A stretch of DNA of 64,000 nucleotides from Oceanibaculum indicum P24 (lineage in GTDB: Bacteria > Pseudomonadota > Alphaproteobacteria > Oceanibaculales > Oceanibaculaceae), in assembly GCF_000299935.1 (NCBI RefSeq), contig NZ_AMRL01000004.1, positions 1-64,000 on the forward strand. The letters run 5' to 3'. The notes beneath the pieces are model-generated. The model worked only from the letters and a program-made list of their open reading frames with translations. It made no database searches and had not been told where the DNA came from. The translations under genes and the position numbers were made by a program. Positions 1 to 64,000 of the stretch are shown here, piece after piece. How positions within the stretch are numbered: position 1 is the stretch's first letter; every line of letters begins with the position of its first letter.

Positions 1-52
1 CCACGACCTACTGATTAAAAGTCAGTTGCTCTACCGGCTGAGCTAAGGACTC
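1..52 (-). tRNA. tRNA-Lys (anticodon TTT), 3' part outside the window
   Basis: Read on the minus strand, this begins with a 7-base acceptor strand (GAGTCCT), the D arm GCTC...GAGC, and an anticodon stem-loop ACTGA-CTTTTAA-TCAGT, giving anticodon TTT for lysine. The 5' end is at 52. The variable loop and the first bases of the T arm reach position 1, so the T loop and acceptor 3' strand are cut off by the window edge. It lies downstream of coaD on the same strand. Confidence 0.93.
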
Positions 53-147
53 TTGGCGCGATACGCGGCTTGCGCGTTCGGGTGGCCGCAACCTAGGCAA
101 GCTTGCCCGCCGGGTCAATCCCCGGGGTTGCGCCGCCCGGCTTTTTC

Positions 148-684
148 CTAGGCGCGGGTCTCGACCTCGGGCGCGCTATCCTTGGCGAAGCGGTGCATGA
201 CGCGCTCGGCGATACGGGGCGGCACGAAGGTACTGATATCGCCGCCCAGGGCGCCGATCTCCTTCACGAAGCGCGAGGAGATGAATTGCTGGCGCTCGGA
301 GGCCATCAGGAACACGGTCTCGATATTCGAGTCGAGACGGGCATTCATGCCGGCCATCTGGAACTCGTACTCGAAGTCGGAGACGGCGCGCAGCCCGCGC
401 ACGATCAGCGAGGCATTCGCCGCCTGGCAGAAATGCATCAGCAGATTGTTGAAGGACCGGGCCTCGATATGGTCGTACTCGCCCGTGCCATTCATCGCGG
501 CGATTTCGCCCCGCACCAGATCCAGCCGCTCGCCAATGCTGAACAGCGGTCCCTTACCGGCATTCTGCGCGACCGCGATGATCAGGCGGTCAACCATCTT
601 CGAAGCGCGCTTGATGATATCCAGATGGCCGTAGGTGATCGGGTCGAAAGTGCCCGGATAGACCCCGATCAGATGCTTATTCAT
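148..684 (-). CDS. coaD: Phosphopantetheine adenylyltransferase
   Basis: Predicted 178-residue cytoplasmic enzyme that transfers AMP from ATP to 4'-phosphopantetheine, the penultimate step of coenzyme A synthesis. The N-terminus carries the nucleotidyltransferase signature [16 protein letters not shown] (residues 6-21, with the TxxH-type HIGH-like motif), and the usual second motif region is present near [14 protein letters not shown]. The length is normal for the family. The ATG at 684 was chosen because it lies inside the end of gyrA: the eight bases ATGAATAA contain both the coaD start and the gyrA stop, which implies translational coupling. A longer reading frame upstream would run through gyrA and has no support. 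Confidence 0.96.
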
Positions 685-3487
685 CACGCCCCTCCGATTC
701 CGTCGCTGCCTCCCCTTCAGCAGGGTCGCCCTCGACGATGTCGGCAGCTTCCCCGATCTCGTCGCCGATCTCGTCCTCTGCGGCGCCGCTTTCCTCGGCC
801 ATCCAGGCGACGGAGACGATATGCTCATCCTCGGCGACCCGGAACAGGGTGACGCCCTGCGTCCGTCGGCCGGCGATGCGGATATCATGTACCGGACAGC
901 GGATAAGCTGGCCGCCATCGGTCACCAGAACGATCTGGTCGGTCTGCGCCACCGGGAAGGAGGCCGCCAGCTTACCGTTGCGCTCATTCAGCTCCATATT
1001 GGCGATGCCCTGCCCGCCGCGGCCGGTGACCCGGTACTCATAGGCGGAAGTGCGCTTGCCAAAGCCCTTCTCGCTGACGGTAAGGATGAATTCCTCGCGC
1101 GAGGCCAGTTCCTCGAAGCGGGTATCGTCGAGAGCGCCGCCATTGCCGGCCCCCTCCTCGGCATCCAGCACGACGGCCTCCTCGGCGCCGTCATCGCCAT
1201 TCTGGCGCCGCAGCGCGGCCGCCCGGCGCAGATAGGCGACCCGCTCGTCCGCCGTGGCCTCGACATGGTCGATGATCGACAGCGAGATGACCTGATCGTC
1301 GCCCTGCAACCTGATGCCGCGCACGCCCATCGAATCGCGGCCCTTGAACTCGCGCACATCCGTCACGGCGAAGCGGATACACTGGCCGTTACGGGTGGAG
1401 AGCAGCACATCCTGCTCCGTCGAGCAGGGCATCACGCCGACCAGATGCTCGCCCTCATCCAACTTCATGGCGATCTTGCCGTTCGACTTGATGTTGGTGA
1501 AGTCGGACAGCGAATTGCGCCGCACCGTGCCCGCCGAGGTGGCGAACATGACATGCAGCCCGCCCCAGCTTTCCTCGTCGGCCGGCATCGGCATGATGGT
1601 GGAGATGCCCTCGCCCGCCTGCACCGGCAGCATGTTCACGATCGGCTTGCCCCGGCCCTGCGGCGTCGCCAGCGGCAGCTGCCACACCTTCATGCGGTAA
1701 ACCATGCCGCGCGAGGTGAAGAAGAGCAGCGGCGTATGCGTATTGGCGACGAAAACGCGCGAGACGAAATCCTCGTCGCGGGTCGTCATGCCGGCGCGGC
1801 CCTTGCCGCCGCGCTTCTGCGCCCGGTAGGTCGAGAGCGGCACGCGCTTCACATAGCCGAGACGGCTGACCGTCACCACCATGTCCTCGCGCTGGATCAG
1901 ATCCTCGATATCCTGGTCCAGTTCGCCTTCTTCCAGCGCGGTGCGGCGCGGCGTGGCGAACTGTTCCTTGATGCGCACCAGCTCCTCGCGCAGCACGCTC
2001 ATCAGCTTCTCGCGGGAGCCCAGGATCGCCAGATATTCTTCGATTTTCCCAGCGATTTCCTGGGTTTCCTCGACCAGCTTCTCGCGTTCCATGCCGGTCA
2101 GGCGCTGCAGGCGCAGCTCCAGGATGGCGCGGGCCTGTGCTTCCGACAGCCGGTACTTGCCATCGACCACGGCGCGGCCCGGCTCGTCGATCAGGGCGAT
2201 ATAGGGCGCGACATCGGTCGCCGGCCAGTCCTTGCCCATCAGCGCGGCGCGCGCCTCTGCGGCATCGCGGGACGCGCGGATCAACTCGATGACCGGATCG
2301 AGATTCTGGATCGCCACCAGCAGGCCGACCAGGATATGGGCGCGGTCACGGGCCTTGCCCAGCTCATAGACCGTGCGCTTGGTGATGACCTCCTCGCGGA
2401 ACTGCAGGAACGCCTCGATGACCTGCTTCAGGGTCATCATTTCCGGCCGGCCGCCATTCAGCGCCAGCGCATTCACGCCAAAGGAGGTCTGCAGCGGCGT
2501 ATAGCGGTACAGCTGGTTCAGCACCACATCCGCCTGGGCGTCGCGCTTGATCTCCACGACGACGCGCACGCCGTCGCGGTCGCTCTCGTCGCGGATGTCC
2601 GAGATGCCTTCGACGATCTTGGCGTTCACCACCTCGGCGATGCGCTCGATCAGGCGCGCCTTGTTCACCTGGTAGGGGATCTCGCTGATGACCAGCGCCT
2701 CGCGGTCCTTGCGGATTTCCTCGACCGCCACGCGGCCGCGCATGACGACCGACCCGCGCCCGGTGCTGTAGGCCTCGTGGATGCCGCGCTTGCCCATGAT
2801 GATGCCGCCGGTCGGGAAATCCGGCCCCGGCACGTGCTGCATCAGCCCTTCCATGCTGATGGAGGGGTCGTCCACATAGGCGCAGCAGGCGTCGATCACC
2901 TCGCCCAGATTGTGCGGCGGAATGTTGGTCGCCATGCCGACGGCGATACCGCCGGCGCCATTCACCAGCAGGTTGGGATATTCCGCCGGCAGGACGGCGG
3001 GTTCCTCGACCGATTCGTCGTAGTTGGCGACGAACTTCACGGTCTCCTTATCGATATCGCGCAGCAGCGCCTCGGCCGCCTTGGCCAGCCGCGCCTCGGT
3101 ATAGCGCATGGCCGCCGGCGGATCGCCGTCCATCGAGCCGAAATTGCCCTGCCCATCGATCAGCGGCAGGCGCATGGAGAAGTCCTGCGCCATGCGCACC
3201 ATCGCATCATAGATGGCGCTGTCGCCGTGCGGATGGTATTTACCCATGACATCGCCGACGATGCGGGCCGACTTGCGGTAGGGCTTCGTCCAGTCGTAGC
3301 CGCCATCCTTCATCGCGTAGAGAATACGGCGATGCACGGGCTTCAGCCCGTCGCGCACGTCAGGAAGGGCGCGCGCAACGATTACGCTCATGGCGTAATC
3401 AAGGTAGGAGCGGCGCATCTCCTCTTCGATGGAGACGGGCTTTACATCGAAGCCGGGAGGCGTTCCGGGAGGCGTCGTCGTGGACAA
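677..3487 (-). CDS. gyrA: DNA gyrase subunit A
   Basis: 936-residue breakage-reunion subunit of DNA gyrase, which introduces negative supercoils together with GyrB. The catalytic tyrosine is Tyr129 in [10 protein letters not shown]. The quinolone-determining region [10 protein letters not shown] has Ser90 and Asp94 at the positions equivalent to E. coli Ser83 and Asp87, so it looks like the sensitive type. The GyrA-box is present as QKRGGKG, slightly different from QRRGGKG. The C-terminal beta-pinwheel contains an acidic insertion (around [20 protein letters not shown]), and the protein ends in an acidic tail. Translation appears to start at TTG 3487: an in-frame TAA lies seven codons upstream, no ATG or GTG fits the conserved N-terminus, and a GGAAAG stretch lies about 10 bases before it. 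The coding end overlaps coaD by eight bases. Confidence 0.98.
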
Positions 3488-3689
3488 GGCGAAGGGAACT
3501 TTCCGTTACGGGCGATGGTGGCTTGGCAGCGCGTCATTATGAGGCGCGATCTTGGCTTACCCCAAGATATTGTTGTTTGAACGAGGTTTCTAGCATGTTT
3601 CGCGCATGCGAACAACGTTGCAGACAGGCCCACGGACAGGCCGCTGGCGGGGCTCGCAAAACCAGCTTCATCCAGGCCTTTGGCTGCTC

Positions 3690-3721
3690 TTAAGAGAGCC
3701 TTAAAGATTAGGGGTTATTAT
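3690..3721 (+). promoter_or_regulatory. CtrA-type box with downstream -10, promoter of the pentapeptide-repeat gene
   Basis: Positions 3690-3704 read TTAA-GAGAGCC-TTAA, an exact match to the TTAA-N7-TTAA consensus bound by the alphaproteobacterial cell-cycle regulator CtrA. A -10-like TATTAT follows at 3716-3721. With a 17-base spacer, the -35 region (about 3693-3698) falls inside the box, which is the usual arrangement for CtrA-activated promoters. The first half-site is also part of a 10-base palindrome CTCTTAAGAG (3687-3696). The start codon of the next gene is 50 or 89 bases downstream. The gyrA start lies about 200 bases away on the other side. The assignment rests on motif match and spacing only. 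Confidence 0.55.
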
Positions 3722-3753
3722 TTTAGAAGTCTGGCAGAATCCACAGCAAAACA

Positions 3754-5148
3754 ATGTCGAACGCCAGTCATCAAGCGGGGCAGAATTCATCGATGTCTGA
3801 CACGAAAATAACCGCCTTGCAGAATGGGGAAGCCACCGAGCTTAAGAATCTTCGTCCTGCCGATCTTGCCAAGGCCCTGTCGCTTCACGAAAGGCTGCTG
3901 TCCGGCCGGCCCGGCGGCCGTCGTGCCCTGCTGTCCGGATTCCGGCTGGAGGCCACCGATTTCAGCACGCGTGACCTGCGCGAATCGGATTTCACCGGTG
4001 CTGCTCTCGCCGGCAGTCTGTTCCGCCGGACCAAGCTGCAATTCGCCAATTTCTATGCCGCTGACCTGCGCCGCACCAATTTCAATGGCGCCGACCTGAC
4101 ACGCGCGGACCTGCGCGGTGCGTGCTTCCGCGGCGCCAGCCTGGTTGGCGCCAATCTGACCGAGGCCGACATCCGCGAGGCCGTTCTGGCGCGCTATTCC
4201 GCCAACCGGATTCCCACGGCTGTCAGCCATGGTGACGGCCATGCGGATATGAGCGCCATCAATGCCGAAGGCGCCAATCTCAGCAATGCGAAAATGGGCG
4301 GTTCCTTTACGCTACGCGCCGATTTCAGCGAGGCGAACCTGTCCAATGCCGATCTGCGCAACGCCGACCTGCGGATGAGCAATTTCCGCAATGCCATCAT
4401 GACCGGCGTGAACCTGATCGGGGTGAATGCCGCCGGTGCCGATTTCCACGGCGCCGTGCTGACCAACGCGCGTATTCACGATGCCAATTTCGATGGCGTC
4501 GATCTCACCGGGGCCATTCTCGACCTCACCCACCTCACCTCCCCGGTCTTTGCCCGGGCGGTGCTGCCGAAGACGCCGGAAGATGCCGGCCTGGACCTGG
4601 AAGCAGCGCTCGACATGCACGAAAGCTGGGTCCGGAGCGCGGCGCACGAGGGCAAGCGCCTCACCCTGGACGGCATCGACCTGTCGCGCGGCGATTTTTC
4701 CGCGCGCAACCTGACCGCCATTTCAATGGCCGAGGCCATCCTGCGCGGCTGTAACCTGACCGGGGTGCAGCTGGCCAGCGCCAATCTGGCACGAACTGAC
4801 CTGCGTGCCGCGATCCTGCGCAATGCCGATCTGCGCGGCGCGAGCCTGGAACATGCGCATCTGAACGAATCGATCCTGGCCGGCGCCGACCTGTCCCCGC
4901 TGACCGATGTCGGCAGTTCCGGGCGGTCGCTCAGTACCGATCTGCGCGGTGCGAAGCTGGTGGGTGCCGATCTGCGCGGCGCGAAACTGATGCATGCCAA
5001 TCTCGCCGGCGCCGACCTGTCGCGGGCGAAACTCGACGAAGCCGACCTGACCGGCGCCAATCTCGACGGTGCCCGTTTCATCGGTGCCGCCATGGGCAAT
5101 GCGAAGCTGCAGGGTTCCTCAATGGAGGGGACGACCGGCCTCGTCTGA
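3754..5148 (+). CDS. Pentapeptide-repeat protein with two tandem modules
   Basis: 464-residue protein built mostly of A(D/N)LXX pentapeptide repeats, which fold into a right-handed quadrilateral beta helix. The sequence shows two modules. Residues 38-75 (AL..HE......GGRR..L.G..L...DFS.R) and 282-320 (AL..HE......G.R..L.G..L...DFS.R) are clearly homologous, and each is followed by a block of repeats (about 76-258 and 321-460). No signal peptide or membrane segment is visible. The function is unknown; some pentapeptide proteins (Qnr, MfpA) bind DNA gyrase by mimicking DNA, and this gene lies divergently next to gyrA, but that is only suggestive. The start is uncertain: ATG 3754 has a weak ribosome site, and ATG 3793 has GGGGC about 12 bases upstream. 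A CtrA-type promoter precedes it. Confidence 0.9.
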   Translation: MSNASHQAGQNSSMSDTKITALQNGEATELKNLRPADLAKALSLHERLLSGRPGGRRALLSGFRLEATDFSTRDLRESDFTGAALAGSLFRRTKLQFANFYAADLRRTNFNGADLTRADLRGACFRGASLVGANLTEADIREAVLARYSANRIPTAVSHGDGHADMSAINAEGANLSNAKMGGSFTLRADFSEANLSNADLRNADLRMSNFRNAIMTGVNLIGVNAAGADFHGAVLTNARIHDANFDGVDLTGAILDLTHLTSPVFARAVLPKTPEDAGLDLEAALDMHESWVRSAAHEGKRLTLDGIDLSRGDFSARNLTAISMAEAILRGCNLTGVQLASANLARTDLRAAILRNADLRGASLEHAHLNESILAGADLSPLTDVGSSGRSLSTDLRGAKLVGADLRGAKLMHANLAGADLSRAKLDEADLTGANLDGARFIGAAMGNAKLQGSSMEGTTGLV

Positions 5149-5173
5149 AGCGAACCGGGCGCGAGAGCGTGCC

Positions 5174-6256
5174 TCAGGAGACCGCCAGCAGCCGATCCGC
5201 CGGCAGCTTCAGGGTAACCCTCGTGCCCTTGCCGACCTCGCTCTCCAGCTCCAGCACGCCATTATGCAGGGCCGCGATGGCCTGGCTGATCGTCAGCCCG
5301 AGGCCGGTGCCACGATCATCATGCTCGGTCTTCGCATGCAGTTGCTTGAACGGCATCATGGCGATCTTCGAATCGGCGGCACTCATCCCGATACCGGTGT
5401 CGATCACGGAAATGGCGAGCCAGCCCCGCGAATCGATCTCGCTGCGCACCACAACACGCCCCCCGGCCGGCGTGAACTTCACCGCGTTCGACAGGAGGTT
5501 GAGGAAGAGCTGCTTCAGCTTGGTTTCATCGCCGACGACCAGAGGGAAAATGCAGGCGGGATCGACCTGAATCTTCACCTGCCCCATGGCCGCACGCTCG
5601 CTTAGAATGCGGATCGAGGTCTGCAATATCCGGCCGATATCGACCTGGCGCTCGTCGAGCACCATCTCGCCGGCCTCGATCTTCGACAGATCGAGAATAT
5701 CGTTGATGATGCCGAGCAGGTGACGGCCGCTCTGCATGATATCCTCGGCATAGTCGCGGTACCGGTTATCCAGCGGCCCGAACAGCTGGTTGACCATGAT
5801 CTCGCTGAACCCGATAACCGCGTTCAGCGGCGTGCGCAATTCATGCGTCATCTGCGCCAGGAACTGGCGGGCCGAGTTGCGTTCCGTCTCGGCCTGCAAT
5901 TTCGCCCTGTGCAGGGTCTCCTCGCGCTCTAGCCAGGGCCGCCGGTCGCGCAGATAGACGATATGCTCGCGCGCCTCCTTGCCGGCTTGGAGCGGCAGCA
6001 GCAGCACCTCCACCGGCACTTCAGAGTCCGGCCCGATCAGCTTGCCCGTCAGCCAGGAAATCCCACCCGCCCGCTGCGCGTCGATGCTGACGACACGGGC
6101 GAAAGACTGGCCATGGCCGAACGCGGCATCATCGACACCGATCAACCGGGACAGCGCAATGTTCGAATCGCGAACGATCCCGCCCTCAATGAGCAGGACA
6201 GGCTCCGGGTAGAACCCTACCCAGTGCCCCAGACGCTCTTTGAGGAGTCCAGCCAT
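5174..6256 (-). CDS. PAS-domain sensor histidine kinase
   Basis: 360-residue soluble histidine kinase. Residues about 15-105 form a PAS-like sensor domain. The dimerisation/phosphoacceptor motif MTHELRTPLNAVIGFSE contains His138. The ATPase domain has the N box NLLSNAVKF, the G1 box DTGIGM and the G2 box GTGLGL. There is no transmembrane segment or receiver domain, so the input is probably cytoplasmic and the partner regulator is encoded elsewhere. The HisKA sequence resembles the PleC/DivJ-like group common in alphaproteobacteria, but I cannot assign it to either. It converges on the pentapeptide gene with only 25 bases between them. The ATG at 6256 has no strong ribosome site. Confidence 0.92.
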   Translation of the reverse strand: MAGLLKERLGHWVGFYPEPVLLIEGGIVRDSNIALSRLIGVDDAAFGHGQSFARVVSIDAQRAGGISWLTGKLIGPDSEVPVEVLLLPLQAGKEAREHIVYLRDRRPWLEREETLHRAKLQAETERNSARQFLAQMTHELRTPLNAVIGFSEIMVNQLFGPLDNRYRDYAEDIMQSGRHLLGIINDILDLSKIEAGEMVLDERQVDIGRILQTSIRILSERAAMGQVKIQVDPACIFPLVVGDETKLKQLFLNLLSNAVKFTPAGGRVVVRSEIDSRGWLAISVIDTGIGMSAADSKIAMMPFKQLHAKTEHDDRGTGLGLTISQAIAALHNGVLELESEVGKGTRVTLKLPADRLLAVS

Positions 6257-6363
6257 GCAATGTCTATAAGGATGTTACTTTAAGAACCCGGCAACTTTAG
6301 GCTCTATTGCTTTCGAGAGCGTTAAATTTTGGGCTGTCCGGAAAAAATAGCTGTCCCGCCCTG

Positions 6364-6876
6364 TCAGAAGGGAATTTCGTCATCCAGGTCGCTGCCGCCA
6401 CGGGGTGCACCGCCGCCAGAGCCACCGGAAGAGCCGCCCGAATAATCGTCCGGACCCGAATCATAACCTCCGCCCCCGCCACCGGAGCCACCGCCATAAC
6501 CGCCGCCGGAGCCACCGCCATCGCCACGCCCGTCGAGCATGGTCAGCTCGCCGCGATAGCGCTGCAGCACGATTTCGGTCGTGTACTTCTCCTGGCCGCT
6601 CTGATCCTGCCATTTGCGGGTCTGTAGCGAGCCTTCGATGTAGATTTTCGAGCCCTTGCGCAGATATTTCTCGGCGACATCAATGAGGTTCTCGTTGAAG
6701 ATCACGACGCGGTGCCACTCTGTGCGCTCCTTGCGCTCGCCGCTCTGGCGGTCGCGCCAGCTCTCCGAAGTCGCCAGCGCCAGATTCGCCACCTTCTGGC
6801 CGTTCTGCATGGAGCGAATCTCCGGATCGCGTCCCAGATTACCGATCAGGATGACTTTGTTGACGGACCCGGCCAT
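6364..6876 (-). CDS. ssb: Single-stranded DNA-binding protein
   Basis: 170-residue SSB that coats single-stranded DNA during replication, recombination and repair. The N-terminal OB fold begins [18 protein letters not shown] and runs to about residue 110. A long glycine-rich linker (about residues 115-160) follows, and the acidic tip DLDDEIPF recruits partner proteins. ATG 6876 is preferred over an in-frame TTG four codons upstream because GGGGA sits 6-8 bases before it and the conserved family start begins here. The gene is divergent from uvrA across a region with an SOS operator, a common arrangement in alphaproteobacteria. Confidence 0.97.
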
Positions 6877-7076
6877 GTGTTTCCCCAAACTTCAAGAATA
6901 GATACAAAACAAACGAAATCAGCGACAAAGCGGCGATCCTTTATCGCCAGCCGTCACTGTGGGTAGCGACTTTACATGCAAAGGACGTTCGGATGCCACC
7001 GGGTAGTCGTTCCGGCATCGTATCAATAGCGCCTCCGCACAACTGCATTTTCAGTTTCTTTCCTGAATTGCTATTT

Positions 7077-7108
7077 GTTCTTTTTTTGTTCCTTTTTGAG
7101 TTTATAAT
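7077..7108 (+). promoter_or_regulatory. LexA (SOS) operator and -10 of the uvrA promoter
   Basis: Positions 7077-7091 read GTTC-TTTTTTT-GTTC, an exact match to the GTTC-N7-GTTC direct repeat recognised by LexA in Alphaproteobacteria. A perfect TATAAT follows at 7103-7108 on the plus strand, so LexA bound here would cover the -35 side of the uvrA promoter. uvrA begins 71 bases after the -10. The operator may also act on ssb, which starts about 200 bases away on the other strand. The rest of the 302-base ssb-uvrA spacer shows no reading frame or hairpin I would support. Confidence 0.8.
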
Positions 7109-7178
7109 TGAAAGGTGGCAAGAAAGCAATTCGCCCGCCATATAGTTCAGGCCATAACCTCCCGAGACGGTTTGCCCC

Positions 7179-10028
<2,850 letters not shown>

Positions 10029-10095
10029 GACACAAGCTGTCCGCTCAAGCAGACAGTTCGCACCTGCAACAGGCTTTCCAGAATCAAACTCCACC

Positions 10096-10196
10096 CGTCA
10101 CCCCCGGGCTTGTCCCGGGGGTCCAGGTTTCAGCCTGCTCAACTGATGCCAGCGTCAGCTCAACCGTGGATTCCCGGCACAAGGCCAGGAATGACG
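10096..10196. repeat. REP-like imperfect inverted repeat
   Basis: Two 30-base arms, 10096-10125 and 10167-10196, are imperfect inverse complements around a 41-base centre. The left arm has the core CCCCCGGGCTTGTCCCGGGG and ends in GGTCCA; the right arm begins TGGATTCCCGG and ends AATGACG. Elements of this style (CGTCA...TGGA / TCCA...TGACG) are scattered between genes in many alphaproteobacterial genomes. It sits between the converging uvrA and valS genes and could fold into a long hairpin on either transcript. Only one copy was found in the window. Confidence 0.7.
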
Positions 10197-10250
10197 GAAA
10201 GCATATAAAAGCGCTGGAACCGTTAGGCTTTCAGCCTTCAGGAGCCGGGC

Positions 10251-12899
<2,649 letters not shown>

Positions 12900-13062
12900 T
12901 CTCGAAAATCCTCGGTTTCGTCTGGTCTTGTGGGGAGTAAGGGACCAAGCCGCCTTATCTACGACAAGCGGCCCTCCCTGCCAACGGCAAACGCCAAGGC
13001 ATAACGCCAGAAACCGCCATTCATCCCTGCGGGATGGGCGGGCCGGGCGGCGGCAAAGTCCG

Positions 13063-13713
13063 TCATTCTTCGGGGTGGCGCTGTCCCTGCCGGGCGATCC
13101 GCTCGATCTCCTCGCGGACCAGCCGCTCGACGATGTGCGGCAAATTCTTGTCGAGCCAGTCCTTCAGCATCGGCCGCATGACCTCCTTGGTCAGCGATTC
13201 CAATGTCTTGTGGCCGGCGCCGATGGGCAGTTCCGGATGCCGTGCCTCCAGGGTGGAGGTCAGGTTGGCGAAAGCGGAAACGGCCTCATCCCGCTTCGGC
13301 GGGGAGACCAGCCCTTCATCCTCTTCCTCGAAGTCGGGCTGCGGCGGTGGCGCGGCCTGGGCGCGACGCCGCTGTTCCTCGAACAGCGGCTCGACTTCCG
13401 CCTCTTCCTCGACCTTTTCGGTGAGGTCGAGGATGTCTTCCTCTTCCTCCTCCGGGACGAAGGCTTCTTCCTCGATTTCGGGTTCCGGCTCGAATTCCGG
13501 TTCCGGCTCCTCGGCGGGCACCGGTTCGAAATCGACCTCTGGCTCGGGTTCGGGTTCCGGCTCGGCTACAGGCTGTGGCTTCGGCGCAGGCTTGGCCGCC
13601 TTTGGCGCCGGCGCAGGTTCGGCTTCGTCAGCCGCGCCGTCTTCGGAGATAATGCGCCGGATCGACGCAAGTATCTCCTCCATTGACGGTTCTTCTGCCC
13701 TGTTTTCGCTCAT
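13063..13713 (-). CDS. popZ: Polar organising protein PopZ (DUF2497 family)
   Basis: 216-residue protein with the two PopZ hallmarks. The N-terminal segment [15 protein letters not shown] (from residue 11) is the client-binding helix. The C-terminal helices, [19 protein letters not shown] and [17 protein letters not shown], drive self-assembly. Between them is a long disordered region rich in Pro, Glu and Ala (about residues 30-140). In Caulobacter PopZ forms a cytoplasmic matrix at the cell poles and anchors the ParB-bound origin; the same role is inferred here. It lies between tolC and valS on the same strand, 98 bases after tolC ends. The compositional bias makes outside alignments beyond the two ends unreliable. 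Confidence 0.9.
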
Positions 13714-13811
13714 CTTACCGCCAGATAATGATATTTCTCTTCACAGTAGAACAGAATATGCCCCTTGGCTAGCACCCGGCGCTATTCATACGCAGTGCCG
13801 GCAATACCGCC

Positions 13812-15245
13812 TCAATCCTCTGAAATATCGAAGCCCCACCAGCGTCCGCGGGTCTCCCGGTAGTGCTTCTCGAAATCGTAGAACTGCACCTGCAGCCCAA
13901 GGTCACGGGCCGTCAGGCTGCCAATGGCCGTCAGCAGTTCCAGCTTGTAGACAATCTCGTCGCGCTGCGCCGACACCAGGCTGACCTGCGCGTTCAGCAG
14001 TTCCTGCTCAGCATCAAGAATATCGAGGATGGTGCGCGAGCCCACCTTTGCCTCTTCCTGCACGCCATCCAGGGCGATCTCGGCAGCGCCGATAACGGTA
14101 ACCAGCGATTCGATGCGGGCCTTCGCCGCGGCCAGATTGTCATAGGCCGCCGCAGCGTTGGAAACGGCGGTACGGCGGGCATCCTCCAGCGCGTTCTGCG
14201 CGCGGGTTTCCTGCTGCTTCGACTGCCGCACGCGGGAGCTGACCGAGCCCGACTGATACAGCGGCACGGTGACCGTGGCGAAGACCGACGCCTCATCCGT
14301 GCGCGAATCGCGCAGCTGCTGGTTCTCGAACCGGCTGACTTCGACGCTGAGATTCACCTGCGGCAGTGTCTCGCCGAAAATCTGCCGGGTCTGCGCCTCG
14401 ACCGAATCAATCGAGAAACGCTGGGTCAGCACATTCGGGTTGTTGCGCGAGGCTTCCGTCAGCACGGCTTCCCGGTCGCCCGGCGTGTCCAGCGGCACAT
14501 CCGGCTCGCTGAGCCGCGTCGGCGCGATGCCGACAACCTGGATAAAGCGCTCGCGCGAAGCGGCCAGCTGGCCTTCCGCCGCGACGCGGTCCGCCTGCGA
14601 CTGGGCAAGCCGCGCCTCGGACTGCGACACGTCCGTGCGGGTAACCTCGCCGACATTGAACTGGTCGCGCGTCGCTTCCAGTTGGCGCTGCAGGCGCTGC
14701 ACGTTATTGACGCGCAGTTCCAGCGTCGCCTCGTCGCGGATCACATTCATGTAGGCGGTCGCAGCCTGCAGGAAAATCTGCTGCTCGGTCGAGATCAGCT
14801 GGGCGCGCTGCGCCTGGATGCTGGCCTCCGCGCGTTCAGTCTCGGCGGTGGTGCGGCCACCGCGATAGAGCGGCTGATTCACCGAGAAGGTGGCGCGGGA
14901 CGGCGTGCGCGTGTTGCTGCTCTGCCGGTCTTCGACCCCCAAACGCTCGACATCGGTCGTGGTCCGGCCGATCTCGCCGGAGACGCTGACGGTCGGCCGC
15001 CAGTTGGACAGCGCCTGCGCCAGGCTTTCGTCCGTCTCGCGCAGCCGGGCGCGCTGGGCCTGCAGCACCGGGTTGGTCTCATAGGCCAGCGCCAGCGCCT
15101 CGCTCAGCGTCTGGGCGGATACCGATGACGGCGACAGGGCGGCCAGCGCGGCGAAGGCGGCACCGCCCAGCAGCAGACCGCGCCACCGCGAACGGCGCGC
15201 CGGATCGGCCATGGTCTGGTTTGCGCCGGCAAGCTTTGGCAGCAT
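13812..15245 (-). CDS. tolC: TolC-family outer-membrane efflux/secretion channel
   Basis: 477-residue outer-membrane factor predicted to form the trimeric channel used by type I secretion and tripartite efflux pumps. A Sec signal with a hydrophobic core (GLLLGGAAFAALAAL) ends at about VSA-QT, residue 44. Two TolC repeats rich in long helices follow, with typical segments such as NPVLQAQRARLRETDESLAQ and the conserved ILDAEQELLNAQ near the C-terminus. ATG 15245 was chosen over an in-frame TTG 15 codons upstream because GGAAAGG lies about 8 bases before it. No inner-membrane pump partner is in the window. Confidence 0.93.
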   Translation of the reverse strand: MLPKLAGANQTMADPARRSRWRGLLLGGAAFAALAALSPSSVSAQTLSEALALAYETNPVLQAQRARLRETDESLAQALSNWRPTVSVSGEIGRTTTDVERLGVEDRQSSNTRTPSRATFSVNQPLYRGGRTTAETERAEASIQAQRAQLISTEQQIFLQAATAYMNVIRDEATLELRVNNVQRLQRQLEATRDQFNVGEVTRTDVSQSEARLAQSQADRVAAEGQLAASRERFIQVVGIAPTRLSEPDVPLDTPGDREAVLTEASRNNPNVLTQRFSIDSVEAQTRQIFGETLPQVNLSVEVSRFENQQLRDSRTDEASVFATVTVPLYQSGSVSSRVRQSKQQETRAQNALEDARRTAVSNAAAAYDNLAAAKARIESLVTVIGAAEIALDGVQEEAKVGSRTILDILDAEQELLNAQVSLVSAQRDEIVYKLELLTAIGSLTARDLGLQVQFYDFEKHYRETRGRWWGFDISED

Positions 15246-15316
15246 CGTGAGGCCTTTCCGATTTGGCGACAGAATATCCAAGGAAAACAAAGCGGGTAAC
15301 CCTAACCCAGACAGGC

Positions 15317-15982
15317 TTAAAACACGAACCCCAATTCCTTGGCGAAGCCCGGCAGCAGGGGTGTCGCCGCGTCGAACAGGATGCGCCGCGATGCAACGCC
15401 ACCGGTCATGGTGACGATGACGGCCCGGCCGACACCGGCAATCTGCCCCGGCTCCCGCAGGACAGCGACCAGCCGGCCGCCCTCGGCCAGCTGATCCACA
15501 AGCATCGTGGGGATCGTCTCGACCGCGCCATTCAGCACGATCACATTATAGGGCGCCTGCTTGGCATAGCCTTCCTGCATGGCACCATGAATGACGGCGG
15601 CATTGTCGCAGTTCAGCTCGGTCAGCAGACGGTTGGCTTCGTCCACCATTGGCTCCACCGCCTCCAGCCCCAGCACGGAGGCGGAAAGCCGCGCCAGGAT
15701 GGCCGTGGAATAGCCGGTGGCACAGCCGATATCCAGCACGGCGTCGGTGGCGGCGATGCGCGCTTCCTGCAGCAGGCGGGCCAGCACCAGCGGCTCCATC
15801 AGATGGCGACCGTCGCCAATCGGCAGGTCTTCATCCAGATAGGCGATGCCGCGATAGGCCTTCGGCACGAAGGATTCGCGCGGAATCGCCTCGAACGCCT
15901 CGATGATGGCCGTATTCGTCACCTTGTTGGTGCGAAGCTGGCTCTCGACCATATTGTGCCGCGCGGCCGCAAAATTCGTCAT
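15317..15982 (-). CDS. Protein-L-isoaspartate O-methyltransferase family protein
   Basis: 221-residue SAM-dependent methyltransferase of the PCMT family. Residues about 75-90 contain motif I, VLDIGCATGYSTAILARL, and the N-terminus has the family's MVESQLRTN and VPKAYRGIAYLDEDLPIG segments. Canonical PCMT repairs isoaspartyl residues. This subfamily, usually next to tolC in alphaproteobacteria, is more divergent, so the true substrate is unsure. ATG 15982 matches the family start; an extension upstream to 16129 would include low-quality sequence over a terminator. It precedes tolC by 71 bases on the same strand. Confidence 0.88.
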   Translation of the reverse strand: MTNFAAARHNMVESQLRTNKVTNTAIIEAFEAIPRESFVPKAYRGIAYLDEDLPIGDGRHLMEPLVLARLLQEARIAATDAVLDIGCATGYSTAILARLSASVLGLEAVEPMVDEANRLLTELNCDNAAVIHGAMQEGYAKQAPYNVIVLNGAVETIPTMLVDQLAEGGRLVAVLREPGQIAGVGRAVIVTMTGGVASRRILFDAATPLLPGFAKELGFVF

Positions 15983-16113
15983 GATTCTATCCGGCAAGTG
16001 TCTGACGATATCGAACGGGAACAGCCCTTCGACAGGCAGCCGCAGCCGCCGTGCGCAGTTATATCCCCCTCCCCGCCGCCTGACAACGCCCGGACGGGTC
16101 TGGATATAAAACG

Positions 16114-16145
16114 AAACAAAAAGGGGCACGTCTGAGACGTGCCCC
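16114..16145 (-). terminator. Rho-independent terminator of the tRNA-Asn transcript
   Basis: A perfect 10-bp stem (16123-16132 pairing with 16136-16145, GGGGCACGTC / GACGTGCCCC) with a 3-base loop is flanked by A5 on the left and T6 on the right. Read on the minus strand it ends in TTTTTGTTT, directly after tRNA-Asn, so it probably ends that transcript. The T run on the other side means it could also work on the plus strand. Confidence 0.85.
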
Positions 16146-16156
16146 TTTTTTCGAAT

Positions 16157-16231
16157 TGGCTCCCCGGGACGGATTCGAACCGCCGGCCAAGCGGTTAACA
16201 GCCGCTTGCTCTACCGCTGAGCTACCGGGGA
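16157..16231 (-). tRNA. tRNA-Asn (anticodon GTT)
   Basis: 75 bases on the minus strand, with acceptor strands TCCCCGG and CCGGGGA, a genome-encoded GCCA end, D arm GCTC...GAGC, anticodon stem-loop AGCGG-CTGTTAA-CCGCT and T arm GGCGG-TTCGAAT-CCGTC. The anticodon GTT reads asparagine codons. A strong terminator follows. Confidence 0.97.
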
Positions 16232-16398
16232 TCAGCAACAGCGCGATATCCCGCTGCGATCCTTGGCGAACCGCTATCCGGTCCGCCGTGGGAGGCCGGC
16301 CTTATAGCAAAGCCCCTTCCCGCTTTCCAGCCCGAATTCACCGCCGCCGAAATATTAGCGGGGCATCCGAGCCGTCCCCCTGAAAAAACGGAAGCCGC

Positions 16399-16472
16399 TG
16401 GAGGCCCGGGCCGGAATCGAACCGACGTACAAGGATTTGCAGTCCTCTGCATAACCACTCTGCCACCGGGCC
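16399..16472 (-). tRNA. tRNA-Cys (anticodon GCA)
   Basis: 74 bases on the minus strand with acceptor strands GGCCCGG and CCGGGCC, encoded TCCA end, anticodon loop CTGCAAA flanked by AGGA/TCCT, and T loop TTCGATT. The anticodon GCA reads cysteine codons. The 167 bases between this gene and tRNA-Asn show no gene; only a T6 run with a weak stem follows the 3' end. Confidence 0.96.
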
Positions 16473-16564
16473 GGCGGCGACGGCCGTTTGACCGTGGGGC
16501 GGAAGATATAGGCTCCGCGCGGCGCCCGGGTCAAGCGCTCATGGCGCTCAGTGACACAGGATTG

Positions 16565-18190
16565 TCACGGCTTCGGGGATAGCGCCGGGCGGCGCCAGAA
16601 AATCTCGCCCGACCGCAGCCGGCGCCACAGCTTGTCCAGCTTTCGTCCGCCCTCGGATGACGCATGGCCATGCCAGCCCAGAATCAGGCCCGCTGCATGG
16701 GCACGCTGAAGATCCTTGCCCGACAGGCCTGCCATTCCCTTGGGCAGGAGCAGGCTCTCGGCAACCGCGGCATCATTCATATGGCCCAGCACTTCCTGCA
16801 GCGCAGCCAAGGCTTTCAGATAAGGTTCGGTCTTCTTCTTCGGGTACAGTCCGGAAAAGAATTCAGCGGCATAGCGCATCTTCTTCACATAGATGCGCAG
16901 GAGGTGGCGGTCGGCGGGCGGGCCGGCCATCAGGCGCTTGCCATTCTTGCGCAGCTTACGGGACCGCCGGTCCAGCAGCGCATCGGCAAAATCCCGTGCC
17001 GGCGCGAAGAGCTGCGCGCCGGTTTCCGTCAGCCCCTGCTCGCGCCAGCCGGCCTCGGCAATCCAGCGGCTGAGGTCGAGCAGCAGCCTTGTATAGCGGC
17101 GGTCGGCAATCGCCGCCCGCGCGCGGTCATAGGCCAGCGCGCTCATCCGGTCGGATTCCGCCAGCAGGCCCGCCATACCGGGTGCCGCCGGGAAAACCGC
17201 CTGGACCGGGCGCACGATCTCCTCGCGGAACACATCATAATCCCGGGCGGGGCCCAGTTCGCTGGCCAGCCATTTCAGCTCCGCCTTGAAATGCGCCGCC
17301 TGTTCCGTCGGCAACACCGGCGCAAAGACCGTGAACAGCGAGCGCAGGCGGCGCAGCCCGACACGCATCTGATGCACGCCCTCCGGGTCATCGCCCTGGC
17401 AGACGACCGGTTCATTGGCGGCGATCTGCCTGACGCAGCTACGTACGCTGAGGGACAGCACCTCCTCCAGCAGCATCTGCCGGTCCAGCGCCGGCCGGTC
17501 CGCCTTTTCCGGCCGTGGCTGGCGGTCCAGCAGCAGATCGTAGCCGCGTTTCGATTTGCCGGTATGGGCGACACTCAACGGAACATGCGTCAGCAGCTCC
17601 TGCGCCAGCGCGAAGACAAGGCCGACCGCCCCCTCTTCCAGCTCGATCTCCAGCTCGCAGAGTGCGGATTCCTTGGCACCAACCCGCACCACGCCACGGT
17701 CCAGGCAGATACTCAGCCTGCCGCCGCCGTAGCTGATGCTGCGTTCCCAGCGCCTTATATCGGTTTCGAAGATGGGCGCCAGCCCTTCCGCGACCGCCTG
17801 CTCGACCAGCTGGCGCAGATCGGCATCGGCAATTCGATCCGGCATCGGCACCGCATGGGGCTGGGCATCGGGAACCGCCGCTTCCAGCTCGTCACGCTGC
17901 GCAAGACCGGCGGCATAGGCGCCGCGCGCCTTGACAGCCTGGATATTCTGCCGCCCCTGCCGCCTGACCCTCAATTCAACGCCGGCGCGGGCAAGCAGAA
18001 GGTCCGGCGTGTCGAAATAGATCGCCCGCAGCTGCCGGCTGACCGTCCGGCCCGGCGCATGTCCCTTCCACAGCGGATGCCGCCAAAGACGCTCGGCCAG
18101 GGCCGGATCTAGGGCCAGTTTCAGTTCCGTTTCCCGAGGGCGCTTATTCTCCCGCCCTTCCCCACCAGATATCGCCCCAGATAGCGCCAC
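16565..18190 (-). CDS. CYTH-CHAD domain protein, probable inorganic triphosphatase
   Basis: 541-residue fusion. The N-terminal CYTH domain carries the metal/triphosphate signature ETELKL and basic strands such as ELRVRRQGRQNIQAVK. CYTH enzymes hydrolyse tripolyphosphate or form cAMP; the E. coli YgiF (CYTH-CHAD) relative is a triphosphatase. The C-terminal CHAD domain (HQMRVGLRRLRSLF onward) is a histidine-rich helical fold that binds polyphosphate. The start is uncertain. GTG 18190 is chosen because GAGG lies about 6 bases upstream; a TTG at 18274 would add 28 residues. It lies 132 bases downstream of sixA on the same strand. Confidence 0.85.
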   Translation of the reverse strand: MALSGAISGGEGRENKRPRETELKLALDPALAERLWRHPLWKGHAPGRTVSRQLRAIYFDTPDLLLARAGVELRVRRQGRQNIQAVKARGAYAAGLAQRDELEAAVPDAQPHAVPMPDRIADADLRQLVEQAVAEGLAPIFETDIRRWERSISYGGGRLSICLDRGVVRVGAKESALCELEIELEEGAVGLVFALAQELLTHVPLSVAHTGKSKRGYDLLLDRQPRPEKADRPALDRQMLLEEVLSLSVRSCVRQIAANEPVVCQGDDPEGVHQMRVGLRRLRSLFTVFAPVLPTEQAAHFKAELKWLASELGPARDYDVFREEIVRPVQAVFPAAPGMAGLLAESDRMSALAYDRARAAIADRRYTRLLLDLSRWIAEAGWREQGLTETGAQLFAPARDFADALLDRRSRKLRKNGKRLMAGPPADRHLLRIYVKKMRYAAEFFSGLYPKKKTEPYLKALAALQEVLGHMNDAAVAESLLLPKGMAGLSGKDLQRAHAAGLILGWHGHASSEGGRKLDKLWRRLRSGEIFWRRPALSPKP

Positions 18191-18322
18191 GGCAGCCTCA
18201 AATCCAAATTCAGCAAAATCCGCCCTATACGAATCCTGAAATTGGTGCAATCGCGGCTGGGCAAAAAACGACAACCGATCTGTAACATTATTGTAATATA
18301 CGAGGCTGCTCCGCCCCGTTGC

Positions 18323-18838
18323 CTACACCAGATCCTTCGGGCTGGTGAAGCTGCGAAGTTCCGCATTCTTCCAGTCGATTTCAGCCCAGGGCTGTTTCGG
18401 TAGCGAGAATACGGCCAGCGCACAGGTCGGATATTTCTGTTCCATGCGTTCGCGTGCGTCTTTCGCGCCGCTGCCGGCCAGCGACAGCGCGAATTCCTCC
18501 AGCGCCGGATTGTGGCCGACGACCAGAACCGATCCAGTATCCTCCGGCAAGGCCCTAACCATCTCAAGCAGTGCCTTGGAATTGGCCTTGTAGATCGCCT
18601 TGTCGATGGTCAATGCCGGCTTGCCGGCCAGCCGCGGGCGCACCTGATCCAGGGTTTCCAGTGCACGGCGCGCGGTCGAGCACAGAATCGCATCCGGTCG
18701 GTATCCGCACTGCGCGAAATACAGCCCCATGACGGTGGCGGCGCGGAAGCCGCGCTCGTTCAACGGGCGCTCCTCATCCTTCAGTCCCGGATCGTCCCAG
18801 CTCGATTTCGCGTGGCGCAGCAAATAAAGCGTCTTCAT
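18323..18838 (-). CDS. sixA: SixA-type phosphohistidine phosphatase
   Basis: 171-residue histidine-phosphatase-superfamily protein. The catalytic motif is LLRHAKSSWDD at the N-terminus (RHAK in place of RHG, as in SixA), and the second catalytic histidine lies in VVGHNPALEEFA. SixA removes phosphate from phosphohistidine on signalling proteins; in E. coli the target is the nitrogen phosphotransferase system. ATG 18838 begins the conserved KTLYLLRHAKS; an ATG four codons upstream is possible, but its AGGG site directly abuts it. The next gene on the strand is the CYTH-CHAD protein. Confidence 0.87.
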   Translation of the reverse strand: MKTLYLLRHAKSSWDDPGLKDEERPLNERGFRAATVMGLYFAQCGYRPDAILCSTARRALETLDQVRPRLAGKPALTIDKAIYKANSKALLEMVRALPEDTGSVLVVGHNPALEEFALSLAGSGAKDARERMEQKYPTCALAVFSLPKQPWAEIDWKNAELRSFTSPKDLV

Positions 18839-19071
18839 GGCGTATAGCATCCCTGATCGCGTTCTGGGCTATATGGTTATGCGGATGGAAAAAACGAAGT
18901 GACAAATTGACTTGGACGGAGGCGAAAGGGCATTGTCTGCAAGGGCGTAGCGCAATCCCGCGCCGGTCCGAAAGCGGCGCCCTCAAGCGGCATCAGCCAT
19001 TCCCCGTTGTACCGGAGACCCGTTCCAGCGATGACAAGCGCCCTTCAGACCTTGCGCGGCAGGTAGCGGCG

Positions 19072-19587
19072 ATGGCTTCCTTCGACATACGCTCTCCCGG
19101 TCCGCACGACATCGACGCCATCGTCGATCTTAGCCGCGAACTGTTGCAGTTTTACGGGGTCACGCCGCCCCTGCCACGCCCCGACATGATCCGCAAGCTG
19201 AAGGCCGCGCTGACGGGCGAGCGGAAGACTGTCGAGCTGCTGCTGGCGATGGATGGCGACGAGCCGCTGGGCATGGTCGTTTTCAGCGAAATCTATGCCG
19301 TGGCGATCTGCCGCAACTCCCTGTTCATTCAGGATATTTTCGTCACCAAGCGGGCTCGCGGCCTAGGCGTCGGCCTGGCGCTGATGCGAGCGCTGGCGGA
19401 GATTGCCCTGCAGCGCGGCGCCTTCCAGATCGACTGGACCGCCGACAGCTGGAACGAGGAGGCACGGCGCTTCTATGAGGGCATGGCAACACTGCTGAAG
19501 GCGGAGAAGATCTTCTACCGGCTGGCCGGCGGCAATCTCCGGCAGTTCCTCGACGGCGCCCGCGATCCGGCCATCGCCGCGAAATAG
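19072..19587 (+). CDS. GNAT-family N-acetyltransferase
   Basis: 171-residue GNAT protein. The acetyl-CoA binding motif A is [20 protein letters not shown] (around residues 83-102), followed by the usual helix ALMRALAEIALQRG and the C-terminal AxxFYEGM-type strand, WNEEARRFYEGM. Substrate unknown. ATG 19072 is chosen because the conserved domain starts here and AGG lies about 9 bases upstream. A longer frame begins at 18907, but its extra 55 residues look unlike protein. It is divergent from sixA and about 80 bases upstream of sseA. Confidence 0.85.
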   Translation: MASFDIRSPGPHDIDAIVDLSRELLQFYGVTPPLPRPDMIRKLKAALTGERKTVELLLAMDGDEPLGMVVFSEIYAVAICRNSLFIQDIFVTKRARGLGVGLALMRALAEIALQRGAFQIDWTADSWNEEARRFYEGMATLLKAEKIFYRLAGGNLRQFLDGARDPAIAAK

Positions 19588-19667
19588 GCTGCCGCCGGAT
19601 ATCGTTGAACAGCAGCGGCGGCAGGGCTAGGCTCCCAGCTTCCCTAACGATTCTTTGGAGTTATCCG

Positions 19668-20519
19668 ATGAGTTACGCCAAGCCCGACGCCCTGGTCTCG
19701 ACGCAATGGCTGGCGGACCATCTCGATGATCCGACCGTCCGCATCGTCGATGCCAGCTATTACCTGCCGGCCATGAAGAAGAGCGGCCGCACCGAATTCG
19801 AGGCTCGGCACATTCCGGGGGCGGTGTTCTTCGACATCGACGATATCTCCGCCGAGGGGATGGACCTGCCCCACATGATGCCCAGCGCGGAGAAATTCGC
19901 GGCCAAGGCCCGCCAGCTCGGCATCGGCGACGGCCTGAAGGTGGTCGTCTATGACCAGTTCGGCCTGATGAGCGCGGCCCGCGCCTGGTGGATGCTGCGC
20001 GTCTTCGGTCACCAGAATGTCGCCGTGCTGGATGGCGGCCTGCCGAAATGGCTGGCCGAGGGCCGGCCCGTCACGGATGGGGCCAGCCAGGCTGCCGAAA
20101 AGCACTTCACCGCCCGCCCGAACGACGCGCTGCTGCGCCGGATCGACCAGATGAAGGCCAATCTGGACAGTAAGGCCGCGCAGATCGTCGATGCCCGTTC
20201 CGCCGGGCGCTGGCGCGGCGAGGAACCGGAAGTCTGGCCGGGCCGCAAGGGACGGATTCCGGGCAGCCTGAACGTGCCCTTCACCGACCTTCTGAACCCC
20301 GAGGACAAGACGCTGAAATCGGGCGAGGCGCTGCGCGCCCGCTTCACCGAGGCCGGCGTCGATCTCGACAAGCCCATCGTCGCCAGCTGCGGCTCTGGCG
20401 TGACGGCCTGCGTGCTGGCGCTGGGATTCTATCTCGTCGGGCGCGACGATGTCGCAGTCTATGACGGCAGCTGGGCCGAATGGGGCAAGCGCGACGATAC
20501 GCCGGTGGCTGTAGGATGA
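19668..20519 (+). CDS. sseA: 3-mercaptopyruvate (or thiosulfate) sulfurtransferase
   Basis: 283-residue enzyme of two rhodanese domains. The active-site loop CGSGVTA contains Cys241. This loop, rather than CRKGVTA, is the type found in 3-mercaptopyruvate sulfurtransferases, which move sulfur from mercaptopyruvate (made from cysteine) to cyanide or thiols. The N-terminal domain (about residues 8-130) is non-catalytic and carries EFEARHIPGAVFFDIDDIS. ATG 19668 has TTGGAG 8 bases before it. The stop overlaps the start of the next gene (ATGA, 20516-20519), so the two are translationally coupled. Confidence 0.93.
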   Translation: MSYAKPDALVSTQWLADHLDDPTVRIVDASYYLPAMKKSGRTEFEARHIPGAVFFDIDDISAEGMDLPHMMPSAEKFAAKARQLGIGDGLKVVVYDQFGLMSAARAWWMLRVFGHQNVAVLDGGLPKWLAEGRPVTDGASQAAEKHFTARPNDALLRRIDQMKANLDSKAAQIVDARSAGRWRGEEPEVWPGRKGRIPGSLNVPFTDLLNPEDKTLKSGEALRARFTEAGVDLDKPIVASCGSGVTACVLALGFYLVGRDDVAVYDGSWAEWGKRDDTPVAVG

Positions 20520-21517
20520 CGCTCTCCATCCGCCCGATGCGGCCGGATGAGGCTGGCGAGGTCGCCGACCTCTGGCGCAAATGCAACCTGACCGTCTCCT
20601 ACAACGACCCGGAGGCCGATATCGCCCGCGCCCGGGCCTGCCCCGGCAGCGACATCCTGGTCGGCGAGACGGAGGACGGACGCATCGCTGCCACCGTCAT
20701 GGTTGGCAGCGAAGGCCATCGCGGCTGGATGTACTATGTCGCCGTCGATCCCGATATCCAGGGTGGCGGGCATGGCCGCACCATGGTGAAGGCGGCGGAA
20801 GACTGGCTGGAGCGCCATGGCATCTGCAAGGTGATGCTGCTGGTCCGCCCGACCAACACGAAGGTGAAGGTGTTCTATGAGCGGCTGGGCTATGCCGAGG
20901 AAGACCGCAGCCTGCTGACCCGCTGGTTGCGCGGCGGGCCGGCAACGGACACCGACCCTGCCGAGCTATGGACGATAGAGACCACTGTCACCTATCTGGA
21001 GATGTCCCGGCAGCCGACGCGCCCGACAGTGCCGGCGCCGTCCGGACTGCGGCTCGGCCTGCAGCGGGCGGAGAACCCGACCGTCTCCTTCTACCGCTAT
21101 CTCTACAACAGCATCGGCGCGCCCTGGGCCTGGGTGAACCAGCGCCTGAAGACCGATGAGGAGATTGCCGCCACCATCCAGGACGCGAAGGTCGAGCTCT
21201 ATGTGCTGACGGTGGGTGGGGTGCCGGCCGGCATGGTGCAGCTCGACCGCCGCGAGGCCGATGTCGTGGACCTCGCCTATTTCGGCCTGATGCCGGAATT
21301 CATCGGGTCAGGACTGGGTGGCTACCTGCTGAACTGGGGCATCGATCAGGCCTGGAGCAGTTCGCCCGGGAAGGTTACCGTAAACACCTGCGACCTCGAT
21401 CACCCGCGCGCCCTGCCGCTCTACCAGAAGATGGGCTTCCAGCCGGTGCGGCGCGAGGTCTGCCGGTTGCCGCATCCGCACCTCTTCGGGCTGGAGGTGC
21501 CAGCACACCGGCGCTGA
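20516..21517 (+). CDS. Double GNAT-domain acetyltransferase fusion
   Basis: 333-residue protein with two complete GNAT domains. Residues 1-135 resemble YpeA-type acetyltransferases, with acetyl-CoA loop VAVDPDIQGGGHGRTMV. Residues about 156-315 are a second GNAT with loop LMPEFIGSGLGGYLL and the family-typical SFYRYLYNSIGAPWAW. A 20-residue linker joins them. In other bacteria the two domains are normally separate proteins, so this is a fusion that may act on two substrates or act as a pseudo-dimer. The substrate is unknown. ATG 20516 overlaps the sseA stop. A rho-independent terminator follows. Confidence 0.9.
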   Translation: MTLSIRPMRPDEAGEVADLWRKCNLTVSYNDPEADIARARACPGSDILVGETEDGRIAATVMVGSEGHRGWMYYVAVDPDIQGGGHGRTMVKAAEDWLERHGICKVMLLVRPTNTKVKVFYERLGYAEEDRSLLTRWLRGGPATDTDPAELWTIETTVTYLEMSRQPTRPTVPAPSGLRLGLQRAENPTVSFYRYLYNSIGAPWAWVNQRLKTDEEIAATIQDAKVELYVLTVGGVPAGMVQLDRREADVVDLAYFGLMPEFIGSGLGGYLLNWGIDQAWSSSPGKVTVNTCDLDHPRALPLYQKMGFQPVRREVCRLPHPHLFGLEVPAHRR

Positions 21518-21536
21518 CCCGAACCGCAAAAGCAAA

Positions 21537-21570
21537 AGCCGGCGATGGGCACCCACCGCCGGCTTTTTTT
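21537..21570 (+). terminator. Rho-independent terminator after the double GNAT gene
   Basis: Stem AGCCGGCG (21537-21544) pairs with CGCCGGCT (21557-21564), with an inner TGGG/CCCA extension and a 2-base loop, followed by T7. It lies 20 bases after the stop of the plus-strand gene. A short A run on its left could give weak activity for aapP on the opposite strand. Confidence 0.88.
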
Positions 21571-21587
21571 ATGCGTGAAACCTGGGA

Positions 21588-22373
21588 TCAGTGATCCAGG
21601 ATCTGGCTCAGGAACAGCTTGGTGCGGTCGGACTTCGGGTTGGTGAAGAATTCCGACGGCACGTTCTGCTCCACGATCTCGCCCTGGTCCATGAAGATGA
21701 TGCGGTCGGCCACCTTGTTGGCGAAGCCCATCTCATGCGTGACCACCAGCATGGTCATGCCGGTCTCGGCCAGGCCGACCATCACATCCAGCACTTCCTT
21801 GATCATCTCCGGGTCGAGGGCCGAGGTCGGCTCGTCGAACAGCATGATCGACGGGTTCATGCACAGCGAGCGGGCAATCGCCACGCGCTGCTGCTGGCCG
21901 CCCGACAGCTGTCCCGGATATTTGTCCGCCTGCTCGGGAATCTTCACCCGGGTCAGGTATTGCATGGCGATTTCCTCGGCATCGCGCTTGGGTGTCTTCT
22001 TCACCCAGATCGGGGCCAGGGTGCAGTTCTCAAGCACGGTAAGATGCGGAAACAGGTTGAAGCTCTGGAACACCATGCCGACATCGCCGCGGATCGCGTC
22101 GATGTTCTTCAAATTGCTGTCCAGCGTCACGCCATTGACCAGGATGTCACCCTTCTGGTGTTCCTCCAGGCGGTTGATGCAGCGGATCAGGGTGGACTTG
22201 CCCGACCCTGACGGCCCGCAGATGACGATGCGTTCGCCCTTATAGACCGAGAGGTTGATGTCCTTCAGGACGTGGAACTCGCCATACCATTTGTTCACAT
22301 TGGCGAGTTCGATCACGACCTCGTTCTGGATCTGCGACTTGATGTGGGATTCGCTGACCGCTTCGACGCTCAT
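21588..22373 (-). CDS. aapP: General L-amino-acid ABC transporter, ATPase
   Basis: 261-residue ATPase of the polar-amino-acid uptake family. Walker A is GPSGSGKST, the Q loop is [11 protein letters not shown], the ABC signature is [12 protein letters not shown], Walker B is [12 protein letters not shown] and the H loop is VVTHEMGF. It energises the AapQ-AapM channel. It is the last gene of aapJQMP, 18 bases after aapM. The order J-Q-M-P and the two unusually large permeases identify the Aap/Bztlike general amino-acid permease rather than a simple glutamine transporter. Confidence 0.95.
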
Positions 22374-22391
22374 GGATGAGACTCCTAATTT

Positions 22392-23741
22392 CTAGCGCCG
22401 CGCCTGACCGGCGCCGAGGGTACGTTCCAGGCGCTGGCTGTATCGCGACATCGCATAGCAGAAGATGAAGAAGACGAAGGCCCCGAATACGAAGGGTTCG
22501 GTGTGCAGCCCGTTCCATCGCGGGTTCTGGCTCACCGCCTTCAGCATCAGCAGCAGGTCGTAGAGGCCGATGATGGAGACCAGCGTGGTGTCCTTGAACA
22601 GGCCGATGAAATTGCTGACGATATTGGGAATCATCAGCTTCAGCGCCTGCGGCATCACCACCAGCCCCATCATCTTCCAGTAGCTGAGGCCCATCGACTG
22701 GGCCGCCTCATACTGGCCGCGGGGAATTGCCTGCAACCCGCCGCGCACGATTTCCGCCATATAGGCGGCCGCGAACAGGCAGACCGCGATGATCACCTGG
22801 ATCAGCTTGTTCAGCACCATCGTCTCGGGCAGGAACAGCGGCATCATGGTGACCGCCATGAACAGGATGGTGATCAGCGGCACCGACCGGAACAGTTCGA
22901 TAAAGACGATCGACGCCGTGCGGATGACCGGCATCTTCGAGCGCCGCCCCAGCGCCAGCACCACACCCGCCGGCAGCGCCGTGGTGATGGCAATGCCGGA
23001 GATCACCAGCGTCAGGAACAGGCCACCCCAGTTGTTGGTCGGGATATCCCGCAGTTCCCAGGGCATCTGGATCGCAAACACGATGACCAGCGCGACCAGG
23101 AAGGCCCCGACCAGGATATTGCGCTGTACCCTGGGATCGGTATCGTCGCCCTTCCCCGCCAGACTCAGGATTGTCGCTGGCAGCGACCGGCCGGTGAGCA
23201 GGCAGCAGGCGACATGCAGCCAGATCGACAGGAAGGTGACGATGGCCGCCGACAGCATGAACTGCACGAAGAGGCCCTTGTCCCCGCCGGCGAACATATA
23301 GCCGGCGAAGAACGGGAAGATCAGGACGGCCGACAGGCCGATGCCGATCTTGCCGGTGACGCGCGGAATCCAGCAGGGCGCCATCCAGACCGCCAGCATG
23401 ACGAAGCTGAAATTCACGCGCCATTGCTCGGCATAGGGATAACGGCCGTAGATGAAGGCGTTGAACCAGTGGAACACACCGGCCCAGCACGCCCCTTCCG
23501 GGCTGGTATCAAGGCACTGGCGGCGGCTGTCGGCCACGAACACGGCCTTGGCGATCCCCCAGTCATAGAGGTGATAGAGGGTAAAGAAGATCAGCCACAG
23601 CGCCACCGCCGTCAGCAGCGTGTTGTACCAGGTGCTGAACAGGTTGCGGCGCAGCCAGCCCACCGGCCCCACCGTATTGGGCGGCGGCGGCAGGCTGGGT
23701 TTCGGACGGAACGTCACTTCGGTGGCATCGGTGTTCGCCAT
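22392..23741 (-). CDS. aapM: General L-amino-acid ABC transporter, permease AapM
   Basis: 449-residue inner-membrane permease. The first part has several hydrophobic segments not found in short HisMQ-type permeases. The C-terminal third carries the usual permease core, with the EAA-type motif AAYMAEIVRGGLQAIPRGQYEAA split by helices. It pairs with AapQ to form the channel. The start ATG at 23741 lies only 3 bases after the aapQ stop. The length (over 400 residues) is characteristic of the Aap family. Confidence 0.94.
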   Translation of the reverse strand: MANTDATEVTFRPKPSLPPPPNTVGPVGWLRRNLFSTWYNTLLTAVALWLIFFTLYHLYDWGIAKAVFVADSRRQCLDTSPEGACWAGVFHWFNAFIYGRYPYAEQWRVNFSFVMLAVWMAPCWIPRVTGKIGIGLSAVLIFPFFAGYMFAGGDKGLFVQFMLSAAIVTFLSIWLHVACCLLTGRSLPATILSLAGKGDDTDPRVQRNILVGAFLVALVIVFAIQMPWELRDIPTNNWGGLFLTLVISGIAITTALPAGVVLALGRRSKMPVIRTASIVFIELFRSVPLITILFMAVTMMPLFLPETMVLNKLIQVIIAVCLFAAAYMAEIVRGGLQAIPRGQYEAAQSMGLSYWKMMGLVVMPQALKLMIPNIVSNFIGLFKDTTLVSIIGLYDLLLMLKAVSQNPRWNGLHTEPFVFGAFVFFIFCYAMSRYSQRLERTLGAGQARR

Positions 23742-23744
23742 CGC

Positions 23745-24941
23745 TCAACGCTCCTTCAGCTGCACAGACTTGTTATAGACGTTCAGCGCCGCCGAAATGG
23801 TCAGGCTGACCGTCATGTAGAACAGCATGACCATCGCCACGATCTCGATGGCATAGCCCGACTGGTTCAGCGAGGTCTGCATGAAGACCGACACCAGATC
23901 GGGGAAGCCGATGGCGACAGCCAGCGAGGAATTCTTCACCACATTCATCCACACGCTGATGAGCGGCGGAACGATGGCGCGCATGGCCTGCGGGATCACG
24001 ATCAGCCGGACCGTCAGGCCGGGCCGCAATCCAAGCGAATAGGAGGCTTCGGTCTGCCCGTGGCTGACCGACTGGATGCCGGCGCGCACATTTTCCGCGA
24101 TGAAGGCGGAATGATAGACCACGAGCGCGATCAGCAGCGAGCAGAAGGCCGGCGGAACGCTTGTACCCCCCGTGAAATTGAAGCCCTGCAGCACCGGATA
24201 ATCGAAGCTGAGCGGCGCCCCGGTGACAATGAACACAAGCAGCGGCAGCACGATAATCATGCCCAGTGACGGCCACAGCACCGGAATACGCTGCCCGGTG
24301 GAGGCCTGCTTGCGGTTGGAATGGTGCGCCAGCGCAATGGTGGCGACGATAGCACCCAGCAGCGCCAGGACCGTGACCCAGAACAGGTCGCCCGGCAGCG
24401 GCGAGGGCATGTAGAAACCGCGGTTGTTCAGCTCGAACACCCCGAAGATGTTCAGGCTGTCGCGGGGCCTGGGAAGGATCGAGAAAACCGCGAGATACCA
24501 GAACAGGATCTGCAGCAGCAGCGGCGTGTTGCGCAGGATTTCAACGTACCAGGCCGCCAGCTTGGCGATCAGCCAGTTGCTGGAAAGCCTGAGAATGCCG
24601 ACCACGAAGCCCAGTATCGTCGTAAAGAAGATCGCGACGACCGAGACGATCAGCGTATTCGTGATGCCGACGAGATAGACCCGCCCGTAGGTATCCGACG
24701 GTTCATAGGGAATGATGTGCCAGGCAATCGCGAACCCGGCGGTATTGCCGAGGAAGTCGAAGCCCGAACTCATGCCCCGTGTCGCGAGATTGTGCGAGGT
24801 GGTGGTGAAGAGGAACCACGCACACCACACGATCAGCGCGAAAGCAACGATCTGATAGAAGACGGAGCGGTACCGTTCGTCATTCACCATCAAGGCAAAC
24901 GACGTCTCCCGCGCCGGCGAGCCTTTTTCCAGCATCGCCAT
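23745..24941 (-). CDS. aapQ: General L-amino-acid ABC transporter, permease AapQ
   Basis: 398-residue inner-membrane permease with about eight hydrophobic segments. The C-terminal core has the EAA-type region AFIAENVRAGIQSVSHGQTEA. The N-terminal half has a large periplasmic loop between the first helix (ALIVWCAWFLF) and the next, as in other Aap/Bzt permeases. ATG 24941 is preferred over a TTG five codons upstream because GGAG lies 7 bases before it. A strong hairpin separates this gene from aapJ. Confidence 0.94.
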   Translation of the reverse strand: MAMLEKGSPARETSFALMVNDERYRSVFYQIVAFALIVWCAWFLFTTTSHNLATRGMSSGFDFLGNTAGFAIAWHIIPYEPSDTYGRVYLVGITNTLIVSVVAIFFTTILGFVVGILRLSSNWLIAKLAAWYVEILRNTPLLLQILFWYLAVFSILPRPRDSLNIFGVFELNNRGFYMPSPLPGDLFWVTVLALLGAIVATIALAHHSNRKQASTGQRIPVLWPSLGMIIVLPLLVFIVTGAPLSFDYPVLQGFNFTGGTSVPPAFCSLLIALVVYHSAFIAENVRAGIQSVSHGQTEASYSLGLRPGLTVRLIVIPQAMRAIVPPLISVWMNVVKNSSLAVAIGFPDLVSVFMQTSLNQSGYAIEIVAMVMLFYMTVSLTISAALNVYNKSVQLKER

Positions 24942-24969
24942 CCCAGTACTCCGCAAAAATGAACGGTCT

Positions 24970-25017
24970 TACGAAGAACGCCCGGCCGGGAAATCCCAGG
25001 CCGGGCGCTTGTTCGTA
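24970..25017 (-). other. Intercistronic hairpin between aapJ and aapQ
   Basis: TACGAA (24970-24975) pairs with TTCGTA (25012-25017), and CGCCCGGCC (24979-24987) pairs with GGCCGGGCG (24999-25007), with an inner GGG/CCC pair. There is no T run on the minus strand, so it is not a simple intrinsic terminator. In many binding-protein transporters a hairpin after the binding-protein gene protects its mRNA 3' end or reduces read-through, raising the ratio of binding protein to permease. That role is inferred. Confidence 0.65.
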
Positions 25018-25021
25018 ACGC

Positions 25022-26062
25022 TTACCGGAACGGCGGGGCGTACATCAGGCCGCCCTCAGTCCACAGCGCATTCTGCGACCCGGCACGCGGGATGCCAATG
25101 GCACCCGGGCCTTCGCCCATGTACTTCTCGTACACTTCGCCGTAATTGCCGACATGCTTGATGATGTTGTAGGCCCAGTCCTGGCTGAGACCGAGGCCCT
25201 TGCCAAGCTCACCCTCGACGCCCAGGAAGCGCGCGACTTCCGGGTTCGGCGGGCTGGCCTTCATCTGATCGACATTCTTCGAGTTCACGCCGTATTCCTC
25301 GGCGGCGATCAGCGCGAAGACCGACCAGCGGACGATCTGGAACCACTGGTCATCACCATTACGCACGGCCGGGCCAAGCGGTTCCTTGGAGATGGTCTCC
25401 GGCAGAATCACGTGGTCGTTCTGGTTCGCGAACTTGGCACGCGAGGAGGCCAGACCGGACTTGTCGTTGGTGATCGCATCGCAACCACCCTGGGAGTAGG
25501 TCTGGTCACGCACGTTGTTGTCCTCGAACACGATCGGCTTGAGGTCCAGGCCGAGCGTCCGGCTGTAGTCCGTCAGGTTCAGCTCCGTCGTGGTGCCGGT
25601 CAGCACGCACACGGTGGCGCCCTTCAGCTCCTTCGCGCTCTTCAGCCCGAGCGACTTCGGAACCATGAAGCCCTGACCGTCATAGAAGTTGATGCCCGCG
25701 AACTTCAGGCCCAGCTGCGTGTCGCGGAAAATCGTCCAGGTCGCGGTGCGCGACAGCATGTCCGACTCGCCATTGGCCAGCGCGGTGAAACGCACGGCGC
25801 TGGTCACCGACTGGAATTCGACCTTGCTGGGGTCGCCGAAGATTGCGGTCGCCACGGCGCGGCAGATCGACACGTCGCTGCCGGACCAGTTGCCGTTCTG
25901 ATCGAGCACATAGAAGCCCGGAGACGGAATACCGACCTGACAACGCAGATGACCGCGCTGCTTGACCTGTTCGAGAGTGCTCTGGGCCGCCGCGGTACCG
26001 GCCGTGACGGCGAAACCCGCCAGAAGACCGAGTCCGAGACCCAAAAGGCTCAGCTTTTTCAT
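25022..26062 (-). CDS. aapJ: General L-amino-acid ABC transporter, periplasmic binding protein
   Basis: 346-residue periplasmic solute-binding protein of family 3. A Sec signal (KKLSLLGLGLGLLAGFAVTAG) ends near AAA-QS, residue 26. The mature N-terminus is TLEQVKQRGHLRCQVGIPSPG, followed by the family segment GSDVSICRAVATAIFGD and the ligand-pocket region around SRTATWT. In rhizobia this protein binds a broad range of L-amino acids. ATG 26062 starts the signal peptide; an upstream extension to 26200 is ruled out by the lack of a signal. It is the first gene of the operon and has a sigma-54-type promoter upstream. Confidence 0.95.
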   Translation of the reverse strand: MKKLSLLGLGLGLLAGFAVTAGTAAAQSTLEQVKQRGHLRCQVGIPSPGFYVLDQNGNWSGSDVSICRAVATAIFGDPSKVEFQSVTSAVRFTALANGESDMLSRTATWTIFRDTQLGLKFAGINFYDGQGFMVPKSLGLKSAKELKGATVCVLTGTTTELNLTDYSRTLGLDLKPIVFEDNNVRDQTYSQGGCDAITNDKSGLASSRAKFANQNDHVILPETISKEPLGPAVRNGDDQWFQIVRWSVFALIAAEEYGVNSKNVDQMKASPPNPEVARFLGVEGELGKGLGLSQDWAYNIIKHVGNYGEVYEKYMGEGPGAIGIPRAGSQNALWTEGGLMYAPPFR

Positions 26063-26126
26063 CCTGAAACCACCCCTGTTAATTATGGTTTGTCGTACAG
26101 CCCGCAAAGGCCGGTCTGGTATGCGT

Positions 26127-26143
26127 AGCAAACAGCGCGCCAA
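26127..26143 (-). promoter_or_regulatory. Sigma-54 (-24/-12) promoter of aapJQMP
   Basis: On the minus strand this reads TTGGCGCGCTGTTTGCT. Against the consensus YTGGCACG-N4-TTGCW only the A is changed to G; the invariant GG and GC are 10 bases apart. Transcription would begin near 26116, giving a leader of about 54 bases before the aapJ ATG. Sigma-54 promoters need an enhancer-binding activator such as NtrC, and an NtrC-like site lies upstream. Confidence 0.62.
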
Positions 26144-26193
26144 ACCGATCTCCCCGGTATCGAACAACTTTTTGGCTCTTGTTTCGGCCTTGT

Positions 26194-26210
26194 TGCCCAA
26201 ATTCCGGTCA
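26194..26210. promoter_or_regulatory. NtrC-like binding site upstream of aapJ
   Basis: The 17 bases TGCCCAAATTCCGGTCA match 13 of 17 positions of the perfect palindrome found in front of dusB (62656-62672), which itself fits the TGC-N11-GCA geometry of NtrC sites. Its centre is about 86 bases upstream of the start site predicted from the sigma-54 promoter, a usual enhancer distance. A further TGCCCAAA half-site occurs at 26307-26314. Confidence 0.45.
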
Positions 26211-26498
26211 ACTGCCGAAGTTCTAGGCCCTCGTTATTCGATGGCTGGTATTCCACCACGCGATGGCAAGTTTTGGCAAGCATTCGACGCAAATGGGCAA
26301 ACTCACTGCCCAAAGCCCCCTGCGAACGGCATCCGGAGCAGCCGGCTGAACAGCCGTGACACAGGCATCCGGCGGCGGGGCCAGTAGCGGGGGTTGACAC
26401 CGCTTTGCAGCCGTTCCTAGCTATCGCCCTAGCTGACGGTCGGATATCAACGATCCGTTTTCTCACGATCTTCGCGCAGGCCATGGGAGCCGACAAAA

Positions 26499-27680
26499 AT
26501 GAAAAAGACGATGACCAAGGACACCATGCTGGCCCATCTGGGGCGGAAGGTCGCGACCGAGAACCGGATCATCAACACACCGGTCTTTCACGCCTCGACG
26601 ATCACCCACAAGACCCTGGAGTCCTGGGAGAATCGCAACCGCGATCTCTATAAGGACATGGCCTATGGGCGCTATGGCACGCCGACCAGCTTCGCCCTGC
26701 AGGAGGCGATGGCGGAGATCGAGGGCGGCGACCGCGCCCTGCTCTACCCGTCCGGCATGGCGGCGATTGCCGCGTCAATCCTGGCCTTCGTGAATGCCGG
26801 CGACCACATCCTGGTCTGCGACGTGGTCTATGCCCCGACCCGCAAATATTGCGATGGCGTGCTGACCAAGCTGGGCGTGGAGACGACCTATTTCGCGCCT
26901 GGCATCGGTGCCGGTATCGCGGAACTGATCCGCCCGAACACCAAGCTGGTCTATGTCGAATCGCCGGGCACCCACACTTTCGAGATCCAGGACATCCCGG
27001 CCATCGCGGAAGCCGCCCACAAGGCCGGCTGCGTGGTGCTGCACGACAATACCTGGGCCACACCGCTCTATTTCGACAGTTTCAACAAGGGCGTGGACGT
27101 CTCGATCCATGCCGCCACGAAGTATGTCGTCGGCCATTCCGACGCCATGCTGGGCATCGTGGTCACCAAGAACGAGCATTTCGCACCGCTGTCCGCAGTG
27201 ACCAGCGCGATGGGCTATTGCGTGGCGCCGGACGATGCCTATCTGGGGCTGCGCGGCCTGCGCACCATGTCGGTGCGGCTGAAGCAGCACCACAAGAACG
27301 GGCTGGCGGTCGCTGAATGGCTGGAAAAGCGCCCGGAAGTGTCCCGCGTGCTGCACCCTGCCCTGCCCGGCAATCCGCATCATGCGCTGTGGAAGCGCGA
27401 CTTCACCGGTGCCTCCGGCCTGTTCGGCGTGGTGCTGAAGGATGTGCCGAAGCCGGCGCTGGCGGCGATGATCGAGGGTCTGGAGCTGTTCTCCATCGGT
27501 GCCAGCTGGGGCGGTTACGAGAGCCTTGTGACCACCTGCTATCCGCCGCGCACCGTGGAGGCGTGGAACCCGGAAGGCCCGCTGCTGCGCCTGCATATCG
27601 GCCTAGAGGACCCCGCCGATATCATCGCCGACCTTGAGGCCGGCTTCGAGCGCATGAACAAGCTTAAGGCAGCCGCATGA
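26499..27680 (+). CDS. metC: Cystathionine beta-lyase (PLP-dependent)
   Basis: 393-residue enzyme of the Cys/Met-metabolism PLP family. It splits cystathionine to homocysteine, pyruvate and ammonia in methionine synthesis. The PLP lysine is Lys208 in [14 protein letters not shown]. Other family segments are [23 protein letters not shown] and the aspartate in [12 protein letters not shown]. The sequence follows the MetC branch rather than cystathionine gamma-synthase, but a wider C-S lyase activity is possible. The ATG at 26499 has GGGAG upstream; an ATG four codons later is also plausible. The stop overlaps the hisI start (ATGA). Confidence 0.92.
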
Positions 27681-28078
27681 GTGACGCGCTGTTCGACGCC
27701 ATAAAATTCGACGCGAATGGGCTGGTCCCGGCCATCGCCCAGCAGCACGACACGGGCGAGGTGCTGATGATGGCCTGGATGAACCGCGCCGCCATCGAGG
27801 AGACGCTGGCCACTGGCCGCGTGTGCTACTGGTCGCGCTCGCGCGGTGGGCTATGGCGCAAGGGCGAAAGTTCCGGCCAAGTGCAGGGGCTGAAGGAGCT
27901 GATCGTGGATTGCGATGGCGACACGCTGCTGCTGAAGGTCGATCAGTTGGGCGTCGCCTGCCATACCGGGCGGCGCAGCTGCTTCTATCGCGCCGTGCGC
28001 GATGGCGATCTCGTCGAGATCATGCCGGTCGAGGTCGATCCGAAGGCGCTCTATGGCGGCTGCGGCCACAAGCACTGA
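27677..28078 (+). CDS. hisI: Phosphoribosyl-AMP cyclohydrolase
   Basis: 133-residue enzyme that opens the adenine ring of phosphoribosyl-AMP, the third step of histidine synthesis. The magnesium-binding segment is DCDGDT, and the zinc ligands are in [12 protein letters not shown]. This is the stand-alone HisI form without the HisE pyrophosphatase domain, as in most alphaproteobacteria. The start ATG overlaps the metC stop by four bases, so expression is coupled to metC and not to other his genes. Confidence 0.96.
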
Positions 28079-28095
28079 GCTTAGCCGCAGAAGCC

Positions 28096-29688
28096 TCAGA
28101 ACTTCACGAAGCGCGCATCGCCATCGCGTTCGATCTGCCTGACCAGCTCGATCTCCCAGGACAGGTACTCGTTCATCGCTTCCTCGACCCCCTGCTCCCG
28201 GTCATAGGGTCGCAGATAAACGTCGTCCGGCTCGCTGGCGAGATGGGTCATGCCCTTCTCGACCGGCAGCCCGTCGGCACGCCAGCGGTCCGTCCCCCCA
28301 GCCAGCACCGAGACTTTGGACTCCGTCAGCGCCGCGAGGTCATAGGCGGCCAGCTTGGCCAGCCGGCCATCCTCCGAGGTCACCACATAATGCGCGGATT
28401 CCGGCATCTTGCGCAGTGCCTCGGCCAGCCGGGCACGGACGGCGAACCAGGCGCCCGGCACATGGCCGTGATCGCGGTAGTACAGGCTGCGTGCCACATC
28501 GACCACCACCGCCGATTCCGCCTCGATCAGCATCTGCAGGGATTCGGGCGAGACGCTCTTCATCGGCTCGCGGTCGAAGCCCAGCGCCGGCGGGATAAAA
28601 TGGCCGGCTTCCAGATGTTCGGAAACCAGCGCATTTTCATAGACATAGACGTCATTCCAGCCCATCTGGATGAGCCAGGAGGCGGTCATGGTGGCGCGCA
28701 CGCCATGATCGTCAATCAGCACGATCCGGGCATTGCGGGTCGCCACATAGGCATCGGTCGCCTGTACCAGCTGCCCGCCCGGCGCCGGCAACGAGCCGGG
28801 AACGCGGCTGACCGCGAATTCGGTCGGGTCGCGCACATCCAGCAGATAGAGCGAACGATCCTCCGCCTCGGCCCGGAAGCGGTCCACACCGGCGCGGTCG
28901 ATCTTCTTCACGCCGAACCGCTTCGCGACATCGGCGGCATGGCTGCGGGCCGCTTCAAGCCCGCTGTCGGTGAGTTCGCCATAGCGGCGCATCTGGCCAT
29001 GTTCCAGCGTGTAGCCGGCCAGATGCCAGCCCATCGTGCCGTTGCGCAGCGCCACCACCTTGTTCGGGATGCCGGCATTGATGAGTGACTGCGCGCCGAT
29101 GATGGACCGCGTGCGCCCGGCGCAGTTCACCACCACCGTCGTGTCCGGTCCGGGCACCAGATCATGCACCCGGAAGGTCAGCTCCGCCCCCGGTACATTG
29201 ATGCCGCCCGGAATATTCATGCTGGCATATTCGTCAAGCGGCCGGCTGTCGAGGATCACCAGCTTTTCGCCGGATTGCACCATTGCGTTCAGTTCCTCGG
29301 CGGAAACCGAGGGGGTGCCATATTCATGTTCGACAAATTCGCCGAACGCCTTGGAGGGAACATAGACGCCGCTGAACAGTTCCAGGCCGGCATGCGCCCA
29401 GCCCTCAACTCCATTCTCCAGCACGGAAACATTGCTGTAGCCCCAGCGCGACAGCTTCTCCGCCGCCCGTTCCGACAGACCGTCCCCGCCATCGCACAGA
29501 GCGATGCGCGCGCCCTTGCGCGGCACCAGCCGGGGAAGATCAAGCTCCAGCCGGCTCAGCGGTGCGTTGGAGGCCCAGAAAAGATGCCGTTTGCCGTAGC
29601 TGCCCTGTTCCCGGACATCGAGAATAGCCAGCTCCCCGCCATCGCGGATCCAGCTCTTCAGGTCCCTGGCTGAAACCGTGCGTGCCAT
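28096..29688 (-). CDS. Four-domain rhodanese-like protein
   Basis: 530-residue cytoplasmic protein with four tandem rhodanese domains, roughly residues 5-105, 125-230, 262-365 and 378-478, plus a C-terminal tail. Domain 2 has a full active-site loop starting at Cys189 (CAGRTRS). Domain 1 has a cysteine (Cys65) in an altered loop CDGGDGLS. Domains 3 and 4 lack the cysteine (loops IDDHGVRA and SEDGRLA). So probably one, at most two, sites are catalytic, and the others may serve structure or protein contact. It follows the cysteine-dioxygenase-like gene by 7 bases, suggesting a role in sulfur transfer during cysteine breakdown. Confidence 0.9.
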   Translation of the reverse strand: MARTVSARDLKSWIRDGGELAILDVREQGSYGKRHLFWASNAPLSRLELDLPRLVPRKGARIALCDGGDGLSERAAEKLSRWGYSNVSVLENGVEGWAHAGLELFSGVYVPSKAFGEFVEHEYGTPSVSAEELNAMVQSGEKLVILDSRPLDEYASMNIPGGINVPGAELTFRVHDLVPGPDTTVVVNCAGRTRSIIGAQSLINAGIPNKVVALRNGTMGWHLAGYTLEHGQMRRYGELTDSGLEAARSHAADVAKRFGVKKIDRAGVDRFRAEAEDRSLYLLDVRDPTEFAVSRVPGSLPAPGGQLVQATDAYVATRNARIVLIDDHGVRATMTASWLIQMGWNDVYVYENALVSEHLEAGHFIPPALGFDREPMKSVSPESLQMLIEAESAVVVDVARSLYYRDHGHVPGAWFAVRARLAEALRKMPESAHYVVTSEDGRLAKLAAYDLAALTESKVSVLAGGTDRWRADGLPVEKGMTHLASEPDDVYLRPYDREQGVEEAMNEYLSWEIELVRQIERDGDARFVKF

Positions 29689-29695
29689 GGTTCCC

Positions 29696-30280
29696 TCACC
29701 GCACGATGGGAACGGAGGGGAAAAGCTGGCAGGTGCCTTTCTCCATGTCGAAATAGACCCGCTCCGTCAGCTGCTCCAGCCCCTTGCCATACATATGCAG
29801 GTGCAGGATCGGGGTCTCGGTCAGCACATGGATCGAATGGATATCCTCCGGCATGAAGGCCAGCGATTCGCCGACGCCGACACTCACCTCGCGCTCCACC
29901 TCGACGCGCGCGCGGCCAGGCTCGCTGCTATCGTCGATGCGGCGGTAGATCTTGTTGTGCTCCGACCCCTCGATGCCGGCAATCACCGCCCAGGTCGTAT
30001 GATTGTGCGGCGAGCTTGCCTTGCCCGGCAGGCCGGAATTCAGATAGAGGGCAAACCGGTTATCGTCATCCTCCGACAGGCGGATGAACACGTCATCGCG
30101 CAGATCGGCCGCCGGGAAATCGCTGCGCGGGAACAACTCCTTCTTGCGCGCCAGCGATTCAAGCTCTGCCCGCATGGCATCCAGGGAAGCGCGGTTGACC
30201 CCCTGCTCCTTTTCGATAGTGCGAATCCGGGCAACGGTTTCCGCCACAGCCTCGGCGCGCTGCGTTGCGGTGCTGCTCAT
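29696..30280 (-). CDS. Cysteine-dioxygenase-family cupin protein
   Basis: 194-residue cupin with the thiol-dioxygenase iron site: His92 and His94 in PHNHTTWAVIAG, and a third histidine in DIHSIHVL (His148 or His151). Family members oxidise cysteine to cysteine sulfinate, or 3-mercaptopropionate or related thiols to sulfinates, so the exact thiol is unsure. The N-terminal 60 residues are helical and part of the family. ATG 30280 is set by the strong site GGGAGGA just upstream; an in-frame GTG five codons earlier overlaps that site. It is the first gene of a two-gene operon with the four-domain rhodanese. Confidence 0.86.
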   Translation of the reverse strand: MSSTATQRAEAVAETVARIRTIEKEQGVNRASLDAMRAELESLARKKELFPRSDFPAADLRDDVFIRLSEDDDNRFALYLNSGLPGKASSPHNHTTWAVIAGIEGSEHNKIYRRIDDSSEPGRARVEVEREVSVGVGESLAFMPEDIHSIHVLTETPILHLHMYGKGLEQLTERVYFDMEKGTCQLFPSVPIVR

Positions 30281-30373
30281 TCTGTCCTCCCTCACGGCTT
30301 ATGGGCCAAGCCTATGACGGTGCAGGACAAGGGGCAAGAAGGCTGCATGCAGCCCGGCCATGCCGATAATGGC

Positions 30374-32263
30374 CTAGCTGGCTTCCTCCAGCGCGGACTC
30401 GGCCTCCAGCCAGTCGGCCTCGGTCTCGGCAATCCTTTTTTCCAGCTCGCCCTGCACGCGCAGCAGCTCGGCCAGCTTCTCCTTCGGGCCGTCATAGATC
30501 GACGGCTTCGCCAGCGCGGCGGTGATGCGCTGGTGTTCGTCATTCAGCCGTTGCAGCAGCTGCTCGGCGGCCTGGGCACGCTTGCGCAGGGGGGCAAGGT
30601 TCTTGCGGTGCGCGGCGGCGTTACGCCGGGCCTCTCGCCGCTCCTCGGCAGTCATGTCCGCCTTGGGATCGGTGCCCGCGGCCTCCTCGCGTGCTTCCCG
30701 GGCCTGACCGAGGATCAGCTTGCGGTAATCATCCATATCGCCATCGAAGGGCGTCACGCGGCCGTCGGCGACCAGCAGCAGCCGGTCGGCGGTCAGCTCC
30801 AGCAGGTGCGGATCATGGCTGATGATGACCACAGCGCCGGCAAACTCGTTCAGCGCCTGGATCAGCGCGTCGCGGGCCTCGACATCGAGATGGTTGGTCG
30901 GTTCGTCGAGAATCAGCAGGTTCGGCGATTCGACCGCCATCATCGCCAGCGTCAGGCGCGCGCGCTCGCCGCCGGACAGCGCCGATACGGAGACATCGGC
31001 CTTGTTCTTGGAAAAGCCGAAGCTGCCGAGAAACTGGCGCACCTTCTCCGGTCGGGCTTCCGGCATCAGATCCTTGATATGGTCGTAAGGCGTCCTGCCG
31101 GCATCCAGATCCTCAATCTGGTGCTGGGCGAAGAAGCCGACACGCAACTTGGCCGACCGGTGCTGGTCGCCCTGCATCGGTTGCAGCCGGCCGGCAATCA
31201 GCTTGGCCAGCGTCGATTTACCGTTGCCGTTGGCGCCCAGCAGGCCGATCCGGTCATCCGGGTCGAGTCGGATATCGATGTTCCGCAGGATCGGCTTGCC
31301 CGCCTCGTAGCCGACGGCGACCTTGTCGAAGGCAATCAGCGGCGGCGCCAGCTCGTCCGCTTCCGGGAAACGGAACACGACAGAGGCATCGTCGGCGGGC
31401 AGCACGATACTGCCCAGCTTTTCGATGGCCTTGATGCGGCTCTGCGCCTGCCGGGCCTTGCTGGCCTTGTAGCGGAAGCGGTCAACGAAGGCCTGCATAT
31501 GCTTGCGCTGGGCGTCGATCTTGCGCTTCTGCGCATCGAGCTGCGCCAGCTTTTCCGCGCGCTGCCGGACGAAATTGTCGTAGGTGCCGCGATAATAGGT
31601 CAGCTTCGCATGTTCCAGATGCAGGATACCGTCCACGGCGCGGTTCAGCAGATCGCGGTCATGGCTGACCAGCAGGATGGTGTGCGGGTAATGCTTCAGA
31701 TAGCCTTCCAGCCACAGCGTGGCCTCAAGGTCCAGATGGTTGGTCGGCTCGTCCAGCAGCAGCAGTTCGGGGCGGGTGAACAGGGTCGCCGCCAGCGCCA
31801 CGCGCATCCGCCAGCCGCCGGAGAAATCGTCCAGCGGGGTGTTCTGCGCATCGCTGTCGAAGCCGAGGCCGGCCAGGATGGAGGCGGCCCGGGATTCCGC
31901 ATTATGCGCGCCGATATCGACCAGCCGGTGCTGGATTTCCGCGATACGTACAGGGTCGGTGGCCGAAAGCTCCTCCCGCCGCAGCGCCGTCAGCTCGGTA
32001 TCGGCGGCCATCACCGCCTGCAGCGGCGTCGTGCTGCCGCCCGGCGCTTCCTGCGCCACCTTGCCGATGCGCGGCTTGCCGGCGAAACCGATCGACCCGC
32101 CATCGACCTGGAGGTCGTTGGTGATCAGCTTCAGCAAGGTGGATTTGCCGGTACCGTTGCGCCCGACCATGCCGACCTTATGGCCGGTAGGCACGGCAAC
32201 AGTGGCCGCGTCGAACAGGACGCGGCCGGCGATTCGGAAGGTGAGGTTCTGAATTTGCAGCAT
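30374..32263 (-). CDS. ABC-F family ATPase (YheS/Uup-like)
   Basis: 629-residue soluble protein with two ABC ATPase domains and no membrane part. Walker A motifs are GRNGTGKST and GANGNGKST, signatures are FSGGWRMRVALA and LSGGERARLTLA, and Walker B motifs are LLLLDEPTNHLD and LLILDEPTNHLD. The linker between domains (about residues 225-300) is the helical P-site-tRNA-interaction region typical of ABC-F factors that act on ribosomes. The C-terminal coiled coil (LAPLRKRAQAAEQLLQRLND) resembles YheS and Uup. The cellular role of these paralogues is poorly defined; it may relate to ribosome stalling or DNA repair. Confidence 0.9.
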   Translation of the reverse strand: MLQIQNLTFRIAGRVLFDAATVAVPTGHKVGMVGRNGTGKSTLLKLITNDLQVDGGSIGFAGKPRIGKVAQEAPGGSTTPLQAVMAADTELTALRREELSATDPVRIAEIQHRLVDIGAHNAESRAASILAGLGFDSDAQNTPLDDFSGGWRMRVALAATLFTRPELLLLDEPTNHLDLEATLWLEGYLKHYPHTILLVSHDRDLLNRAVDGILHLEHAKLTYYRGTYDNFVRQRAEKLAQLDAQKRKIDAQRKHMQAFVDRFRYKASKARQAQSRIKAIEKLGSIVLPADDASVVFRFPEADELAPPLIAFDKVAVGYEAGKPILRNIDIRLDPDDRIGLLGANGNGKSTLAKLIAGRLQPMQGDQHRSAKLRVGFFAQHQIEDLDAGRTPYDHIKDLMPEARPEKVRQFLGSFGFSKNKADVSVSALSGGERARLTLAMMAVESPNLLILDEPTNHLDVEARDALIQALNEFAGAVVIISHDPHLLELTADRLLLVADGRVTPFDGDMDDYRKLILGQAREAREEAAGTDPKADMTAEERREARRNAAAHRKNLAPLRKRAQAAEQLLQRLNDEHQRITAALAKPSIYDGPKEKLAELLRVQGELEKRIAETEADWLEAESALEEAS

Positions 32264-32385
32264 GGCGCCTGCGAGATAGCACGCCAGCCCCCTGCCGCGA
32301 AAGCCTGCCGTGCGGTGCTGGCAATTGACAGCACGCGGAGCCGGCGGCAGGGTGCCGGCCTTTCCCGGAATGCTGGAGTAACGCC

Positions 32386-32865
32386 GTGTCCGCCGTAACG
32401 ATTCGCGCCGCCCGTCCCGAGGACGCCGGCACCGTGCTGGAACTGACCCGGGCGCTGGCCCGCTTCATCAAGGCGGAGGACTGGTTCCTGGCCACGCTGG
32501 CCGATGTGGAACGCGACTGTTTCGGCGAAGCACCGCGCTACGAGGCGTGGCTGGCCGAGGTGAAGGGCGCCTCCGCCGGCCTGGCCACGCTGTTCCCCAC
32601 CTACTCCACCTTCAAGGCCAAGCCCTGCCTGTTTGTGGACAGCCTCTATGTGGACGAGACGGCGCGCGGCTATGGAGTCGGCAAGGTGCTGATGCGCCAT
32701 ATCTGCCAGCTGGCGGTCGAGCGCGGCTGCGTGCGCGTCGATCTGAACGTGCTGAACTGGAACCCGGCGCGCAGCTTCTATACCGGCCTCGGCATGCAGG
32801 AAACCGGCGAGCTGGGCATGACCATCACCGGCCCTGCCATGCGCAGCCTGGCCGGGCTGGACTGA
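32386..32865 (+). CDS. GNAT-family N-acetyltransferase
   Basis: 159-residue single-domain GNAT protein. Motif A is FVDSLYVDETARGYGVGKVL and the C-terminal motif is NWNPARSFYTGLGM. The pattern resembles spermidine/diamine acetyltransferase-like proteins (LATLFPTYSTFKAKPCLFVD is typical of that group), so an amine substrate is plausible but unproven. It starts at GTG 32386 with GGAG about 8 bases upstream. It is divergent from the ABC-F gene. Confidence 0.87.
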   Translation: MSAVTIRAARPEDAGTVLELTRALARFIKAEDWFLATLADVERDCFGEAPRYEAWLAEVKGASAGLATLFPTYSTFKAKPCLFVDSLYVDETARGYGVGKVLMRHICQLAVERGCVRVDLNVLNWNPARSFYTGLGMQETGELGMTITGPAMRSLAGLD

Positions 32866-32875
32866 GACCGAAGCC

Positions 32876-34621
32876 TCAGCCGGCCGGCGGAATCAGTTCC
32901 TCGAAGATCACGGCCCGGCCCCGCCCGTCCTTTTTCGCCTCATAAAGGGCGGTGTCCGCATTGGGAATGAAATGGTCGAGCGGGCGTTCCGGGCCGGTCA
33001 GGCAGGCGCCGATGCTGACCGCGACAGGGATCGCCGTGCCGTCGCCGATGCTGACCGGCTTGCCGGTGATCGCCGCCAGGATCTTGTCGGCGACGATGCG
33101 CAGCGTCTTGCGGTCGCAATCGGCGGCCAGCAGTACGAATTCGTCACCGCCCCAGCGCCCGCAGACATCGTAGTTCCGGGCCACCCTGGACAGCCGCCGG
33201 CCAACCTCGATCAGCACCATGTCGCCGGCCTTGTGGCCATGGCTGTCATTCACCGTCTTCAGATCGTCCAGATCGATGAGCAGCAGGCCCGGCGTTTCGC
33301 TGGACCGGGCCGCACGGTTGCGCTCCCGCTCCACCGCCTCCAGAAAGCCGCGGCGGTTATACAGCTCGGTCAGCGTGTCGTGATTGGCCAGCTTCTCCAG
33401 CCGGGCCGTGCGCTCCTTCACCAGCGCTTCCAGCAGATGCGTATTGTCACCCACTGCCCTGGCCATGTCGGTCAGCGCGCGCGACAGCCGGCTGATCTCG
33501 TCACCGCCGCGCTCATCCGCGGCGGGCTTGTAGTCGCCGGCCTCCACCTGATGCAGCGCCGCCTCCAGGCCGGACAGCCGGTCCAGCACGCTGCGCTTGA
33601 ACAGCAGCGTCACCAGTGCGGCCGCCAGCACCAGCACCGCCCCCAGCAGCGCCGCAATCGGCATGAACAGCTCGCGCTCGATGATGCGGTCCACATCCAT
33701 CAGGCTGACATTGTACCAGCCAAGCTGCTCCAGATAGCCGATGCCGGCCAGATAGCGCTTGCCATTGATGGTCACGAAGCGCGAGGCGACGGATTTCCCG
33801 CCGCGCGACACCTCCTCCATCATGCGGGCCAGCGCCTCGCCATCCTGCTTGCGGTCCAGCAGCGCGAAGATCGTCTTCTTCGCCTTCAGATCCTTGGTCA
33901 GGCTGTGAAAGTCGATCATGCGCGGGTCGCGGTGCGCCTGGATGGCGCCGCTATGGTCGATGAACATGCTGTCCACACCGACCTGCGGGATATTCACCAC
34001 CTCGCGGATGAAGTCGCTCAGGTCGATGCCGGTGCCGATGATGCCCAGCACCCGGTCGTCCTCGACGACCTTGCAGTTCACCCAGACCTTGGTGACCCGG
34101 ATATTGTCGTCATGATCGACGTTCAGCTGGCAGCCCCGACTCTCCTCGATGGTCTTGTAGTACCAGCCATCGCGGGGATTGTCCGGCGACAGGCGGTAGC
34201 GCAGCTGGTTGCCGGCGAACTCGTTGGCCTGGTTGTTGAAGTAGTAATTGCCGGACTCATGGATCACGAAGAAGTAGCTACCGTCCCGGAAGGCGGCACG
34301 GTAATGCTCCAGCTCGGCAATGCCCCGCGCCCGCTTTTCCGCATCGTCCTCATCCAGCGCCCAGTCGTGGATTGCCGGCGCGCGCGCCAGGGTTTCCGCC
34401 AGCGAGGCCTCGCGGAACAGCGTCTCCAGCCCACGATACCGGTCGTACAGGACCTGCTTTTCCGCGAACAGCGTGCCCAGCTTGATGATCGTGCGATCGA
34501 CCATCGAATTGAAGGCCAGGTACGCGCAGGCGCCTATCGCCGCAAACATGACGACGGTCAGAAGGAAAACGCGGACCCGAAGACTGCTCTTGAAGGAACG
34601 GGAGAGGATGGCCAGCGGCAT
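32876..34621 (-). CDS. Membrane-bound diguanylate cyclase with periplasmic sensor
   Basis: 581-residue enzyme that makes cyclic di-GMP. Residues about 17-37 and 323-345 are transmembrane helices enclosing a Cache-type periplasmic sensor (about 40-320). A HAMP-like linker (about 345-400) leads to the GGDEF domain. The catalytic signature GGDEF is intact at 491-495, and an allosteric I-site RNYD (482-485) sits the usual five residues before it, so product inhibition is expected. No EAL domain is present. The ligand of the sensor is unknown. The gene converges on the GNAT gene, 10 bases apart. Confidence 0.93.
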   Translation of the reverse strand: MPLAILSRSFKSSLRVRVFLLTVVMFAAIGACAYLAFNSMVDRTIIKLGTLFAEKQVLYDRYRGLETLFREASLAETLARAPAIHDWALDEDDAEKRARGIAELEHYRAAFRDGSYFFVIHESGNYYFNNQANEFAGNQLRYRLSPDNPRDGWYYKTIEESRGCQLNVDHDDNIRVTKVWVNCKVVEDDRVLGIIGTGIDLSDFIREVVNIPQVGVDSMFIDHSGAIQAHRDPRMIDFHSLTKDLKAKKTIFALLDRKQDGEALARMMEEVSRGGKSVASRFVTINGKRYLAGIGYLEQLGWYNVSLMDVDRIIERELFMPIAALLGAVLVLAAALVTLLFKRSVLDRLSGLEAALHQVEAGDYKPAADERGGDEISRLSRALTDMARAVGDNTHLLEALVKERTARLEKLANHDTLTELYNRRGFLEAVERERNRAARSSETPGLLLIDLDDLKTVNDSHGHKAGDMVLIEVGRRLSRVARNYDVCGRWGGDEFVLLAADCDRKTLRIVADKILAAITGKPVSIGDGTAIPVAVSIGACLTGPERPLDHFIPNADTALYEAKKDGRGRAVIFEELIPPAG

Positions 34622-34832
34622 GAGGCAAGGTCAGCAATGAAAGCGGACAGGGTAACGGAGAGTAGCCGTTCCTCCGCCGGAGATGTAAGCGGATATTGCT
34701 TCTTTGCCGGAACAAATTTCGTCTTGCCAGGGTTGTACCTGTCATATCGGCCTGACGCCCGGCGGTTGCCGACGCACAGGTCAACAGACAGGAACTGTGA
34801 ACATCCGATCAGGCAGACGAAAGGAAAGAAAA

Positions 34833-35039
34833 ATGACCATGAGCCGAATTGCCGGGATCGTCGCCCTTGCCATCGGCGTGGTGCTGCTGATCTTCGCCCA
34901 GCAGGCCACGGAAGCGCCGGTGGAGGAACTCTCCAATACGCTGACCGGCCGCTATACGGACGAAACCATGTGGTATCTGGTGGCCGGCGTCGCGGCCGCC
35001 GTGGGCGGTGGCGCGCTGCTGATCTTCGGCCGACGCTAA
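34833..35039 (+). CDS. Small membrane protein, DUF3185 family
   Basis: 68-residue protein with two predicted transmembrane helices (about residues 5-22 and 46-66) joined by a short polar loop with TGRYTDETMWYLVAG, the pattern of DUF3185. Function unknown. ATG 34833 follows AAGGAAAG at 34821-34828. It stands alone, divergent from the diguanylate cyclase, with 211 bases between; I see no clear promoter in that gap. Confidence 0.82.
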   Translation: MTMSRIAGIVALAIGVVLLIFAQQATEAPVEELSNTLTGRYTDETMWYLVAGVAAAVGGGALLIFGRR

Positions 35040-35059
35040 CCCCCGAACACCGGAGGAAA

Positions 35060-35136
35060 TGGCGACCCCGGCAGGGCTCGAACCTGCAACATCCGGCTTA
35101 GAAGGCCGGTGCTCTATCCAGTTGAGCTACGGGGCC
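35060..35136 (-). tRNA. tRNA-Arg (anticodon TCT)
   Basis: 77 bases on the minus strand: acceptor strands GGCCCCG and CGGGGTC (one G-T pair), encoded GCCA end, anticodon stem-loop CCGGC-CTTCTAA-GCCGG and T loop TTCGAGC. The anticodon TCT reads AGA and AGG arginine codons. Confidence 0.96.
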
Positions 35137-35174
35137 GTTGATGAACTGGAGATCACCCGGCGGGCCTGGATGCG

Positions 35175-35480
35175 TCAGTGCGTCCAGGCCTGCATGCGGT
35201 TGGTGGCGAAATTGTCGGCATAGGCCTTCGGCTTGATGGTCCGGGCCTTGGGCTCCTCGACGACGAACTGCAGCCCATGCTTCTGGGCGTAGGCGATGGC
35301 CTCTTCCTTCGTCGCGAAGCGCAGGCGCACCTGGTTCATCGTATCGCCGGAGGAGACCCAGCCCATCAGCGGCTCTGGCCGGCGCGGCGTCACCGGCGCA
35401 TAATCCAGAACCCAGCGGTGCGTTCCCGCACGGCCCGACTGCATGGCGGTCTTGCTCGGCTGATAGATGCGCGCCAACAT
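35175..35480 (-). CDS. NADH dehydrogenase complex I accessory subunit, NDUFS4-like (ETC_C1 family)
   Basis: 101-residue protein matching the bacterial form of the complex I subunit NDUFS4 (18 kDa). Diagnostic segments are ARIYQPSKTAMQSG, WVLDYAP and the middle GWVSSGDTMNQVRLRF with the following EEAIAYAQKHG. In alphaproteobacteria and mitochondria this subunit sits on the peripheral arm near the NADH-oxidising module. It is encoded apart from the nuo operon, here between tRNA-Arg and tRNA-Pro on the same strand, which is usual for this gene in the class. Confidence 0.88.
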   Translation of the reverse strand: MLARIYQPSKTAMQSGRAGTHRWVLDYAPVTPRRPEPLMGWVSSGDTMNQVRLRFATKEEAIAYAQKHGLQFVVEEPKARTIKPKAYADNFATNRMQAWTH

Positions 35481-35532
35481 CCTGTTTCCCCTCGACTAGA
35501 CGTTACCCGGCCAAACTGGAACCTGACCAAAC

Positions 35533-35609
35533 TGGTCGGGGTGGACGGATTCGAACCGCCGACATCCTGCTCCCAAAGCAGGCGCGCTACCAGGCTGCGC
35601 TACACCCCG
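35533..35609 (-). tRNA. tRNA-Pro (anticodon TGG)
   Basis: 77 bases on the minus strand: acceptor strands CGGGGTG and CACCCCG, encoded ACCA end, anticodon stem-loop CCTGC-TTTGGGA-GCAGG and T loop TTCGAAT. The anticodon TGG reads proline codons. Confidence 0.96.
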
Positions 35610-35725
35610 AATGCCCGGAAACTAGGGATTTAAGGCAGGCGGCGCAAGCAGGATGTTGCGCCCCTTCCCTCACGGCGGGCGAGGCGTTAGCTTTGACCAA
35701 GCGAACGATTCTCAAGGAACAGCAC

Positions 35726-36388
35726 ATGTCCCGCACCACCACCGGAATGACCGAGGATTTGCGCGCCTATCTGATCGCCTCCGGCGTGCGGGAGAGCGCC
35801 CTGCTGGCAAAGCTGCGCGAGGAGACCGCCAGCCTGCCCGCCGGCGGGATGCAGATTTCCCCGGAACAGGGGCAGTTCATGCGGCTGCTGGTCGAGCTGA
35901 CCGGCGCGAAGCGCTGCCTGGAGGTCGGCACCTTCACCGGCTACAGCGCGCTGTGCGTCGCCATGGCCCTGCCCGCTGACGGAAAGCTGGTGTGCTGCGA
36001 CGTCAGCACGGAATGGACCGGGATCGGCCGGCGCTACTGGAAGGAAGCCGGCCTCGATCACAAGATCGACCTGCGCATCGCACCCGCGACCGAGACGCTG
36101 GAGGGGCTGATCGCCAACGGCCAGTCCGGCAGCTTCGACTTCGCCTTCATCGATGCCGACAAGGGCAATTACGACCGCTATTACGAGGCGGCCCTGACCC
36201 TGTTGCGCCCCGGCGGGCTGATCGGCGTGGATAATGTGCTGTGGGGCGGCTCCGTCATCAATCCAGCAAAGCAGGATGAGGACACGCTTGCCATCCGCGC
36301 GCTGAACGCCAAGATCGCGAAGGATGAGCGCGTCACCCCGGCGATGATCCCCATCGGCGACGGGCTGACGCTGGCCCGGAAGCGGTAA
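35726..36388 (+). CDS. Caffeoyl-CoA O-methyltransferase-like SAM methyltransferase
   Basis: 220-residue member of the small-molecule O-methyltransferase family 3. Motif I is CLEVGTFTGYSALCVAMAL, the metal site is FAFIDADKGNYDRYYE, and the later DNVLWGGSV is diagnostic. These enzymes methylate catechol-like hydroxyls with a divalent cation. The bacterial substrate is not known. ATG 35726 has AAGGA about 8 bases upstream; an earlier in-frame ATG lacks that context. Confidence 0.9.
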   Translation: MSRTTTGMTEDLRAYLIASGVRESALLAKLREETASLPAGGMQISPEQGQFMRLLVELTGAKRCLEVGTFTGYSALCVAMALPADGKLVCCDVSTEWTGIGRRYWKEAGLDHKIDLRIAPATETLEGLIANGQSGSFDFAFIDADKGNYDRYYEAALTLLRPGGLIGVDNVLWGGSVINPAKQDEDTLAIRALNAKIAKDERVTPAMIPIGDGLTLARKR

Positions 36389-36403
36389 GGCAAGCGCTAA
36401 GGC

Positions 36404-36871
36404 TTACCGGAACGCCGGGTGCACCAGCCGGTCGCCGACGCGGATGCCCAGCCGCTCGGCGGTGCCGGCATTCAGCTCCAGCACCGCGCTGGCGAGGCCC
36501 GGCGATTCGATGGTCTGGGTCGAAAACGGCACGGTGCGCTCCTCGATGCCGGTGATTCGCCCCTTCGCGTCGATGAAGAACATATCCAGCGGAATCAGCG
36601 TGTTCTTCATCCACATGGCGACACCCTGCGGCCGGTCATAGAGGAACAGCATGCCGGCCTCCGGCGCCATCTGCTGCCGGAACATCAGCCCCTGCGCCTG
36701 CTGGGCGGGCGTCACCGCCATCTCGACATCGAACCGGTGCTGCTGACCCTGCGCCGTCTCGATGATGAGGCCGCTGCGCTCGAAACTGGCCGCCCCCTGC
36801 GCGACGGCATCGCCGGTCCACAAGGCCATCACCAGCAGCAGAACCGGCATCGGTAAGAAGAATTTCCGCAT
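36404..36871 (-). CDS. DUF192 family exported protein
   Basis: 155-residue protein with a signal peptide (cleavage near AVA-QG, residue 24). The mature part has the DUF192 hallmarks: EMAVTPAQQAQGLMFR, the tryptophan/lysine motif MWMKNTLIPLDMFFID, and the C-terminal AVLELNAGTAERLGI-RVGD. Function unknown; proteins of this type are periplasmic and common in alphaproteobacteria. Its start lies 9 bases after the HDAC-family gene stop, so the two are probably one transcript. Confidence 0.9.
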   Translation of the reverse strand: MRKFFLPMPVLLLVMALWTGDAVAQGAASFERSGLIIETAQGQQHRFDVEMAVTPAQQAQGLMFRQQMAPEAGMLFLYDRPQGVAMWMKNTLIPLDMFFIDAKGRITGIEERTVPFSTQTIESPGLASAVLELNAGTAERLGIRVGDRLVHPAFR

Positions 36872-36880
36872 GTCTTGGCC

Positions 36881-38002
36881 TTAATCCTCAAGAATGGCCC
36901 GGGCCGCCGCCCGGATTTCCGGCCGCACCGGGCCGGGGCGGGCCGCGTCCGCCAGAGTGGTGAACCAGTGCTCCGGCGGGGTCCGGCCCCGGCTGTGGTT
37001 CCAGACGATCTCCCGCAGCAGCGATTGCGCCGGCATCGGCAGCGGCTCGTCAAGAGGCTGTCCATTGAGGGGCTGGCTGTTCAGCACGCCCCAGATGCCG
37101 GCCCAGCAGCGCGCTACCGCCCAGGGGTTATAGCCGCCGCCGCCCAGCACCAACGTGCGGGGCGCCTGCCGATGCAGCGTCGCCACGGCGTTCCATATCG
37201 CGCGGTTGGACAGCGACAGCCGGCTTTGCGGATCATCCTCCAGCCCGTCGCATCCGCATTGCAGCACAAGGGCTTGCGGGCGGAACCTGTCAGCCAGCGG
37301 CAGCAGCGCCTCCGCCACCAGGAAGGCCATCTCCGTATCGTTGAAGCCCGCCGGCACCGGGATATTGCGCGCCATGCCGCCAGCCCGGTCCGCCAGCGCG
37401 CCGGTGCGCGGCCAGCGGTCCTGCTCATGGATCGACACTGTCAGCACCCGCTCCTCGTCATGGAAGGCGTCCTGCACGCCATCGCCATGATGGGCGTCGA
37501 GATCGATATAGAGCACGCGCTCAAGCCCCTGATCCAGAAAGGCCAGAATCGCGAGCACCGCATCGTTGAAATAGCAGAAGCCGCTGGCCCGGTCCGGCCG
37601 GCCATGATGCGTGCCGCCCGCCGGATTGTGTACCACCCCGCCTTCCTTCAGCAGGCCGGCCGCCAGGATGGAGGCAGCGCAGGAGGTGGCGGGCCGGCGG
37701 AAAATCTCGGCGAAGACCGGGTTGCCGTTGCGCCCGATATTGTAACGTTCCTGATCCTCCGGTGGGACATGGCGCGTCTCTTCCGCCCGCATCAGCGCCT
37801 CGACATAGTCCGGCGCGTGGAAGCGGGTCAGCTGCTCGCGTGTTGCCGGCTCGACGGCGCGGTAGCGGGCCTCATCGAACCAGCCCAACGCCCGGATCAG
37901 GTCGAGCACCAGCGAGACGCGCGGAATCGAGAGCGGATGCTTCCGCCCGTAGATCGAGTGCCGGTAGATGTCGCTGCCCAGAAGGATCGGCTTTTCAAGC
38001 AT
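36881..38002 (-). CDS. Histone-deacetylase-family (AcuC-like) amidohydrolase
   Basis: 373-residue zinc-dependent deacetylase. The tandem histidines are His132-His133 (GGTHHG), and the zinc ligands are Asp169 and His171 in YIDLDAHHGDG plus Asp252 in CGCDGL. The transition-state tyrosine is Tyr291 in GGGGYN. Bacterial relatives deacetylate polyamines, acetoin-pathway acetyl-CoA synthetase or other acetyl-lysine targets; the target here is unknown. It is followed by the DUF192 gene 9 bases later. The minus-strand start at 38002 has no strong ribosome site. Confidence 0.9.
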   Translation of the reverse strand: MLEKPILLGSDIYRHSIYGRKHPLSIPRVSLVLDLIRALGWFDEARYRAVEPATREQLTRFHAPDYVEALMRAEETRHVPPEDQERYNIGRNGNPVFAEIFRRPATSCAASILAAGLLKEGGVVHNPAGGTHHGRPDRASGFCYFNDAVLAILAFLDQGLERVLYIDLDAHHGDGVQDAFHDEERVLTVSIHEQDRWPRTGALADRAGGMARNIPVPAGFNDTEMAFLVAEALLPLADRFRPQALVLQCGCDGLEDDPQSRLSLSNRAIWNAVATLHRQAPRTLVLGGGGYNPWAVARCWAGIWGVLNSQPLNGQPLDEPLPMPAQSLLREIVWNHSRGRTPPEHWFTTLADAARPGPVRPEIRAAARAILED

Positions 38003-38061
38003 GATGCTTCAGGTACGTCGGCGGCCTCGTCCGGTCAATCGTGGCATGTATAGATCGCCCC

Positions 38062-38089
38062 TTGCATGACACAACGCCTGTGCCATAGT
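38062..38089 (+). promoter_or_regulatory. Possible promoter of the thiXY transcript
   Basis: TTGCAT (38062-38067) and CATAGT (38084-38089), spaced 16 bases, would start transcription near 38096, just before the first stem of the riboswitch. Neither hexamer is close to consensus (3/6 and 4/6), so the support comes mainly from position. Confidence 0.33.
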
Positions 38090-38099
38090 TCGCGCCGAC

Positions 38100-38190
38100 C
38101 TCGGGGGAGCCATCAGGCTGAGAGGTCGCCTCCCGCGCGGGGATGCGACGACCCCAAGAACCTGATCCCGCTAGCACGGGCGTAGGGAAG
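38100..38190 (+). ncRNA. TPP riboswitch (thi box) in the thiXY leader
   Basis: The conserved parts of the thiamine pyrophosphate aptamer are in order: GGGGGAGCC, GGCTGAGAGG (38116-38125), the variable stem, ACCCCAAGAACCTGATC (38151-38167) and GGCGTAGGGAA (38179-38189). The ribosome site AGAGG of thiX (38189-38193) lies just outside the last stem, so TPP binding most likely blocks translation initiation; no intrinsic terminator follows. Confidence 0.95.
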
Positions 38191-38195
38191 AGGAC

Positions 38196-38996
38196 ATGCA
38201 CGGGACTTTCATCTTCCGCCATGCGCGCACCCTGGGCCGGGCCCTGTTCCGCCCCGTCGTGACGCTGGCCGGCCTGCTGCTGGCCTGGCAGGCGCTGGTG
38301 TCGCTGACCGGCATCGAATCCTTCCTGCTGCCTGGCCCCGCCGATGTCTATGCCGCCCTGCTGCAGCGCGGCAACATCATCCTGCCGCATGCCGGCGTGA
38401 CGCTGACGGAAATAATCGTCGGGCTGCTGCTCGGCGTCTCGCTGGGCATCTCCACGGCGCTGGTCATGGCGCTGTCTGGCGAGGTCCGGCGCTGGCTGAT
38501 GCCGGTGCTGGTGGTCAGCCAGGCTATCCCGGTCTTTGCGCTGGCGCCGATCCTGGTGCTGTGGCTGGGCTATGGCCTCGCTTCCAAGGTGGCGATGGCC
38601 GCCCTCATCATCTTCTTTCCGGTGACCGCCGCCTTCCATGACGGGTTGCGCCGCACCGACCGGGCCTGGATCGACAGCGCCCGCACGCTGGGCTGCCGGG
38701 GCTGGCGGCTGATCTGGCGGGTGCGGGTTCCGGCCGCCCTGCCCGGCCTCGCCGCCGGGCTGCGCATCGCTGCTGCCGTTGCCCCCATCGGCGCGGTGGT
38801 CGGCGAATGGGTGGGGTCCAGCGCCGGCCTTGGCTATCTGATGCTGCACGCCAATGCGCGGCTGCAGATCGACCTGATGTTCGCAGCATTGCTGGTGCTC
38901 GCGGCGATGGCCATCACCCTCTATTTCACGATCGACCTGGCCAGCCGGCGTATCCTGCACTGGCAGCCCGAGACCGATCATTCGGACCTTCGATAA
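38196..38996 (+). CDS. thiX: Thiamine-precursor ABC transporter permease (ThiX-like)
   Basis: 266-residue inner-membrane permease of the SsuC/TauC/ThiX type with six hydrophobic segments. The EAA loop is DSARTLGCRGWRLIWRVRVP followed by ALPGLAAGLRIA. With the adjacent binding protein and the TPP riboswitch, the expected cargo is a pyrimidine thiamine precursor such as N-formyl-aminomethyl-pyrimidine. The start ATG at 38196 is 5 bases after the riboswitch. No thiZ-type ATPase gene is present on either side. Confidence 0.88.
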   Translation: MHGTFIFRHARTLGRALFRPVVTLAGLLLAWQALVSLTGIESFLLPGPADVYAALLQRGNIILPHAGVTLTEIIVGLLLGVSLGISTALVMALSGEVRRWLMPVLVVSQAIPVFALAPILVLWLGYGLASKVAMAALIIFFPVTAAFHDGLRRTDRAWIDSARTLGCRGWRLIWRVRVPAALPGLAAGLRIAAAVAPIGAVVGEWVGSSAGLGYLMLHANARLQIDLMFAALLVLAAMAITLYFTIDLASRRILHWQPETDHSDLR

Positions 38997-39017
38997 ACCT
39001 TCACGGGAACGAAAAGA

Positions 39018-39965
39018 ATGACTCTCAAGCTTTTGCGTTCACTGGCTTTTGCCGCGGCCCTCGCCCTGCCACTTCAGGCCCAGGCTGCCGACAAGCTGAC
39101 GGTACTGCTGGACTGGTTCGTTAACCCGGACCATGCGCCACTGTTCGTCGCCCTCGACCAGGGCTATTTCGCCGACGAGAATCTGGAGGTGGAGTTGATC
39201 GCCCCGGCCGACCCGAACGACCCGCCGAAGCTGGTCGCGGCGAAGAAGGCGGAGATCGCCATCTCCTACCAGCCGCAGCTGCATCTGCAGGCCGACCAGG
39301 GCCTGCCGCTGGTGCGCATCGGCACGCTGGTGGCCACGCCGCTCTCCACCGTGCTGACGCTGGCCGACGGACCGGTGAAGACCGTCGCCGATCTGAAGGG
39401 AAAGACCGTCGGTTTCTCGGTCAGCGGGACGGAGGAAGCCGTGCTCGGCGCGGTGCTGCGCTCCGCCGGGCTGACGCTCGCCGACATCACGCTGGTGAAT
39501 GTGAACTTCTCGCTCTCCCCGTCCCTCGCCTCCGGCAAGGTCGATGCGGTGGTCGGCGCCTACCGCAATTTCGAGCTGACCCAGATGGATCTGATCGGCA
39601 AGAAGGGCCGCGCCTTCTATATCGAGGAGCATGGCGTGCCGCCCTTCGACCAGCTGATTTACGTCGCGCACAAGGACAGCGTCGGCGATCCACGCCTGCG
39701 CCGCTTCCTGTCCGCCGTCGAGAAGGGCACGCAGTACCTGATCAACCATCCGCAGGAGACCTGGAACACCTTCCGCGCCAGGCGGCCGGAGCTGAATGAC
39801 GAGCTGAACCGCCGCGCCTGGTTCGACACGCTGCCGCGCTTCGCCCACCGTCCGGCGGCAATGGACAATGCGCGCTATGACCGGTTCGCCCGGTTCCTGC
39901 TGGACGCCAAGCTGATCCGGGAGATCAAGCCGGTGGCCAGCTATGCGGTGGAGCTGCCGTACTAA
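39018..39965 (+). CDS. thiY: Thiamine-precursor ABC transporter binding protein (ThiY-like)
   Basis: 315-residue NMT1/THI5-like periplasmic binding protein. A signal peptide ends near AQA-AD, residue 23. The family motif LLDWFVNPDHAPLFVALDQG follows, and then the conserved hinge VSGTEEAVLGAVLRSAGL. ThiY-type proteins bind formylaminopyrimidine salvage products of thiamine. It follows thiX by 21 bases and shares its riboswitch leader. Confidence 0.9.
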   Translation: MTLKLLRSLAFAAALALPLQAQAADKLTVLLDWFVNPDHAPLFVALDQGYFADENLEVELIAPADPNDPPKLVAAKKAEIAISYQPQLHLQADQGLPLVRIGTLVATPLSTVLTLADGPVKTVADLKGKTVGFSVSGTEEAVLGAVLRSAGLTLADITLVNVNFSLSPSLASGKVDAVVGAYRNFELTQMDLIGKKGRAFYIEEHGVPPFDQLIYVAHKDSVGDPRLRRFLSAVEKGTQYLINHPQETWNTFRARRPELNDELNRRAWFDTLPRFAHRPAAMDNARYDRFARFLLDAKLIREIKPVASYAVELPY

Positions 39966-39974
39966 TGTACTGAT

Positions 39975-39999
39975 GCGCCCCGGAAATGGTCCGGGGCGC
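39975..39999 (+). terminator. GC-rich hairpin after thiY
   Basis: A perfect 10-bp stem GCGCCCCGGA (39975-39984) / TCCGGGGCGC (39990-39999) with a 5-base loop begins 9 bases after the thiY stop. No T run follows, so it may stabilise or pause the transcript rather than end it. Confidence 0.4.
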
Positions 40000-40099
40000 G
40001 CTTGCCCCCCTCTGACCTGTCCACTAAGGTTACGGTCGAAACGCCGCCTGGCGGACAGTCCGGGCGGCACAGCCGAAGCCGATAGCGAGAGATAGCCAC

Positions 40100-40765
40100 A
40101 TGGAGCTTACGGGCGAACAACGTATTCCCGCACCGCGCCAGAAGGTCTGGGAAGCACTGAACGATCCGGACATTCTGGGCCAGGCGATCCCCGGCTGCCA
40201 GTCCATCGAAAAGCAGGGCGACGACAAGTTCAGCGCCAAGGTGAAGGCGAAGGTCGGCCCGGTCAGCGCCACCTTCGGCGGCGAGGTCACCCTGTCCGAG
40301 CTGAACCCGCCGGAGAGCTACACCATCAGCGGCGAGGGCAAGGGCGGTGCCGCCGGCTTCGCCAAGGGCGGCGCCAAGGTACGGCTGGAAGAGGACGGGC
40401 CGGACGGCACCATCCTGCACTACACCGTGACCGCCAATGTCGGCGGCAAGCTGGCGCAGATCGGTTCCCGCCTGATCGATTCGACGGCAAAGAAGCTGTC
40501 CGGCGAATTCTTCGAGAAATTCTCCGAGATTGTCGCCGGCCCCGCGCCGGCAGAGACTGCGGCGCCTGCCGCGCCCGCACCGGCTGCCGAACCGGTTGCT
40601 GCTCCTGCCCCGCCCCCGGCGGCTGCGCCGCAGCCGGCCATGTCGGATCACGACCATGCTCCTGTGGCCACGCCCGTGCCGTCTTACGAGCATGGCGTGC
40701 CGCCGATGATCCTGGTGTCGCTGGTCGCCGCCATCATCGCGCTGGCCGCCTTCTTCGCCGGCTGA
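40100..40765 (+). CDS. coxG: CoxG-like SRPBCC protein with C-terminal membrane anchor
   Basis: 221-residue protein. Residues about 1-145 match the CO-dehydrogenase subunit G group of the START/SRPBCC fold (AP..KVWEALNDPDILGQAIPGC). A Pro/Ala-rich linker (about 150-185) follows, and a single transmembrane helix (MILVSLVAAIIALAAFF) is at the C-terminus. CoxG of Oligotropha/Afipia anchors CO dehydrogenase to the membrane; the same is inferred for the coxSLM product here. It precedes coxS by 168 bases, a gap that contains a possible separate promoter. Confidence 0.87.
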   Translation: MELTGEQRIPAPRQKVWEALNDPDILGQAIPGCQSIEKQGDDKFSAKVKAKVGPVSATFGGEVTLSELNPPESYTISGEGKGGAAGFAKGGAKVRLEEDGPDGTILHYTVTANVGGKLAQIGSRLIDSTAKKLSGEFFEKFSEIVAGPAPAETAAPAAPAPAAEPVAAPAPPPAAAPQPAMSDHDHAPVATPVPSYEHGVPPMILVSLVAAIIALAAFFAG

Positions 40766-40814
40766 GGCAGAATCCCGACGCGGCCGGCCAGTGTCGTGCA
40801 ACCGTAGCTTGACC

Positions 40815-40852
40815 TTGGTTGTGCCGCGCGGGAGAGTAATATTAATCATTAA
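40815..40852 (+). promoter_or_regulatory. AT-rich island with possible coxSLM promoter and small palindrome
   Basis: TTGGTT (40815-40820), a 16-base spacer and TAATAT (40837-40842) could form a promoter for coxSLM. The next bases form the exact palindrome TTAAT-C-ATTAA (40842-40852). This is a striking AT-rich stretch within GC-rich DNA, 82 bases before coxS. The -10 match is only 4 of 6. Confidence 0.35.
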
Positions 40853-40933
40853 GTCCCAAGGGCGGCTTGCGGCGACCGCGGGACCGTCACATCTGACTAC
40901 CGAACGCAGAATAGAGAACAGTGGGAGGTTCGT

Positions 40934-41407
40934 ATGGCCATTTCCGTTTCCATGAAGGTGAACGGCAAGCCGGTCTCAGGCGAAGTTGAGGCACGCACCC
41001 TGCTGGTGCAGTTCCTGCGCGACCACCTGCAGCTCACCGGCACGCATGTCGGCTGCGATACCAGCCAGTGCGGCGCCTGCGTCGTCCATATCGACGGCGA
41101 ATCGGTGAAGAGCTGCACGGCCCTGGCGGTGCAGGCGAACGGCGCGGAGATCACCACCATCGAGGGCCTGGCGAAGGACGGCACGCTGCACCCGATGCAG
41201 GAGGCCTTCCGCGAGCATCACGGCCTGCAGTGCGGCTTCTGCACCCCCGGCATGGTGATGAGCGCCATCGACCTCGTGAAGCACAATCCGAAGCCGGACG
41301 AACACACCATCCGCGAATGGCTGGAAGGCAATATCTGCCGCTGCACCGGCTACCACAACATCGTGAAGGCCATCAAAGCCGGCGCCGAGAAGATGAGCGC
41401 CGCCTGA
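40934..41407 (+). CDS. coxS: CO-dehydrogenase-like small subunit, two [2Fe-2S] clusters
   Basis: 157-residue iron-sulfur subunit of a molybdenum hydroxylase. The plant-type ferredoxin cluster is bound by Cys41, Cys46, Cys49 and Cys61. The second cluster is bound by Cys100, Cys103, Cys135 and Cys137 in the helical domain ([14 protein letters not shown]). It passes electrons from the molybdenum site in CoxL to FAD in CoxM. The ATG at 40934 follows GGGAGG. The order S-L-M downstream of coxG is typical of form II loci. Confidence 0.94.
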
Positions 41408-41436
41408 CGATTAACTAAAGATAAGGAAAGCAAGAA

Positions 41437-41475
41437 CCGGCAAAAACGCCGGCGGACAGTTCCCGGAATACCGGG
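41437..41475 (+). other. Paired short hairpins between coxS and coxL
   Basis: CCGGC/GCCGG (41437-41441 with 41448-41452) and CCCGG/CCGGG (41462-41466 with 41471-41475) can each form a 5-bp stem with a small loop. They lie in a 124-base gap with no gene, and no T run follows either, so a role in uneven translation or mRNA stability is possible but weakly supported. Confidence 0.3.
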
Positions 41476-41531
41476 CAGTTCCTGCGCCACCCGCCCTATT
41501 CCGGCGCGGGCAGCCAAAAGGGAGGAAGAAC

Positions 41532-43913
41532 ATGTCTGCTACTGGCATCGGTGCCTCGGTCCGCCGCAAGGAGGACCAGCGTTTTCTGACCGGTCGGGGC
41601 CATTACACCGACGATATCAACCGCCCCGGCCAGACCCACGCCTACATCCTGCGCTCGCCCTACGCGCACGCGAAAATCCGCAAGATCGACACGTCCCGCG
41701 CGATGGCCGCCCCCGGCGTCGTCGCGGTGTTCACCGGCAAGGACATGGCGGCCGACAGTGTCGGCGGCCTGCCCTGCGGCTGGCAGATCCACTCGCGCGA
41801 CGGTGAGCCGATGAAGGAGCCCGGCCATCCGCCGCTGGTGGTGGACCGGGTGCGCCATGTCGGCGATCAGGTTGCCGTGGTGATCGCCGAGAGCCGATCC
41901 CAGGCCAAGGACGCCGCCGAGCTGATCGAGGTCGATTACGAGCCGCTGTCGGCCATCGCCAACCCGAAGAAGGCGCTGGAAGGCGGCGCGCCGCAGGTCT
42001 GGGACGAGGCGCCCGGCAATCTCTGCTATGACTGGGTGTTGGGCGACGAGGCGGAGATCGATGCCGCCCTCAAGGGCGCGCACCATGTGACAAAGATCGA
42101 GCTGGTGAACAACCGGCTGGTGCCGAACGCGATGGAGCCGCGCGCGGCGGTCGGCGAATATGACCCGGCCACTGGCGACTACACCCTCTACACCACCAGC
42201 CAGAACCCGCATGTCATTCGCCTGCTGATGGGCGCCTTCGTGCTGCAGATACCGGAGCACCGGCTGCGCGTCGTGGCGCCGGATGTCGGCGGCGGCTTCG
42301 GCTCGAAAATCTACCATTATGCCGAGGAGGCGATTGTCACTTGGGCCTCGGCCAAGGTGAACCGGCCGATCAAATGGACCGCCGAGCGCTCAGAAAGCTT
42401 CATGACCGACGCGCATGGCCGCGACCATGTGACGACCGCGCATCTGGCGATGGACAAGGATGGCAAATTCCTGGCGCTGAAGGTCGAGACCATCGCCAAT
42501 ATGGGCGCCTACCTCTCCACCTTCGCGCCCTGCGTGCCGACCTATCTCTACGCCACACTGCTGGCCGGCGTGTACACCACGCCGAAGATCTTCGCCAATG
42601 TGAAGGCGGTGTTTACCCACACCGTGCCGGTGGATGCCTATCGCGGCGCCGGCCGGCCGGAAGCGACCTACCTGCTGGAGCGTATTGTCAGCCAGGCGGC
42701 GCGCGAGATGGGGCTGGACCAGGCGGAGCTGCGCCGCCGTAACTTCATCAAGCGCGAGCAGTTCCCCTACCAGACACCGGTTGCCCTGATGTACGATTCG
42801 GGCGATCCCGGCGGCTGCCTGGATAAGGCGCTGAAACTGGCCGACTATGCCGGTTTCGAGGCACGCCGCAAGGAAGCCGCCTCGCGCGGCAGGTACCGCG
42901 GCATCGGCTTCTCCACCTATGTCGAGGCCTGCGGCATCGCCCCCTCGGCGGTCGTCGGCTCGCTGGGTGCGCGCGCCGGCCTCTATGAGTGCGGCCAGGT
43001 GCGTGTCCACCCCACCGGCAGCGTGACCGTCTTCACCGGCACGCACAGCCACGGCCAAGGGCATGAGACGACCTTCGCGCAGCTGGTGTCAGACCGGCTG
43101 GGCATCCCCATCGAGAATGTCGATGTGGTGCATGGCGACACGGCGAAGATTCCGTTCGGCATGGGCACCTATGGCTCGCGCTCTCTGGCGGTCGGCGGCG
43201 TGGCCATCGACAAGGCGCTGGAGAAGGTGATCACCAAGGCGAAGAAGATCGCAGCCCATCTGCTGGAAGCCGCCGAAGCCGACATCGTCTTCGAGAATGG
43301 CGAGTTCAAGGTGGCCGGCACCGACCGCAAGAAGGCGTTCGGCGAGATTTCGCTGGCTGCCTATGTGCCGCACAACTACCCGATCACCGAGCTGGAGCCG
43401 GGCCTGGAGGAGACCGCCTTCTTCGATCCGCTGAACTTCTCCTATCCCGGCGGCGCGCATCTGTGTGAGGTCGAGATCGACCCCGATACCGGCGTGACCG
43501 AGGTGGTGAACTTCGTCGCGGTAGACGATTTCGGCAAGGTCATCAACCCGATGATTGTCGAAGGCCAGGTGCATGGCGGCCTCGCCCAGGGCATCGGCCA
43601 GGCGTTGCTGGAGAACTGCGTCTATGACGAGCAGGGCCAGTTGCTGACCGGCTCCTACATGGATTACACCATGCCGCGTGCCGACAATCTGCCGAACTTC
43701 ACCCTCGACACGCACAATGTGCCCGCACCCGACAACCCGCTGGGGGTGAAGGGCTGCGGCGAGGTGGGCGCCATCGGCTCGCCACCGGCGGTCATCAATG
43801 CGGTGATCGACGCGCTGAGTCCGCTTGGCATCACCGATATCTCCATGCCGGCCACGCCCGCCAAGGTGTGGCAGGCGATCCGCTCCGCCCGCCCGCCGCT
43901 GGCAGCCGAATAG
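41532..43913 (+). CDS. coxL: Form II CO-dehydrogenase-like large subunit (molybdopterin)
   Basis: 793-residue catalytic subunit of the xanthine-oxidase family. The active-site loop is AYRGAGR (residues 369-375, bases 42636-42656). Form I CO dehydrogenases proven to oxidise CO have AYRCSFR, so this is the form II type whose true substrate is often uncertain. The catalytic glutamate is Glu744 in GCGEVGA, and the molybdopterin-binding region includes [17 protein letters not shown] precedes the ATG. It forms a complex with the adjacent small and medium subunits. Confidence 0.93.
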
Positions 43914-43949
43914 ACCGCGTTCAGACCCGATCCAGACGAGGACGTCATC

Positions 43950-44747
<798 letters not shown>

Positions 44748-44774
44748 CCCTCCTCACAAGCGACTAGCGACCAA

Positions 44775-44805
44775 CGCCCTCCCCCAGCGGAGGGCGTTTT
44801 CTTTT
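44775..44805 (+). terminator. Rho-independent terminator after coxM
   Basis: Stem CGCCCTCC (44775-44782) pairs with GGAGGGCG (44789-44796) around a 6-base loop, followed by TTTTCTTTT. It lies 27 bases after the coxM stop and closes the cox cluster. Confidence 0.88.
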
Positions 44806-44916
44806 GCGGGTTAAATACGCCCCTGAATGAGGCCATCCCACCAACGCTCTTGACCACAATCTCGCCTTAAATAAGAATGACTATCACTTGCACAGCGAAT
44901 CAGGCGGGACGAAAAC

Positions 44917-45447
44917 ATGACAGGCGTGGAACCGGAAAAGACCATGACGGCCGCGAAGACCACGCCCAACGCGCGTGAGCGGGCCCTGTCCCCGGTCGAT
45001 CTCCGCGACTGCCAGCATGACCGGCTGGCCATGCCCTTCGCGGAGCAATTCTCCCTGTGGGCGATGCGGCTCTGGGTCGATGGCCGGCGCGGGCAGCCTG
45101 TGGAGCATGCGCTGGAGGGGGCATTCCGCAGGCTGCACCGGCCCGATGCGCTACGAAGCCTGGAACTGTTCATGCTGTCGCTGGCACATGGCGCCATCCG
45201 CCCGATCCGGCTTTGGCCCGCCTGCAGCCGCCCGGTCAGCGATGACGAGGCCCGGCTGCTCGACCTGTTGCGCTACAGCCAGGCGGGAGAGCAATTCGCC
45301 CCTGCCCTGCTCTGCCGCTCCTTCCTGCGTCCTGCTGCCGCCGCCGTCACTGCCCGGCTGGGGCGCGATCTCGCGCTGGAGCTGGCCGGGGCCGGCCTGC
45401 ATTTCCCCCTAGGCACCGCCGCCCAGCATGAGGTCCGCCATGGATGA
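44917..45447 (+). CDS. Conserved hypothetical protein, paralogue of the next gene
   Basis: 176-residue protein of unknown function. No signal peptide or membrane segment. The core (about residues 44-165) is mostly helical: FSLWAMRLWVDGRRGQ, SLELFMLSLAHG, VSDDEARLLDLL and a C-terminal LALELAGAGLHFP. These patterns recur in the downstream gene, so the pair arose by tandem duplication. It does not match a family I can name, though similar proteins seem to occur in Rhodospirillales. ATG 44917 or ATG 44944 could be the start. The stop overlaps the start of the paralogue. Confidence 0.75.
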   Translation: MTGVEPEKTMTAAKTTPNARERALSPVDLRDCQHDRLAMPFAEQFSLWAMRLWVDGRRGQPVEHALEGAFRRLHRPDALRSLELFMLSLAHGAIRPIRLWPACSRPVSDDEARLLDLLRYSQAGEQFAPALLCRSFLRPAAAAVTARLGRDLALELAGAGLHFPLGTAAQHEVRHG

Positions 45448-46018
45448 CGGATGCGAAACGCACCTGAATAATCCGCATGAGGGTGAGGACTCCTTCGCCG
45501 CGCTCGACAATGGCCGGAAATTGTTGCTCTGGGGCATCCGGGTCTGGGTTGCCGGGTTGCGGCAAAACTGGCCGCCGGTACAGACGCGCGAGACGCTGAT
45601 GGAAGGTTTCGCGCTGGCCTATGCGCTGGATGCCATCGATCCGCTGGAAGGCATGATGAGCATTCTGGCTGGCGGCTCCAGCCGGCAGGTCGCTGTGAAT
45701 TGCCCGCGCTGTCCCGGCGTTACCGAGGATGAGCAGCTGCTGCTCGATCTCGTCTCGCTGTGCCAGCAGCGCCGGTTACGCCGCCATATGGACCGGGAGG
45801 ATACTTTTGGCCGACTGGCCAAGCCGATCCTGACGCCAGCCGCCATTCGCCTTTTCGAGCTGCCGGCCCTGCTGCTGGCCGATTGCCTGCTGCGCGCCGG
45901 CATACAGCTGCCGCCGAAAGGCACCGAAATCATACGGACAGGACGTGCCGCATCAGGGCGTCTGGATGCGGGCAATATCCTGCCCTTCATCCACCCGGCA
46001 TCGCCTCACCTGCACTAA
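45440..46018 (+). CDS. Conserved hypothetical protein, paralogue of the previous gene
   Basis: 192-residue protein homologous to the gene just upstream: LLLWGIRVWVAGLRQ, PLEGMMSILAGGSS, a CPRCPGVTEDEQLLLDLV segment and LLRAGIQLPPKG align with the same positions of its neighbour. A C-terminal tail of about 30 residues is unique. Function unknown. ATG 45440 is chosen because GAGG lies about 6 bases upstream and the codon sits within the last codons of the first paralogue, giving an 8-base overlap; an ATG at 45428 is the alternative. Confidence 0.78.
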   Translation: MDDGCETHLNNPHEGEDSFAALDNGRKLLLWGIRVWVAGLRQNWPPVQTRETLMEGFALAYALDAIDPLEGMMSILAGGSSRQVAVNCPRCPGVTEDEQLLLDLVSLCQQRRLRRHMDREDTFGRLAKPILTPAAIRLFELPALLLADCLLRAGIQLPPKGTEIIRTGRAASGRLDAGNILPFIHPASPHLH

Positions 46019-46025
46019 GAAAGGC

Positions 46026-46154
46026 TTAGCTCGCCATGACGCGGAAGGCGGTCAGCCAGCCATAGGTCATGACCACCATCAGCAGGGCGAAACTGCCGAA
46101 CACGGCAACGCTGCTGAGCACCCGGTCCATCGCATTCAGAGTCTGTTCCGACAT
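46026..46154 (-). CDS. 42-residue single-pass membrane peptide
   Basis: Short gene on the minus strand. The peptide starts MSEQTLNAMDRVLSS, has one hydrophobic helix at about residues 15-34 (VAVFGSFALLMVVMTYGWL) and ends TAFRVMAS. The support is a strong ribosome site, GAGGGAGAG, four bases before ATG 46154, a clean stop at 46026-46028, and a good amphipathic/hydrophobic pattern. The function is unknown; size and layout resemble small accessory subunits of membrane complexes. It converges on the two paralogous genes and has no clear terminator. Confidence 0.65.
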   Translation of the reverse strand: MSEQTLNAMDRVLSSVAVFGSFALLMVVMTYGWLTAFRVMAS

Positions 46155-46258
46155 GACACTCTCCCTCGCCAGATCATTACTGGCGGGAAGAGTGCCGCAT
46201 GTTCCGCCGTAACGTCAAGAACAAAACATGAACATTATTAGTCGTTTGTTTTTGCTGA

Positions 46259-46582
46259 TTATTTCAGATCAAAGAACGGTGCTGCCTTCAGAATCTTGTT
46301 CTCCTGACGGGCGACATAGCCCGCTTCGGCGCTCTTGGCGAGATAGGCCTGCCAGGCCGGATCGGCCTGCAACGCGCCGCGCTTCGCCTCGCGGTCAGCC
46401 AGCGACTCGTACTTCCACATATGGATCACCTGGTTCAACGGGCCGATATCCGTCACGGTGAAATAGCCGAAGGGCTGGCCCAGATGCTTCAGCTGCACGG
46501 GGAAGCCTTCAGTGCCATAGAGCTGCAGGAATTTCGGTAGGCAGCCCGGCTTGATGTCATAGGTGCGGTGATCGATGATCAT
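46259..46582 (-). CDS. NIPSNAP-family protein
   Basis: 107-residue protein with the NIPSNAP ferredoxin-like fold: DHRTYDIKPGCLPKFLQLY at the N-terminus and HMWKYESLADREAKR in the middle. Function in bacteria is not established. ATG 46582 begins the domain; a longer frame to 46627 adds residues unlike the family. It lies about 70 bases downstream of an acyl-CoA ligase on the same strand. Confidence 0.85.
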   Translation of the reverse strand: MIIDHRTYDIKPGCLPKFLQLYGTEGFPVQLKHLGQPFGYFTVTDIGPLNQVIHMWKYESLADREAKRGALQADPAWQAYLAKSAEAGYVARQENKILKAAPFFDLK

Positions 46583-46651
46583 GATTGTGTTATCCAAAAT
46601 TGGTAAAGGGATAGGACATCTCGGCACGCCAGGGCGCGCCGGTCAAGCCGG

Positions 46652-48295
46652 CTACAGACCTTCCGCCTGCTGACGCAGCACGAATTTCTGGATCTTACCG
46701 GTTGAGGTCTTGGGCAGCGGCCCGAACACCACAGTGCGCGGCACCTTGAAGCGCGCCAGCTTCTGCCGACACCAGTCGATCACCTGCTCCTCCGAGAGGG
46801 TTGGCGCACCGGGCTTCAGCGTGACGAAGGCGCAGGGGCTCTCGCCCCATTTCTCGTCTGGCCGGGCCACCACCGCTGCCTCCATGATCGAGGGGTGGCG
46901 GAACAGCGCCTCCTCCACCTCCAGCGAAGAGATGTTCTCGCCGCCGGAGATGATGATGTCCTTGGCGCGGTCCTTCACTTCCATATAGCCATCGGGATGC
47001 AGCACGGCGAGGTCGCCGCTGTGGTACCAGCCGCCGGCGAAGGCCTCGTCCGTGGCCTTGCGGTTTTTCAGGTAGCCCATCATCACCGTATTGCCGCGGA
47101 ACAGCACCTCGCCGATGGTCTGGCCGTCGGCCGGCACGTCCTGCTGGGTTTCCGGATCAACGACGCGCATGCCCTGCAGCGTCGGGTAATGCACGCCCTG
47201 CCGCGCCATCTTGCCCGAGCGCTTCTCCAGTTCCAGATCGGCCCAGTCCTCCTGCCAGGCGCAGACGGTGGACGGTCCGTAGGTTTCCGTCAGCCCATAG
47301 AGATGAGTGACGCAGAAGCCCATTGCCTCCATCTTCTCGATCACCGCCGAGGGCGGGGCCGCACCTCCCGTCGCCACCTCGACCACATGGTCGAAGGCGA
47401 GCTTCTGGTCGTCCGGCGCATGGATCATCATGTTCAGCACAATGGGCGCGCCACACATATGGCTCACTGCATGGTCGCGGATCGCCGGAAAGATCAGCGC
47501 CGGATCGACGCGGCGCAGGCAGACATGGGTACCGCCGACCGCCGTGACCGCCCAGGTATAGGTCCAGCCATTGCAGTGGAACATCGGCAGGGTCCAGAGA
47601 TAGCGGGTCTGCGGCCCCAGCCCGAAGGCCAGCACCTGGCCGATGGCGTTCAGATAGGCGCCGCGATGGGAATAGACCACGCCCTTTGGATTGCCGGTGG
47701 TCCCCGAGGTGTAGTTCAGCGCGATGGGGTGCCATTCATCGGCGGGCGGCGCACAGACATGGCCTGAGCTGCCTTCCGCCAGGAAATCCTCATAGTCGAT
47801 ACCGCCCAGGGAACTCCCCGCCCCGCCCGCTTCCGGATCGTCGATCTCCACCAGCAGGATGTCCCGGCCCAGCTTCTTGAGTGCCGGCCCCACCACGCCG
47901 GCAAATTCCCGGTCGGCAATCAGCGCCTTCGACTCCCCATGCTGCAGGATAAAGGCGATGGTGTCGGCATCGAGCCTTGTATTGATCGCGTTCAGCACCG
48001 CCCCCAGCATCGGGATGCCGTAATGCGCCTCCAGCAGCGGCGGAATGTTCGGCGCCAGGATGGAGACCGTATCACCCGCCCCGATGCCACGCGCCGCCAG
48101 TGCTGCCGCCAGCCGGCCGCAGCGCGCGCGCAAATCACGGTAGCTGTAACTGGATTTGCCGTGAATCACGGCGATCTTGTCGGGATAGACGAGCGCAGAA
48201 CGCTCCAGGAAAGACAGCGGGCTCAAGGCCACATGATTGGCGGAACAGCGATCCAGATCGCGCTCATAGGCGCCCAGATTCCCAGCGTCGGACAC
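46652..48295 (-). CDS. AMP-forming acyl-CoA ligase
   Basis: 547-residue member of the acyl-adenylate family. Motifs: the P-loop YTSGTTGNPKG, the A5 motif YGLTETYG, the A7 motif WYHSGDLAV, and the catalytic lysine region KTSTGKIQKF. It activates a carboxylic acid with ATP and forms its CoA ester. The sequence is close to medium-chain and methylmercaptopropionate-CoA ligases (FadD/DmdB-like), so the substrate is unsure. GTG 48295 is the start because GGGAGGGGAC precedes it directly; a TTG eight codons upstream lies before that site. The NIPSNAP gene follows. Confidence 0.9.
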   Translation of the reverse strand: MSDAGNLGAYERDLDRCSANHVALSPLSFLERSALVYPDKIAVIHGKSSYSYRDLRARCGRLAAALAARGIGAGDTVSILAPNIPPLLEAHYGIPMLGAVLNAINTRLDADTIAFILQHGESKALIADREFAGVVGPALKKLGRDILLVEIDDPEAGGAGSSLGGIDYEDFLAEGSSGHVCAPPADEWHPIALNYTSGTTGNPKGVVYSHRGAYLNAIGQVLAFGLGPQTRYLWTLPMFHCNGWTYTWAVTAVGGTHVCLRRVDPALIFPAIRDHAVSHMCGAPIVLNMMIHAPDDQKLAFDHVVEVATGGAAPPSAVIEKMEAMGFCVTHLYGLTETYGPSTVCAWQEDWADLELEKRSGKMARQGVHYPTLQGMRVVDPETQQDVPADGQTIGEVLFRGNTVMMGYLKNRKATDEAFAGGWYHSGDLAVLHPDGYMEVKDRAKDIIISGGENISSLEVEEALFRHPSIMEAAVVARPDEKWGESPCAFVTLKPGAPTLSEEQVIDWCRQKLARFKVPRTVVFGPLPKTSTGKIQKFVLRQQAEGL

Positions 48296-48429
48296 GTCCC
48301 CTCCCGTTCTTGTGATCAAGGCACCCGGTTGACGGGTTGCCGTTTGTTATGCCTCATGCTCGAATCCCTGCTGACGCCCGTCAAGCTGCATGCTTGTTCC
48401 GCAGCAAACCGGGCGGGAAAGGAACAGCC

Positions 48430-49074
48430 ATGCGCCTCGATATCTTCTCCGACGTGATCTGCCCGTGGTGCTTCATCGGCAAGCGCCGGCTGGAACGCGC
48501 CCTGCAGCTGCGGCCGATGCCGGGGCTGGAAATCAGATGGCGGGCCTTCCAGCTGAACCCCGGCATGCCGAAGGAAGGCATGGACCGGCAGGCCTATGTC
48601 GAGGCCAAGTTCGGCAGCGAGATGCGTGCCCGTCAGATCTACGACACCATCCGCCGGGTCGGCAGCAGCGAGAACATTCCGTTCGATTTCGAGAAGATCA
48701 AGCGCACCCCCAACACGGTCGATGCGCACCGGCTGATCCGCTATGCCTATGACAGCCAGCTGCAGGAACCGGTGACCGAGGCGCTGTTCCAGGCCTATTT
48801 CCTGGAAGGCCAGGATATCGGCGACAAGGAGGTGCTGTTCGAGATCGGCACGGCGCAAGGGCTGCCCGCCGCCGAGCTGCGGCCTTTCCTGGACGGGATC
48901 GAGCACAAGGCCGAGGTCGAGGCGGAATGCACGACGGCCAACCGGATCGGGATCAATGGCGTGCCCTGCTTCGTGCTGAACGGCAAATACGGCCTGTCCG
49001 GCGCGCAGGAGCCGGAGGCGTTGTTCCCGATGTTCGACCTTGCCTTGCAGGAAGAAGGCACACCCGCCGCCTGA
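48430..49074 (+). CDS. DsbA-family oxidoreductase, FrnE-like
   Basis: 214-residue thioredoxin-fold protein without a signal peptide, so cytoplasmic. The active-site motif is CPWC (Cys11, Cys14) near the N-terminus, as in FrnE, a cytosolic relative of DsbA; the long inserted helical domain is normal for the family. 2-hydroxychromene-carboxylate isomerases share the fold but usually lack both cysteines. ATG 48430 follows AAAGGAA. The stop overlaps the next gene (TGATG). Confidence 0.9.
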   Translation: MRLDIFSDVICPWCFIGKRRLERALQLRPMPGLEIRWRAFQLNPGMPKEGMDRQAYVEAKFGSEMRARQIYDTIRRVGSSENIPFDFEKIKRTPNTVDAHRLIRYAYDSQLQEPVTEALFQAYFLEGQDIGDKEVLFEIGTAQGLPAAELRPFLDGIEHKAEVEAECTTANRIGINGVPCFVLNGKYGLSGAQEPEALFPMFDLALQEEGTPAA

Positions 49075-49529
49075 TGGCGGCTAAAGAAAGGCCGCCGGCC
49101 ATGCGCTACATGCTGCGTTATCCGGTCCCGCATCGCCGCTCGCTCGATTATGCCGAAACCTGGCTGGCGGCGAACAGCAAGGGCAAGTGGAGTATTCGCT
49201 TCGGCGGCTTCATGGCGGCGCGCGATCATGGCGGGAAGCGCGTGCAGGCGCTGTCTCTCACTGTGCTGTTTGAAGAGGAAGAGGACCGCCGCCGTTTCGC
49301 GCTGAATTATCTCGGCACCGCGCTGCCGGACAGCGCCGACGACAGCCTGACCCTAGAAAAGCTGGGTGCGGCAGAAACACCTTCCGCCCCCGCACCAGCT
49401 GAAGAGCCAACTCCGCCAGCAGCACCGCCGATCATCGATGTGCCGGCCCGGGCTGCCGCCCCCTTGCGCCGGGAACAGCCGGCGGTTATCGCGCCAGCCA
49501 ACAAGAAAATAATTGATCTGAAGGCTTAG
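49074..49529 (+). CDS. Conserved hypothetical protein with Pro/Ala-rich C-terminus
   Basis: 151-residue protein. The first about 85 residues form a compact globular region (YMLRYPVPHRRSLDYAETWL, then WSIRFGGFM and VLFEEEEDRRRFALNYLG). The rest is low-complexity Pro/Ala with a short basic end. No membrane segment. I do not recognise a family. The start ATG 49074 shares a base with the stop of the FrnE-like gene; MRYML at 49101 is an alternative. Function unknown. Confidence 0.75.
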   Translation: MAAKERPPAMRYMLRYPVPHRRSLDYAETWLAANSKGKWSIRFGGFMAARDHGGKRVQALSLTVLFEEEEDRRRFALNYLGTALPDSADDSLTLEKLGAAETPSAPAPAEEPTPPAAPPIIDVPARAAAPLRREQPAVIAPANKKIIDLKA

Positions 49530-49540
49530 CGCCCAATTCT

Positions 49541-50368
49541 TCAGGCTGTGCGTTCAACCCGGTCGGCAGGATCGGGGAACAGCAGGTCGCGCAGCGCGCG
49601 CCAGCTGTCGCCATCCGGCGCCATGATCAGGCGCCCTTGGTGGATGGTCGGGTCATAAGGTGTGTCGTCCGCGAAGGCGCCGACGCCGCCGGACTCCTTG
49701 TGGATCAGCCAGCCCGCGGCATGGTCCCAGGGCATGATCCGGCGATAGACGGAGAAATGCGTCCGCCCTTCCGCCAGCTGCAGATATTCCTGGCCGGCGC
49801 AGCCCAGCGAGAAGAAACGCCGCAGTTCCTGGGCGCGGGCGCGCAGGACGGGCCGTTCCTCGGTCGGGACGAATTTCAGGCTGATGATGCCCAGCATCTC
49901 GGACAGCGGCACCGGCTGCGACACCCGCATGCGCTTGTCGTCCAGATAGGCGCCCTCGCCCGCCTCGGCCACCGCCATGCGGTCGCGGATCGGGTCGTAG
50001 ATCCAGCCGGCCAGCACCTCGCCGCCCTGAACCAGCGCAACGATCACGGCGAACATCTCCGACCCGTCGGCGAAATTGGCGGTCCCGTCCACCGGATCGA
50101 TGATCCAGACCGGGCTGTCGCCCTTCAGCAGGTCAAGCACGGCGGAATTTGAGGAAGCTGCTTCCTCACCCACCACCTCGGAGCCGGGCAGCAGGCGCTT
50201 AAGGGCCGGCGTCAGGTGCTTTTCCGATTCAAGGTCGGCGATGGTGACGAGGTCGCCCGGCCCCTTCTCATGCGTATCGCCCTCGCCCAGCGCGCGGAAG
50301 CGCGGCAGGATCTTCAGTTCGGCGGTTTCGCGCAGCAGGGCGGAGACGCGGTCGGGATCGAGACTCAT
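49541..50368 (-). CDS. Inositol-monophosphatase-family phosphatase
   Basis: 275-residue magnesium/lithium-sensitive phosphatase family. The metal-binding motifs are GEEAASS, IDPVDGTANFADG (around residue 90) and PWDHAAGWLIHKESGG near residue 210. Members act on inositol phosphate, histidinol phosphate or 3'-phosphoadenosine 5'-phosphate; the substrate here is not clear from sequence. It lies 14 bases after hflX on the same strand, so it may be co-transcribed with hfq-hflX. Confidence 0.9.
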   Translation of the reverse strand: MSLDPDRVSALLRETAELKILPRFRALGEGDTHEKGPGDLVTIADLESEKHLTPALKRLLPGSEVVGEEAASSNSAVLDLLKGDSPVWIIDPVDGTANFADGSEMFAVIVALVQGGEVLAGWIYDPIRDRMAVAEAGEGAYLDDKRMRVSQPVPLSEMLGIISLKFVPTEERPVLRARAQELRRFFSLGCAGQEYLQLAEGRTHFSVYRRIMPWDHAAGWLIHKESGGVGAFADDTPYDPTIHQGRLIMAPDGDSWRALRDLLFPDPADRVERTA

Positions 50369-50382
50369 GCCGGCATCCGGTT

Positions 50383-51753
50383 TCAGGAAAGGGGCTGGCC
50401 GGCCTGGCGGCGCTCAAACCGCGCCCGGTCGGCAGGATCGAGGCCCACCAGCAGGTGCGAATGCTTCTCGTCATCCTCACGCTCCAGCACCTCGCCATGG
50501 CGGTACAGCCAGGCCAGGGTGGCGCCGTCCGACAGATCGACATCCACACGCAGCAGTTCCCGCCTGGCATTCAGCCGCTGGTCAAGCAGGGTGAGCAGCT
50601 CATCGGTGCCGCTGCCTTCCAAGGCGGAGACGGCCACTTTGTCCGGATCGCGCGCCGCGAGGTTGAGAACCTGAGCCCGGTCCTCCTCAGGCAGCAGATC
50701 GACCTTGTTCAGCACCTCGATGATCGGCGTGTCGCTTTCCTCCGGCGCAATGCCGAGATCGGCCAGCACCGCTTCGACATCGGCGCGCTGCGCCGCGCTG
50801 TCGGGATGGGCGACGTCGCGGACATGCAGGATGATGTCGGCTTCCAGCACCTCCTCCAGCGTGGCGCGGAAAGCGGCGACAAGCTGGGTCGGCAGGTCGG
50901 AGATGAAGCCTACCGTATCGGACAGGATGATCTGCCGGCCCGATGGCAGGGAGAGCCGCCGCATGGTCGGGTCCAGCGTCGCGAACAGCAGATCCTTGGC
51001 AAAGACAGCCGACCGCGTCATCCGGTTGAACAGCGTGGACTTGCCGGCGTTGGTGTAGCCGACCAGCGCCACGATGGGATACGGCACCTTGCGCCGGGCG
51101 CTGCGATGCAGCTCGCGGGTGCGCTTCACCTCATCCAGCTGGCGCTTCAGCTTCACGATCTTGTCGTCGATGATACGGCGGTCCAGCTCGATCTGGCTTT
51201 CGCCGGGGCCGCCCATGAAACCCGCGCCGCCACGCTGCCGCTCCAGATGGGTCCAGGACCGCACCAGACGGCTGCGCTGGTAGGTCAGTGCCGCCAGTTC
51301 GACCTGTAGCCGGCCTTCATGCGTGCGGGCGCGGGCGCCGAAGATTTCCAGGATCAGCGCCGTGCGGTCGATCACCTTGCATTTCAGGGACCGTTCCAGA
51401 TTGCGCTGCTGCACCGGCGACAGGGCGGTATCGATCACCGCCACCTCGATCTCCATCGCGTCGATGACATCAGCGAAGCGTTCGACCTGCCCGCTGCCCA
51501 TAAGCGTCGCCGGCGTCGCGCGGGAGACCCGCACGACTTCCGAATGGACGATGTCGAGATCGATGGCGAGCGCGAGGCCGCACGCCTCCTCCAGCCGCGC
51601 TTCGGGCGCACGAACAGCTCCGCCGCTCTTGTCGGCGGCGGAGAGCAGATCGAGATGCAGGATCAGGGCACGCGTGGAGGAAGCCTGCGTGGCAATCCCC
51701 TGATTTCTTTCGTGGAACGAATCACCCATTCCGTTGGCCGGCGTCCGTGACAT
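50383..51753 (-). CDS. hflX: Ribosome-associated GTPase HflX
   Basis: 456-residue GTPase. The N-terminal HflX domain (GSGQVERFADVI, LSPVQQRNLERSL) and the helical GGAGFMGGPGESQIELDRR segment precede the G domain with G1 GYTNAGKST, G3 DTVGF and G4 NKVDL. HflX splits stalled ribosomes under stress. The ATG at 51753 shares its A with the hfq stop (TGATG), so translation is coupled, as in most proteobacteria. Confidence 0.95.
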   Translation of the reverse strand: MSRTPANGMGDSFHERNQGIATQASSTRALILHLDLLSAADKSGGAVRAPEARLEEACGLALAIDLDIVHSEVVRVSRATPATLMGSGQVERFADVIDAMEIEVAVIDTALSPVQQRNLERSLKCKVIDRTALILEIFGARARTHEGRLQVELAALTYQRSRLVRSWTHLERQRGGAGFMGGPGESQIELDRRIIDDKIVKLKRQLDEVKRTRELHRSARRKVPYPIVALVGYTNAGKSTLFNRMTRSAVFAKDLLFATLDPTMRRLSLPSGRQIILSDTVGFISDLPTQLVAAFRATLEEVLEADIILHVRDVAHPDSAAQRADVEAVLADLGIAPEESDTPIIEVLNKVDLLPEEDRAQVLNLAARDPDKVAVSALEGSGTDELLTLLDQRLNARRELLRVDVDLSDGATLAWLYRHGEVLEREDDEKHSHLLVGLDPADRARFERRQAGQPLS

Positions 51754-52007
51754 CAATCGTCAGTGTCAGCGCCTTCCTTTGCCCCGTCAAACAGCTGGAT
51801 CGGCTGGGCCGGCATGATGGTCGAGATCGCATGCTTGTAGACAAGCTGCGAATGCGCATCACGGCGCAGCAGAACCGAGAAATTGTCGAACCAGGTTACG
51901 ATCCCCTGCAGCTTCACGCCATTGATCAGGAAGATGGTCACCGGCGTCTTCTGCTTGCGGATATTGTTGAGGAATACGTCCTGAACGTTTTGATTCTTAT
52001 CAGACAT
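51753..52007 (-). CDS. hfq: RNA chaperone Hfq
   Basis: 84-residue hexameric Sm-like protein that pairs small RNAs with mRNAs. The Sm1 motif is [22 protein letters not shown] and the Sm2 motif is VYKHAISTI. The short acidic C-terminal tail is typical of alphaproteobacteria. ATG 52007 follows GGAAAG by 6 bases; an upstream frame to 52076 lacks a ribosome site. It heads the hfq-hflX unit, with 150 bases between it and the HAD gene. Confidence 0.97.
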
Positions 52008-52157
52008 CGTTGCTTTCCGTCTGTTAATTTGTTGGAGCCCGATTGCGGCTCTTGTCGCCCCGGTCTTTTCGCACATGCGAAATACCTACCGATAAATGAA
52101 ATTGGGCTTCGACTCAATGGATTCAATGCCGTTTTCGGAAAGCGGCAGGGTGATCCG

Positions 52158-52835
52158 TCAGAGTCCGGCCCGCAGCCAGTCGGTCAGTTGTCCGCAATGC
52201 GGCGCATGCCAGGCCGGCGGGTGCAGCTTCAGCGCAGGATCGTCGGGCAGCGGGTCACGGACCAGCACCGGCACGCAGCCCGCATTATGTGCACACTCCA
52301 TATCGATGGAGGTATCGCCGACGAACCAGACATCCGCACCCGGCGCGATGCCGCTGCCCTCCAGGGCCATCGACACCGGGATCGGCGATGGCTTGTCCTC
52401 GGGGGCATCCTCCGCGCCGATGATCCGTCCGAAATAGCGGTCCCAGCCAAGATGCGCCGTCTCCAGCCGCAGGGTCGGGCCGCGCTTGTTGGAGACGATG
52501 CCCATATAGACGCCTTCGGCCGCCAGATGCGCCAGCAGATCGGCCGCCCCCGGCAGCGGTTTCAGCACCGCCAGATGGTTTTCCGCAAAGTGGTCGAGGA
52601 AGAGCGTCCGCGCCTCCTCCCACCGGTCGCCAAACAGTAGCGGGAAGGAGTCGCGCAACGAGGCTTTCACCCGGGCACGCGTCTCCTCGACGGTCCAGGC
52701 TTCCTGACCGAAGCTGACTAGCGTGAAGTTCAGCGCGGCCCGGATCGCATCCCAGTTATCGACCAGCGTATGGTCCCAGTCGAAGAGGACGGCGCGCGGC
52801 CGCGCCGGACAGTCCAGTGCCGCCAGGGCGCTCAC
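52158..52835 (-). CDS. HAD-family phosphatase (phosphoglycolate-phosphatase-like)
   Basis: 225-residue HAD hydrolase. Motif I is FDWDHTLVDN (nucleophile Asp19, general acid Asp21, with Trp and His in unusual places), motif II is VSNKRG, motif III is the lysine in EDKPSP, and motif IV is VGDTSIDMECA. A helical cap domain lies between motifs I and II. The substrate is unknown. It starts at GTG 52835 inside the last codons of dat (GTGA overlap), so it is translationally coupled to it. Confidence 0.9.
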   Translation of the reverse strand: MSALAALDCPARPRAVLFDWDHTLVDNWDAIRAALNFTLVSFGQEAWTVEETRARVKASLRDSFPLLFGDRWEEARTLFLDHFAENHLAVLKPLPGAADLLAHLAAEGVYMGIVSNKRGPTLRLETAHLGWDRYFGRIIGAEDAPEDKPSPIPVSMALEGSGIAPGADVWFVGDTSIDMECAHNAGCVPVLVRDPLPDDPALKLHPPAWHAPHCGQLTDWLRAGL

Positions 52836-53698
52836 GCACTCTCCTTCAGGCCGGCCATGAATTCGTCGTACCAGTCACGCAGGCTGAGCGACAGCGTGCC
52901 GGCCCGGCCATTGCCAATGACCGTGTCGTTGATCTGCGTCACCGGCGTGACGAAGCTGGTGGCGCTGGAGATGAAGGCCTCACGGGCCTGCAACGCCTCA
53001 TCCAGGCTGAAGGGCCGCTCGACGAACTTCACGCCATGCGCCTCGGCAATCTTCAGGATGCGCAGCCGGGTGATGCCGTTCAGAATGTCGTTGGTGGCCG
53101 GCCGCGTGACCAGTTCCCCCTCCTTGGTGATGATCCAGGCATTAGTCGAGGTGCCCTCGGTCACCATGCCGTCCTCATCCACCTGCCAGGCCTCGGTGGC
53201 CCCGGCCTCGCGCGCCTGCTGCTTGCCCAGGATGTTAGGAAGCAGACCTACCGTCTTGATATCGCAGCGTTCCCAGCGGATATCCTTGATCGAGATGACC
53301 TTCACGCCTTCCTCGATCTTCGCCCGGCCCGGCAGGCGCATATGCTTCACGGTCATGACCATGGCCGGCGGCGTGCCCGGCTTCGGAAAAGGATGGTCAC
53401 GGCGGGCAACGCCACGCGTCACCTGCATATAGACCAGGCCGGTCTTCAGCCGGTTGCGGCGGATGATCTCCCGCGTCACCGCCTTCATCGAGGCGCGCGA
53501 CATCGGCACATCAATGCGCAGTTCGCCCAGCGAGCGCCACAGCCGGTCAAGGTGCGGGTCCTCGTCCACCAGCCGCCCGTTCACCACGGTGACCACCTCA
53601 TAGACGCCATCGGCGAACTGATAGCCGCGATCCTCGATATGGACGGCGGCATCCCCATGCTGGACATAGCGGCCATTGACGTAAGCGATACGGGACAT
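52832..53698 (-). CDS. dat: D-amino-acid aminotransferase
   Basis: 288-residue PLP enzyme of fold type IV. The PLP lysine is Lys148 in CDIKTVGLLPN, and the family segments VNGRYVQHGDAAVHIEDRG, TEGTSTNAWI and ISSATSFVTPVTQI are present. It exchanges amino groups between D-amino acids and keto acids, feeding D-alanine and D-glutamate for peptidoglycan. A branched-chain relative is possible, but the N-terminus fits Dat. ATG 53698 has GAGG about 7 bases upstream. Its end overlaps the HAD gene. Confidence 0.9.
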   Translation of the reverse strand: MSRIAYVNGRYVQHGDAAVHIEDRGYQFADGVYEVVTVVNGRLVDEDPHLDRLWRSLGELRIDVPMSRASMKAVTREIIRRNRLKTGLVYMQVTRGVARRDHPFPKPGTPPAMVMTVKHMRLPGRAKIEEGVKVISIKDIRWERCDIKTVGLLPNILGKQQAREAGATEAWQVDEDGMVTEGTSTNAWIITKEGELVTRPATNDILNGITRLRILKIAEAHGVKFVERPFSLDEALQAREAFISSATSFVTPVTQINDTVIGNGRAGTLSLSLRDWYDEFMAGLKESA

Positions 53699-53744
53699 GC
53701 GCAACCTCTAGCGACGCAACGGAAATGGAAGGGCGTCAGACGCC

Positions 53745-55121
53745 TCAGAAATACTCTAGCCGAACCGAGAACAGCTTCTCCACCTTCTTTACCGCATTGC
53801 TGGCAGCAAAAAGGATGATCCTGTCCTTGGCCTGGATGCGCGTGTCGCCGCGTGGCACGACCAGCTCATCATCACGCAGGATGGCGCCAACGATGACACC
53901 ATTCGGCAGTTTCGCCTCGCGCAGCGGTACGCCGACCATGGTGGAGGTCTCCAGCGCCTCCGCCTCGATCACCTCGCCCACCCCCTCGCGCAGCGAATGC
54001 ACGGCGCGGATACGGCCGCGCCGGATGTGCTGCAGGATGGTCGAGACGGTGATGGAGCGCGGATTCACCACCGCATCCACGCCCAGCGCCGTGACCAGCG
54101 GTCCATAGGGCTGATTGTTGATCAGCGTCACCGCCCGCTCGCAGCCATAACGCTTGGCCAGCAGCGCACTAATGATGTTCACCTCGTCATCGTTGGAGAC
54201 CGAAACGAAGGTCTCCGTGCTGCGGATGTTCGCCTCTTCGAGGATTTCCGGGTCCAGCGCACTGCCGGCCAACACCATGGTCTTGGCAAGCTGGCCCGCC
54301 GCCCTCTTAGCGCGCTCCGGCGATACCTCGATCAGCTTCACGCTGACAGCGGACTGATTTTCCTCGATGTTCTGCGCCAGCGTCAGGCCGATATTGCCGG
54401 CGCCGACGACAATGATGCGGCGCGCTTCCGGCTCCTGATGGCCGAAGGCGTCCATGGCGCGGGCCAGGTGGGCGGTGTCGCAGACGAAATAGACCTCGTC
54501 CCCGGCCAGCATCTGGTCCTCGCTGGACGGCACGATCACCTTGTCGTTCCGGATGATCGCGACGACCACCATGTTGAGGTCGGGGAACAGGCTGGCAAGC
54601 TGGCGCATCGGCGTGTTCACGACCGGGCAATCCTCGCCGCAGCGCACGCCGACGACCCGCACCTTGCCGTCCGCCATCGCCAGCATGTCGAAGGCGCCCG
54701 GCACCTGCAGCTGCTGGCCGATATGGCGCGCGACCTCAACCTCCGGCGAGATGATGACGTCGATCGGCATGTTGTCGCGGCTGAACAGGTCTGCCCATTC
54801 CGGCTGCAGATAATTCTGGCTGCGCACGCGGGCGATCTTCGTTGGCACCTGGAACAGAGAGTGGCCGACCTGGCAGGCGATCATGTTCACCTCGTCGGCA
54901 TAGGTGACCGCGATCAGCATGTCGGCCTCCTTGGCGCCGGCCATCTCCAGCGTGCCGGGATGCGAGGCGTGGCCGACGAAGGCGCGCACGTCGAGCGTAT
55001 CGTTGATCTTGCGGATCAGCTCCGGCGACTGGTCGATGACGGTGACGTCATTGCCCTCGGAGGACAGATAGCGGGCGATGCTGGAGCCAACCTGCCCCGC
55101 GCCGCAGATAATCACGTTCAT
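53745..55121 (-). CDS. trkA: Trk potassium transporter regulatory subunit TrkA
   Basis: 458-residue cytoplasmic protein with two RCK units. Nucleotide-binding loops GAGQVGSSIARYL (from residue 7) and VVGAGNIGLTLAQNI (about residue 230) are followed by a TrkA-C domain each. It gates the TrkH potassium channel in response to NAD(H) or ATP. No trkH gene is in the window. In alphaproteobacteria trkA commonly lies just after ntrX, as here, with 44 bases between. Confidence 0.95.
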   Translation of the reverse strand: MNVIICGAGQVGSSIARYLSSEGNDVTVIDQSPELIRKINDTLDVRAFVGHASHPGTLEMAGAKEADMLIAVTYADEVNMIACQVGHSLFQVPTKIARVRSQNYLQPEWADLFSRDNMPIDVIISPEVEVARHIGQQLQVPGAFDMLAMADGKVRVVGVRCGEDCPVVNTPMRQLASLFPDLNMVVVAIIRNDKVIVPSSEDQMLAGDEVYFVCDTAHLARAMDAFGHQEPEARRIIVVGAGNIGLTLAQNIEENQSAVSVKLIEVSPERAKRAAGQLAKTMVLAGSALDPEILEEANIRSTETFVSVSNDDEVNIISALLAKRYGCERAVTLINNQPYGPLVTALGVDAVVNPRSITVSTILQHIRRGRIRAVHSLREGVGEVIEAEALETSTMVGVPLREAKLPNGVIVGAILRDDELVVPRGDTRIQAKDRIILFAASNAVKKVEKLFSVRLEYF

Positions 55122-55165
55122 GGCTGTTGCCTATCCTTTCGACGACCGCCGGCAAGGGCCGGAGA

Positions 55166-56569
55166 TCAGGAAACCAGCTTCGTCGCCCGTTCCGGTGCCG
55201 GCACGCCCAGCGATTTCAGCTTCCGGTGCAGGGCGGACCTCTCCATGCCGACAAAAGCCGCAGTTTTTGAGATATTGCCACCGAACCGGTTCACTTGCGC
55301 CATCAGATATTCCCGCTCAAACAGCTCGCGGGCCTCGCGCAGGGCCAGATTCATGATCTCGCTGCCCTTGTCCAGCCGCGTGACCGCCGGCGCCGTGGCG
55401 CTGATCTCCGGCGGCAGGTTCTCGATCCGGATCGGCTCGCGCGCATCGCCCGGCGCCATGATCAGCATCCATTCCGCCAGATTGCGCAGCTGGCGCACAT
55501 TGCCCGGCCATTCATAGACCTGCAGCGCCGCGATCACGTCATCGCTGATCTGGCGGATCGGCAGGCCCGCCTGCTCCGCCGCGCGGGCCAGGAAATAGGC
55601 GATCAGCGTCGGCACATCCTCCCGGCGTTCGCGCAGGGAGGGGACGCGCAGCGGCACCACATTCAGCCTGTAATAGAGGTCCTGGCGGAACCGGCCTTCC
55701 TGCATTTCATGCTCAAGGTCGCGGTTGGTGGAGGCGATCACGCGCACATCCACCTCGACGCGCCGGCGGCCGCCCAACCGCTCGAAGGTCTGGTCCTGCA
55801 GTACCCGCACGATCTTGCCCTGGGTTTCCAGCGGCATGTCGGCAACCTCATCGAGCAGCAGCGTGCCGCCATGGGCCTGCTCGAAGGTGCCGATCTTCCG
55901 CCCGCCATTGCCTTCCTGCTCGCTCTCGCTGCCGAACAGCTCCAGCTCCAGCCGGTCAGGGTGCATGGTGGCGCAGTTCAGCACGATAAAGGGCCCGTTA
56001 TTGCGCCGGGACCGGGCATGGACCATGCGGGCGACCACTTCCTTGCCCGACCCCGCCGGCCCGGTGATCAGCACGCGGCTGCCGGTGGGGGCCACCTTCT
56101 CGATGGACTGGCGCAGATGCATGATCGCCGGAGAACTGCCCGTCAGCTCCGTCTCCGGCCCGCCGCGCAGCCTGAGTTCCGCATTCTCCCGGCGCAGGCT
56201 GGCATCCTCGATGGCGCGCCTGACCTGAAGGAGCAGCCGGTCGGTCTTGAAGGGTTTCTCGACGAAATCGTAGGCGCCGCGCTGAAGCGCGCTGACCGCC
56301 ATCTCGATGGTGCCATGGCCGCTGATCATGACCACCGGCAGGTTCGGGTGATCGTGCTTCACGCGGTCGAGAATCTGCAACCCGTCCAGCCGGCTGCCCT
56401 GCAGCCAGATATCCTGGATCACCAGATGCGGCAGACGGGTTGCGATCGCATCCAGCGCCTCGTCTGAATTCGCCGCCATGCGGGTACGATAGCCCTCATC
56501 CCCCAGAATGTCGGAGATGAGCTGTCGAATATCCGCCTCGTCATCGACGATCAGGATGTCATGCGCCAT
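55166..56569 (-). CDS. ntrX: Response regulator NtrX (AAA+ domain without GAFTGA)
   Basis: 467-residue regulator. Receiver domain with phosphoacceptor Asp53 (VIQDIWL), AAA+ domain with Walker A GPAGSGKE (170-177) and Walker B GGTLLLDE, and a Fis-type helix-turn-helix near 430-460 (NISKTAAFVGMERSALHRKL). The region where sigma-54 activators carry GAFTGA (about 212-230 here) reads FGSESEQEGNGGRKIG, so contact with sigma-54 is unlikely; it probably regulates sigma-70 promoters. The gene starts at ATG 56569, 11 bases inside the end of ntrY. NtrX is the partner of NtrY in nitrogen, redox and envelope control. Confidence 0.95.
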   Translation of the reverse strand: MAHDILIVDDEADIRQLISDILGDEGYRTRMAANSDEALDAIATRLPHLVIQDIWLQGSRLDGLQILDRVKHDHPNLPVVMISGHGTIEMAVSALQRGAYDFVEKPFKTDRLLLQVRRAIEDASLRRENAELRLRGGPETELTGSSPAIMHLRQSIEKVAPTGSRVLITGPAGSGKEVVARMVHARSRRNNGPFIVLNCATMHPDRLELELFGSESEQEGNGGRKIGTFEQAHGGTLLLDEVADMPLETQGKIVRVLQDQTFERLGGRRRVEVDVRVIASTNRDLEHEMQEGRFRQDLYYRLNVVPLRVPSLRERREDVPTLIAYFLARAAEQAGLPIRQISDDVIAALQVYEWPGNVRQLRNLAEWMLIMAPGDAREPIRIENLPPEISATAPAVTRLDKGSEIMNLALREARELFEREYLMAQVNRFGGNISKTAAFVGMERSALHRKLKSLGVPAPERATKLVS

Positions 56570-58958
56570 GAACAACCGCTAATCCAGGAGTGTGGCCGCC
56601 GGAACCGGCTGATGAGCCAGGACCGGAGCCGGAGCCAGAATCGGACAGGCGGGCAGTCTCTGCTTCGATGCCGGATTTACCATGGTGGCCGGAGATTACA
56701 TCCCGCCCCGGGAAAATCAACCGGACACGCGCACCGGTGCGACGGCGGTCTTCGATTGTGAGATCGCCGCCATGGTCCTCCATGATCTTCTTCACGATGG
56801 CAAGGCCCAGCCCAGTCCCCTTCTCCCGTGTCGTCACATAGGGTTCGGTCAGGCGGTGCCGTACCTCCTTGGGCAGGCCCTTGCCATTATCCTCGATACA
56901 CAGCTCGACCTGGCCGTCCCTGTGCTGGATGGCAAGCCGGACGATGCCGGGTTTGGGGTCAGTCTCCTGCCGGGCGCCAATCGATTCGATGGCGTTCTGC
57001 ACCAGGTTGGTCAGCGCCTGACGGACCTGGCGGTGGTCGCACCAGACCATGGCCGGCGGATCCGGCAGGGAGGCCACGAACCGGATATCCTGATGCGCGC
57101 TGCGATAGAGCGTCAGGGTCTCGCGGCACAGTTCGTCCAGATTCTCGTGGCGCAGGACAGGTGCCGGCATCCGCGCGAAGTTGGAGAATTCGTCCACCAT
57201 GCGGCCGATATCGCCGACATGGCGGATGATCGTCTCGGTACAGGCCGCGAAGCTTTCCTTGTCGGAGACGATCTCGCCCAGATATTTGCGCTTCAGCCGT
57301 TCCGCGGACAGCTGGATCGGGGTCAGCGGATTCTTGATCTCATGCGCGATGCGGCGCGCCACATCAGCCCAGGCCGCCTTGCGCTGCGCGGTCATCAGCT
57401 GGGTGATGTCGTCGAAGGTCAGGATGAAACCCAGCGCGCGGTCCTGCTCGGCATTGCCGTCGCCCCGCTCCGCCGTGATCCGCACCAGGAGGGTGCGCTG
57501 CCCCGCCTCGCCCTGGAGGATGACCTCGCGCTCCAGGTCGCGGTCCGGCCGTGCCTGTGCCACCGCCAGCAAGTCCGCCATTTCCGGCACGACATCGCCA
57601 ATCGGCAGGCCGATGGCGCGTTCCAGAGGCTGGTCCAGCAGCAGCGAGGCCGACCGGTTGGGCAGGTTGATCCGCCCCTCCGCATCGAGGCCGATGACGC
57701 CGGCCGAGACGCCGGCCAGCACAGTTTCGGTGAAGCGGCGGCGGGTATCCAGCTGCCGGTTGGCGTCGATCAGCTCCTGCCGCTGTTCCTCCAGCTGGCT
57801 TGTCATCCGGTTGAAGGCGCGGCTGAGCACGCCCAGCTCGTCGGTACCGTCCTCGTCCGTCACCCGGGCCGTCAGGTCGCCGGCCCGCACCCGCTCCGCC
57901 GCGCCGATCAGGTTGCGCACCGGGCGCCACAGCTCCGCCGCCACGTTCAGGCCGACCCAGACCGCCGCCAGCAGCATCAGCAGAGCCACCACGACGAAGA
58001 TCATCACGAAGGTGATCTGCAGGCTGGATTGCCGTCCCTGCAGGCGCTGATATTCCTCGACCGCGGCCTCCGTCTGGTCCATATGGGCCAGCACCTTGCT
58101 GTCCACGAACCGCCCGACATAAAGGTAGGCGTCGGCGAACCCGTCCAGCCGGACCAGCGCGCGCACCCGGTCGTCGGCGTCATTTTCCATCAGCACGACG
58201 GCGCCGGTTTCCGCCTCACGCAGCGAGGCCTCCGGCACGGTTTCGAAATGCATCGCGAAGCTGAGCGCCGATTGCGCGAGGATATAGCCGGTGCTGTCGA
58301 ACACCACCGCCTCGGCCAGCGCCCTCACCTGCGCCTGCGCGCTGATGAAGGCGGTGAGCCGCCTGGGATTGGCAGACAGGCTCAGCGCCTCGCGGTTGAG
58401 GTCGGCGGCCATCGCCAGCACGTCGGCGCGGATCGTCTTCTGATGTTCCTCCAGATAGGCCTTCGCCACCTCACGCGATTCGGTGACCGCCGTGCGCACC
58501 CGTTCGTCGAACCAGGACTGGATGCCGAAATTCAGGAACAGGGCGGAGAACACCGCGACAATGATCGCCGGAATGACGGCAACAAGCGCGAACAGCGTGA
58601 CCAGCTTCAGATGCAGCTTGGAGCCCGCCAGGCCGCGCCGCCGCTCCATCCACAGCTGGACCAGCCGGTAGGACACCACCATGCCAACCAGCAGCAGCAG
58701 CAGCAGGTTGACGTTCATCAGCACGAAGATGGTATTGGGGTCGGGGCCCAGCGGCCCGGAATCGGTCAGCGCGGCGTAGGTCAGCGTGCCCGAGACCAGG
58801 GCCGCGACAATGAGCAGCAGCGCCACCTTGCGGCCAAGGCGCACACGCTCCGCCCAGTGCCCGAGGTGACGCCAGAAGCGCGCCATGCCGGCCGACCCTG
58901 TCATGTCCTTCGTGGCGCTGTCTCCGCTCCGCGCCCTTTCCAAGGCGTCGTCGCTCAT
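56559..58958 (-). CDS. ntrY: Membrane sensor histidine kinase NtrY
   Basis: 799-residue kinase. Transmembrane helices lie at about 44-62, 78-100, 118-142 and 314-338, the last two enclosing a periplasmic region. HAMP spans about 340-395 and PAS about 405-520. The phosphoacceptor is His539 in RIAHEIKNPLTP, and an ATPase domain (DNGKGLP, GTGLGLAIV) follows. The C-terminal 40 residues are Gly/Ser-rich. It phosphorylates NtrX, with which it overlaps by 11 bases. It lies 36 bases downstream of ntrC in the same operon. Confidence 0.96.
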   Translation of the reverse strand: MSDDALERARSGDSATKDMTGSAGMARFWRHLGHWAERVRLGRKVALLLIVAALVSGTLTYAALTDSGPLGPDPNTIFVLMNVNLLLLLLVGMVVSYRLVQLWMERRRGLAGSKLHLKLVTLFALVAVIPAIIVAVFSALFLNFGIQSWFDERVRTAVTESREVAKAYLEEHQKTIRADVLAMAADLNREALSLSANPRRLTAFISAQAQVRALAEAVVFDSTGYILAQSALSFAMHFETVPEASLREAETGAVVLMENDADDRVRALVRLDGFADAYLYVGRFVDSKVLAHMDQTEAAVEEYQRLQGRQSSLQITFVMIFVVVALLMLLAAVWVGLNVAAELWRPVRNLIGAAERVRAGDLTARVTDEDGTDELGVLSRAFNRMTSQLEEQRQELIDANRQLDTRRRFTETVLAGVSAGVIGLDAEGRINLPNRSASLLLDQPLERAIGLPIGDVVPEMADLLAVAQARPDRDLEREVILQGEAGQRTLLVRITAERGDGNAEQDRALGFILTFDDITQLMTAQRKAAWADVARRIAHEIKNPLTPIQLSAERLKRKYLGEIVSDKESFAACTETIIRHVGDIGRMVDEFSNFARMPAPVLRHENLDELCRETLTLYRSAHQDIRFVASLPDPPAMVWCDHRQVRQALTNLVQNAIESIGARQETDPKPGIVRLAIQHRDGQVELCIEDNGKGLPKEVRHRLTEPYVTTREKGTGLGLAIVKKIMEDHGGDLTIEDRRRTGARVRLIFPGRDVISGHHGKSGIEAETARLSDSGSGSGPGSSAGSGGHTPGLAVVHGA

Positions 58959-58994
58959 CGCATTACCATTGGCCAGCCTTGCGTTACGAGGCGG

Positions 58995-60454
<1,460 letters not shown>

Positions 60455-60455
<1 letters not shown>

Positions 60456-61621
60456 CACTCAGCCTCCACCGGCAGCAGCCGGGCGACCGGATCGCTGCCC
60501 ATCTCTTCCGGCGCCATCGGCAGCATGACGCGGAAGACGGTGCGCTTCGGCTGGCTGTCCACCTCGATGATGCCGCCATGATCGCCGACGATCTTGGCGA
60601 CCAGCGCCAGCCCAAGGCCGCTGCCATTCTGCTTGGTGGTGACGAACGGGTCGAACAGGTTCTGCCGCAGATCGTCAGGGATGCCGGGCCCGTTATCGGT
60701 GACGCTGATCACCAGCGGCAGGTCGAAGCTGCTGCGCGAGCCGGGCACCGCCAGCCTTATGCCATGCTTGTAGGCCGTGCTCAGGGTGATCTCGCCGCCC
60801 TCCTCCGGCAGTGCCTCCGAAGCGTTCTTCACAAGGTTCAGGAAAATCTGGATCAGCAGGTCGCGATTGCCGAGCACGGCCGGCAGCGATGGATCATACT
60901 GCTCGACAAAGCGGTGCTGCCGGGCAAAGCCGGTCTTGGCGACCTTGCGCACATGATCCAGCACGAGATGGATATTCACCGGACCGCGCGGCATCGGCCG
61001 CTGGTCGGAGAACACCTCCATCCGGTCGACCAGCGCGCAGATACGGTCGGTCTCGTCGCGGATCAACGTCGTCAGCTCCTGGTCGCCGGGGTCCTGCACA
61101 CTCTGCTCCAGCAGCTGTGCCGCCCCCCTGATGCCGGAGAGCGGGTTCTTCACCTCATGCGCCAGCATCGCTGCCATCGCGGTGACGGAGCGCGCCGCGC
61201 CACGGAAGGTCAGCTGCTGGTGGAACTGCAGCGCCACCGAACGTTCATGGATGCAGATCGCCACCTGCCCGTCGGAATCCGCGATCGGTGCGACCTCGAT
61301 CGTCACGTCGCGCGTGCCGATGCGCGGCGTCTCCAGCGTCACGCCATGGTCCGACATGCTGTTGCCATGCGCCCGGACCTGCGACAGCAGGGAGAAGAGC
61401 GGGCTGTCGTCCGGGATGAAATCGGCAAGCCGCTGATCGACCAGCTGGTTGGCACTGAGGCGGAAGAACTGCTCGGTCGCGTCGTTCACATAGACGATCT
61501 GGTTGTCCGCATCGACCACCAGCACCGGGCTGGCCAGCGCCAGCAGGATCGCCGATTCCTCGACGCGCGCCGGGCGCCGTCCCCGGCCCAGCAGCTTCAG
61601 CGGCGTGCTTATCTTCGCCAT
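60455..61621 (-). CDS. ntrB: Nitrogen sensor histidine kinase NtrB
   Basis: 388-residue soluble kinase/phosphatase of NtrC. PAS domain (about 23-130), HisKA with His155 in [20 protein letters not shown], and an ATPase domain with [18 protein letters not shown] and GSGLGLALV. It is controlled by PII proteins. ATG 61621 shares a base with the dusB stop (TGATG); the upstream frame to 61759 runs inside dusB and is not used. Confidence 0.97.
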
Positions 61622-62634
61622 CAGGCGGCCTCCTGCAGGGATTTGCCCGCCGATCCGTCGAGGGCGGCAGTGAAGTAATGCTCCATGGCGTCCCGTACAG
61701 CATCCGGGTCCGTGGTGTTGTTGACCAGCTGGCGGAAGGCCGCGGAACCGGGCAGGCACCGGCTGTACCAGCCAATATGCTTGCGCGCGATGCGGCAGCC
61801 GAGCTGCGGCCCGTAATGGCGCTGCATCGCCTCCCAGTGATCCCTGACCGTCTCCAGGATGACCGCCAGCGGCGGGTCCGGCAGCTTCTCCCCGGTGCGC
61901 AGATAGTGCCCCACCTGGGCTGGGAACCAGGGCCGGCCATAGCTGCCCCGGCCGATCATCACCGCATCAGCGCCAGACAGGCGCAGCGCCTCGGCCGCCT
62001 CTTCCTCCGTCGTCACGTCGCCATTCACGACGACTGGGATGGAAACCACCTGCTTCACCGCACGCACATAGGACCAGTCGGCCCGGCCGGTATAGAACTG
62101 GCAGCGGGTGCGGCCATGCACGGTGACCATGCGCACGCCGAGATCCTCGGCGATCCGGGCAAGCTGCGGCGCGTTACGGCTGCCATCGTCCCAGCCGGTG
62201 CGCATCTTCAGTGTGACCGGGATATCGACGGCCTTAACCGTCGCCTCGATCAGCGATGCGGCATGGTCGAGGTCGCGCATCAGGGCGGAGCCGGCCTGTT
62301 GCCCGCCCGTTACCTTCTTCACCGGGCAGCCCATATTGATGTCGATGATGGCCGCGCCCCGGCCCGCATTCAGCTTCGCCGCCTCGGCCATCAGCGCAGG
62401 CTCGCAGCCTGCCAGCTGGACCGACAGCGGATAGTCCGCGCTGTAATCCTCCGACATTTTGCGGATTTCCTTGCGCGCCTGCTGCACCATGGCGGCGCTG
62501 GCAATCATCTCGGAAACCACGAGCCCGACGCCGAAGCGCCGGACAATGCGGCGGAACGGCTGATCGGTGACACCAGACATGGGCGCCAGGATCACCGGCG
62601 ACTCCAGTTTAATTGGCCCGATTGATACGCTCAT
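61621..62634 (-). CDS. dusB: tRNA-dihydrouridine synthase (NifR3/DusB)
   Basis: 337-residue flavin enzyme that reduces uridines in tRNA. The catalytic cysteine is in [13 protein letters not shown] near residue 100, and FMN contacts include [13 protein letters not shown] and the [10 protein letters not shown] loop. In alphaproteobacteria this gene (once named nifR3) heads the ntrBC operon, as here. A promoter and a 17-bp palindrome lie immediately upstream. The start ATG 62634 has only a weak ribosome site. Confidence 0.96.
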
Positions 62635-62655
62635 ATTTTAGGCATCTTCCTTTCG

Positions 62656-62672
62656 TGCCCAAACTTTGGGCA
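62656..62672. promoter_or_regulatory. Perfect 17-bp palindrome, probable NtrC autoregulatory site
   Basis: TGCCCAAA-C-TTTGGGCA is a perfect 8+1+8 inverted repeat. It has the same layout as NtrC sites (TGC at one end, GCA at the other, 11 bases between). Its position covers the start site predicted from the promoter at 62673-62701, where bound protein would block transcription. NtrC is known to repress its own dusB-ntrBC operon in several alphaproteobacteria. Another repressor using this palindrome cannot be excluded. Confidence 0.6.
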
Positions 62673-62701
62673 ACGCTACACCGAACAAATCCCGATGACA
62701 A
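62673..62701 (-). promoter_or_regulatory. Probable promoter of dusB-ntrBC-ntrYX
   Basis: On the minus strand TTGTCA (62701-62696, 5 of 6 to the -35 consensus) is followed after 17 bases by TAGCGT (62678-62673), a poor -10. The start would fall near 62666, inside the palindrome. The gene begins about 32 bases further on. Confidence 0.4.
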
Positions 62702-62750
62702 GCGCGCGGATCACGCAACCTGCATACATTTGTTCGGCAGTCGTTCGGTA

Positions 62751-63551
62751 TTAGCCCAGAAGGATGTCGGCGACGAATTTCACGCCCGGATAGGCCAGTG
62801 TCAGCAGCAGGAAGGCGATCAGCACTAGACGGGCCGCCATCCGCCCGCGCAGGCCGGTCAGCCAGTGCGCCAGCAGCAGCGCCAGCACGACGGCGAAGAC
62901 AGCAATCGACAGCACGCTCTTATGGTCCAGCGCCAGCACCCCGCCGCCCCTGGTCCAGTTCACCGCCATTCCAGTGGCAACACCAAGGCCCAGCAGGATT
63001 TCCGCCAGCAGCAGCAAGCCGATCTGCAGCCGCTCCCCCTCCGCCACGGCGGGCAGCAGCCGGGTCAGCCGGGTTGGCTGCTTGCGCTTCAGCGCACGTT
63101 CCTGCAGGAAGACAGCGAAACCTGACACCGCCGCCAGGGTCAGCAGCGCATAGGCTGTGACCGAGAGCAGGATATGCGCCTGCGTCCACAGGCCCGGTAC
63201 CGTACCGGCGAACGGCCCGGTCTCGATAGGCCGCAGCACGGTTGCCAATACACCCAGCAGCAGCATGTAGGGCAGCAGCAGCGGCGCCAGCCGCCGGCTG
63301 GCCGGCACGATCAGCACCGCCCCGGCAAACAGCACCATGGTCGCCGCCACGGTGACCCACAGCGCGCCGGACAGGTCGGCGTACCAGCGGCCATACATCT
63401 GCGCCACCACCCAGCCCACGGGGCCGATCACGGCGGGGACCAGCAGCACCCAGAACAGCCGGTCCCTTTCCGCCGTCCGGCCGAACGGCAGCAGCGATGC
63501 CGGCAGCATCGCGATCAGGGCGGAAAGACTGACGATCAGGGTGGTCGGCAT
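62751..63551 (-). CDS. CcsA/YpjD-like cytochrome c assembly family membrane protein
   Basis: 266-residue inner-membrane protein with about eight hydrophobic helices. The region GLWTQAHILLSVTAYALLTL resembles the haem-handling segment of CcsA-type proteins, and the closest match in layout is the YpjD subfamily of unknown function. ATG 63551 is preferred over a start at 63614, which has no ribosome site. It lies upstream of dusB on the same strand, separated by 116 bases containing the dusB promoter, so it is likely a separate transcript. Confidence 0.78.
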   Translation of the reverse strand: MPTTLIVSLSALIAMLPASLLPFGRTAERDRLFWVLLVPAVIGPVGWVVAQMYGRWYADLSGALWVTVAATMVLFAGAVLIVPASRRLAPLLLPYMLLLGVLATVLRPIETGPFAGTVPGLWTQAHILLSVTAYALLTLAAVSGFAVFLQERALKRKQPTRLTRLLPAVAEGERLQIGLLLLAEILLGLGVATGMAVNWTRGGGVLALDHKSVLSIAVFAVVLALLLAHWLTGLRGRMAARLVLIAFLLLTLAYPGVKFVADILLG

Positions 63552-63738
63552 GCGCGCCTTATATCCGGTCTGGTGAGAAATATATAGTGCTGCGAACCAT
63601 TCGCAAAACATCATTTGTCAGCCGACGCTGTTAACGGCCCTGATGATCCCAGGCGGAAGTTTCTGCCCGGCAAATTCTGCCGCCCGGCAAGATCGGCCGG
63701 GTGGCCTTCCCAGCCCACTGTCAAATAAATCAATAAGT

Positions 63739-63744
63739 TATAAT
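63739..63744 (+). promoter_or_regulatory. TATAAT -10 element upstream of the last gene
   Basis: A perfect TATAAT sits in an AT-rich stretch, 66 bases before the ATG at 63810. The only nearby -35-like hexamer, CTGTCA (63718-63723), is 15 bases away, which is short. Nothing else was seen in the 258 bases between the genes. Confidence 0.38.
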
Positions 63745-63809
63745 TATATCATGCGGGCATGACATTTGCCTCTGTGCTCCTACCCTCCCAACGGATGGAG
63801 CAGCGGCAC

Positions 63810-64000
63810 ATGTCCATTTCCGGTATCGGCGGCCCATCGGGCATTACCATTGGCAGCCCGTCATCGATATCGCCCGGCAGTTCGCGCCTCGAAAAGCCGA
63901 CCGCGCAGGACGAATTCCTCGACTATATGACGAAATCGCCCGCCGAGCGGATGCGCGAGATGATCCTCGGCGAGCTCGGCGTGACGGAAGAGCAACTGCG
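63810..64000 (+). CDS. Start of a conserved hypothetical protein, cut by the window end
   Basis: 63 codons of an open frame, starting MSISGIGGPSGITIGSPSS, a Ser/Gly-rich low-complexity part, followed by a charged helix DEFLDYMTKSPAERMREMIL and GVTEEQL. This second part resembles the end of small alphaproteobacterial proteins of unknown function that share the FLDYM..SP.ER motif. GGAG lies 9 bases before ATG 63810; an in-frame ATG 15 bases upstream is less likely. The 3' end is beyond position 64000. Confidence 0.68.
   Translation, partial: MSISGIGGPSGITIGSPSSISPGSSRLEKPTAQDEFLDYMTKSPAERMREMILGELGVTEEQL

Follow-up and report, generated by a model that had tools for sequence, protein, structure and literature searches.

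A predicted sigma-54/NtrC control unit in front of the aapJQMP operon of Oceanibaculum indicum P24

Background

The aapJQMP operon of Oceanibaculum indicum P24 is preceded by sequences that resemble a sigma-54 promoter and binding sites for NtrC, and the question raised by this locus is whether the operon is a target of the Ntr system. The window considered here is the whole stretch of DNA analysed, 64,000 nucleotides long (positions 1 to 64,000 of contig NZ_AMRL01000004.1), which belongs to an assembly of 3.95 Mb in 71 contigs.

The first-pass annotation of the window stated that nitrogen control of Aap transporters is known from rhizobia. This holds for responsiveness to nitrogen or Ntr, but the sign of the control differs: the aap genes of S. 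meliloti are up under nitrogen limitation, with PII control (PMC3596328), whereas the control of aap by Ntr in R. leguminosarum is negative according to the title of Walshaw 1997, as cited in PMC12411852 and PMC5874993. In Pseudomonas carnis, ntrB mutants show raised expression of aap genes (PMC12411852). The operon considered here encodes the same transporter as the S. meliloti and R. leguminosarum operons, which are reported to be nitrogen-responsive via PII/Ntr.

Matrices and survey

Candidate sites are scored with two matrices. The NtrC matrix is trained on sites upstream of P-II genes and dusB in this and related genomes, with the aapJ sites left out; it derives mainly from the P-II gene upstream regions because the dusB upstream regions of the relatives contain few recognisable palindromes. 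The sigma-54 matrix consists of approximate frequencies written from the published consensus and is applied with a cut-off of 12 bits. For the survey, 171 distinct upstream regions of aapJ were collected, from named genome contigs and from alphaproteobacterial genomes; its counts are slightly generous, since L096 and L232 are one region and L073 and L083 are close.

The aap locus

The operon consists of the following genes:

25022..26062, minus strand: aapJ, substrate-binding protein of the general L-amino-acid ABC transporter, with a match to an amino-acid binding-protein family
21588..24956, minus strand: aapQ, aapM and aapP, two permeases and an ATPase, open reading frames with matches to polar amino-acid permease/ATPase families

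The last three genes lie downstream of aapJ on the same strand. The ATG of aapJ is at 26062 on the minus strand, and its open reading frame, start codon and N-terminus are all kept in relatives. The divergent neighbour, at 26499, is a cystathionine beta-lyase gene. An Rfam search of 25900-26600 gives no match.

The ribosome-binding region of aapJ (AACC...GGGTGGGTTTC, 26063-26096) is conserved at the same place in L012, L013, L015 and L121. This region could be a candidate sRNA target; aapJ is named in a paper on AbcR sRNAs (PMC8844928). For a possible hairpin around the ribosome-binding site, local folding is not better than that of shuffled sequences.

The -24/-12 element and the NtrC-like sites

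Upstream of aapJ, the following elements are recognised:

26127..26143, minus strand: predicted sigma-54 (-24/-12) promoter TTGGCGCGCTGTTTGCT, one mismatch to the consensus, conserved in G001, G002, G380 and L021
26194..26210, minus strand: main NtrC-like site TGACCGGAATTTGGGCA, 14.7 bits, 68 bases upstream of the -24 element, position kept in relatives
26201-26194: TTTGGGCA, part of the main NtrC-like site
26213..26229, minus strand: second NtrC-like site GGCCTAGAACTTCGGCA, weaker than the main site and 19 bases above it, 9.6 bits, rank 7 in the window

The first-pass annotation described the sequence at 26143-26127 as one change away from the -24/-12 consensus, and the sequence is exactly that: the single mismatch of TTGGCGCGCTGTTTGCT to TGGCACGN4TTGCW is A to G. 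Its GG (26141-26140, corresponding to -25/-24) and GC (26129-26128, -13/-12) are ten bases apart and oriented toward aapJ. The predicted sigma-54 start is 26116, which gives a leader of 54 nt to the ATG. The annotation also claimed a 13/17 match to the dusB palindrome about 86 bases upstream of this start. Both figures are reproduced: TGACCGGAATTTGGGCA matches TGCCCAAAGTTTGGGCA (62672-62656) at 13 of 17 positions, and its centre, 26202, lies 86 bases above 26116.

In the window, TTGGCGCGCTGTTTGCT is the sole sigma-54 match with at most one mismatch. The genome contains 35 such matches, compared with 38 for the reversed control pattern, so that a single match proves nothing on the genome-wide scale. 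From the genome density, about 0.001 matches are expected on the right strand in the 300 bases upstream of one chosen gene. Among the strong sigma-54 matches in the window, only that of aapJ has an NtrC-matrix site of at least 9 bits within 180 bases upstream.

The palindrome, with up to three mismatches, occurs at 7 places in the 3.95 Mb (3 for the control) and at 2 in the window, where 0.17 are expected. The NtrC matrix ranks the two dusB sites first in the window (20.8 and 20.2 bits), followed by the aapJ site (14.7). Another site, at 35204-35220 (14.3 bits), is set aside; it lies between two tRNA genes, in an apparent small reverse-strand coding sequence. The second NtrC-like site of aapJ is identical in G001, and its counterpart in G002 is the strongest site there (CGCCTAAAACTTCGGCG, 13.8 bits).

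The sigma-54 motif or the NtrC motif by itself is thus only moderately unusual and not decisive. Since the genome-wide count of sigma-54 matches is not above that of the control, significance is sought by comparison across genomes.

Comparison across genomes

The first-pass reading depended on the conservation of both motifs upstream of aapJ in relatives, and it survives this comparison. The sister species (AapJ 95% identical) retains both motifs and all the other elements, and G380 and L021 (AapJ 69-71% identical) have both motifs at the same spacing. In G002 (AapJ 86% and AapQ 79% identical), the promoter is kept and the best NtrC-like site is shifted by about 20 bases, so as to coincide with the upper site; the 17-mer at the position of the main site is degenerate (7.5 bits), and the upper site is strong. 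In an alignment of five genomes, GGCA, the right half of the NtrC site, is present in all five, and TGGC..G....TTGC is conserved with a variable sigma-54 spacer, so that the conserved columns are the motif positions.

Oceanibaculum pacificum (G003, L094 and L029) presents a different picture: the divergent gene is 81% identical, and AapJ and AapQ are 57% and 53% identical, respectively. The sigma-54/NtrC unit is absent from its aapJ upstream region, and it seems that in this species another aap operon, promoter included, has taken the place of the original one.

In the survey, sigma-54 sites of at least 12 bits are found on the sense strand of 34 of the 171 regions; the antisense strand yields 1 such region and shuffled sequences 1.25. 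Most of them lie 60-125 bases before the start codon, and those of a Hydrogenophaga-like group lie near 205. The positive regions come from Alphaproteobacteria, Marinomonas, Chromohalobacter and its relatives, and Hydrogenophaga and its relatives. A strong sigma-54 site is lacking upstream of 137 of the 171 aapJ homologues, including several close relatives (L013, L015 and L121).

The frequency of NtrC-like dyads (at least 8 of 10 positions) is 38% among sigma-54-positive regions, 5% among negative and 7% among shuffled ones; the dyads are enriched only upstream of strong sigma-54 sites. In particular, the interval 66-76 bases above the -24 element holds an NtrC site scoring 7 bits or more in 8 of the 15 sigma-54-positive alphaproteobacterial loci, compared with 0.12 expected; this interval was picked with the first cases already in view. 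When this genome and its sister are removed, 6 of 13 loci still show this spacing.

These results bear on the explanation that both motifs are chance matches, which draws on the equality of the genome-wide sigma-54 count and its control. It is contradicted by the enrichment among the 171 regions, the fixed spacing and the alignment, and we regard it as extremely improbable.

NtrC and the other sigma-54 promoters of the genome

The proposed activator and the palindrome that serves as the reference are as follows:

58995..60458, minus strand: ntrC, TIGR01818 at 721 bits, above the cut-off
62656..62672, no strand assigned: NtrC-type palindrome TGCCCAAAGTTTGGGCA, before dusB-ntrBC, zero mismatches, conserved in G001

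The genome encodes rpoN, and the GAFTGA loop of NtrC is intact, at residue 221. The Caulobacter NtrC, which is likewise alphaproteobacterial, has nitrogen genes under its control and is a repressor of its own operon, but it lacks GAFTGA and acts at sigma-70 promoters (PMC10274813); the NtrC considered here differs in having GAFTGA.

A second strong NtrC-like site, TGCCTAAAATATGAGCG (62628-62644, 20.2 bits), spans the start codon of dusB at a distance of 28 bases from the palindrome, and no good sigma-54 site is found upstream of dusB. This arrangement suggests that NtrC represses its own dusB-ntrBC operon.

The majority of the sigma-54 matches with at most one mismatch that were examined in the genome lie inside coding sequence. 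Others lie before glnK and before urtA-like, peptide-binding-protein, flgK and fliL genes, all but glnK being named by eye from translations rather than by family search. Above these sigma-54 sites, the maxima of the NtrC matrix are 15.4 bits for glnK, 14.6 for the urtA-like gene and 17.6 for the peptide-binding-protein gene, and at most 2.2 bits for flgK and fliL; note that two glnK sites are in the training set of the matrix, whereas the urtA-like and peptide-transporter sites are outside it. By this comparison, the predicted aapJ promoter groups with the nitrogen-type sigma-54 promoters of the genome and not with the flagellar ones. It shares with the glnK, urtA-like and peptide-transporter promoters a -24/-12 element with at most one mismatch and upstream NtrC-matrix sites. 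It differs from them in that the distance from the -24 element up to the start of the NtrC sites is 81-146 bases for them and 68 for aapJ, and in that aapJ has only one strong and one weak NtrC-like site.

The loci at G000:C15 76545 (urtA-like), G000:C1 386833 (peptide-binding protein) and G000:C4 141464 (glnK) are predicted to be further members of the nitrogen regulon. On G000:C13, the matches at 3354 and 14496 lie before the flgK- and fliL-like genes, and several further matches are found on the contig; these are probably a flagellar sigma-54 cluster, without NtrC-like sites.

A further explanation is that the sigma-54 promoter is real and is driven by another enhancer-binding protein, the NtrC-like sites belonging to NtrX or to something else. 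The window does encode NtrX, and genomes of this kind have other activators as well. However, a matrix derived from P-II and dusB sites recognises the aapJ dyad, whose distance is fixed, NtrX as read lacks the GAFTGA loop, and the flagellar sigma-54 promoters of this genome have no dyad. We therefore consider another activator to be improbable, and retain NtrC as the probable one.

The distal element

A third type of element lies farther upstream:

26250..26280, minus strand: distal sigma-70-like element CTTGCC-N17-TGGTGGAAT, of the extended -10 type, whose start would be near 26243

This element (26280-26250) and the second NtrC-like site (26229-26213) were both missed by the first-pass annotation. 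The pattern CTTG-N17-19-TG-N-TG-N-A(A)T is found in 8 of the 171 aapJ upstream regions, all from the closest AapJ relatives, compared with 0.34 expected; most of the matching loci were already known when the pattern was fixed, which makes this excess partly post hoc. The element is 198-243 bases away from aapJ and 127-219 bases away from the divergent gene, and because the former range is the tighter, it seems to go with aapJ. It lies about 220 bases above aapJ and is present in L013, L015 and L121, which have no sigma-54 site. Since its conservation extends to regions that lack the sigma-54 unit, this unit is probably not the sole aapJ promoter. Note that a standard sigma-70 scan does not call the element, which is a weak sigma-70 match.

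The existence of this element raises another explanation, in which it is the main aapJ promoter, NtrC bound at 26229-26194 acts chiefly as a roadblock repressor, and the -24/-12 element is weak or vestigial. This would agree with the presence of the element, spaced to aapJ, in eight of the closest relatives, some of which have no sigma-54 site, and with the negative Ntr control of aap in R. leguminosarum given in the title that PMC12411852 and PMC5874993 cite. On the other hand, the -24/-12 positions are conserved while the spacer varies, sigma-54 sites are strongly enriched at aapJ, NtrC sites accompany sigma-54 sites and not their absence, and the distal element fits the sigma-70 consensus poorly. 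We judge this explanation unlikely, and the sigma-54 promoter remains the preferred reading.

In E. coli glnA, an upstream sigma-70 promoter (p1), NtrC sites and a downstream sigma-54 promoter (p2) are combined, and NtrC activates the downstream promoter and can block the upstream one. The aapJ upstream region has a distal sigma-70-like element, NtrC-like sites and a downstream sigma-54 promoter motif, which suggests a glnA-like two-promoter arrangement. Three differences are seen: the NtrC-like sites at aapJ lie just downstream of the distal promoter instead of overlapping it, the NtrC-like site is nearer to the sigma-54 promoter (centre -86), and the distal promoter is putative, being a weak consensus match. 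NtrC could block the distal promoter, because some 14-49 bases separate the expected start of this promoter from the NtrC-like sites downstream.

Proposed mechanism and significance

We conclude that aapJQMP is very likely a target of the Ntr system via the sigma-54 promoter and the NtrC sites. The original proposal of a complete sigma-54 control unit before the operon is supported by the conservation, the enrichment in the survey, the spacing, the genome yardsticks, and the presence of rpoN and a GAFTGA-containing NtrC.

Under nitrogen limitation, NtrB would phosphorylate NtrC. Judging from sequence and spacing, NtrC~P would bind 26210-26194, probably aided by the weaker site at 26229-26213. 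By the established mechanism of the family, the AAA+ domain of NtrC would then open the complex of RNA polymerase and sigma-54 at 26143-26127 through DNA looping, and transcription from near 26116 would lead to production of the amino-acid-scavenging transporter. The distal sigma-70-like promoter (26280-26250) probably supplies basal expression. It is possible, although we rate it somewhat below an even chance, that bound NtrC shuts the distal promoter while activating the sigma-54 promoter, as at E. coli glnA. Only tentatively do we extend this to a two-way NtrC switch at aap, in which a distal housekeeping promoter is closed and a sigma-54 promoter is opened, and of which one or the other half has been retained, lost or exchanged in different lineages. 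Such a switch, if true, would go some way toward explaining why Ntr control of aap is reported as negative in some bacteria and positive in others.

The predicted control is of a known kind, here in a new instance at aapJ; it would not surprise a specialist, and it is well supported, having been made firm by the cross-genome comparison. The prediction for the aapJ promoter has base-level precision and is cheaply testable. The uneven spread of the sigma-54 unit and the distal element offers a case of promoter turnover at one operon that can be compared across genomes. Aap provides general amino-acid uptake, and marine bacteria are often nitrogen-limited. The sigma-54/NtrC unit occurs upstream of aapJ in several lineages of Alphaproteobacteria, and gamma- and betaproteobacteria also have sigma-54 sites at this place, a distribution which suggests that amino-acid scavenging has repeatedly been wired into the nitrogen-starvation response.
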